Below, piece by piece: positions 1 through 40,525 of a stretch of 40,525 bases of DNA. The stretch lies in NCBI GenBank assembly GCA_003116975.1, contig BGKB01000307.1:1-40525 (forward strand), given 5' to 3'. The first letter of the stretch is position 1. The number at the start of each line of letters is the position of its first letter. The stretch comes from Aurantiochytrium sp. KH105. Lineage: Eukaryota > Sar > Bigyra > Thraustochytrida > Thraustochytriidae. Both the position numbers and the translations under genes were made by a program. The notes beneath the pieces are model-generated. The model saw nothing but the letters and a program-made list of their open reading frames with translations. It was not told the DNA's origin and did no database searches.

Positions 1-476
1 GGTTCCTCGATGGTGGCTTGCGGCTTGCGGCTGGCTTATTTCACTGTTGCAATGTCTTGCTGCCAGTATGACGAGACTGCTTCTTCACTTGCAAGTCACG
101 TTGTTCGACTTGATGCGCTGATGAGCCCTTGGAACAGCCCTATTTGGATGGAGGACGAACGGCGGGGTTCGTGGAGCCGCGACCGTGCGGAAGACGCCGC
201 AAATTGGCCAAATTTTTGCGCAAGTTTGCCCCCCGAGTAATAAATCAGTGCTAAAAACGCACTTCAGATATTTTGTCGAAGCTGATGGAGAGCGAGTGAG
301 TGAGTATAGTCCGTCCGCGTGAAACTTGGCATAGGTTTTGCTCTGTTCAACATTGGCCCCGACGATTGGTCCTCGATTTCGCTTTCCTTTCTCTTTTTTT
401 TTTCGCTCTTCATGTTTTGTCGACGAAACGAAAGATCGTGTGTAGGCCTGCCTATAGAAGCCAACGGCGTGAGCCA
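1..476. other. Left-edge intergenic/5' leader region
   Basis: I see no supportable gene here. Short frames exist on both strands but show no recognisable protein and no family resemblance. A T-rich tract around 380-400, with an 11-T run, lies before the CLU-like gene and is typical of a promoter or leader and not of coding sequence. The frame of the downstream gene stays open back to an ATG at 300, but the extra 59 residues are translated largely from this T-rich tract and are not trusted. Confidence 0.5.
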
Positions 477-3400
477 ATGATGAAACGCGGGCGCCTGCAC
501 ATGGCGTCGCGGTACACGGACTTCAATCAAAGCGGGGCCTCGGGGCAGGGGAGCGAGGCGGCGGTGCCAGCATTAACCCCAGTCCAGGCATTCACGGGCC
601 GGTCGCGGGGACGTAGAGCAGAAGACGACCAAGGACTAGGCTCTGCAAATGAACCAGGCCCAGACCAACGCTTCGCGCGAGAGCTACCCGCGACAACGCA
701 GCGCGAAAATAGCGTGAATCACGGCAGATCGAGAGTTTCTCACCAGCCCCGCGCGCCAGCATCAGAGCCTCTTGAGGTTGTGTACGAGCCCCTTTTCGAA
801 CTTGACCAGGTCGTCCCGGGCCACGAGCAAGATACGGCGTTACAGAGGGAGAACTCGCGCCACGGAGAACGGGAAACACAAGCTGATGCATCCCTCGAGA
901 CACCCCAACATGGCAATCGCAGTCTCCAAGCGCAGTCATCGATGGAATCGACGCTTACGCGAGATGGAGCTAGCCCAGGGCAAGCGCTAAACTTTGCCGA
1001 CCTGGAGACGGGTTTCGACGAAGAATTTCAGCAGCTCGTGCACGAGATCGAGCCCGACCTGACAATTTACAAAAAGGCAGACACCTTTAGCAAGCTGTCA
1101 AAATTAGTGCGGGACTTTAAGCACGCTGCCGAGACGTACGGCAAAGTGATCATCAGCGAGAAGCACCTTCCCGACGAGCTCAAGTCCATTCAACCCGTGA
1201 CAAACACTGTCCGCGGTTTTGCCGGCGGTGAAAAGTATATTGCCGGCAACATTTTTTTCCGCCTCCCGCAAGATGGCCACCGCATTTACGGCAGCGAAGC
1301 GCTCGCCACGAAAGAGGCCAATCACCAGCTTAAAGGGGTCACGGCGCTGCACAGTATCAACGCAGGATTGCAGTTACCGCTCGTTGCGGTCATTCGTTAT
1401 TTGGGATATAAACTTGTCGCCATGTCTCTTTTGCCCATTGAGGGAGAAAGGACACTCTGCTACGGATCCAGCGACGGGGGCGTCAACCTCGAGGACGACG
1501 CCTTGTCTGGCAAGGTTCTCATCGAGAATGTTGCGGCCGCTCTCAATCTTGCCAAGCACCCTGTTCGGGTTTCGCAGCGCTGGCGCGATCAACGACAGAC
1601 TTCGGAGCGCTGGATACATTTGCCTTGCGATATGGAGGTACATCGTATCACGCGGCCGATGCTAGCAACGGAAATCGAGGGCAACCGTGGTGACAATGGT
1701 GAGGAGAAGGGGGAGGAGGAAATACGTCACTATGTCGTGGACTTTGCGCGTCTCTTTCCGCCGCAGCCACCGCATCACCTTTTGGCAGCGCTTCTTCGAG
1801 AGGCGGACGGGTTTCCGACGCAAGCAAACATTCAGACGCTCGAGGCTCAGGCCCCCGTGCAGGGCCACCACCTCGTTTACATGCTTCGCCCCGAACTCGT
1901 TCGCGCATTTCCAACGCCATTGTCAAGTGATGCGTTTTCCAGATTTGCCTCGCGGCGCCCCGAGCACGCACATTTCGAAAAGAATGTCGAGGAGGCTGCT
2001 GGTCATCTCATCAAGATTGTCATCCCGCGCGTGGCCCGAATCCTCGACGCGTCAAGATCGGCCCACGCTATGTTTGACAAAGATGGGATTGAGCGCATAA
2101 GTCGTCACATTTGTCGTGAGATGCACGCCAAGGGCGTCAATATGCGATTTCTGGGTCCTCTGTTCTGCCGCGCCGAGACCCAGGCATGCAAAGGCGATCT
2201 TTTGCTCGAGGCCGCAGCTCGGGTCTTTAAAGACCTTTTGCGAGCCGAGATGCGCATGGCTCGAACGCGAGACGTGCGCACCGCAGTTCTGTCGCCCTAT
2301 CTAGAAAGGGTAACTGCATTCCTCAATATGGGGTTCGGCGACACCCCTTGCCAAGGCATGATCGGCGTTGGTGCCGATGTGCAAAGTGAGGGCTGCGCCA
2401 ATTGTGCACCGTGGCGCGAAGGCGATCCGGCTCCATGCCGATGCTGTTGCGCCTATGATTGTCGACGTGCACACCCCAGAAGCATGGACCCTCGTGGCTC
2501 ATCGCGGCTCGCGGCAAGCCCTGCAGCAATGGGTTCGGCAGAGCATCTTAATTCGCAGACGCGAGTTAACTTTTGGTGCCACCGCTTGTTTGCCTTTATG
2601 CAAGAAAAATTCTGGTTTCCGGAAAAGGCGAGATTTCGCGAGGCGCTCATTAACCTCGTGCGCGGTATGGTTCCACTTCTCAGCTGTCACTGCTGCGTAT
2701 GTCTGTGGCGCCGATGTTTGCCTCCGGCCTGTCTCTTTGCAAGTGTGCAGTCCAAGTGCAAAATTGTACTGTCCGCGCCAATGCAGCACTCTTGTGATGC
2801 TGCTTTGCGGGAAAGTCTCGCGCCTGGGGCGGCGCAAGAGGAGAGCGCCTGGCAGGTGTCTCCCGGAAGAAGACCAGGGGCAACTGGACCGTGGGAAACT
2901 CACTTGTCGTCTCCGCAAACGCCTTCTTCTTCGCAGCAGCAGCGAGCCCGCGCTTTGCGACGGCAAGCCCCAGAGTCGCAGCACTCACAGCGCTCGCAGT
3001 TTTCGCAGCGCTCGCAGCGTTCGCAGTTCTCGCAGTCGCCTTGGGACTCGCCTTCGCCACGACAACACGGTGTCTGGAGCCAATCTCGGGCGACTTCGCC
3101 CGTCACACCGCAGACCCAAAGCCACGCGCACCGCGCCGAAACACACTCGCAACAAGAAGGGCGGAGAGGGGCTCACATGGTGTCGTGTTTTACACTTCGC
3201 ACGCCTTTTCAGCCAGACAGCGACCTGGTGGATCTTGGGGCATCCACGCGCATTTTACCCATCATGGAGTACGCACAAGGCACGGAAGCGCTCATTCGTG
3301 CCAAGTTGTATGACAAGGCCAACCGCGTGCAAGAGGCAAACTACACCCGAGAGCGCGCGGTGGAGCGTCTCCGTGCAGGCTTAGACATTTGCCCTTGGGA

Positions 3401-4670
3401 TACGCGGCTTCGATGCAACTTGGGCATGGCACTCGAGGATCGAGGCGAGACTCGTGAGGCCTTGCGTATGTACCTGAGCGCAATTGCATCGAACAAGGGC
3501 AGTGGGAGAGCCTGGTATCTCGCCGCTCGCTTCATGGCGCAGTGGATTGGTCGGTCCCGGGGTGCCAATGAGCGCACGGCCACGTCAAATACCTGCATTG
3601 AGGAAATGATGCTAGCTTTACCTAACCTCGAGCTGCGTAGCGAAGACAATGCTTATCATGTAGAGATATGCTTCGAAAAGGCATGTACGCTGAGCCCAGG
3701 AAATCTTGACTGGAAGAAGGATTATGCAAATTTTATCCAGTATACGCGAAGGGGGGCAAAGGCAAGAGCCATTGAGATTTACGATGAGATTCTCAGTCAA
3801 GACGCAACGCATTTAATGACGCTCAAAAATTACGCGCTCTTGCTGCAAGAGCAGGCGCTCAAATCGCTGAACAGATTGAAAAGGAACGACTCTTTGGCAA
3901 AAGTTCTTCGCGTGCGCACCAAGACTCGAAAGTCACTCGAACTCGCTCATAGGCACTTTTGCACGGCTCTGGAACTTGCTCCCACCGATGCGATTATGCA
4001 CTTCCGCAATGCTTTGGTTCAGCTGGACATCGTCGTGCGAGTGTTGAGTGTGAGCGAGGATCCGAATGACGGTCAAGCTGCGATTGACCTGGCCATCGAC
4101 AACGCCCTGCAAAGCCTGCGTCAAGGACTCGATCTCGCTGCTGCCTTTCGCGAGGAGTCTCGAGCGCTCGGAGATCCAACGCCGCGCTTCTTTGATGACG
4201 GCGACCAGCGTCGTGCGATCATCGCTGCAACTGCGGTTCTCCGCAGAGTGGCTAAGCGTCTCGGGATTTGTCGAGAAGCAGTCGATCCTACTCGAAAAGA
4301 AGAACTTCTCGAAGCCATGAGAGATTGTTTCTCCTGGGGAACACAAATTGTAGAGGATGATCTGGAGCAGCTTGGCGTGGTCCACTACAATGCTTCCAAT
4401 TTGCACTGCGACAACTACAAGAACCAGATCCTTTGTCTTCTTAATGTCATGGATCCAGGTTTTCGTTTCACGGGCCCAACATTCGCCGGCGCGTCTCGTA
4501 CTTCGTCTGCGCGTTCTCGATCCTCTGACGTCGAGCTCAAGAAGGACGAAGCGATTATTGCAGAGGTAGAAGCCACTTTCTCCGCCTTGCGTAAGTTGCC
4601 CGGTCGCGCAGACTTGGCCAGGGATATGTACACCGAGTATCGCAGACACTTCTTTTCGGATCCCACGTAG
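477..4670 (+). CDS. CLU-like domain and TPR protein
   Basis: The protein has about 1397 residues from the ATG at 477; a second ATG follows directly, and another with good context (cacATGG) is at 501. The frame is open from 300, but its first 59 codons look like leader. Residues ~1-175 are low-complexity and Q/S/R-rich. Residues ~180-560 resemble the CLU domain of clustered-mitochondria proteins: a GNIFFRLP segment, then VVDFARLFPP (~420-430), a LLRPEL/SSDAFSRF block, and GVNMRFLGPL near 560. After a disordered Ser-Gln stretch (~837-855), TPR-like helical pairs run from ~950 to ~1220 (for example NLGMALEDRGETREALRMY). CLU proteins bind mRNAs for mitochondrial proteins and affect mitochondrial distribution; this shorter CLU-TPR form is of unknown role. 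Two Cys-rich stretches (about 2380-2470 and 2680-2770) look unlike the rest and could be in-frame introns or insertions. Family call is good; exact function is unknown. Confidence 0.7.
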   Translation: MMKRGRLHMASRYTDFNQSGASGQGSEAAVPALTPVQAFTGRSRGRRAEDDQGLGSANEPGPDQRFARELPATTQRENSVNHGRSRVSHQPRAPASEPLEVVYEPLFELDQVVPGHEQDTALQRENSRHGERETQADASLETPQHGNRSLQAQSSMESTLTRDGASPGQALNFADLETGFDEEFQQLVHEIEPDLTIYKKADTFSKLSKLVRDFKHAAETYGKVIISEKHLPDELKSIQPVTNTVRGFAGGEKYIAGNIFFRLPQDGHRIYGSEALATKEANHQLKGVTALHSINAGLQLPLVAVIRYLGYKLVAMSLLPIEGERTLCYGSSDGGVNLEDDALSGKVLIENVAAALNLAKHPVRVSQRWRDQRQTSERWIHLPCDMEVHRITRPMLATEIEGNRGDNGEEKGEEEIRHYVVDFARLFPPQPPHHLLAALLREADGFPTQANIQTLEAQAPVQGHHLVYMLRPELVRAFPTPLSSDAFSRFASRRPEHAHFEKNVEEAAGHLIKIVIPRVARILDASRSAHAMFDKDGIERISRHICREMHAKGVNMRFLGPLFCRAETQACKGDLLLEAAARVFKDLLRAEMRMARTRDVRTAVLSPYLERVTAFLNMGFGDTPCQGMIGVGADVQSEGCANCAPWREGDPAPCRCCCAYDCRRAHPRSMDPRGSSRLAASPAAMGSAEHLNSQTRVNFWCHRLFAFMQEKFWFPEKARFREALINLVRGMVPLLSCHCCVCLWRRCLPPACLFASVQSKCKIVLSAPMQHSCDAALRESLAPGAAQEESAWQVSPGRRPGATGPWETHLSSPQTPSSSQQQRARALRRQAPESQHSQRSQFSQRSQRSQFSQSPWDSPSPRQHGVWSQSRATSPVTPQTQSHAHRAETHSQQEGRRGAHMVSCFTLRTPFQPDSDLVDLGASTRILPIMEYAQGTEALIRAKLYDKANRVQEANYTRERAVERLRAGLDICPWDTRLRCNLGMALEDRGETREALRMYLSAIASNKGSGRAWYLAARFMAQWIGRSRGANERTATSNTCIEEMMLALPNLELRSEDNAYHVEICFEKACTLSPGNLDWKKDYANFIQYTRRGAKARAIEIYDEILSQDATHLMTLKNYALLLQEQALKSLNRLKRNDSLAKVLRVRTKTRKSLELAHRHFCTALELAPTDAIMHFRNALVQLDIVVRVLSVSEDPNDGQAAIDLAIDNALQSLRQGLDLAAAFREESRALGDPTPRFFDDGDQRRAIIAATAVLRRVAKRLGICREAVDPTRKEELLEAMRDCFSWGTQIVEDDLEQLGVVHYNASNLHCDNYKNQILCLLNVMDPGFRFTGPTFAGASRTSSARSRSSDVELKKDEAIIAEVEATFSALRKLPGRADLARDMYTEYRRHFFSDPT
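2983..3045 (+). repeat. Ser-Gln/Arg coding microsatellite in the CLU-like gene
   Basis: Imperfect 9-bp units of the type cagcgctcg / cagttctcg are repeated within the reading frame and encode a run of SQR and SQF triplets. The stretch lies in the linker between the CLU-like and TPR parts. SQ dipeptides are also the core motif of ATM/ATR-type kinase sites, but a simple repeat expansion explains the composition equally well. Confidence 0.6.
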
Positions 4671-5554
4671 GTAGACCTGTACGATTGAATAATCAAAAAT
4701 CATGTTGCTGGCGAGCATATAACGTAAAATAGCCGAGAGTAGCACTCGAGTCACCCCGCATGGCTTTGAAGGCCAAGTCCCCCGAATTCACGTATCTTTA
4801 GTGCACGAATTGAAAGCGAAGAGCAGATACCTGCAGCTTCTCCTCGAGCTGCGCGACCTCTGGGAAGTCCTTTTCAAGAGCGAGTATAACCTCTTGTCTA
4901 GAAATGAGTACACATGTACAAATTCGATGTTTCCGACACTGTGACAAGCTTTGAGACCCTAGATTTCATGAAGGGAAGAGGCGGGATTGACAATCCTCTA
5001 CCGTCTTGATTCTGGTAAAGAGCTCTGTGGCAGCCTCACAACTTCCTATTTCGAGACCAGACACCGAAGATCCCTTGCACAACTTCGCAACCAATGGCTT
5101 CATGCGATTACTTTTTTGGTCAACATCTCAAGAACAACTTCGCAGCGATGGTTGCTTCATTCGAGGTCAAGAGTTCTTGCACAATTCAGACGCACAAGAC
5201 GCCAAGTGCTTTTCCCAGCTGCAGCAATCATTGGCACTGCTCGTTGCCTCCCCCCCCCCCCCCCCCCACCTAACGACCACGTTAAATGACGGTTAGGTGG
5301 TTAGAACTTCGCCAGTAGCACACGCAGGGTTGCCAGAGGATCGCGAGAGCAGAAACTCATCACCGCATAGCGCAGCACTCCAAAAGAGAGCGCGGAGCGG
5401 TCGGAGGAGGTGTAGAGCGCGAGCGGACGGAGAAAGCGAAGCGGCACGCCCAGGGACGTCAAGACCCTTAGGTGCACAGACAGAAAGAGAAAGAAAGAAG
5501 AAAGCAAGAGAGCAACGAGCGGGAGTGAAGCGATTTCGTTTTGCGAAGGGGACG
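4671..5554. other. Intergenic region and leader of the importin gene
   Basis: This stretch separates two co-oriented genes. It holds no credible gene; overlapping ~100-codon frames at 4987-5296 have no recognisable product. Notable content is an 18-C run and a 9-bp inverted repeat (annotated separately) followed by a purine-rich leader (about 5340-5520) rich in GAGAG and GAAAG. The importin frame is open through this leader from 5297, but conserved sequence begins only at the ATG at 5555. Confidence 0.5.
5250..5300. promoter_or_regulatory. C18 run and 9-bp inverted repeat upstream of the importin gene
   Basis: An unbroken run of 18 C (5250-5267) leads into CCACCTAAC (5266-5274), whose exact reverse complement GTTAGGTGG lies at 5292-5300 after a 17-nt spacer. 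The arms could form a hairpin or a dyad protein site. The position, about 255 nt upstream of the importin ATG, suits a core promoter or early leader element. The structure is directly visible; the regulatory role is inference. Long C runs are also prone to length errors in sequencing. Confidence 0.45.
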
Positions 5555-8500
5555 ATGGTTGAGCTCACGCAGGTCCTTTCGGCGCTACTTTCCGTGGACA
5601 ACAACACGCGAGGGCAAGCGGAGAAGGTGTACCATGAGATGCTCAAAGCTGACCCTGGACGCGTCGTGGCGTCGCTGGTTGAGAATGCTGCATCAGCACA
5701 AGTGGATCTCGCGAGCCGGCACTTGGCCTTGGTCCTCACTCGACGCGCAATTCGTGGAGAGGCTTGGCACAACATGGCCGCGCACACGAAGCAGGGCGCC
5801 GTCAAGGTCATCGTCGATCTTTTGGAAAGGGAAGACAATGTGCGATTAGACATGATGGCCGTTCACGCGCTGGTCGTCGTCCCGGCTCAGGAGCTGGCTC
5901 AGAATGGCCAGCTCGTGGGATGGGCGATCGAGCAATTGAGCAAGGTCGGATCGGAAAAGCGCGTCGTTTTTCTCTTTTTGCTGGGCAAGCTCGCCGAGTT
6001 CTGCTTCGATCTGGTCAAGCCTCATGTACGCAGGGTGATTGAGGTGCTTGGCCAGTGCGTGCAGCAGACACAAGAGGTGGAGACGCAACTCTTTGCGTCC
6101 GAAGCGGTGTGCCAAGTTGCTCTTAGCTTTGAGCGTCCGCAGGAACTTCGATCTTTCCTGGAAGACGCCCTTCCTGCAATGCTTGACGCCGTTTCGCGCG
6201 GGCTGGGAGAGAACAGCTCGCAGCGCGCCCAGGATCAGGCGGTGCGCATGCTCGAGGCCCTCGACGCGCTGAGCGCCAAGTGCATGTGGGCCTTTGACAA
6301 ATCTCTGGGCCCCATGTGCGTTTCTCTGCTGCAGCTCGCTGAGCGTGCATCGCTTGACGATGGTACGCGATGCCAAGCGCTGTCGCTCTTTGTGGAGTTG
6401 GCTCGAAAACGCTCCAAGCTGGCTCTCGGCGGAGACGCCGGCTTTGTTGACAATCTCCTCAGGCTCCTGCTCCGTCTTCAGTGCGAGGACGAAGACTGGC
6501 TCGACGATTGGGCCGAGGACTTTCACCCCTCGCCTGCGGACATGCTTCTCGTGCTAAGCCCAGGAATGCGTGGCAGCGCGCTTTCTTCGCTGGAGACCCT
6601 GGCTGCCAGTGTCTCGGCAGAAGCCGACAAGGAGAACTTTCTCTCGGCCATTTTCAAGTCAATCGTTCCAGCTTTGCAGTCGGGCGCCCCGGCGGAGCGA
6701 CTTGCGGGCGTTTCCTCAATGGGCGTTCTCGCGGGCGCGCTCGGCAAGCAAATGCGATCCTCGCTGGGGGATCTTGTGCACTCGACGCAAAATTTGTGCG
6801 GAGACGCCGACTCTCGCGTGCAATACATGGCGCTTGCGGCGCTGCGGGAGCTCGTCCTCTCGCCGGGCCTCAAGGGGGCCTTTCGTGACGACAACGCAGA
6901 GATGGGCGCTTCGATTCTCAGCACGATGCTCGCGGTCCTCGAGGCGGGCGCCTCGGCCCCGGTCGTGCGGTCATGCGCGTGCAGAGGTCTTGAAGCCTTT
7001 CTCGACGAGGAGCTCTGTCCCACGGAACAGATTGAGGGCCCTCAGACGCAGAGGCTCATTCGCGCTCTGGTGGCCTGCCTGCAGAACGGCAGCGTCGGGC
7101 TCCAGGAGGACGCCATGATGGCGCTTGGACAGGTTGCCGCTGTGGCGGGCGCCGGATTTGGCGCCTTTTACGAGGAACTTGTTCCCGGCATCAAGCAGGT
7201 CATTGCCGCCCCCGCAGGCCAGGCACCCGTGTCTTCGCGCCAGAACGGCGGTGACGGAAATCAGGACGCTGCGCGCGGCGGGGGTGCGCTGCGCGGCGCC
7301 GCGATGTCATGCATCGCTGCCATTGCCGAGGCCGTGGGCAAGGAACGCTTCCAAAAGGACGCCGACGAGGTCATGGGTCTCTTGTTGCAGGCAAGCGCGG
7401 ACGACTTTTTGGCGCAGGACGGAATCTTCGACTTTTGCAAGCGAGTCTCGGTGGTCCTGGGCGACGACTTTGTCCCGTACCTGCCGCATGTGCTGCCTAT
7501 CATTTACCGTGCCCTGGACATGGACGTTGGTCTCAACGTACAAGATGTACTTGCCGGCGACGGAAATGGTGCGGCTGGTTCCTCTTCTGCCGAAGCCGCT
7601 GCTGCCGGTATGCTCGACGACTCGAATGGTCTGGCTACCGTGACCAAGGATGTCCGCGGCGCGGGAACATACCGGGTGACGGCCAATGTTTACGTGCTGC
7701 AGATGCGCGTCAATGCTCTCGATGCGCTCGATAGCATTGCCGACGCCGTGGGAGCCGGGATGAGCCCATTTCTCGAGGAGGCTCTCACGGTGGTTCTGCC
7801 TGCCATCAACGACAAGCTCAACGTGTACGCCGCCGTTAAGGCCGCGGAAGGTGCAGCTTCGCTGCTGCACGCCGCCTGGAAGTCGCTCTTTGAGCAGGGC
7901 CACACTATGGAGCCCGCGCAAAAGCTGCTAGTGACAATTTGCACCGCGCTTCTGTCTGGACTGGAGCAGGCAAGTCAAACGGATCCGGACGAGGATCCTT
8001 TGGAGCACAGCTCGGGGCCCGAGCACCGCGCTGGATTTGCAAGCGCTTTTGAGCGATGCATGCGCATCTGCTGGTTCTCTGGTGGCGAAGACTATGACGA
8101 GGAAAGTGGCCGCCCTCAGCCGGAACTCGTGCCGCCTCTTCAGCTTGTCCCGCAAATGGTCAATGTGCTGCGCAGCGTTGCGGCTCGGAGCGTGCAGCGC
8201 CGCGCAGAGGCCGTTCTGCGCATGAACAATGCGGGCTACGAAGCCGAGGCTATTGAAGAGTACATGGATGAGCTCAACGAGTGGGAGACGGAGTTCATGA
8301 CCGACATCATTGACAGCATTGGCTACATTCTCAAGCTCATTGGCCCTCCCGTGCTTCCCGTCTTTGACGAGATCCTGCACCCGTTTCTGCAGGTCATTCT
8401 TGTCGACCAAAGCGACGCGTTGCGGCACAACGCCATGTGTTTGTATGACGACATTATCGAGTACGGAGGTGCCGGCGCCCACAAGTACTTGGACACCTGC

Positions 8501-9118
8501 TACCCTGCCATGATCCAATATGCGCAGAGCGATCATGAGCCTCTGCAGCAGAGCGCCATTTATGGCATTGGGCAAGTTGCGGAGCACGCGCCAAAGCGGT
8601 TCGCGCAAGACGCGGGCCGCGTCGTCCAGCTGTTGTCGACGATCATCACACAGCCCGACGCTCGCGAGGAGGATAACATTGACGTCACAGAGAATGCCGT
8701 ATCCGTCTTGGGCAAGGTTTACGCACACCACAAGCAAAACGTGCCCGCCACCGAACTCATGCAGCTTTGGCTGCAGCACCTCCCACTAACCGAAGACCTT
8801 GCTGAGGCCAAGTACTCGCACAGGCTGCTTGTCCGCCTGCTCGCGGAGAACGATGCTGGCGTGCTCGGTCCCAACCAGGCCAACCTTTCACAGATCCTTC
8901 GTGTTCTTGCCGCACTCTTGGCTACCGTCACCGAAAACGAGAAGATTGCCGAATCTGGCGCCGACGACGACGACCTCAAGGACATTGTCGACAAGTCCAC
9001 GGAGGAAGCACTCCCGGACCTTTTATCTTCCATGCTAAAGTCTGCGCCGGATGCGCAGCGCATGGTTGCGCAGCTTCCGCAGGCCTCGCAGCAGGTTATT
9101 CAGGACCTTCTTTCATGA
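5555..9118 (+). CDS. IPO5: Importin beta-3/importin-5-type karyopherin
   Basis: This is a nuclear import receptor of the karyopherin-beta family (IPO5/RanBP5, yeast Kap121 type). It binds cargo such as ribosomal proteins and histones in the cytosol and releases it on RanGTP in the nucleus. The 1187-residue product is close to the ~1100 residues of the family. It is helical and HEAT-repeat-like throughout. Diagnostic blocks are an N-terminal Leu-rich repeat pair, an acidic EDEDWLDDWAEDF near residue 311, the RGAAMSCIAAIAEAVGKERF block near 580-600 and IGYILKLIGPPVLPVFDEIL near 920. The start at 5555 has a strong context (acgATGG) and begins the conserved sequence; the upstream 86 in-frame codons are R/E-rich leader. 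Importin-4 is the nearest alternative, but the central blocks favour importin-5. Confidence 0.9.
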   Translation: MVELTQVLSALLSVDNNTRGQAEKVYHEMLKADPGRVVASLVENAASAQVDLASRHLALVLTRRAIRGEAWHNMAAHTKQGAVKVIVDLLEREDNVRLDMMAVHALVVVPAQELAQNGQLVGWAIEQLSKVGSEKRVVFLFLLGKLAEFCFDLVKPHVRRVIEVLGQCVQQTQEVETQLFASEAVCQVALSFERPQELRSFLEDALPAMLDAVSRGLGENSSQRAQDQAVRMLEALDALSAKCMWAFDKSLGPMCVSLLQLAERASLDDGTRCQALSLFVELARKRSKLALGGDAGFVDNLLRLLLRLQCEDEDWLDDWAEDFHPSPADMLLVLSPGMRGSALSSLETLAASVSAEADKENFLSAIFKSIVPALQSGAPAERLAGVSSMGVLAGALGKQMRSSLGDLVHSTQNLCGDADSRVQYMALAALRELVLSPGLKGAFRDDNAEMGASILSTMLAVLEAGASAPVVRSCACRGLEAFLDEELCPTEQIEGPQTQRLIRALVACLQNGSVGLQEDAMMALGQVAAVAGAGFGAFYEELVPGIKQVIAAPAGQAPVSSRQNGGDGNQDAARGGGALRGAAMSCIAAIAEAVGKERFQKDADEVMGLLLQASADDFLAQDGIFDFCKRVSVVLGDDFVPYLPHVLPIIYRALDMDVGLNVQDVLAGDGNGAAGSSSAEAAAAGMLDDSNGLATVTKDVRGAGTYRVTANVYVLQMRVNALDALDSIADAVGAGMSPFLEEALTVVLPAINDKLNVYAAVKAAEGAASLLHAAWKSLFEQGHTMEPAQKLLVTICTALLSGLEQASQTDPDEDPLEHSSGPEHRAGFASAFERCMRICWFSGGEDYDEESGRPQPELVPPLQLVPQMVNVLRSVAARSVQRRAEAVLRMNNAGYEAEAIEEYMDELNEWETEFMTDIIDSIGYILKLIGPPVLPVFDEILHPFLQVILVDQSDALRHNAMCLYDDIIEYGGAGAHKYLDTCYPAMIQYAQSDHEPLQQSAIYGIGQVAEHAPKRFAQDAGRVVQLLSTIITQPDAREEDNIDVTENAVSVLGKVYAHHKQNVPATELMQLWLQHLPLTEDLAEAKYSHRLLVRLLAENDAGVLGPNQANLSQILRVLAALLATVTENEKIAESGADDDDLKDIVDKSTEEALPDLLSSMLKSAPDAQRMVAQLPQASQQVIQDLLS

Positions 9119-9669
9119 GTATGCATTCTAATTTTATCTTTTTCCTTCAAACTTCCCGTGGCTTCCCGCTATTCTTGCGCTGCGCAGCGCGATATGACGT
9201 CTTTGAAAATGATGCAGCGAGCGACTTTGTTCGCGCGACCAAAAACCGTTTCCCGATGTATATCTGAGATGACGTTGGCCCGTCTTTTCTTTTTCGCGCG
9301 GCAGGCGCTCTCTGTGCGATCCCACGGGCATGGCATTCTTCCCTTGGGGTTCCCGCTTCTTCACTGCAACTCTTTTTATCATCGCTTCCGCCTCCGTCAT
9401 CGCTTCCACCACTTGCTTGTGCGTTTGCCCCTTGCTTTCGCCTTTAGCTTTTCGGCCTATTCATCGTCGCTATTCATCACTTTTCATAACGTGATCCTTC
9501 AAGCGAGCGAGCGAGCGAGCGGCCGAGCCGCGCCACGCCGCGCCGCGCCGCGCCGAGCCAAGCGCAGCGAAGCCGCACCGCGCCGCGCCAAGCGCAGCGA
9601 AGCCACACCTGCTAGGGCAGCGCAGCGCGCGCGCGAGGGGGGCAATAGAAGAAACGAGACGGAGCAAGC
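9119..9669. other. Intergenic region and leader of CDC73
   Basis: This space lies between two co-oriented genes. The first ~370 bp are T/C-rich, as expected for a 3' UTR and promoter. The last 170 bp are GC-rich and built of short repeats (annotated separately) that end close to the CDC73 start. I see no gene. A 190-codon frame starting at 9158 runs through the repeats and translates them into Arg/Ala-rich sequence, so it is rejected. Confidence 0.5.
9502..9604. repeat. AGCG tetramers and GCGCC repeats in the CDC73 leader
   Basis: Five perfect AGCG units (9502-9521) are followed by repeated CCGCG/CGCGC blocks. The 18-bp unit GCCAAGCGCAGCGAAGCC occurs twice (about 9556-9573 and 9587-9604). 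The AGCG array ends 148 nt before the CDC73 ATG. The same tetramer occurs upstream of the acyltransferase and exchanger genes in this window, so it may be a shared leader or promoter element; simple microsatellite growth is the null explanation. Confidence 0.7.
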
Positions 9670-10902
9670 ATGGCGGCGACGGCTGCGACGACGGGCGCAG
9701 AAGCGCTGGCGAAGCTGCGCGCGGCGGTGAGCGCCAAGGAGGAACTCAAGGATGCCGGGGCGGACGTGGAGTTCGCAGACGGCTCGAAGCTACCCAAGGA
9801 TATGGAGACCGCGCTGCGAACGAGCGATGGCAAACCGCTCTCCGTCGGGACGATCGCCTTGTACGTTATGCACAGCAGCAACCGCACCGTGTACCACAAG
9901 GAGCACGCCAAGGAAAAGCAAAGGTTCCCAAACATCATCTCCATTCAATTTATCGCCGGTCGCGAGCTGCTCTCGTATCTGCAGGGAACGACCAAGTCGG
10001 TGAGCAAGCATTTTTACATTGAGGGCGATTCGAGCGGCAAAGGGGCCGCAGGGGCAGCAGCTGCGACAGGCGCTGGTGCCAACGATGCCAGTCAGCAGCA
10101 GACGCGATCCCAGCAGCAAGCTGATGGGCGGGGCCAACAGGGAAGCTCGCAGGCAGACGAAGGCGGCGCTGGGGTCGAAGGCGGGCGGCCAAAGCAGACA
10201 CCGGAAGACCTTCTCTTGCGCAAGATCCAGCGTCGCGAAGGCGTCCGCAGAGACCGCATTAACGTCTTGATGAGCTCCCATAACTTTGCAGCAGACGTTA
10301 TGCGTCTTGTGGGCGAGGCCCAGCGGGCCAAGTCGAGCCACAACATGAATGGGTCTTCTGGACCGGCGGAAAAGAAGCGGCGGCTAAATATCGGGTGCCC
10401 CATCATTGTAGTCCCGGCGGCGCCTACCGCGCCAATCAACCTTTACAACGTGCGCGACTTTTTGCTCGAGGGCAAATTCGTGCACGCCGCCGAAGCCAAA
10501 CGTCGCGACCCGACGCGTAAATCTGAGATCTACCTCGAAAAGAAGCTTGGAGAGCATGGCTTTGTGCGATTCAAGATCGTCGACTCGGTCAAACGCTTCC
10601 AGGACCAGCACTGGAAGCGCCTGGCGGCCGTGATCACCTTTGGGCCAACTTGGCAGTTCAAAGACTGGAAGCTCAAGGACACTGCGCAGATCTTTGACGC
10701 CTGCCGCGGCATTCACATTTACTTTGATGACAAAAAGCTTGAGCCGCACATTAGTGACTGGAATGTCGTGAAAATTCCGTTGAAGAAGGAGAGTCGACAC
10801 CAGGACTCGCTGCAGCAACATCGCGTTTGGGATGAGGTCGAGCATTTTCTCGTGCATCGCAAGCCAGACTTGCTTGCGTCGGGTATTATCAAAATTGCAT
10901 AG
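9670..10902 (+). CDS. CDC73: CDC73/parafibromin, Paf1 complex subunit
   Basis: CDC73 is a subunit of the nuclear Paf1 complex, which travels with RNA polymerase II and supports elongation and histone modification. The 410-residue product is shorter than the animal protein (~530). Residues ~1-117 match the N-terminal region (SVGTIALYVMHSS, then a helix ending RELLSYLQG). Residues ~120-175 are a Gly/Ala/Gln-rich linker. Residues ~242-405 form the Ras-like C-terminal domain, with the hallmark PIIVVPAAPTAPINLYN strand and loop, GPTWQFKDW, a FDACRGIHIYFDD segment, and a final WDEVEHFL helix. The ATG at 9670 has a good context (agcATGG) and directly precedes an Ala-rich N terminus. The shortening lies mainly in the N-terminal half and linker. 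Confidence 0.92.
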   Translation: MAATAATTGAEALAKLRAAVSAKEELKDAGADVEFADGSKLPKDMETALRTSDGKPLSVGTIALYVMHSSNRTVYHKEHAKEKQRFPNIISIQFIAGRELLSYLQGTTKSVSKHFYIEGDSSGKGAAGAAAATGAGANDASQQQTRSQQQADGRGQQGSSQADEGGAGVEGGRPKQTPEDLLLRKIQRREGVRRDRINVLMSSHNFAADVMRLVGEAQRAKSSHNMNGSSGPAEKKRRLNIGCPIIVVPAAPTAPINLYNVRDFLLEGKFVHAAEAKRRDPTRKSEIYLEKKLGEHGFVRFKIVDSVKRFQDQHWKRLAAVITFGPTWQFKDWKLKDTAQIFDACRGIHIYFDDKKLEPHISDWNVVKIPLKKESRHQDSLQQHRVWDEVEHFLVHRKPDLLASGIIKIA

Positions 10903-11291
10903 CGTGGAACCGTTTTCTTTATCGCGCCTTCTCAACATGTGAAACTCGAGGGTACAGCACGTCGAGGGATGCGGGGTTTGCAATCCGATGGACTCCTCTT
11001 CTCTATTTGAGTATCGCCAATAGAATGAAAAACCAGAACAAAAACGACACGAAAGTCACCTCTCTGTCCAATGATCCACGGACCTGCACACTGTTGACGT
11101 GACGTAAATTAACCATGCAGTCAGCTTTACACGTTTCCTTCTCTCTTCCCTTTCCTTCTTTGGTATCATTTGTCAGCCAGCCAGGACAAAACAAAATGAA
11201 CCAAATCACAAATTCCAAATCACAAAACAAAAAAACAAACTTTTTCCCATAGTCCTCCTACTATTTTGCAGAGTACCACGAAAGGAAAAGG
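10903..11291. other. Convergent intergenic region between CDC73 and kinesin
   Basis: This is a tail-to-tail space that should hold both 3' UTRs. It is A/C-rich, with several A-rich runs on the plus strand (about 11220-11240). A 12-bp direct repeat CCAAATCACAAA occurs at 11201-11212 and 11215-11226, two bases apart. No gene is supported; a 75-codon minus-strand frame here has no recognisable content. Confidence 0.45.
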
Positions 11292-14200
11292 TCACACATC
11301 GTTGATGGCCTCCATGGCCCTGGCTAACGCCAGCTTGGAACGCTGAAGAGCGCTCTGCAAGCGCGGCGAAGAAAGGAGTTGCTCAGAAACATCGCTACGC
11401 GGACTCTCCTGCGCGTCTGGCACGCGAATTGACAAGTCATGCCCAGTAACGTCTTGTTGCTTGCCAAAGGTCGCGACGGGAGATTTGCCGGCCCCATCTT
11501 CTGCATTGCCATGCAGCTCGCGGATCATAAACTCGTAGATTCCGCGTTCTTCCGTGTGCAGCGTAGAAATTGACTCGAGCTTGCTTTCGGCAGATTCTAG
11601 ACGCTTGCGCATCATTTCAACGCGATTTCGCTCATACTGGCAAAGATCTTGCGCGTCCGCGAGTTTGTGTTGCAAAACCTGAACCGTCTGAACATGGGCT
11701 TTATGCTCGTCCGAGAGCACATTGGCCCGTGAAACCTCGGACGCCTCAGCCCGCACCTTTTCGAGTTCTTGCTCTAGCGCTGCAATGCTCCCTGTCTGGA
11801 CTTCGATCAATGTCCGAAAATCTTCCGCATCCGACTCGGCCTCACGTGCTCTCTCCTCCAAGGCGTGTTTGAGTTCGGCCCAAGCATCTTCCTGCGTCTC
11901 GGTACATTTGTCTTGGCTTTCTTTGACAATGCGAGCCTCGGCATGAAGATTCTCAATCGAGGCTTCAAGAGAAGCACAGCGTTCTTCTCTGTCTCGCAGA
12001 GCTTCCTCAAGTCGCTGCGCACGTGCCTCAAGTTCGTTTATACGGTCCTGTTGCTGCGCGTGGCTATCGGACTCCTCGGACGGACTCTCTTTTTCGTCGA
12101 CGGTTAAGACAATGGGCTCGTTTTCGGCACTGCCAGCCACACGTCCTAGGCAAGAAGGTTTCTGCGGAGAGGCTGCGCTAGAAGCTGCAGATCTGGACCG
12201 AGCCCTAGACTTGGCGCGTCGACGAGACCGCTTTGACTTGGGAGACCTGGGTACACGATCTCCGGGTGATGCTGACGGCGACTCCAACGCAGCAGCAGAA
12301 AATCGCGCTTCGCGGTCTGCAAAGGATTGCCGAAGTTCGTTCAGCTCTTGCTGGAGTTGGTGGAGTTCAAAGCCACGCGTGTCTTCAACAATCGCCCTGC
12401 AACGCGCGAGTTCCGATTCGAGCTCTGCATTGGCCTGCAGAGCAACGTCGAGCTGGGACTGGAGAGCGTCGGCCCGTTGCTGGTCGCCTGCAGCGCGCAC
12501 TGCGGTATCGCGAAGCTGCTCGCTAAGTACGGCAACGCGGGCTCGCAAGTCGACGTCAGGCTTCGTTTGATCTGCTCCATGTTCGTGTTCGTTCTGCGAC
12601 GCCGTTTCGACATCCCGAACCTTGGCCTCAACTTGGGCGTTGATTTCGAGCTGCTCAAAGAGAGCGTCTTCAAGAAGCTCCTGCGATTCTCGTAGCTCCT
12701 GTGCGCTCCGACGTTCAGCCTCGAGCTGCTTGTGCAGCGCGGTGAGATCATCGGACGCAAGGCGCGACGGGCTGCGAGCCGAAAGTGTCGCGATGCGTTC
12801 GTTCTTTTCTAAGAGTTCGTTTTCCAGGTCAGCCATGCGCGATTGGAAATCCGCTGCCATTTTGTCCATGGTTGACTGTAGATCGTCGACGACTTGCTTG
12901 TAGTCGATCTTGGAATTGACCTCCGGCTCGAGGCTGACGCTCATGGAACGACGACCAAAAAGAAGCGAATTGATGCTCTCCTTGACATTATCGGCCCCAG
13001 GCCCAACATTGATGACGAGAGAGACCCGGGCGCGGCCAGAGAGGCTGTCTTGGAGGACCCTCGTGAGCTTGGAATCGCGCCAAGGCACGAATGCAGGTTC
13101 CTCGCTGCGGCGCGACCTGGTATCGTCCTCGATGTCTGCAGCATCCTCGCTAAGCAGGTCGGTATCGAAGCTACTCGCAGCGCCTGGCGTGGCAAGCGCA
13201 GCAATGACGTTGCCCAGGGCCGAGAGTGAGCGATTTATACTTTTGGCCTCTTCGAGTTGCAAGCCTTGAGGATGCGTGCGGTTAACGCGTTCGGATCCTG
13301 CAAGGTCAACGCAAGTGAGCTTTGCGCGCATGGTCTGCGGAGCGGCGTCCGACGCCATGCCCCTCGTATGTTGCACAAGCTGAAGAGTGAAGACGGAGTG
13401 CGACCGTGAGGATTTGGCATTCATGGACGTTTGCGAAACGACCTTGCAACGATCACCGCGGACGAGAAGCTGCATAATCTCCGCAACGGAGGTGACGCGG
13501 TGCACGGAGAGCCCTTCCACTTGATGGCCCGCTGCGACGCCGCTGGATCCGGCTTTGGGCTCGATGAGACGAATTTGGAGCTGGCGCTCTGTTGGATTGA
13601 GCAGATCCTGAATGTAAGAATCTAAATAAATCTGGTAATACGTCACGTACAGAGCGTACGAATAGCGGACCTGTAGGCGGCCTGTTTTTGCCGCAGACCG
13701 CGCCATTTCAACCTTGGTGTTCAACTCGGCAAAGAGGCTGTGGGCGATCCGCGGGAGAAGGCCGGTCTGCGCCAAGTCTGCGGGGGGTTTGGCTGCGCTG
13801 CTGCTACCAAGCGGGCCAAAGGTCGTGAAGGTTTTTCCAGCGCCTGTTTGGCCGTACGCCAAAAGGCAGCCATTGATTCCTTCGAGAACATTGTCAACGA
13901 GAGGTTTACCGACGCTTTCAAAGACGTCGGCCTGGGAGCTGGCTGGGTCAAAAACGTGGTCGAACTCGAAAGTTCTTCGCTTGGCTTTTTCCGGCGTTTG
14001 CGAGTACTTTGACGAGGGCGCAAGCCACGCAGACACTGTCTTTTGCCATGGGTCGGCAAGCACAGCCTTGCGGTTGTTTACGTGACGGATTTCCTCGCCT
14101 GGGAGAGGCGGACGAATGCGTGCGGCGACGAGAACTCTTTCGCCTGCCGCGACGTCGGCCCCCCCTGGCCCGGGTGTCCTTGCTCGTTTCTTCGCCGACC

Positions 14201-14372
14201 TCGGGCGAGAGCTTGGTGTGCCGCCACGGCTCGCCATCCTTGGCGCGGTGCCGGGCCTCTGGCGCGCGTCGCTGTTCCTCTCGAGCAGCTCGAGCGCCTC
14301 GGACAACGGCATCTGTGGTCCAGCTGCCGCCGCAGGGCCGTTCCAGCCACTGCCAGGCTCCACGTCGTCCAT
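11292..14372 (-). CDS. Kinesin motor protein with long coiled-coil tail
   Basis: This is an ATP-driven microtubule motor with an N-terminal motor domain. Counting from the ATG at 14372 (1026 residues), the motor spans ~78-480: RIRPP near 85, P-loop GQTGAGKT at 174-181, switch I NAKSSRSH at 318-325, switch II DLAGSE at 356-361 and VPWRDSKLTRVLQDSL near 429. The rest is heptad-rich coiled coil interrupted by a basic SR/KR-rich segment. The frame is open for 119 more codons upstream, but these read as leader; the chosen Met starts an acidic segment. Odd: about 35 mostly acidic or polar residues are inserted between NVIAALA and VPWRDSKLT, which is loop 12, a microtubule-contacting loop. The YYQIYLD…IQDLL block resembles ARK-type kinesins, but subfamily is uncertain. 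The gene is divergent from the LRRC45-like gene. Confidence 0.88.
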   Translation of the reverse strand: MDDVEPGSGWNGPAAAAGPQMPLSEALELLERNSDARQRPGTAPRMASRGGTPSSRPRSAKKRARTPGPGGADVAAGERVLVAARIRPPLPGEEIRHVNNRKAVLADPWQKTVSAWLAPSSKYSQTPEKAKRRTFEFDHVFDPASSQADVFESVGKPLVDNVLEGINGCLLAYGQTGAGKTFTTFGPLGSSSAAKPPADLAQTGLLPRIAHSLFAELNTKVEMARSAAKTGRLQVRYSYALYVTYYQIYLDSYIQDLLNPTERQLQIRLIEPKAGSSGVAAGHQVEGLSVHRVTSVAEIMQLLVRGDRCKVVSQTSMNAKSSRSHSVFTLQLVQHTRGMASDAAPQTMRAKLTCVDLAGSERVNRTHPQGLQLEEAKSINRSLSALGNVIAALATPGAASSFDTDLLSEDAADIEDDTRSRRSEEPAFVPWRDSKLTRVLQDSLSGRARVSLVINVGPGADNVKESINSLLFGRRSMSVSLEPEVNSKIDYKQVVDDLQSTMDKMAADFQSRMADLENELLEKNERIATLSARSPSRLASDDLTALHKQLEAERRSAQELRESQELLEDALFEQLEINAQVEAKVRDVETASQNEHEHGADQTKPDVDLRARVAVLSEQLRDTAVRAAGDQQRADALQSQLDVALQANAELESELARCRAIVEDTRGFELHQLQQELNELRQSFADREARFSAAALESPSASPGDRVPRSPKSKRSRRRAKSRARSRSAASSAASPQKPSCLGRVAGSAENEPIVLTVDEKESPSEESDSHAQQQDRINELEARAQRLEEALRDREERCASLEASIENLHAEARIVKESQDKCTETQEDAWAELKHALEERAREAESDAEDFRTLIEVQTGSIAALEQELEKVRAEASEVSRANVLSDEHKAHVQTVQVLQHKLADAQDLCQYERNRVEMMRKRLESAESKLESISTLHTEERGIYEFMIRELHGNAEDGAGKSPVATFGKQQDVTGHDLSIRVPDAQESPRSDVSEQLLSSPRLQSALQRSKLALARAMEAINDV

Positions 14373-14855
14373 GGCTTTTGGTGTGGCGGGGCGCGGCGGG
14401 GCGTGCTGGCGTGCCCTCGCCGGACCTTGGGCTTTGTGAGACTGGGCTTCGCAAGGAGACGGCGACGAGCCCGCGCCTCTACTTTTCCTTTTTCGGTTTT
14501 TATTGATCCTGTTGCTGCTGCTTGCTGTTGCTGAGACGAGGAACCGAGAATAGAAAATTTGACCGTTGACGCAACTGGGCCACGGCCAGTGGCACGGCCT
14601 TTGGTGGATGATTCGAAGTTCACTCGTAGTAGCGCTGACGGCGACGGTGGCTCTGGATGACTTGCGTCCTCGCAGCTGCAGCGGTATGGTACGACGATTG
14701 AGCTTGGACGCCGCGCGTTGCAAGCCCACTTCTGCAAAAGTACTAGGAAGGGGGAAAACGAAAAAGGACTCGGCGAGCGAACAAACCCGCGACGCGACCG
14801 AGAAACAAGAACAAGGGGAAAGAGGAGGAGGAGGAGGAGGAGGAGAAGAAGAAGA
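14373..14855. promoter_or_regulatory. Bidirectional promoter region between kinesin and LRRC45-like genes
   Basis: A 483-bp head-to-head space separates the kinesin (minus) and LRRC45-like (plus) starts, so one region probably drives both. It contains a CTGCTG-type run near 14513-14532. Next to the LRRC45-like ATG it contains a purine-only tract of GGA then GAA units (about 14821-14856). Frames of both genes remain open into this space, but no conserved sequence is found there. I can define no TATA-like element with confidence. Confidence 0.5.
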
Positions 14856-14856
14856 A
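14821..14856 (+). repeat. GGA/GAA purine tract directly before the LRRC45-like start
   Basis: About 35 nt of uninterrupted purines, first GGA units and then GAA units, run straight into the ATG at 14856. Translated in frame it would give poly-Arg, which supports treating it as 5' leader and not as protein. A leader of this kind could influence scanning or bind polypurine-recognising factors; that is inference. Confidence 0.65.
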
Positions 14857-16892
14857 TGCTGTCGGGCGGAAGAAGCCCTGCGACAGCGACGCCGCCATCA
14901 GCGGCTCGAGCACGAAAGGAAGGTCATCGTGTAGGCTGGGATGTTCATGAGTCCAAGTCAGACCACGTTGAAGAAGACTTTTTGCACAATGAGGGTGCCG
15001 AGGAAACGGTGGCCCTCGTGCCTTGCAATGACGAGGAGGGGAGTGACAGCGTGCATTTTAGAGAGGACGCTGGGACTCTATCGCTCGGGGACAAGCTTTT
15101 GGGCGACTCGGGATGCATTCGTCTCATGCAAGAGATTGCAAATAGCGCAACACTTGTGCGACTGGACCTGCGTGGCAACCACATTGCGACAGATGGCGCA
15201 GAGGCAATTGCAAATGCTCTTCGTACGAATCGAACACTACGGTTCTTGAGTCTGGAGTGGAATCGTATTGGTGCGTGTGATGGCGGCGTCCGAAGCTTGG
15301 CGTCAAGCTTGGAGATTAATCAGACCTTGCAAGACCTCGACTTGCGCAATAATCAGATTGGCCCTGATGGCGGTCTAAGTTTGGGCAGGGCGCTTCGGCA
15401 GAACTGCGGCTTACGACGGCTCGATTTACGTTGGAATGAGCTCGGCACATCGGGGGGGCGCGCGCTCGCCAATGCAGTAAGTGAGGGAAACCACACGGTG
15501 CGCGAGGTGCTCGTCACTGGAAATGGAGTTATTGGCGTCCACGCGCAAGCCCTGCGCGATGCTGTGGCCCGAAATGCGCACCCGCGTGTGCAAGAGGCTG
15601 TTGACGACGAGAAACTCGAGAACTTTGCGCGGAAGCTTCGTTTAAGCAGCGAGACGTCTTTGACCTGCCAGACGGCCGAAGACCTGGTTCTTGTAACGCG
15701 TGAAGCTGCTGCAAAGTTGCGCAAGGACGAGGCAGCGGAGGATCACCGTGTTTTCGCGGACCGTGTTGTGGAGCTTGAAGTACAGGTCAAGAGGCTAGAG
15801 GATGCTCTCGAAGCGGCGCGCGCAGACCTTGTGTCCGAGCGTGATGCGCGGAACGAGGCTCTTCAGCAAGTGAAGACTGCTCATGATCAAGCTGCGGCGG
15901 CTTCTGACGCCAAGGAACGCTCCCACAACGCGCTGCTTAAGGAGCGCTCGGACTGCAAAATGGCCCAGGATGAGGCCAGCAAGGCGAAAACCAAAGTTAC
16001 AGAGCTCGAGAGGGAGCAGGCTGCGCTGCGTACACGTGTTGAGGAGCTAGAAGCTGCGCATGATTTGCAAGTGCGTGCAACGGAGCGAGAGGCGCAGCAA
16101 CGATCAAGCGTAGAGATGGCGTTGAGCTTGGTTCGCGAGGAGCGTGGCGAGCTCTTGCGAAAGCTGGACGAAGAGCGCGCTCTGGCGTCACGGGCCCGCG
16201 AGGATGCTTTTGCGAAGCAGCTCGAATTCGAGGAGGGCAGTATTCGGCAGCGGGATGCGTCTGCGGCCGAGGTTCGCAAGCTGGAGCGGCAGCTTGATGA
16301 GGCGAGGATCGCGCATAGCGCCGAGGTGGACAAGCTCCGGCGGGATAAGGAGGCCTTGGAGGAAAAGGTCGCTCGCGCGACGCGAGAAGGGATCGAGTCT
16401 GCTGCGAGACAAGTTTCCGAAGCCCAGGTAGCCCATGCCGAGGAAATGGTGCGCGTGCAGAGCGCTGCGGACGCGGCTCGACAGGACGCTGTTGTTGCGC
16501 TCCGCAAGCAACAAGCGGAGGAAATTGCTCGCCTCGAAACGGAGCACGAGGCTCGAACGGCTCGCGAGGTCGCGGTAGCTTGTGAGCAGGCTGTTGAAAA
16601 GGCCTTGGCTGAAACCGTTCGCGTGGAAGTTGCCAAGGCATCCAAGGAGCTCTCCGCGGTACATAAGCGCAGTTTGTGGGAGTGCGAGAAGCGCGTTCGC
16701 GAGGAGGCTAAAATTCAGGCCGAGACTCTCTCGGACAGACATGAGCAAGAGGTTTACCGTCTCGAGGCCGAAGTGGCTCGCGCCAAAGATCAGGTTCGAG
16801 ACCTGGAGCAGTCACATCGCGAGGAGCTCGCCAAACTGCAGGAACGTGCGCGGCGGGCGCTCGGCGATGTCTTTCGTGTTGCTCCGAGTTGA
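14856..16892 (+). CDS. LRRC45: LRRC45-like leucine-rich repeat/coiled-coil centrosomal protein
   Basis: The product has 678 residues, near the ~670 of animal LRRC45, a fibre protein of the centrosome linker that holds centrioles or basal bodies together. Residues ~75-245 contain RNI-type leucine-rich repeats with a distinctive series: LDLRGNHI (~103-110), LSLEWNRIG (~131-139), LDLRNNQIG (~161-169), LDLRWNELG (~189-197) and GGRALANA. The order LEWN, LDLRNNQI, LDLRWN, GGRAL matches LRRC45 as I remember it. Residues ~275-670 are continuous coiled coil rich in E, R, A and K. The start at 14856 follows a purine repeat; the frame stays open upstream but would encode poly-Arg. The divergent neighbour is a kinesin. 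A generic LRR-coiled-coil protein is the alternative, but the repeat order and matching length favour LRRC45. Confidence 0.75.
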   Translation: MLSGGRSPATATPPSAARARKEGHRVGWDVHESKSDHVEEDFLHNEGAEETVALVPCNDEEGSDSVHFREDAGTLSLGDKLLGDSGCIRLMQEIANSATLVRLDLRGNHIATDGAEAIANALRTNRTLRFLSLEWNRIGACDGGVRSLASSLEINQTLQDLDLRNNQIGPDGGLSLGRALRQNCGLRRLDLRWNELGTSGGRALANAVSEGNHTVREVLVTGNGVIGVHAQALRDAVARNAHPRVQEAVDDEKLENFARKLRLSSETSLTCQTAEDLVLVTREAAAKLRKDEAAEDHRVFADRVVELEVQVKRLEDALEAARADLVSERDARNEALQQVKTAHDQAAAASDAKERSHNALLKERSDCKMAQDEASKAKTKVTELEREQAALRTRVEELEAAHDLQVRATEREAQQRSSVEMALSLVREERGELLRKLDEERALASRAREDAFAKQLEFEEGSIRQRDASAAEVRKLERQLDEARIAHSAEVDKLRRDKEALEEKVARATREGIESAARQVSEAQVAHAEEMVRVQSAADAARQDAVVALRKQQAEEIARLETEHEARTAREVAVACEQAVEKALAETVRVEVAKASKELSAVHKRSLWECEKRVREEAKIQAETLSDRHEQEVYRLEAEVARAKDQVRDLEQSHREELAKLQERARRALGDVFRVAPS

Positions 16893-17540
16893 TTATTGGT
16901 CAACATGCAGATGAGGCTCTTGTCTCAAGCCTTGTCGTCCACATTTATTTTCAAGGTATATACCGACTGCATGCAGCAGCAGCTCGAGCTTATTCCCGAA
17001 TCCCCCGCATGGGCTGCGCAGAACAACTCAAGTATACTATACCACGTATTCGAAACAATTGATAGCGTTCAGCTTGTGGAGGTATTGCGCGCCTTGCCAG
17101 CCTCTCTGCTCTGGTGCTGACTGCTCTGCCCTGACAGTAAAGCCCCTAGGCTGGAGGGCGCAAGGACAGCCGAGGCGGCCTTGACCCTTTCTTTCGTGTG
17201 TTTGCCGCTCCTCTCTCTCTCACTCCGTCTCTCTGCTCCCCCGACTGTCGACTAGGCCTAGGCCTACAGCCAGGACAGAGGAGTTGTGCATCCAAGTCAC
17301 TTGCCATTGGCCGTGGTGGTGGGTGAAGGCGCAGCCTGACAGTGAGGCAAGCAGTGCAGCAAAGTGCCCGGCCACCTCAGTTTGGGGTTGGGAACGGAGC
17401 GACGCGTGCCGCGGCGGGCGCAAAGTGCGCAGAGCGGAGCACAAGAGCAGAGCAGAGCAGAGCAGGCGAGGCAGGAGGCCCGGGCAGAGAGGCAGACCAG
17501 GTTGGCGGTGAGGAGCGCGGCGAAGGAGCGCGCGCGCGCA

Positions 17541-17568
17541 CGAGCGAGCGAGCGAGCGAGCGAGCGAG
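17541..17568. repeat. CGAG tetramer array in the acyltransferase leader
   Basis: Seven perfect CGAG units (equivalent to AGCG in another phase) end 211 nt upstream of the acyltransferase ATG. The same tetramer is found 148 nt upstream of CDC73 and about 143 nt upstream of the exchanger gene. The purity of the array suggests recent slippage or active maintenance. Confidence 0.75.
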
Positions 17569-17725
17569 CCAGCTGGCTGACTGGCTGACTGGTCGGGCGT
17601 CGTGCCTGACAAGCTGTCTTGGCCGGCCTTGACTTGCCCGCTTGTGCGAGCCCACGGGCGTGGCGTGGCCTGTGCGCGTGCGTCCGTGTGCGGAGGCAGA
17701 GCCCGGGTGCGTACAAAGGCGCCGT

Positions 17726-17750
17726 CGAGGGCGAGGGCGAGGGCGAGGGC
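17726..17750. repeat. GAGGGC hexamer array just before the acyltransferase start
   Basis: Four GAGGGC units lie within 55 nt of the start codon. The frame of the acyltransferase is open across this array and would translate it as Arg/Gly, so the array also argues for the downstream ATG at 17780 as the real start. G-runs spaced like this could fold as a G-quadruplex in the leader, which is untested inference. Confidence 0.6.
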
Positions 17751-17779
17751 CGCGGGGCGGCGTCGTTGAGAGCAGGAGG

Positions 17780-19387
17780 ATGTCGATCGTAGACGACCGC
17801 TTGGTGTACCACTGCATTCGCAGGTTTTTCCAGGTCTGCGCCATCTCCTTTTACAGCAGCTTTGATGTGCGCGGACTGGAGAATCTGCCCGCGGAAGGCG
17901 AGCCGACGCTGCTGTGCTTTAATCATGGCAACTCGCTGACGGACTCGGTGGTGCTCATCTCGCAGACGCCACGAGTGATTCGGTTCTGCGCCAAAAACAC
18001 GCTCTGGGACATGCCGGTCGTAGGGTCGCTCATCAAGGGCTCGGGCGCGGTGCCCGTGTTCCGGCGGCGCGAGCACGGTGACAAGGCCACCGAGTTCAAC
18101 GTGGACACTTTTAAAGCCGTGTACGGTGCTTTGGCCAAGGGGAACTGCGTTGGCTTCAGCCCCGAAGGCGCCTCCTCGTTTCGGTCGGAGGCTTTCAAGT
18201 TCAAAGACGGCGTGGCGTACATTGCGCTCGAGGCCGTGGAGCAAGCCCTCGCGCGTGGCGACAAGGACTTTAAAATCAATATCGTGCCGGCCGTCATGGT
18301 GTGGACGCACCGCGAAAAGTTCCGCAGCGACGTGATGCTGCGTTACCGCCCGCCTATCGTGGTGGACGCCTCGTACGTAAAACCGGGTGTGCCGCACAAA
18401 CAGGCCGCCAAGGAAATTATCGCCATGCTCGAGGCTGAGTACCACGAGAACATTTTGAGCGCCCCAGACTGGCAGGCGGCGCGTCTTGCGATCGCGGCGA
18501 CGCGAATCCAGCGACCGCTCGGCACCTTTATGAGCTTGTCGACGTACATGTACTTTTTGCGTGGCTGGATGCAGATCTTTAAGATGCCTGCGGAGACTCC
18601 GCTGAAGCCTTTGGCTCGCGAGACGGCCAATCGAATCGAGTCTGTGGCTGCTGCGACTGGATCCGAGGCCAAGGACGCTCGGACAGTCGGTGAGGTGTTG
18701 GCATCGCTCCACGAGTACCAGAAAATGCTCGAGCTCGTCAAGGTCAAGGACGACCGCATTCGGCGTATTGAGATGAACGGCGGGGTACGGCCGTCGATGA
18801 TGCGGTGTCTGCGTATCATTGCTTACCGCATGACGCTGTGCTCGACCTTGTTCACAGTGGCGGCGCCGGGCTTGGCGATTTGGAGCCCTGTGTGGTTTCT
18901 CATCAAGCGCAAGGAGCGCTCGCTGCTGAGCAAGGGCGTCGGCTGGGTGGACTCTGTGGCTGAGAACAAGATGATTGTTGGCTTTTTCGGTCTCCTCACC
19001 ATGGGTGTTCTCTTTAACGTGGCGGCGCCCGTGGTCTTTTTGTACCTCTGGCTGACGATGCGGCTCTACGAGGAAGCTGTCGCGTCTGCGCGTTCCATTT
19101 GCGGGATTTACCGTCTGATGGTGATTCCGGGCCGGGATTTGCGCAAGCTCCTGGCTCTCCGTCTGCGCGCCAAGTGGCACGTTTTGCAGGCTGTGAGTCT
19201 ATTCCCCAAGTCCTCGGCGGACCGCATTATGGAGGAGTGCGGAGATGATATCTACGCGGACAAGTCGACGGAGGATGTTGGCCGACCTCGTTGGTGGACG
19301 AACTTCAACCCGATGCGCCGTCGTAAGAAGGATTGGAACGAGGTTTTGCGTCTGATGGATCACGCCACGATGGACTACGTGGAGTAG
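17780..19387 (+). CDS. Glycerol-3-phosphate/DHAP acyltransferase, Gpt2/Sct1-like
   Basis: This enzyme should transfer an acyl group from acyl-CoA to sn-1 of glycerol-3-phosphate (or DHAP), the first step of phospholipid and triacylglycerol synthesis, at the ER membrane. The 535 residues show the PlsC fold: motif I NHGNSLTD at 48-55 with H49 and D55 spaced H-x5-D as in fungal Gpt2/Sct1, a VPVFRRRE motif II near 91-98, and FSPEGASS (motif III) at 126-133. A VPAVMVW segment at 169-175 matches motif IV. Two C-terminal membrane segments lie at ~351-374 and ~398-427. Met at 17780 (aggATG) begins conserved sequence. It is convergent with the fatty-aldehyde dehydrogenase gene, 239 bp away. Substrate choice between G3P and DHAP cannot be read from sequence. 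Confidence 0.85.
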   Translation: MSIVDDRLVYHCIRRFFQVCAISFYSSFDVRGLENLPAEGEPTLLCFNHGNSLTDSVVLISQTPRVIRFCAKNTLWDMPVVGSLIKGSGAVPVFRRREHGDKATEFNVDTFKAVYGALAKGNCVGFSPEGASSFRSEAFKFKDGVAYIALEAVEQALARGDKDFKINIVPAVMVWTHREKFRSDVMLRYRPPIVVDASYVKPGVPHKQAAKEIIAMLEAEYHENILSAPDWQAARLAIAATRIQRPLGTFMSLSTYMYFLRGWMQIFKMPAETPLKPLARETANRIESVAAATGSEAKDARTVGEVLASLHEYQKMLELVKVKDDRIRRIEMNGGVRPSMMRCLRIIAYRMTLCSTLFTVAAPGLAIWSPVWFLIKRKERSLLSKGVGWVDSVAENKMIVGFFGLLTMGVLFNVAAPVVFLYLWLTMRLYEEAVASARSICGIYRLMVIPGRDLRKLLALRLRAKWHVLQAVSLFPKSSADRIMEECGDDIYADKSTEDVGRPRWWTNFNPMRRRKKDWNEVLRLMDHATMDYVE

Positions 19388-19471
19388 ACACTCGCGACTC
19401 GTTGCAAGTGAAACAAAAGTATAGAACAACAAATGATAAAGGCCCATGAACCAACAACTTACGAGTCAAGG

Positions 19472-19484
19472 TTTTTTTTTTTTT
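19472..19484. repeat. T13 run in the convergent acyltransferase/ALDH space
   Basis: A run of 13 T lies in the 239-bp tail-to-tail space between the acyltransferase and the aldehyde dehydrogenase. Read on the minus strand it is an A run about 145 nt past the ALDH stop. It could be part of a 3' processing region or a simple homopolymer. Nothing else distinctive is visible in the space. Confidence 0.4.
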
Positions 19485-19626
19485 GGCGTGCTAGCAATAA
19501 AGGGTCCAGCCCGAACCAACCAGAAAATTCCAGCCAAAAAAGGAAATGATGGGAGCAAGCAATCCATCATTCATACACAAAGAAAGTTTGTTTCTTCTCA
19601 TTCATTGTCAAGCGGATAATTGCCGT

Positions 19627-21186
19627 TTACATTCTGGAGCGGAGGTGTTGATGCGCAATGTAGGCAGTCATGAGGGTGATGAGGAAGTTCTTCTTGTCGG
19701 TGATAAAGTTGGTCAACTGCGTAAAGTGAAAGGAAACCTTGGGATGCAGTCCAAGCCTGAGCACGGCCTCGTCGAGCGAAGAGTAAGGGGGGTAGCGCTG
19801 CGGGGCATCGAGCAATGTGCCGCGGCGCATGACGGCCTTGTGGTGGGAAAAGGCGTCGAACGAACGCTTGCCGTGGTAAGATCCCATACCCGAGGCACCG
19901 ACGCCACCAAAGGGCAGCTCCGAGTTGGAGAGATGCACGACGACATCGTTGATGAGGGCCGCGCCAGAAGAGGTGAGACGCAGTGCACGCTCAGCAAGCT
20001 CGTTATCCGACGTGAAGCAGTAGAGCGCAAGGGGCTTGGGGCGCGCGCGGATGAAAGGCAGCACCTGTCCGTCAAAGTCGCGGTAGCGGAAGATGGGAAT
20101 GAGAGGTCCAAAAATCTCGTCCTGCATGAGGGCCGAAGACTCGAAGGCGTGCATGTCAGTGCCAAAGTCAAAGACGGAAGGCGCAATGAAGCGGTCATTG
20201 GCGTCATTCTCGCCGCCGTGTACAAGGTACTGCTTGGCGTCCTCAACGCAGCCGTTGAGACGGCGGAAAGCGGCATCGTTGACGATGCGACCAAACCACT
20301 TTGTCTTTTGCGGGTCGCGGCCATAGAACTGCACAATGGTGCGCTTGAGGGTCTTGATGAAGTCGTCGGCGATTGCCTCATGGACCATAAAGTAGTCGGG
20401 GCGCACGCAGGTCTGACCGGAGTTCATGAGCGCGCCCCAGGCGCAGCGTTTGGCGGCGATGGCAAGGTCAGCCTTGCGGTCAATGACGCAGGGCGACTTG
20501 CCACCGAGCTCGAGCACGACGGGGCAGAGCTGCTTGGCAGCGGCCTCTGCGACGACCTGACCGACAAAGGGGCTGCCGGTGAAGAAGATCTTGTCTAGCT
20601 TTTGCTCGAGCAGGCTGCTGGTGATGTGGCGGTTGCCCTCGACGGCGCGAATGCATTCCGGGTCCATGTACTTTTGCACGAGACGGCAAATGGTGTGGCT
20701 GCTGGTCTCCGAGTAGGAGCCGGGTTTGATGATGGCGCAGTTTCCAGCGGCGATCGCGCCAACGAGCGGATGCAGCGAGAGAAGCACGTTGTAGTTCCAG
20801 GCACCGAGAATGAGGACGACGCCGAGGGGGTCCTTTTGCACCATACTTTGAGAAGGGGTATTGAGCAGGCCCGATCCGACATGCTCGTCGGCCATCCAGT
20901 GGTCAAGGTGCTGCTTGGCCTCGTAGATCTCGCCGCGCACGAGGGCGATCTCCTGGAACCAGCCTTCGAGGTCGCTCTTGTGGATGTCGGCGTACATGGC
21001 CTTGCAGAGGTCATCGCAACCCTCGGTGAGAAGCTTGTCGAGGGCATCAAGCTGCGCCAGTCTCCATGCCTTGCTGCGTGTCTTGTCGGTGTTGAAGGTC
21101 TGGCGCAGGCCTTCGACAATGCCCGGAATGTCCTCCGGGTCCACGGACGCTTTGAGGGCACCAGCCTCTTCGGTGGGACGCGGCAT
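19627..21186 (-). CDS. Aldehyde dehydrogenase, ALDH3 (fatty aldehyde) type
   Basis: This enzyme should oxidise aldehydes, probably long-chain fatty aldehydes, to acids using NAD(P)+. The 519 residues cover a full ALDH fold: GAWNYNVLLSLHPLVGAI at 128-145, nucleotide-binding FFTGSPFVG at 201-209, general base E226 in VLELGGKSP, and nucleophile C260 in NSGQTCVRPDY. Later blocks EIFGPLIPIFRY and LPFGGVGASGMGSYHG are intact. The short, partly hydrophobic C terminus (NFLITLMTAYIAH) could be a membrane anchor as in ALDH3A2-type fatty aldehyde dehydrogenase. The ATG at 21186 (agaATG) is chosen because the 123 upstream in-frame codons translate simple repeats, including poly-Gln. The M13 peptidase gene lies upstream on the same strand. 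Confidence 0.9.
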   Translation of the reverse strand: MPRPTEEAGALKASVDPEDIPGIVEGLRQTFNTDKTRSKAWRLAQLDALDKLLTEGCDDLCKAMYADIHKSDLEGWFQEIALVRGEIYEAKQHLDHWMADEHVGSGLLNTPSQSMVQKDPLGVVLILGAWNYNVLLSLHPLVGAIAAGNCAIIKPGSYSETSSHTICRLVQKYMDPECIRAVEGNRHITSSLLEQKLDKIFFTGSPFVGQVVAEAAAKQLCPVVLELGGKSPCVIDRKADLAIAAKRCAWGALMNSGQTCVRPDYFMVHEAIADDFIKTLKRTIVQFYGRDPQKTKWFGRIVNDAAFRRLNGCVEDAKQYLVHGGENDANDRFIAPSVFDFGTDMHAFESSALMQDEIFGPLIPIFRYRDFDGQVLPFIRARPKPLALYCFTSDNELAERALRLTSSGAALINDVVVHLSNSELPFGGVGASGMGSYHGKRSFDAFSHHKAVMRRGTLLDAPQRYPPYSSLDEAVLRLGLHPKVSFHFTQLTNFITDKKNFLITLMTAYIAHQHLRSRM

Positions 21187-21235
21187 TCTCCGACGAGAAG
21201 TGGTCACTCGTACTGCTGTTGCTGTTGCTGTTCGA

Positions 21236-21280
21236 TGCTGCTGCTGCTGCTGCTGCTGCTGCGGCTGCTGATTCTGATTT
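21236..21280 (-). repeat. CAG trinucleotide array in the ALDH leader
   Basis: About eleven uninterrupted CTG units, with two more after a single interruption, lie 50-95 nt upstream of the ALDH start; in the gene's sense these are CAG. The reading frame upstream of the ATG is open and would encode poly-Gln, but the conserved protein starts after it. This is a classical unstable microsatellite. Confidence 0.75.
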
Positions 21281-21492
21281 TGGTCTTTGCTTTCTCGCAA
21301 GCTTTCTTTCTTTTTATTTTTTATTCTTTCAGCCTCCCCTTTTACGCAGGCAGCTACTACAGCAGCTGTCTGTCTCTTGCGCACACACCTTGTTTGCGCG
21401 CAGCAGCGCACCCCTTGCCCCCTATGAGGTACGCCTTCCTTTGGCATGACATGATGGGATGCCCTCCCATGCGCGAGCGAGCGACAGCAACG

Positions 21493-21535
21493 ATGGCGAT
21501 GGCGATGGCGAGAGCGAGAGCGAGAGCGAAGGCTT
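21493..21535. repeat. GATGGC/GAGAGC hexamer array upstream of ALDH
   Basis: Consecutive hexamers, first GATGGC and then GAGAGC, lie about 310-350 nt upstream of the ALDH start. They are one of several different simple repeats that precede genes in this window. Confidence 0.6.
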
Positions 21536-21703
21536 CGCTCATGATAAGCCTTCATCCCTGTGACCTGTCACGTCATGTCATGTCTTGATGTTTTTAGACC
21601 ATAGTGGGGATAGACACCTACCCATACCTACCTGCCAGGCTTATTTGCTTGCTATACCTACCTGCCCTTCTCAAGATCATACAAACGGATTGACTGAGCA
21701 AGC

Positions 21704-24388
21704 CTACCAGACCTCGCAGCGCGTCCCAGCATTCATGGGAGAACCCGAGGGACATTTGAAGGCCGAAGCAAAGGGACGAAAATTTTGCAGCGTGCCGATG
21801 ACCCGGAAACGAGCGGGCGCGTGGACATCGTTGAGGACGACCTTTTCGAGGGATTGGTCGCGGGTCTTGGAGCACCAGGTGCGCGCGAAAGCTACAAAGA
21901 AGAGCTGGTCCGAGGTGTAGGTCTCGAGCCCAGGAAGTCGCTTGAAGAAGGTGCCGAGGTTGTCGCTGGACTCGGCCCGCTGACGCGCGGCATGATAGGC
22001 GGTGTACGCCTGCTTGAGGCCAGCGTTGTCGGCAAGATTCTCGCCGAGCGTGAGGTTGCCGCGGACATGCGCAGCGCCGCCGAGGACCTTGAAGTGCTCG
22101 TACTGCTGGCGAACACAGTCCGTGCGCTTTTGAAAGGACTTGTACGTTGCAGGCTCCCACCAGGTCTGCAAGTTACCGCGGGCATTGTACTTTGCGCCAA
22201 CGTCATCAAAGCCGTGCGAAAGTTCGTGGCCAATTACAGATGCGATGCAGCCGTAGTTTAGGGCGGGGACGTGGTCCTTGTGGAAGAGCGGCGGCTGCAG
22301 GATGCCCGCGGGAAAGACAAGCTCGTTGTTGGCGTTTGAATAGTAGGCGTTTACCTCGACGGGATTCATGTGCCATTCAGTCTTATCTACAGGTTCACCA
22401 AGTCGGTCGAGAACGCGCGCAAGGCCAAGCGCATCCGCACTGAGAAGATTGGAAAAGTAGTCTGTGACGGAGATCTCGAGAGTGGCGTACCTCTGTTGCA
22501 GTGCCTCGTCGTCCATGACAAAGTCCGGGTAGCCAATGCGAAAGCGACTGGCATCGACCTTTGCACGTGCCCGCGTGCGCGTGGTTTCATCCATCCAGTC
22601 GAGAAGGTCGAGGTTGGACTTGAAACTGGCCTGAATGTTTTCGACGAGAGCCGAGGCCTCGGTGCGCGATTCCTGCGTAAAGTGCTTGTCGAGGAAGAGG
22701 CGCGCGACGAGGAAGCCCATGTTACTGCGCGCGCGCGCCACGCAGCGTTTCCATCGTGGCGTCGGTGACTCAACGCCAAAGACGGTCTTGTCAAAGACCT
22801 CGTCGTTGCGAAGAAAGTGCTCAGAGAGATGTGGCGAATAATGGTACACGATGCGAAAGTAGAGGTAGTCCCGCACGGTGACAAGCTTTGTGTCGGCCAA
22901 AAGATTTTGCAGTTTTTCCAGAAATGCAGGGGACTCTACCGTGACACTTTGCAAGGCACGCAGGGCTTTGGCATCGGCGCCATCCAGCGCGCTCTTGATG
23001 TAGCGCGCGAGACCCAAGAGAGGCATGAGCGCGTCAAATTCGCTGAGGGAAAGCTCGGTGTTGGAGAGCGAGGGATCGCGGAGACGTTCGGGCGGGTCCA
23101 TGATGGTGGCGAGTTTTTGCTCGAGCCGCACGAGGTCCCGGGCGCGAGCGGCCGACATTGCATCTGGTCCACGCCAGGCCGTGAGCTGCGCAACAACGAG
23201 ATCTTGAAGAGCAATGAGCGAGGAGTCGGTGTCGACGTCCTTGCCCAGGTAACTTGATCGTCCCGGAAGTGCGAGGTTTCCCTGCACAGCGTAGACGACG
23301 TTTTGGGTTGAGTTGTGAACAGCGGCGCCAATGCCAAAGTCTAACAAGGCGCCGACGCTGGATCGATGCATGGCCGCAAGGATACTTCGTAGGGAGCTCC
23401 AGTGACTTGCTGTCCACGTTGCGTTGTTGGGGTCAAAGTTCCATCTGTGGAGCCCAAAGGATTCGGCGGCACGGTCAAGCGGGGCGGCTCCAGCGGCGTT
23501 GATGCGGTCCATGTCCATGCAGGCGGCGTAAAATTCCCGAGGTTTGCGTAGCAATTGTTTGTGTTGTTTTTGTTGCTTGTCGTTGCTCGTGTCGGGTGCA
23601 TCATCGACAGGATCGAGAATTTGACGCAAGGCTTGCAAGTTTCGATCCGAGACGAGGCTCAGTGTGGAGACGCGTGTATCGGATGGTTCTAATGGGTGAT
23701 TGGCGATCCACTCGCCGCACACGTGGTTGTAAAAGTCATCGCAGGGGTCGACGGACGCGTCGATGCTGCGGAGGAGATCGCTGGCGGCCTCGACACAAGC
23801 GGGCGTCTCACAAATGGTGGCTTGTTGCAGCTGAAGCTCCTCGAGACGATCCGTACGCAGACCGACGCTCATGAGCGCGAGGATGAGAATGGCACAGCCG
23901 AGAGTGAGCGCTTTTTCCAGCGGGCTAAGGCGCGCCCAGGTGTGGCCCGCGCCGCACGCTGCAGAGTCGTCCGCCCCCGCGGGTCCTCTTGCGTACACTT
24001 CGGACCCTGTGTTTGTTTCTGCGAAGAAGGATCTCTGTGCATCCCAATGCGACCCGCCATCGTCATCGTCGTCGTCGTCGCCGCCGCCGCCGCCGTCTCC
24101 GTTGCTGTCGTTGTCGTGAATGCCGTGGCGACGGCCACGTCCTCGGCCCAAGCCCAAGCCCAGAGGTTCGTTTGTGCCTTGGTCGTCGTCGTCGTTGTTG
24201 ACGCCGTTGAGAAAATGCCCCTCGCGCGCAGCCGCAGAAGCCGCGTTCTCCTCCAAGTCGCCGCGCCCCGCCGGGTCCACGCGCGCGAGCTCCATGGTCT
24301 CTGGGCGGCGCGGCGCAGCGAGCCTCGCTTTTGCTCCGCTCGCTGCCTCTCTCGCTCGAGATCCAAGATAGCCTTTTTTCCGCCTCAT
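21704..24388 (-). CDS. M13 family (neprilysin-like) zinc metallopeptidase, type II membrane protein
   Basis: This is a zinc endopeptidase of the neprilysin/ECE family, acting on peptides outside the cell or in a lumen. In the 894-residue form, residues 1-157 are a cytoplasmic tail with Asp and Gly runs, ~158-176 is a single membrane anchor, and the rest is the ectodomain with conserved Cys. Key sites: NAYYSNANNELVFPAGILQ (680-698), zinc motif HELSH (H721, E722, H725), third ligand E783 in GENLAD with D787, and the family-typical C terminus CEVW. The M13 N-terminal part begins at CVEAAS…LLRSIDASVDPCDDFY. A second Met at 24295 with excellent context (accATGG) is an equally plausible start and gives 863 residues. 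The gene is divergent from the exchanger gene. All catalytic residues are present, so it should be active. Confidence 0.92.
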   Translation of the reverse strand: MRRKKGYLGSRAREAASGAKARLAAPRRPETMELARVDPAGRGDLEENAASAAAREGHFLNGVNNDDDDQGTNEPLGLGLGRGRGRRHGIHDNDSNGDGGGGGDDDDDDDGGSHWDAQRSFFAETNTGSEVYARGPAGADDSAACGAGHTWARLSPLEKALTLGCAILILALMSVGLRTDRLEELQLQQATICETPACVEAASDLLRSIDASVDPCDDFYNHVCGEWIANHPLEPSDTRVSTLSLVSDRNLQALRQILDPVDDAPDTSNDKQQKQHKQLLRKPREFYAACMDMDRINAAGAAPLDRAAESFGLHRWNFDPNNATWTASHWSSLRSILAAMHRSSVGALLDFGIGAAVHNSTQNVVYAVQGNLALPGRSSYLGKDVDTDSSLIALQDLVVAQLTAWRGPDAMSAARARDLVRLEQKLATIMDPPERLRDPSLSNTELSLSEFDALMPLLGLARYIKSALDGADAKALRALQSVTVESPAFLEKLQNLLADTKLVTVRDYLYFRIVYHYSPHLSEHFLRNDEVFDKTVFGVESPTPRWKRCVARARSNMGFLVARLFLDKHFTQESRTEASALVENIQASFKSNLDLLDWMDETTRTRARAKVDASRFRIGYPDFVMDDEALQQRYATLEISVTDYFSNLLSADALGLARVLDRLGEPVDKTEWHMNPVEVNAYYSNANNELVFPAGILQPPLFHKDHVPALNYGCIASVIGHELSHGFDDVGAKYNARGNLQTWWEPATYKSFQKRTDCVRQQYEHFKVLGGAAHVRGNLTLGENLADNAGLKQAYTAYHAARQRAESSDNLGTFFKRLPGLETYTSDQLFFVAFARTWCSKTRDQSLEKVVLNDVHAPARFRVIGTLQNFRPFASAFKCPSGSPMNAGTRCEVW

Positions 24389-24686
24389 TCTTTCCTTCTC
24401 TACTGGTACTATAGCTCTACTGCATATCGCACAGACGCATCGCCCAACACCTTTCCGCTTGTCTGCCGGGTTTCCTCATCCCTCCATCGCGCGAAGCAGC
24501 CTGCGCGTGCTCAGCCTTTCCGTAGCTTGTGCCGCGTCCCATCCTGGCCGGCGCCCCGCTGGGAGGCACGGACGTGAACAGGCCTGAACGGACGTGTAGT
24601 AAGGTAAGTCGCGGCTGAGCAGTGGCAGGGAGGCGAGGCAGCAGAGCCGCAACGGAGCGACCAGCCAACGGCCGCGACGTGCACGC

Positions 24687-24721
<35 letters not shown>

Positions 24722-24909
24722 TGGGCGTGGGCGCAAGCGCGTACGAGCGAGCGAGCGAGCGAGCGAAGAGGCGGAGCGGGCGACGCAGCGGGCCCGCGCG
24801 GAGAGAAGTCTGGAGTACGCTGAAGGAAAAAAGGAAGCAACGGAGCCGCAAGCCTGGCAGACAGGAAGGCGAAGAGTAGACCCACCCCAGCCACTACTCC
24901 CCGTTTTCC
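24389..24909. promoter_or_regulatory. Bidirectional promoter region between M13 peptidase and exchanger genes
   Basis: This is a 521-bp head-to-head space. The exchanger-proximal half carries a nine-unit GCGT array and a CGAG array (annotated separately). The peptidase-proximal half is mixed T/C-rich sequence. I see no gene; Arg/Ala-rich frames over the arrays on both strands are translation of repeats. Confidence 0.5.
24687..24766. repeat. GCGT and CGAG tetramer arrays in the exchanger leader
   Basis: Nine perfect GCGT units (24687-24722) are followed, after 21 nt, by five and a half CGAG units (24744-24766). The CGAG array ends about 143 nt before the exchanger ATG, a distance like that of the AGCG array before CDC73. 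Alternating purine-pyrimidine GCGT could adopt Z-DNA, which is inference. Confidence 0.75.
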
Positions 24910-26514
24910 ATGATGTCCCCGCGAACTTGGGTGACGAGAGCAGTGGCCGTGACGGCTGCGGCCGGTCTTTGGGGTCTGAGCGCGGCAGCGGCGACAGAGA
25001 CGGAGGATGACGTGGTGCTCGCTAGCGATGAGGGAAACGAGGAAATGGGGATGAAATTGGCCAAGGCTTTCGGTCTCCCGGTCCTGATTTTCTTTTGCTT
25101 TGTCGCGCTGGCCCTTGTGTGCGACGACTACCTTGCGCCGTCGCTGGAAGCTCTTGTGAAGCGCTTCAAGATTCCGCACGACGTAGCAAGTGCAACGTTT
25201 TTGGCGTTTGGCTCATCGGCGCCCGAGATTAGCATCAATTGCGTGGCGACAATTCATGGGAAGGTAAGCCTTTCACTGAGCGCAGTCCTGGGCTCCGGCA
25301 TCATTGCATACACGGTGATACCAGCGGCGTGCGTTCTTGTTTCCAAGGGCCAGGTATTGCACTTGGAGGCGGTGCCATTGGTACGCGACGTGGTCTTTTA
25401 CGCTGCAGCGCTATCGGCCTTTGTCGTGTTCACGTCGGAGGAAGCCTTTGCGCTCAATCAAAATTTGATCTTGCTGGGTCTCTTTGTCGTCTACCTCGGA
25501 GCGATGGTCGTCTTGGGTAAATTCTACCACGAGGCCGATAGCGGTGGCGACGACAACGCAAGGACTCATGCTTCGATCGTTCGCCAGAACATGGAGAATG
25601 CAGCTGCTCTGAAAGCGGAGCGTGATGATATTGGTGATGACGAGGAAAAGGGAGGTCAACATGAACGCAAGCACTTGCTGACAAGGTTCAACACAGACTC
25701 GACGATTCCACACCACGCTGCTTATGGAGACGACGACCTTGTGGGCCTCAAGGAGAAGAACCGGTACGGCGCGGCACCTCACAATCCTTTTGAGAACGAA
25801 GTCGAGGAGATGCGCGGACGTAAAGAGCTCGCTGAAGCGCAAGGGTGCTGCATGCGGGTCCTGGACATTATAACCATCCCGCTGAATCAACTTTTCCACG
25901 TGACAATTCCTCCATTTTGCTGGTCCGCACCAGCTGATGACGACGGCAACGACGGAGACAGCGCCACGGACAGTGGCGACGATGAGAATGCAATTGAAAA
26001 GACGTGGCCTTTGACCATGTTTCTGTCGCTGGTCTACGTTGCAATCTTTAGCGAGCTTGTTCTCGTGCTGACGACGAGCTTTGCGGAGGTCGTGGGACTT
26101 TCGCACAATGTTGCGGGTTTGACAATTGTGGCGCTCGGCGCCCAGGTCCCGGATCTCTTTGCAAGTATGTCGGTTGCGAAACAGGGCGAGGGTCCAAGCT
26201 CGATTGCGAATGCAGTCGGCTCGCAGATTATTAACATTTTGGTTGGCATTGGGGGGCCCTTTTTAATCTCCAACCTGCGCACTGGAGTTCCTGTGCAAGT
26301 AGGCGCGGGCGGTGCAGGCGGCGAGCTTATCATGACTGGCGTGATGATGCTTTTCTTGGTTGTGGTCTTTTCAGTCCTGTGTTTCCGGCACATGTTCTGT
26401 AAGGCGCGGCCCTCGCGCAAGCCAGAGCTCACCAGTCTAGATGCTGTCATTCTCGCATCTCTCTACGTTGTCATGCTCGTGGTCCTCGTGGGCTCCCAGA
26501 TAATCGTCAAGTGA
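24910..26514 (+). CDS. Cation/Ca2+ exchanger of the CaCA superfamily (NCKX/NCX-like)
   Basis: This membrane antiporter should move Ca2+ against Na+ or another cation. The 534 residues show a signal-peptide-like N terminus (~1-28), a first membrane bundle with the alpha-1 repeat FLAFGSSAPEIS (98-108), and a large acidic cytosolic loop (~205-365). A second bundle carries the alpha-2 repeat IVALGAQVPDLFASM (406-420) and AVGSQIINILVGIG (435-448). The order matches SLC24 (NCKX) and SLC8 (NCX). Odd: where NCKX has GSNVFD the sequence has GSQIIN, so the Asp linked to K+ dependence is N442. In alpha-1 the usual Asn after GSAxF is replaced (GSGIIA, A133). The acidic E106 and D415 remain. Two adjacent ATGs open the frame. 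Family is sure; ion specificity is not. Confidence 0.85.
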   Translation: MMSPRTWVTRAVAVTAAAGLWGLSAAAATETEDDVVLASDEGNEEMGMKLAKAFGLPVLIFFCFVALALVCDDYLAPSLEALVKRFKIPHDVASATFLAFGSSAPEISINCVATIHGKVSLSLSAVLGSGIIAYTVIPAACVLVSKGQVLHLEAVPLVRDVVFYAAALSAFVVFTSEEAFALNQNLILLGLFVVYLGAMVVLGKFYHEADSGGDDNARTHASIVRQNMENAAALKAERDDIGDDEEKGGQHERKHLLTRFNTDSTIPHHAAYGDDDLVGLKEKNRYGAAPHNPFENEVEEMRGRKELAEAQGCCMRVLDIITIPLNQLFHVTIPPFCWSAPADDDGNDGDSATDSGDDENAIEKTWPLTMFLSLVYVAIFSELVLVLTTSFAEVVGLSHNVAGLTIVALGAQVPDLFASMSVAKQGEGPSSIANAVGSQIINILVGIGGPFLISNLRTGVPVQVGAGGAGGELIMTGVMMLFLVVVFSVLCFRHMFCKARPSRKPELTSLDAVILASLYVVMLVVLVGSQIIVK

Positions 26515-27062
26515 GAAGGTTTTAATGGTGCGTCTTGTCACGTCCATTATGATTGGTGGTGAGTGGACAGGGGATGTGCAATTCATGTAGCCTAGAAATT
26601 TTAAAGTAATAATCAAAACGAATCATTGTCAGTCGAATTAGCCTTGATGATGTTGTTGTGGATCGTCAATGGAAACGTATGACTGTCGGTCGTCAAAGTC
26701 GGATCCGAGTTCTTCGAGAGACGCCTCATTTTCCTATGAGCTTGAGCGACTGCTTCGCAAGCGAAAATCGCATGCGCCCATCGTCGTTGCCTCTACTATC
26801 TTGCCGTTCTTTCCAAAATTAGTGGACGAGTGAGACGCGCTGGCGATTGCAGCTGCGAACAACGTAAAGGGGTCAACCGCTTGAACCGAAATAAGAGAAA
26901 AGAAACATGGAAAGGAAAAGGAAGAAAAAAGAAACGAGCTTGTAAAGTAAGGAATCAATGTTGTCTTGTTGCATCTAAAGCATGTATTACGCCTTTGGCA
27001 AATGTTTGAGCGCTTGGGCTCCACCTCCTCTCCTTTTTTCTTTGCCCCCCTTTTCTTTCTCC
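26515..27062. other. Convergent intergenic region between exchanger and tandem 4-TM genes
   Basis: This 548-bp tail-to-tail space should contain both 3' UTRs. It has a purine-rich tract (about 26900-26940) and a strongly pyrimidine-rich tract ending at the neighbour's stop codon (about 27023-27062), which is purine-rich in that gene's sense. No gene is supported. A 196-codon minus-strand frame spanning 26734-27324 overlaps the next gene out of frame and is rejected. Confidence 0.45.
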
Positions 27063-28010
27063 TTAGTGGTTGAGAAGGAGCACCGAGCAGATGAGCGATG
27101 CCCAGGTGGCAAAATAACCATTGCCGACGTCCTGGAAGGGGTTGAAGAAGGTAAGGACAATGAGGGCGACGGTCCACCAGACAATCAAGAACATGATGAG
27201 GGGCTTGCTGCCCGCTTCGGGGAACTTTGCGCCGAGAAGGACGCGTGTGAGGACGACAACGAAGGAGATGGCGCCAACAGCAATGGCGTAGCCGGAGTTG
27301 CCATTGCAGCCGTTGTCGGTGCAAAGGGAAGCGCCGGCGATGAGGACAACGGCGGAGCTAACGAGGAGGATGGCGTAGCGGTGGCCAACCTTGGCGAAGC
27401 GGTCGATGCTCTCCTGGACGCGGCCGACGGCGTTGGCGAGGAGCACGATGGAGCAGAGCAGCCCTCCCCAGGCCGCAAAGTAGCCATTTCCTGGCACGAC
27501 AAATGGGGCGTCATTGCCGAAAGTGGTGAAGCCGGCCACAAAGACCCACCATGCAAAGAAGAAGACGACGAGACCGAGCTGGAGCTTGGGCGTGAGGTTG
27601 TTGACGCGGTCGAGGGCGATGTAGGCGGCGGAGACGACGAGCGAGATGACGCCGGCAGCGACGGCAAAGCCGTGCTTACCGGAGCAGTCGTTGTCGTCGC
27701 TGCATGCAGTGGAGGCGGTGATTGTGAGAATGATGGAGGCCACGAAAACGAGGAGCGGGTATCCGCCGTTGCTGAAGACCTTTTCCTTGGCGCTCTCAAA
27801 GGTCACGGTGTCGTGCTGCTCGCCGTAGGCCTCGTTGTTGCCGTAGTGGCCATTGGTGTCCTGCGCCTCGGGTGGGGGCACGGGCACGGCGTACGCCTCG
27901 TCGACGCCCTCCTGGTGTCCGCGACCAGACATCGTAGACTCCTCCTGAAACTGCTGCTCCTCGTGCTGCTGGTCCTTGGCCTCGTCCGCAGAGGGTTTCC
28001 CGTCGAGCAT
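27063..28010 (-). CDS. Membrane protein of two tandem four-helix units (MARVEL-like topology)
   Basis: I do not recognise a named family. The 315 residues start with ~80 soluble residues rich in E, Q, H and P. They are followed by two homologous membrane units at ~84-195 and ~212-313, each with about four hydrophobic helices. Matching landmarks are a Cys pair in the first loop (C103/C109; C230/C235) followed by G-Y/F-A-x-A-x-G-x-I-S, a WW pair in helix 3 (154-155; 278-279), and a closing GNGYFA-x-W-x-x-L-x-CS motif (174-187; 296-309). The Cys pair could form a loop disulphide. Four-helix units with short loops recall MARVEL-type proteins of membrane apposition and vesicle traffic, but that is topology only. 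The second Met at 27932 is an alternative start. The gene is intact and ends directly after the last helix. Confidence 0.7.
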   Translation of the reverse strand: MLDGKPSADEAKDQQHEEQQFQEESTMSGRGHQEGVDEAYAVPVPPPEAQDTNGHYGNNEAYGEQHDTVTFESAKEKVFSNGGYPLLVFVASIILTITASTACSDDNDCSGKHGFAVAAGVISLVVSAAYIALDRVNNLTPKLQLGLVVFFFAWWVFVAGFTTFGNDAPFVVPGNGYFAAWGGLLCSIVLLANAVGRVQESIDRFAKVGHRYAILLVSSAVVLIAGASLCTDNGCNGNSGYAIAVGAISFVVVLTRVLLGAKFPEAGSKPLIMFLIVWWTVALIVLTFFNPFQDVGNGYFATWASLICSVLLLNH

Positions 28011-28293
28011 AGTCCGCGGGGGTCGCCGGTCGCCGAGCGCGTGAGTGCGTCCGTGCGTGCGGGCGGGCGGGCGGGCGTAGTCGATGCGCGTCTGCTGCCT
28101 TGCACACGGCTTCCTTGCTTGCTCGCGGCCGGTCGATCAATCGGGCGGAGCGGCGTTGGTCGTTTGTTTCCTTCTTGCTCCTCAAGTTGGCAGTCAGACT
28201 TTGCCCGTGAGTGAGTGACACACAGAGACAGAGGCGCTGGATGGAGAGAAAGATTGCCGATTCCCTAGAGTTACTACTACCTCGTACTAACCA

Positions 28294-28314
28294 GATAGAC
28301 AGATAGATAGATAG
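28294..28314. repeat. GATA tetramer microsatellite
   Basis: About five GATA-type units, with one GACA variant, lie in the divergent region upstream of the tandem 4-TM gene. Ordinary microsatellite; no function is implied. Confidence 0.6.
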
Positions 28315-29076
28315 AACACGCGGCCGAGATGAGATCCTCAGGCGCGCCGCGCCGCGCTGGGCGCCGCTCCCGCTGCGAAGGCGGGCAGGCGGCAGGAGCG
28401 ACGGCGGGAGCGGCGGCGGCCGCGCCTGGCTCTCCCTGCGCGGCGCCGCGGCGCGCGGGCACGCAGGCGGCGCGCGAGGGGCGGCGTCCCGCGGGGCGGC
28501 GGCGAGGCGCGGCGAGGCCGAGGCTCAGTGCGCGGGGCGGCGGTGCAGCGACGAGGCGGAGGCGCGCAAGTCGGCCAAACGCCGCCGCAAGTGCGGAATA
28601 CGCCGTATTCTTCACTTGCCGCGCGCGCCGGCCTGTTTGCTATCTTTTTCAAATCCGCATTTTTGTTTTTTATTTCCATCGCTTTTTTTTATTTTCCTTT
28701 TTTGCCACGGCGGCCGCCATGACTCCGTCTATTTAGCATCATCGCATCACCCGCGCGCTGCAGCGGCGATGGACGGGACGTGGAGGCCGCGCCGCGCCGC
28801 GCCGCCTCTCCGGCATCGAGACCGAGGCCGGCGCCGAGCTCTGCCTGCCGTCTCCTCGGAGGGCCCGGGCTTCGCACGCTCCTCGCCTGGCCGGCTGGCT
28901 CCTCTCCCCTCCGCTCGGCACGGCGAGCTTCCTGCCCTCAGCGAGTCATCGCGGCCGCCTCGGGAGGCGGCAGGCAGCGGCGCGAGGAAGGGAGGGAAGG
29001 GGAGGCGAGGCCAGGCGGAGGCTCGCGGGCGGCGGCGGAGTGGAACTCGCTCGTAGCAAAGCGAAGAGAGGCGATA

Positions 29077-29131
29077 CGATGCGATGCGATGCGAAGTGAT
29101 GCGATGCGATGTGATGCGATGCGATGCGATG
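29077..29131. repeat. GATGC pentamer array upstream of the RlmJ-like gene
   Basis: About ten GATGC units with a few single-base variants (GATAC, GAAGT, GATGT) lie 195-250 nt before the chosen start of the methyltransferase gene. The variants suggest an older array than the perfect tetramers elsewhere in the window. Confidence 0.7.
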
Positions 29132-29233
29132 CGCGCGGAGTGGGAGCTGGCAGCTTGCGAGTTCCGCGGGGCCGGGGGCTCTGGATGATCTGCCGGGAGG
29201 ATTAAAGTTTCGCCGATTGCGCCGACGCGGCGA

Positions 29234-29282
29234 TGAAGAAGAAAAGAAGAAGAAGAAGAAGAAGAAGAAGAAGAAGACGGAG
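29234..29282 (+). repeat. GAA trinucleotide array in the RlmJ-like leader
   Basis: Some twelve GAA/AAG units with one interruption near the start, then GAGATGGAGAAGG-type purines, lie 45-90 nt before the start at 29326. The upstream in-frame ATG at 29233 would translate this as a Lys/Arg run before the conserved protein. It is therefore more likely leader, although a basic N-terminal extension (a targeting signal) cannot be excluded. Confidence 0.65.
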
Positions 29283-29325
29283 ATGGAGAAGGAGAAAGCA
29301 GAATGCGTGGTCGCAGAGCGGCGGC

Positions 29326-30270
29326 ATGGTGCTCTCGTACAGACACGCGTTCCACGCGGGAAATCGCGGGGATGTCTTCAAGCATGCGGTGATGCTGGAC
29401 CTGCTGCGCGCAGAGATCGCGGCGAGAGCGAGAACGCGGGTCGTGGAGACGCACGCCGGCGCCGGGCTCTACGCGCTGCGGTCCGGCAAGGCCGACGAGC
29501 GCCGCGAGTGGGCGCAGGGCATCGGCAAGGCGTGGGACGCGTTCGCGGCAGACGTGGCCCGCAACGGCGGCCATGGCGACGACGCGGAGGCGAGGCAATC
29601 TCCTGGGCCACTCCAGGAACTCGTACGGCACGTGGCGCGCTTCAACAACTCGAAAAAACGGCAGCGACTTGACTTGTATCCGGGGTCACCGTTACTCACG
29701 TTGCAAATGCTTCGCGACCAAGACGAGGCGATCTTTTACGAGCTACACGCCTCGGACATGCCTGTGCTTCAGTGGCACTGCGCCTCGCCCGGCAGGCACG
29801 TTTTGAAAAATGGTCCAAAGATTGAGCTCGGGGACGGCCTTGCAGGCCTGCGGGCCGAGGCATCGAGGGCAGACCTTGAAGGCTGCACTCTGGCCTTCAT
29901 CGATCCCCCGTACGAGGTGAAATCAGAGTACAACGAGGTGGCGCGCTGCGTTCTCGCTTGTGCCGCTGCAAACGCCTCCATGACGATTGCTCTTTGGTAT
30001 CCGCTCATCCTGGGCATGGATCGCGCGGAAACCATGGTGCAGTCCCTTTGCGAAAGCCTCAAGACCCCTTGGGTGGACGTGCGTGAGCAAGCTCCGAATG
30101 AGGGCGCTGGTCTCGAGCGCGGCATGTGGGGCTCGGGCGTGCTGGTCGTGAACCCGGATTCCGCATGGTTGGCCCAGGCCGGACAATTCGGCGATCGCCT
30201 CGGTCGCGACGCCGCGCAGGCCTTTGGATCCGATCACGTCGTCAGGCTAACTCTCTCGCCACAACTTTGA
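29326..30270 (+). CDS. rlmJ: RlmJ-like 23S rRNA adenine-N6 methyltransferase
   Basis: Bacterial RlmJ methylates A2030 of 23S rRNA using S-adenosylmethionine. The 314-residue product follows this family from its first residues: MVLSYRHAFHAGNRGDVFKH, the SAM-binding ETHAGAG at 41-47, YPGSP at 118-122, the catalytic DPPYE at 193-197, LWYP at 223-226 and GMWGSGVLVVNP at 266-277. It is slightly longer than the ~280 residues usual in bacteria; an insert near 78-95 accounts for part of this. The ATG at 29326 (ggcATGG) is chosen because RlmJ proteins begin with this (M)LSYRH motif. In a eukaryote the target would be organellar large-subunit rRNA or a new substrate. The alternative start at 29233 adds a Lys/Arg-rich extension. 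No typical targeting peptide is obvious from 29326. Bacterial ancestry is likely (transfer or organelle-derived). Confidence 0.88.
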   Translation: MVLSYRHAFHAGNRGDVFKHAVMLDLLRAEIAARARTRVVETHAGAGLYALRSGKADERREWAQGIGKAWDAFAADVARNGGHGDDAEARQSPGPLQELVRHVARFNNSKKRQRLDLYPGSPLLTLQMLRDQDEAIFYELHASDMPVLQWHCASPGRHVLKNGPKIELGDGLAGLRAEASRADLEGCTLAFIDPPYEVKSEYNEVARCVLACAAANASMTIALWYPLILGMDRAETMVQSLCESLKTPWVDVREQAPNEGAGLERGMWGSGVLVVNPDSAWLAQAGQFGDRLGRDAAQAFGSDHVVRLTLSPQL

Positions 30271-30447
30271 GGCCCCGGAGAGCGGAGCATTCTCAAGGCA
30301 GCGGCAGATGGGCGCTCTCAATTATTTATCTTCCATGAACAGAGACTGTGACAGCAAGTAGGTAGGCATACATAATCTATCGTTTTGGAGATCTTTTTGT
30401 GCTGAATGAAAAGCGGAGATGACTTTTACTTTTGTTGGGTAAAATAT

Positions 30448-32841
30448 TTAAAGCTTGCTGGCAGACTTGGCCTTGGCGTTGACCATCTCGCGCGCGCGCA
30501 GCTCGAGCTTGGCGACAGTCTCGCGGTGAACTTCGTCAGGTCCGTCCATGTAGCGCACGGTGCGCGTTCGTGCGTACCAGGAAGCAAGAGGAAACTGCCA
30601 CGAGACGCCGATGCCGCCATGGACCTGCATGGCCTTGTCCATGACCTCGAGCGCCATGCGCGGGGCCTCGACCTTGATCATGGAAATGTACTTGCGCGCA
30701 GCCTTGGAACCAAGCGAGTCAATGGCGTGAGCCGCACGCAGCGTGAGGAGCCGGGTCTGGTCGATGGCGATGCGACAGTCGGCAATGTCTTTGCGGATGG
30801 TACCCATCGCGGAGAGCGTCGAGCCAAAGGCACTGCGTGAGAGCGCGCGATCGAGCAAGAGCTCGAGGGATCGCTCGGCCAGACCAATTGTGCGCATGCA
30901 GTGGTGAATGCGGCCGGGGCCCAGACGAGCCTGGGCAATCTCAAAGCCAGTGCCCTCTTTGTAAAGGAGATTCGTGACGGGAACACGGACATTATCGAGG
31001 GTAAGCTCGAGATGGCCATGCGGGGCGTCGTCATACGCAAAGGCGGTCATGGGGTTGGAAAAGGAAATGCCCGGGGCATCTGCAGGCACAATCACGACAG
31101 AGTGACGCTTGTGACGCGGCAGCTTGCTGCGATCCGCGGCGTTCATCGAGGTGTCGCCCAGCACGAGAAGGACACCGAGACGAGGATCGCCGCCGTTTGA
31201 GATCCAGTGCTTCTTTCCGTTGATGACGTACTCGTCGCCTTGGCGACGAATTTCGGTCGAAATGTTCACGGCATCCGAGGAGGCGACCTGCGGTTCGGTC
31301 ATGACAAAGGCGCTTCGAATCTTGCCGTCCTTGAGAGGATCAAGCCAAGCCAGCTTTTGTTCGTCGTTGGCAAACAAGTGCAGCGTCTCCATGTTGCCTG
31401 TGTCGGGGAACTGGCAGTTAAAGACCTCGGCAGCCCACAAGTTACGCCCCATCACCTCGGCCATGGCAGCATATTCGGCCTGCGTAATGCCGCCGAACTC
31501 CTCGAGGAAAAGGTTCCAGAGTCCCGCGGCCTTGGCACGCGTCTTGAGGTCCTCGACAATGGGAGGAATCTGCCACGGGTTACCTGCCTTGCGAAAGGCG
31601 GCCATTTGGCGCTCGTACACGGGCTCGGCCGGGTAGACTTCGTCCTCCATGAAGCGCTCGAGGCGACGCAAGATAACGGCGGCGCGCGAAGAAAGTGGCG
31701 GTGGCAGCACGTTCGCCCCCAGCTCGGTAGTCTCGGCTTTGAGCGCCTCATCGAGCGTATCAGGCACACCCGCGAGGCCGGCGGTGCTGGCGGCGGCATG
31801 GGCCAACTGGAAAATGAAGTCGGCGGTGAAATCTTTGGCGGACGAAGACGCCGCGTTGCCGCGTAGAAAGCGTCCTCGAATGCCACCAATAATGCACGCA
31901 ACGCGGAAGCGCGCATAAGTATTGTAGACCTGCATGTTGGGAATTGGGTAGGAAAAGTCGCGGCTCCGCTGGCAGTAGCGCCACACCAGGGACTCGAAGG
32001 GGGGAATGCCGCGCGGGAGCGTGCCGTCACGCGCATAGGGGCCCGCAACCAGACCACGCAAGTTGGGCGTTTTGAAGCTGGTGAAGCAGTACGCGAGGTC
32101 TGCAAGGGGGTCGCCCAGCGTGACGATTTCCCAGTCGAGGACGGCCACGATTTCCGGCTTGGTAGGATGGAAAATGACATTGTCGAGCTTGTAGTCGCCA
32201 TGCACGATGCAGGTGCGCTTTTCCGGCTCGATGCGAGCCTCGAGCCACTTTTTCACGCGCAACATAATTTGTTCGCTGATCGCATCCTTGTCGCTGTCCT
32301 TGTTTTCAATGGCGCTCTCCGAGTAGTTGCGGTGCCAGGTTTTCACCTGGCGCGCCACGTAGTTGCCGCGGCGCTTAGAAAGCCAGCCGAGGCCGAGCTT
32401 GTCCGGGTCCATACGGTGCAGCTGGAGCATGACGTCAACGAGGGCGCCGTACATGGCGGACCGGTCCGCGGGGGAGACCCCGGGGAGCGTCATGTCTCGG
32501 AAGACGCGACCCTCGACGAAGCGCATAATGTAAAAGTCCGTGCCCAGGAAGCCCGGATCCTCGCAGTACACAATGGGTTCTGGGACGGGAAAGTTTTGTT
32601 TGTAGAGAACGTCGAGCACCTTGTACTCGCGCTGCACATTGTGCGCCCCAGGCAGCAGCTGGCCAGCGGGCCGCTTGCGGACGACAACGCTCTCGCCTGC
32701 TTTGCCGCGCGTCAGCGTCACCTTGAACGTAGGATTCGACTGTCCATCGTCGAAGCGCTCCACGGCCGCGCCCTGGAGCCTGCCGGTCAGTGCGGTCACG
32801 TTCGCCTCCTCTACGAAGCGCGCCAGCGCCGCGAGATCCAT
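30448..32841 (-). CDS. ACAD11: Peroxisomal APH/acyl-CoA dehydrogenase fusion, ACAD11-like
   Basis: The 797-residue protein fuses an aminoglycoside-phosphotransferase-like kinase (~25-350) to an acyl-CoA dehydrogenase (~390-785), the architecture of ACAD10/ACAD11 (human ACAD11 ~780 residues). The kinase half has HGDYKLDN at 214-221 (catalytic D216) and LDWE at 235-238 (metal-binding D). The dehydrogenase half has [12 protein letters not shown], the FAD/acyl-binding [13 protein letters not shown] stretch, and a late [10 protein letters not shown]. In animals these enzymes process 4-hydroxyacyl-CoAs by phosphorylating the hydroxyl group and eliminating phosphate. The last three residues are SKL, a canonical type-1 peroxisomal signal, visible as codons just before the stop at 30448. 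The start at 32841 has a gagATGG context. It is convergent with the RlmJ-like gene, 177 bp away. Confidence 0.93.
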
Positions 32842-32874
32842 CTCCCTCGAGCTCGAGCTTGACCTCGCGCGGGT

Positions 32875-32935
32875 CCCTCCTGCTCCTGCTCCTGCTGCTG
32901 CTCCTGCTGCTGCTGCACCTGCTGAAGCGAGCGCG
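32875..32935 (-). repeat. CAGCAG/GAGCAG units in the ACAD11 leader
   Basis: On the plus strand, CTGCTC and CTGCTG units repeat for about 55 nt; in the gene's sense they read as mixed CAG and GAG triplets, 35-95 nt upstream of the ATG at 32841. This parallels the CAG array in the ALDH leader. Confidence 0.65.
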
Positions 32936-33130
32936 GCCGGCCGGTCGATGCGGTTCTGGGCATCCGCCCCGCCCGCCCGCCGCGCGCCCGCTCGAGGCGC
33001 GTCGCGCTTGAGGCGGCCTTGGACCGGGGCAGCGGACTGACAGGATCCCTGACCGACCCCTCCGCCGCGTCCCGACTACCATGATACCGGTACCGTGCCA
33101 TGGTACCACCGTCTGTCTGTCTACGAGCAG

Positions 33131-33200
33131 AGCAGAGCGGAGCAGAGCGGAGCAGAGCGGAGCAGAGCGGAGCAGAGCGGAGCAGAGCGGAGCAGAGCGG
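33131..33200. repeat. Seven perfect AGCAGAGCGG decamers
   Basis: The decamer AGCAGAGCGG is repeated seven times without a mismatch, preceded by partial AGCAG units. It lies about 290-360 nt upstream of the ACAD11-like start, which reads on the minus strand. The perfect identity indicates recent expansion. The array has no spacers and is not a CRISPR. Confidence 0.85.
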
Positions 33201-34330
33201 AGGCCGCCGGCGTCGTGTGCAGCGAGCGCGCGCGCGTGCGCATGCGCGTGCGGCGAGGGCGAGTCGGGGAAGAGCAACGGACGGGGAGATGAGATGGCGG
33301 GCGACCAAGCGCAGCAGAGCCGTGGTCCATCGCTGCTGCTGCAGCCGCCGGTAGCAACACAGCTGCAGTGCAAGGATGGCTCTGCTCTGCAAGGCGGAGG
33401 TGACAGGCAGCGTCTTGGAGCGAGTCTGGCAGCTTGCGCAGCCGAGGGATGATGGATCCTGGGCCGACTCGGCTCCCCGACGAAGCAACGCAATATTCCA
33501 CTGCGCGTCCTCGGTCATGGTGGTCGGGGTGGCATCGGCCGGCGAGGCGGCGCACGTGGAAGATACAGCCCAGGCGAGGTGTGCCCGAACGACAGAACTC
33601 GTGTCCGACGGCTCCAACTTGCATGTTCCGGGTCTAGCCGACCTGCCAGGGACTGCGATGCGATGTATCAAAGAGGGGAAGATGCACGCAGCTGTAAACA
33701 GATGCGCTCACGACAGAATCCGAGCAAGTGCGAGGCGAGTGCGGGGCGACGCAGCAGAGGGGGGAGATGCACGCAGTTGCGCGCAGATAGGACATGGTTT
33801 TGGGGGTAACGCTTTTCTCTAAGACCGCAACAGATGATGGCGCGTCAAGTCCGACATCCTCGTTCTCTTGCTGTTTGACCACTTTTGCGGTCATGACCCG
33901 AAAAAAAAAACAATGGCGAAACGCTCGCTCCAGCGGAATCACGAGGTCTTGCCCGATTCGGCGCCGCCGAACAAAGCAAGTCATAAATGAAGAAGATGCA
34001 GCTGAAAGAGAATTTGATCCAAGAAAAGTCCTCCATGGCAACCCCTTTGCACACGACAACCCTTTGTTCAATGGTCTTCCAGGGTGAATTTTTAAAAATG
34101 TTGCTACCGGCATGCGGCTCGCGTAAAGGGCTCTTGTGGTATGGACATGACTCACATACTATCCGAGATGTTGGCTCGAAGTGCTTGAGGTGGGCTCTTC
34201 TGCAATTGTAGTCACGCCATCGGTGATTTGTGCCGCCGCAGCCTTCGTCATCTGGCTTGCGGGGGCAAACAAAGCTTCGTAGAATGGACCACCTTCGATC
34301 TATCACAGCTTTATAAAACAATATGTTTTG

Positions 34331-34355
34331 TTTTGTTGCGGCGTGTGCAACAAAA
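34331..34355. other. Inverted repeat downstream of the NLR gene
   Basis: TTTTGTTGC (34331-34339) and its exact reverse complement GCAACAAAA (34347-34355) flank a 7-nt loop. It lies about 130-155 nt past the NLR stop codon, in the expected 3' UTR or just beyond it. A 3' end processing or stability hairpin is possible; chance in AT-rich sequence is also possible. It is not called a bacterial-type terminator because the context is eukaryotic. Confidence 0.35.
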
Positions 34356-34487
34356 AAGACCGAGGGCAGAAAAGAAAAGCAAATGTTGAAAAGTGAGATA
34401 TTACCACTGCGTCGCAGTAAGTGATCGCAAGCAGTTAAGGTCGGTCGCCCACGCAGGCATGGCACACGGTAGCGCGAAGCCAGATGA

Positions 34488-37400
34488 TTAGGTCTCAGGT
34501 TCGATTCCTTGGACATGCAAGATGTGTACCATCCCGCTATTGTCGACAATAGCGTGAAGACTTCCCTGACGAGCTGTGTCAAAGATTGTGTGATCCGTCG
34601 TGAAGCCTATACCTCCGCTTAACTTTACATGCGTTCCATTCTCAACGTTCACCAAAGTGTTTGTCTCAGGTGTAGTCGAGGCCTCCGCTTCATCCGCGTC
34701 GAGTGCCTCGCCCGTTCGAGCGTTCCAGTAGTGAGTATCGTGACGAAAATTGTGACGAATAGTAGCATCCCAAGACGTTGATATAATGGTGTTGCCCTGT
34801 ATCGCCACGCTCCAGAACTCACCAGACATATGCCTCTTCAACACGTGATGCTCCTCGCACGACGTAGCGTTCCAGATGCGCACCGTCTTGTCCCTGGATC
34901 CACTGACGATGGTGTCGCCCTGTATCGCCACGCTTTTGATGTGATCAGAGTGCCCCTTCAACACGTGCTGTTCCTCACCCGACGTAGCGTTCCAGATGCG
35001 CACCGTGCTGTCATCGAACCAGAACCACTCACCGGACCCACTGACAATGGTGTCGCCCTGTATCGCCACGCTGTAGACCGGACCAGAGTGCCCCTTCAAC
35101 ACGTGCTGCTCCTCGCCCGACGTAGCGTTCCAGATGCGCACCGTCTTGTCCCCGGACCCACTGACGATGGTGTCGCCCTGAATTGCCACGCTGTAGATCG
35201 GACCGGAGTGCCCATTCAACACGTGCTGCTCCTCGCCCGACGTAGCGTTCCAGATGCGCACCGTGTTGTCATCGGACCAGAACGACCTACCGGACCCACT
35301 GACGATGGTGTCGCCCTGTATCGCCACGCTGTAGACCGGATCAGAGTGCTCCTTCAACACGTGCTGCTCCTCGCCCGTTGTAGCGTTCCAGATGCGCACA
35401 GTGTTGTCCTCGGACCAGAACGACTCACCGGACCCACTGACGATGGTGTCGCCCTGTATCGCCACGCTGTAGACCGGACCAGAGTGCCCCTTCAACACGT
35501 GCTGCTCCTCGCCCGACGTAGCGTTCCAGATGCGCACCGTCTTGTCCAAGGACCAGAACGACTCACCGGACCCACTGATGATGGTGTCGCCCTGTATCGC
35601 CACGCTGTAGACCGGACCAGAGTGCCCCTTCAACACGTGCTGCTCCTCGCCCGACGTAGCGTTCCAGATGCGCACCGTGCCGTCATCGGACCCACTGACG
35701 ATGGTGTCGCCAAGTATCGCTACGCTTCTGACCCTACCAGAGTGACCCTTCAACACATGCAGCAAGGGGTCGCGGGGATGAGCAAGGGTGACGCGAGTAG
35801 GCTCAAGCCATGGCTGATCAGGTGTTCGTAGACTCCGTGCCAAGGGATCTTCCGAGTCGTGACCAAAACGCGCCAAAACTTGCGATGCAAGTTCGTTGGG
35901 ATCGTAGCTGAGGGCATGTACTGCTTTGCTCAGAAAGCGGGGCGTATCACTTTCGGGCGCAAAGTAGATGCCGAGTTCGACGCAGTCGCGAATGAGGTTT
36001 CCGATTGTGGCACGCCTTTGCGCTTCATCGGCACCGAGAGAGATGGCGCTCTGTACCCATGCAAAGTCATTCAGGAGCTCGAAAGCCGCAGCGTGCTCGC
36101 CGCTCTTGACGAGGTGAAAGACGGCGTGGCGGAGCGAAAAAACGTCGTTTCGCGAGCTGCTGCAGTAGTCAGCCAAGGCAATATGGCCATCTTCAACATC
36201 CACGCCAAGATTTCCGTTCAGGTCGTCATCCAGCAGCCAGTCTGCCATCCGCTTGTGAATGAGCGCCACGCGACCATCGCCGCCTCGATATAAGAGATTG
36301 CTCGCGTCGTCGACAATATCATCCATATCATCTTGATCTAATTGCAGAACTGCGCTTAGTTGCTCGACACTCAGCGGTTCACGAGCCGCTACGATTGGCG
36401 CCAGGAGCATCTTGTACCTCTTCTCCCCGCCAAATTTTTCTTGCAGGCGCTCAAAGTACTCTTTGAACATGCCGCCAAGTCCATTGGGAATGGCGTCTTT
36501 GTGAGAGATGTCCTGCAAGGTCAGCAGACCACCTTGTTTCTCCTCGTGCGTCCGGTTCAGGATCTCGGGAAGGAAGCTCGCCCAGAGAAAGAGACCTTCG
36601 GATCGTTCGGAAAGAATTTTGGCGCAAGAAGCAACGTCTTTCTGCTCCACGGTATCTTTCATGTCGCACAGCAAATGCTCGATGTGCTTTTCGATGTCGC
36701 GAAAGTTCTGTTCGCCCTTGAGCTCCAGCACTTTAGAATCAAGGCTGTTGTTGGTGATGTCGCGCTGGATCTCGCCTTCGGGCCGCGTGCTCACCACCAA
36801 GACGAGCCATGAGGGCATCACATCCTTCCACGTACGAATGACCTTTCGCAAAACATCGTCGCTTCTGCTGCACTCGTCGAGAGCGTCGAGCGCGACCACT
36901 TGTCGCATCTGGTCTCCGCGGAGCTTGTTCAAAGGATCGACAAGAATGGTTTGGAACACGTCGGCCAAAGGCTTGTCGCGGATACCGCCAAAGCTCTCGG
37001 GGTCCAGCGCATCGGCAAAGTCAGGCACGCTCAGGCAGAGCTGCCATGCAATGCTCACGAGAGCCTCTTTCGGCGCAGCGGTCGTGACTTGATCATGCCG
37101 AAAGAAATGATACGCCACAACAAAAATAGGCTGGCGCTCTTTCTTACTACGGCGCCACAAGCTACGTACACGTGACGACTTTCGGCGCGGCTCGGCGCGT
37201 TCATCAGCCTTGCTCTTTTCGACATCTTCGTCAGTTTTCAGAGCGCCTCCACGGTGACAAAGCTCGGCCATGATGACGCTTTTGCCGACGCCGCCGTCGC
37301 CCACAAGAATGAAGACGGCACTCTGTTCCTCGTTGTACCAGTCGCAAAGCTGGTCGATGATCCAGCTCCGCGTGCCGAGGATAAAGCTCTCCGTCTTACC

Positions 37401-38798
37401 CTTGGCCCATGCCTCTGAGCTGCAGGGGTTCAAGCTTGCTTTCAAATCACGGAGCCTGCGTGTGAAACCAGACGAAGCCCCGGGCGTATCGATGCGCGTC
37501 TGAATGGCATTTGCGAGGCAATCAATAGCCTTGTCTGAGAGTTCCGTGAGGTCCACGGGTTTTTGCCCCTCGAGGCCGAGTTGGAATTGCCCAGTCCATC
37601 CCGTTGCGGGTTTTGTCATGGCGGGTTCAAGCGCAGCGACCACGATGCGGTCGGCGTTTCGCTTGCCGGCGTATTCAAACTCCTTGAGACAGTTGCCCAA
37701 CCTATCGCCTTTATTGATTTTTTCCATGTACCTTTTGGTCGCGAGAATGAGGAACACCTTCGATTTTTTTATGCCCTTTGCCATACTCATGTCAGTGCTT
37801 CCAGACATCTCATTGTCATCGAGCCACGCTTTGAAACCTCTGTCACGCAATTTCTGAGCAATTTCAATGGCTTTATCATGAACGCTCCACTCATGCGAAA
37901 CGAAGAAGTGAAACTCCTTGCTATCCAAAGCTGGCGAAACACGAACTCGGGTGGCAAGGACTTGAGCCATGATTGCACCAATGTTAGCATTGTCGGGATC
38001 GCAGAAATCAACATAGAGTAGATTGGGCATGTACCACGCAATCGCGCCTTTCCAGTCCTTTTGTTCATACATTGTATCGTCGATGAGGATGGGTACAAGC
38101 GCGTTCGGGAGAACCCTCGCCACTGCCTCAACGAGCTTCCAGTTGCCTTGGAGTGCCATACTCACGAGCAGAAGAGCGACCGAGGCATTCTCGACCTCCT
38201 CTTTTGCCTCAGCGGCATTGCTCGCGATGCGCACGGGCACGCTGAGGCGAGGCTGGATTGCGTCGATTAGCTGCTCGGCCACGGTCTCGTTAGCGGGATC
38301 GTGTACGACGAGGACGGCNTAGAGTAGATTGGGCATGTACCACGCAATCGCGCCTTTCCAGTCCTTTTGTTCATACATTGTATCGTCGATGAGGATGGGT
38401 ACAAGCGCGTTCGGGAGAACCCTCGCCACTGCCTCAACGAGCTTCCAGTTGCCTTGGAGTGCCATACTCACGAGCAGAAGAGCGACCGAGGCATTCTCGA
38501 CCTCCTCTTTTGCCTCAGCGGCATTGCTCGCGATGCGCACGGGCACGCTGAGGCGAGGCTGGATTGCGTCGATTAGCTGCTCGGCCACGGTCTCGTTAGC
38601 GGGATCGTGTACGACGAGGACGGCGACGTTGGCGAGCACCTCAGGGGGTGCGAGAAGCGCCCTTGCCAGCTCAGACTCGGCAGGGTGGAGCTCTGCCTCC
38701 GCCTGCGCGGCATCGTTCACCTCACGCTCGACGCTTGATCCTTCGTTCTCCTGTCCTGTGCCGAGGAAGGCGTAGATGTTTTTTCTTAATCTTTCCAT
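34488..38798 (-). CDS. TIR-TIR-NACHT-WD40 STAND protein (NLR-like receptor), assembly-damaged
   Basis: As assembled, 1436 residues with one undetermined residue (160). Domains in order (assembled numbering): a TIR-like module (~161-288) with VALLLVS and W-x3-E (W220, E224); a second, clearer TIR (~294-425) with FFVSHEWS, DRGFKAWLDD, VFLILATKRY and E373 in CLKEFEYA, the NADase glutamate position; then NACHT. NACHT has Walker A GDGGVGKS (500-507), HFFRHD (564-569), Walker B ALDALDEC (636-643) and VSTRPEGE (669-676). A winged-helix part follows (LIHKRMADWLLDDD, ~846-859), then eight WD40 repeats (1014-1366) that are almost identical, and a short tail. Such STAND proteins sense a ligand through the repeats, oligomerise on nucleotide exchange and fire the N-terminal effector. 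Residues 57-159 duplicate 161-261 because of the gap at 38319; the real length is probably ~1334. The start has strong context (accATGG). No intron is needed. Ligand and in vivo role are unknown. Confidence 0.9.
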   Translation of the reverse strand: MERLRKNIYAFLGTGQENEGSSVEREVNDAAQAEAELHPAESELARALLAPPEVLANVAVLVVHDPANETVAEQLIDAIQPRLSVPVRIASNAAEAKEEVENASVALLLVSMALQGNWKLVEAVARVLPNALVPILIDDTMYEQKDWKGAIAWYMPNLLXAVLVVHDPANETVAEQLIDAIQPRLSVPVRIASNAAEAKEEVENASVALLLVSMALQGNWKLVEAVARVLPNALVPILIDDTMYEQKDWKGAIAWYMPNLLYVDFCDPDNANIGAIMAQVLATRVRVSPALDSKEFHFFVSHEWSVHDKAIEIAQKLRDRGFKAWLDDNEMSGSTDMSMAKGIKKSKVFLILATKRYMEKINKGDRLGNCLKEFEYAGKRNADRIVVAALEPAMTKPATGWTGQFQLGLEGQKPVDLTELSDKAIDCLANAIQTRIDTPGASSGFTRRLRDLKASLNPCSSEAWAKGKTESFILGTRSWIIDQLCDWYNEEQSAVFILVGDGGVGKSVIMAELCHRGGALKTDEDVEKSKADERAEPRRKSSRVRSLWRRSKKERQPIFVVAYHFFRHDQVTTAAPKEALVSIAWQLCLSVPDFADALDPESFGGIRDKPLADVFQTILVDPLNKLRGDQMRQVVALDALDECSRSDDVLRKVIRTWKDVMPSWLVLVVSTRPEGEIQRDITNNSLDSKVLELKGEQNFRDIEKHIEHLLCDMKDTVEQKDVASCAKILSERSEGLFLWASFLPEILNRTHEEKQGGLLTLQDISHKDAIPNGLGGMFKEYFERLQEKFGGEKRYKMLLAPIVAAREPLSVEQLSAVLQLDQDDMDDIVDDASNLLYRGGDGRVALIHKRMADWLLDDDLNGNLGVDVEDGHIALADYCSSSRNDVFSLRHAVFHLVKSGEHAAAFELLNDFAWVQSAISLGADEAQRRATIGNLIRDCVELGIYFAPESDTPRFLSKAVHALSYDPNELASQVLARFGHDSEDPLARSLRTPDQPWLEPTRVTLAHPRDPLLHVLKGHSGRVRSVAILGDTIVSGSDDGTVRIWNATSGEEQHVLKGHSGPVYSVAIQGDTIISGSGESFWSLDKTVRIWNATSGEEQHVLKGHSGPVYSVAIQGDTIVSGSGESFWSEDNTVRIWNATTGEEQHVLKEHSDPVYSVAIQGDTIVSGSGRSFWSDDNTVRIWNATSGEEQHVLNGHSGPIYSVAIQGDTIVSGSGDKTVRIWNATSGEEQHVLKGHSGPVYSVAIQGDTIVSGSGEWFWFDDSTVRIWNATSGEEQHVLKGHSDHIKSVAIQGDTIVSGSRDKTVRIWNATSCEEHHVLKRHMSGEFWSVAIQGNTIISTSWDATIRHNFRHDTHYWNARTGEALDADEAEASTTPETNTLVNVENGTHVKLSGGIGFTTDHTIFDTARQGSLHAIVDNSGMVHILHVQGIEPET
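34701..35759 (-). repeat. Eight tandem WD40 units, 120 or 138 bp, near-identical
   Basis: In the gene's sense eight units run in series. Units 1, 5 and 7 have 40 codons, units 2, 3, 4 and 6 have 46, and unit 8 is divergent. Most codons agree exactly, including synonymous sites; stretches such as GCGTTCCAGATGCGCACC recur unchanged on the plus strand. Differences concentrate in the residues after HVLKGHS (GPVY, GRVR, DPVY, GPIY, DHIK), in the SGS-x-x loop, and in an exactly 18-bp optional cassette (for example ESFWSE, RSFWSD, EWFWFD). This means recent amplification or gene conversion, as in fungal NLR repeat domains. Confidence 0.9.
38014..38624. repeat. Identical 305-bp direct copies flanking a single N
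   Basis: Positions 38014-38318 and 38320-38624 are identical as far as I can compare by eye, and exactly one N (38319) lies between them. The offset of 306 bp keeps the reading frame, so the duplication is silent in an ORF scan. This is what a scaffolder leaves when two contig ends that overlap are joined by a gap without merging. A true tandem duplication is possible but much less likely. Confidence 0.9.
38319..38319. other. Assembly gap (single N)
   Basis: The only ambiguous base seen in the window. It sits exactly at the junction of two identical 305-bp copies inside the NLR-like gene and makes residue 160 of its translation unknown. Confidence 0.97.
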
Positions 38799-40525
38799 GG
38801 TGCAAGTAGCCTCACCGTCCTCTGATTCGACCGCGCGCCCCTTCTCGCGCGCGGCTACCCCTTCTCGCGCTCGGCTGCCCCCACCCGAGCGCCGTTCTCC
38901 TCGCCCCCGCGGCTGCGCGTCCTCGACCTCGCTCTCCGCTCTCGTGACGCGAATGAGTTTTGCTTCTCACGCAGCTTGCGGCACTATTTGCATGAACATT
39001 GCAGAGTACCCCCCCCCCCTTCCCCCCGGTCAAAGCATGAAGGTTCAAAAGATGATTGTCGGGAGGGGGTTAAACAGAATTACTCACCGTGCGTGGGGCC
39101 GTCGTTTCGGGAACCCTCGGGAACCCGAGACGGGTCGATGGGAGGGAAAGGGCCGGACTCGGAAAAGGGCCGAATCTTGCGGCACGAGCCTCAGGGGAAG
39201 AATGGGAGAGGTTAGGAGAAGGGCGTGCCACGCGGTGCGTCGCACCAACCCGACCAGCTGGATGCTGGCCGGCCGGCCACTGGCCGCGCTGGCTGGCGCG
39301 GCTGCCAGCCGAGAAGCGTGGCGTTGGAGAAAGCTTCAGCTTCGTGCAGATGCAGATGTGCAGCAAGAATGCGTGGACAGTCAGGCAGATGCGCGCGGCT
39401 TCCTCTGGCATAGTAGGCCTAGCTGCTGCTGCTGCTGACCCTCGCTCGCTACGCGTTTAAATACCAGCACTTCCAGCGTGCGGGAGCGGAAAACTTGAAG
39501 CTCGCATCCTCGCCGCTTTTGGCGCTGGCGCGAATGTGGAACTCGGCTCGATGAAGAACGAGCTCTCTTCCGCAGCCTCGTGCCCGTCCGCGATGCCGGC
39601 TCGCGTGCCCGGGCCCAACGGACGTGACGCTGGCTCGAGTTGAGAACTTGGCCGCCATCTTGGCGCGCGGTCCCTCGCTTCTCTGTTTCCTTCCGTAGGT
39701 CTCCCTTTCTCTCACGCCCTGAGGGTCGGTGAGCCGCCGCGCGAGCCTCGTCCGCCCGCGCGCGCGGCTGCCCTGGCCCTCGCGCCGCGTCCTTGGTCGC
39801 TCTCTCTCTCTGCGAATCTGATGAAAGGGGGAACCCCTGCTAGTCCCAAAGACTCGACAATGCCCCCTTAAATTCTGTCGGCGTGAACTCGGCACCAGAG
39901 AGAAGGGGGTAGGCGAGAAGTATGCAAGCGCTCGCCAAAGTCCAAGCAGAGACTCGGGTTATCTCGAAAGAGTGAACCGTACGACGAGGGCATCGCCGAT
40001 CGCGTCTGCTGACCATGACGGAGGGCAAAGCGTACGAGCGACTGCGATAGCCCGACGGACGATGTCTCCGAGTCCGAGCGTACAGTCGAGCACGAGTGCC
40101 GCATCAACAGGGCGCTGCGTGGCATGTAATGGCCCGTTGCATCGTGCCGGCGCGGGTCTCTGGCGGACGAGGAATGGTGCGCTGTCACCAAGGTGGATGG
40201 ATGCTGGGACGAATTTACAGGCAGGAGATCGGACTATACCTTTTCCGACACCCAGGTTTCTATGCTCTAGGACAGCTGTCTGGCGCTGCGGAAGTTTTGC
40301 TTCTGGCCGCACAAGGGCAAACGATTATGCGTAGGCCAAGCTAGCCAAGCCCGAGTTTTCTGAGGCAGAATATAGAACATCGCAGGCGAAGTGCATGGTG
40401 CCACGATTCGAGTCACACGAGTCAAAAGTGACTCCAAGATATTCTCGGCGGCAAAAACAGTCGCCTGATTGTCGGCCCACCTGGCAGTTGCAAAACGACG
40501 CTCATCCATAATCAGTCTTTGTCAG
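38799..40525. other. 1.7-kb right-edge region without recognisable gene
   Basis: No coding region is supported. The part next to the NLR start holds a 20-bp tandem repeat (38838-38877) and a C-rich run (about 39009-39026). The middle is GC-rich with CTGCTG units near 39421-39438, followed by a TTTAAATA element (39459-39466) that could be TATA-like for a plus-strand transcript. CTCTCTC units lie near 39802-39812. The last 500 bp have several short frames on both strands (80-120 codons), none recognisable. A gene starting beyond the window cannot be excluded. Confidence 0.45.
38838..38877. repeat. Two tandem 20-bp units upstream of the NLR start
   Basis: Two consecutive 20-bp units that begin CCCTTCTCGCGC and differ at two positions lie 40-80 nt upstream of the NLR-like ATG, in its leader or core promoter. 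Being so close to the start they could be duplicated factor-binding sites, but two copies are weak evidence. Confidence 0.5.

Follow-up and report, generated by a model that had tools for sequence, protein, structure and literature searches.

Apaf-1, the plant TIR-NLR RPP1 and the fungal HET-E protein represent established receptor families in which a ligand triggers a molecular switch. Apaf-1 possesses two fixed propellers, and HET-E and HET-D in Podospora detect foreign conspecific cells. In the WD40 units of Podospora, codons 7, 9, 25 and 27 are reported to be under strong positive selection (Paoletti et al., 2007; PMC1805685), and the same report describes them as pairs flanking the conserved codons 8 and 26, located in the d-a loop and a b-turn at the top of the propeller. 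Large NLR repertoires are described from plants, animals and filamentous fungi, and a survey of fungal NLRs, which detected none in yeasts, relates their occurrence to multicellularity (PMC4986451).

We analyzed a stretch of 40,525 nucleotides from Aurantiochytrium sp. KH105 (contig BGKB01000307.1), referred to here as the window, which carries a gene with the corresponding order of an N-terminal effector domain, a STAND NTPase with Walker A and B motifs and a winged helix, and C-terminal repeats (Table 1). The placement of NACHT ahead of WD40 is that of the fungal HNWD proteins. The initial annotation had described TIR, NACHT and WD40 in one open frame, with a complete NACHT switch and eight WD40 units; profile searches bear this out at high significance for the TIR domain (Pfam E 8e-16) and the NTPase (Pfam NPHP3_N, E 1.6e-16), both Walker motifs were located, and structure prediction models the array as an eight-bladed propeller. 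For the N-terminal domain, a cryptic-TIR-like fold is predicted; it is probably a non-catalytic adaptor or regulator. The predicted folds resemble the SARM1 TIR and STAND proteins, and the first Foldseek matches were RPP1, Avs3 and Apaf-1, with TM-scores (0.15-0.31 by query) that are low because the placement of the domains is uncertain.

Prediction and motif agree on a TIR fold with a conserved glutamate, and the C-x-x-E-F motif is present in 23 of the 23 family genes that we compared; this count settles the glutamate, since strict motif patterns overlook two TIR glutamate motifs as well as two Walker B motifs. We take the glutamate of CLKEF to be the catalytic residue, as in SARM1 and plant TIRs. 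The P-loop is likewise kept across the compared genes, with one GDGD and one GDGGI as variants. A HET domain was not among the six Pfam families matched at E up to 0.01 by residues 161-1000, and neither NB-ARC nor LRR occurred among these six or among the 25 listed of the 41 Pfam matches to the window protein. A sequence search of the PDB with the TIR-NACHT part gave no match at E up to 0.01, and PADLOC returned weak partial matches alone (Avs1b, 3.6e-7; PDC-S66; bSEFIR).

Table 1. Features of the receptor gene and its 3' flank, in window coordinates.
Feature	Position	Strand	Remarks
Open frame TIR-like/TIR/NACHT/winged helix/WD40	34488..38798	-	1436 codons, with the doubled stretch counted
Extra exact copy of part of the N-terminal domain	38320..38624	-	First copy in the protein; likely assembly overlap
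Single N joining the two N-domain copies	38319..38319	.	
N-terminal cryptic-TIR-like domain	37944..38318	-	Residues 161-285
TIR domain	37500..37916	-	Residues 295-433
Presumed catalytic glutamate of the TIR	37680..37682	-	E of CLKEF, residue 373
NACHT-type STAND NTPase core	36789..37376	-	Residues 475-670
Walker A, GDGGVGKS	37278..37301	-	
Walker B, ALDALDEC	36870..36893	-	
Winged helix	36105..36413	-	Residues 796-898; Pfam HTH_TANC1, E 2.7e-7
WD40 array, modelled as an eight-bladed propeller; hypervariable positions in predicted loops	34746..35747	-	
3' flank common to many sister genes	34182..34480	.	Mostly 73-90% identity; the duplicated unit includes it

The observation of the initial annotation is thus confirmed in part: a predicted cryptic-TIR-like domain and a TIR stand in tandem, and the doubling of the N-terminal domain is almost certainly an assembly joint. 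The extra copy is an exact 305-bp match to positions 38014-38318, and no such exact copy is found in 22 sister genes. A single N is by itself no mark of an overlap because, among the five internal N runs that we compared (window, L061, L062, L013 and L050), those of L062 and L013 are also one N long, and overlapping flanks occur solely at the one in the window. The second copy is almost certainly an assembly overlap, and a genuine exact tandem duplication is unlikely given the exact match at a single N and its absence from the sister genes. One sister gene, L060 (on C9), carries two diverged N-terminal TIR-like domains in tandem ahead of its TIR.

The initial annotation viewed the gene as a lone accessory locus. 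This view is not supported: when the TIR-to-linker region of the protein was searched against the assembly (76 Mb, 367 contigs), 67 protein matches were obtained that merge into 61 places on 54 contigs. In the pairs C21/C68, C51/C123 and C59/C88, a single locus is probably represented by both of its haplotypes, and C36/C363, C121/C20 and C2/C262 are perhaps of the same kind; the haploid number is therefore lower than 61, and we estimate it at about 50-55. For window positions 1-34180, no second haplotype was present in the assembly apart from short repeats. From the 60 other places we took 22 sister genes, mostly full-length, which together with the window gene form the set of 23 used for comparison. 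Among the places on contigs of at least 100 kb, 23 of 43 fall within 20 kb of a contig end where 5.0 would be expected (58 of the 61 places were entered; C32, C121 and C317 were left out). We do not claim subtelomeric clustering from this count, as assemblies tend to break at repeats too and a search for (TTAGGG)4 gave no match.

The genome and the window hold several further elements of note. Besides the receptor family, there is a further large TIR repertoire: at least 150 TIR_2 matches exceed the cut-off (150 were scored of 258 candidates), and 120 of these 150 lie outside the receptor family. Four of those scanned, loci of about 3.3 kb each, are COR/Roc-COR-TIR genes (L020 and L036) and ankyrin-TIR genes (L023 and L041); when hypervariable repeats were looked for in ankyrin-TIR genes, four loci yielded a small number of units, all of them ordinary. 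Window positions 1-275 are a dispersed repeat at the contig start that recurs at about 30 other places in the assembly, with copies near sister receptors (C24:9778, C72:252316, C34:401297 and C212:44549), and positions 33125-33202 hold 7.8 copies of a 10-bp tandem repeat that is found on many contigs at 89-100% identity. The frame at 29233-30270 on the plus strand of this eukaryotic contig resembles what we take to be a bacterial-type 23S rRNA methyltransferase, RlmJ. The genes L001 and L003 (with the near-copies L002 and L004) encode DUF4062-NACHT proteins, that of L003 with TPR; DUF4062 is described as a TIR-like NADase (PMC13174449).

Of the 31 matches to the window protein, all 11 with at least 58% identity (58-79%) derive from Hondaea fermentalgiana, likewise a thraustochytrid stramenopile, and two further proteins follow at 38% and 35%. 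No close orthologue of the window gene was seen among the Hondaea matches, many of which are partial records; with records this fragmentary, we do not take the gene to be missing from Hondaea. Some of the Hondaea records match sister genes at 98-99.8%, and their seemingly automatic names (e.g., 'Vegetative incompatibility protein HET-E-1' or 'Guanine nucleotide-binding protein subunit beta...') refer to the same family. The Hondaea protein P0003 agrees with that of C123 at 1399 of 1402 residues, a comparison that takes in the WD40 array, P0009 with C21 in 854 of 870 columns and P0008 with C70 in 894 of 910; the assembly therefore stems from the same species as Hondaea or from a sister species. 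In a NACHT tree with many long branches, our 23 genes group with 11 from Hondaea in a single clade (support 100/99), where the two sets are interleaved. This interleaving suggests that much of the family expansion is older than the split from Hondaea. Relatives beyond the thraustochytrids are named among the matches listed (at least 7985 candidates) from corals, fungi and one dinoflagellate record. The proteins P0154 and P0035, filed under the dinoflagellate Durusdinium trenchii, resemble the receptor family (33%) and the ACAD11-type gene neighboring the window gene (63%); either the genes are common to both lineages or the dinoflagellate assembly contains foreign DNA.

That contamination or misassembly accounts for the gene or its arrays is hardly credible, although the exact 305-bp doubling at one N is almost certainly an assembly artefact and N gaps interrupt the arrays of two sister loci (L050, 973; L061, 240). 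Sister genes reside on contigs of up to 1.14 Mb, the independently deposited Hondaea P0003 reproduces its counterpart together with the array, and the neighboring ACAD11-type gene is eukaryotic (without a Hondaea match among 120 listed of 539). The long contigs, the Hondaea orthologues of sister genes and the eukaryotic neighbor rule out a bacterial origin.

The WD40 units of the family follow the consensus GHSxxVxSVAIQGDTIVSGSxDxTVRIWNATSGEEQHVLK. Across 202 uninterrupted 40-residue units from 23 genes, positions 5, 21, 7, 4 and 23 showed the highest entropies (3.75, 3.51, 3.47, 2.73 and 2.66 bits), with the next position at 1.95 bits. Aligned at the conserved V and D, the fungal codons 7, 9, 25 and 27 (PMC1805685) correspond to positions 5, 7, 21 and 23 of the thraustochytrid unit. 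A pattern search, which overlooks irregular units and hence differs in its counts from the 40-residue scan, found 179 different combinations at the variable positions of 204 units. By the strand limits of the first unit in the predicted propeller, positions 4 and 5 fall into the d-a loop, position 7 starts strand a, and positions 21 and 23 lie in the b-c turn, so that the model would gather the hypervariable codons on a single face of the propeller, in its loops. Insertions occur directly ahead of the D in the b-c turn: one of 6 residues in four window-gene units, and one of 5 residues in seven units spread over four other genes (C61, C72, C70 and C142). The plainest case is C61, whose four units are identical at the other 35 positions and differ at about four in five of the variable ones; the window gene's own array is less diverse than most. 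In 54 Hondaea units, positions 5, 21 and 7 lead as well, with positions 31 and 40 preceding 23 and position 4 in eighth place. C2 and C262 show a strong excess, with differences at 44 of 70 variable positions, at 118 of 490 other WD40 positions and at 87 of 908 positions before the array. In two allelic-looking pairs, less distant than C2/C262, the five positions do not clearly stand out (3/65 and 2/55, compared with 11/455 and 22/385 elsewhere).

In 14 'young' genes, defined by low silent divergence in a grouping made after the entropy result was known, units of the same gene differ in replacement sites by 0.55 at the five codons and by 0.05 at the other 35, where the silent difference amounts to 0.11; the rest of the unit is nearly constant, at silent sites too. 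Dividing the replacement difference of the five codons by the silent difference elsewhere gave a ratio of 5.15 in these genes (gene bootstrap 3.87-7.36), and of 4.95 (3.78-6.70) when the calculation was restricted to the four positions already reported from fungi, so that the young genes show the excess at the fungal-type codons flanking V and D. For the five codons, the ratio was 1.48 (1.21-2.05) in all 23 genes and 1.08 (0.95-1.21) in the nine older ones, whose silent sites have diverged too far to be informative. Were the 40 positions equivalent, the four named positions would be found among the top five with a chance of 36/658008; the comparison with silent sites is the stronger argument because WD40 positions are unequal, these being exposed. 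The four-fold silent difference was 0.167 within and 0.183 between core genes, which fits exchange between genes and recent duplication equally.

Silent difference is also raised inside the five codons (0.45 versus 0.11), and pN/pS there was 1.22 (1.04-1.49) for the young set, compared with 0.99 (0.90-1.12) when all genes are included. We read the raised silent difference as a product of old, maintained unit variants together with path-counting error. These silent changes, along with the sharp fall of the differences at the codon next to a variable one, would also be expected if a local mutation process such as targeted hypermutation or templated change made the variable codons, with selection being secondary. 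Such a process appears very improbable to us: path counting at multiply changed codons overstates silent change, the putative alleles have changed little of late, and there is no single-base spectrum, since all bases occur with biases that vary by position. Adenine-directed hypermutation in particular was rejected as the base spectrum at the variable codons is not adenine-only.

Duplication, local or dispersed, and repeat instability might also multiply the family and let it drift without any role in recognition; flanks common to sister genes, the many places at contig ends and visibly broken copies would fit. The latter include C35 and C219, which carry stops, and other places are in pieces or cut by contig ends. 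Nevertheless, we consider drift improbable since 47 of the 61 places are open across nearly the whole compared region of about 700 codons, the NACHT codons have a median dN/dS of 0.21 over 251 pairs, and change is confined to five codons of the unit, a selection pattern that already disfavors it. The NACHT region is under purifying selection.

The view of an NLR/STAND-type receptor in a stramenopile, a candidate for non-self recognition, gains from the sister family, the maintained TIR glutamate and P-loop, the constrained NACHT region and the hypervariable loop codons. We consider it probable that the gene is one member of a repertoire of TIR-NACHT-WD40 receptors for non-self, specific to this lineage and similar to the fungal allorecognition NLRs. 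Such receptors would sense a non-self or modified self target through the WD40 propeller as the ligand-binding face, whose five variable positions per blade may owe their diversity to selection together with the exchange of repeat units. The propeller would keep the NTPase closed until a ligand binds the variable face; the NACHT/winged-helix module would then switch from the closed to an assembled state, in the manner of Apaf-1 and the RPP1 resistosome. The TIR domains, now clustered, would cleave NAD+, so that the infected (or fused) cell is arrested or dies. We infer ligand binding, assembly, NADase activity and cell death by analogy with Apaf-1, RPP1 and HET-E; the trigger may be viral or bacterial, or else a conspecific cell recognized as foreign.

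With the same machine and another trigger, the receptors might serve allorecognition instead of immunity: they would detect foreign conspecific cells, and the repertoire would police cell fusion or mixing. The architecture class and the variable WD40 positions are shared with the fungal NWD genes; yet variable receptor faces suit pathogen sensing equally, the putative alleles look similar although allorecognition loci are expected to be polymorphic, and we know of no cell fusion in the thraustochytrid host, which counts against this role. We therefore regard it as unlikely, if far from implausible.

Returning to non-self receptors at large, we tentatively propose, as a reading that falls short of probable, a combinatorial recognition by some 50-60 receptors whose faces of five variable codons per blade are reshuffled between genes, and which evolved to the same design independently of the fungal allorecognition NLRs, with a TIR NADase as executioner. 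If true, a single-celled stramenopile would possess an NLR repertoire that is both large and diversified. Receptors of the NLR/STAND kind are known already, as are hypervariable WD40 units in fungi; new, as far as we found, are the effector part of TIR and cryptic-TIR-like domains, the family size and the host. We found no description of a thraustochytrid receptor repertoire in the open-licence literature, a scope outside which most subscription papers fall. A repertoire of such size and variability in a unicellular stramenopile directly tests the link between NLRs and multicellularity, and since thraustochytrids grow in culture, receptor function is testable.

Among the described systems, the SARM1 TIR NADase shares 13% sequence identity with the TIR of the window. 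Apaf-1, the third and fourth Foldseek match, likewise joins a STAND NTPase to a WD40 propeller but carries a CARD in place of the TIR and is not known to have hypervariable units. The plant TIR-NLRs (RPP1, the first Foldseek match, and RUN1) share the TIR followed by a STAND NTPase, whereas the thraustochytrid proteins have NACHT/NPHP3_N for the plant NB-ARC and WD40 for the LRR. The fungal NWD/HNWD proteins (HET-E, HET-D and HET-R of Podospora) combine NACHT with an array of near-identical WD40 units as well; the thraustochytrid family differs from HNWD by TIR-like and TIR domains where fungi have HET, by the extra variable position 4, by its stramenopile host and by its size, with about 61 places compared to 10 reported for Podospora (PMC1805685). 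Fungal WD40 positions in company with a different effector would mean either convergence on one recognition surface or a very old shared design.
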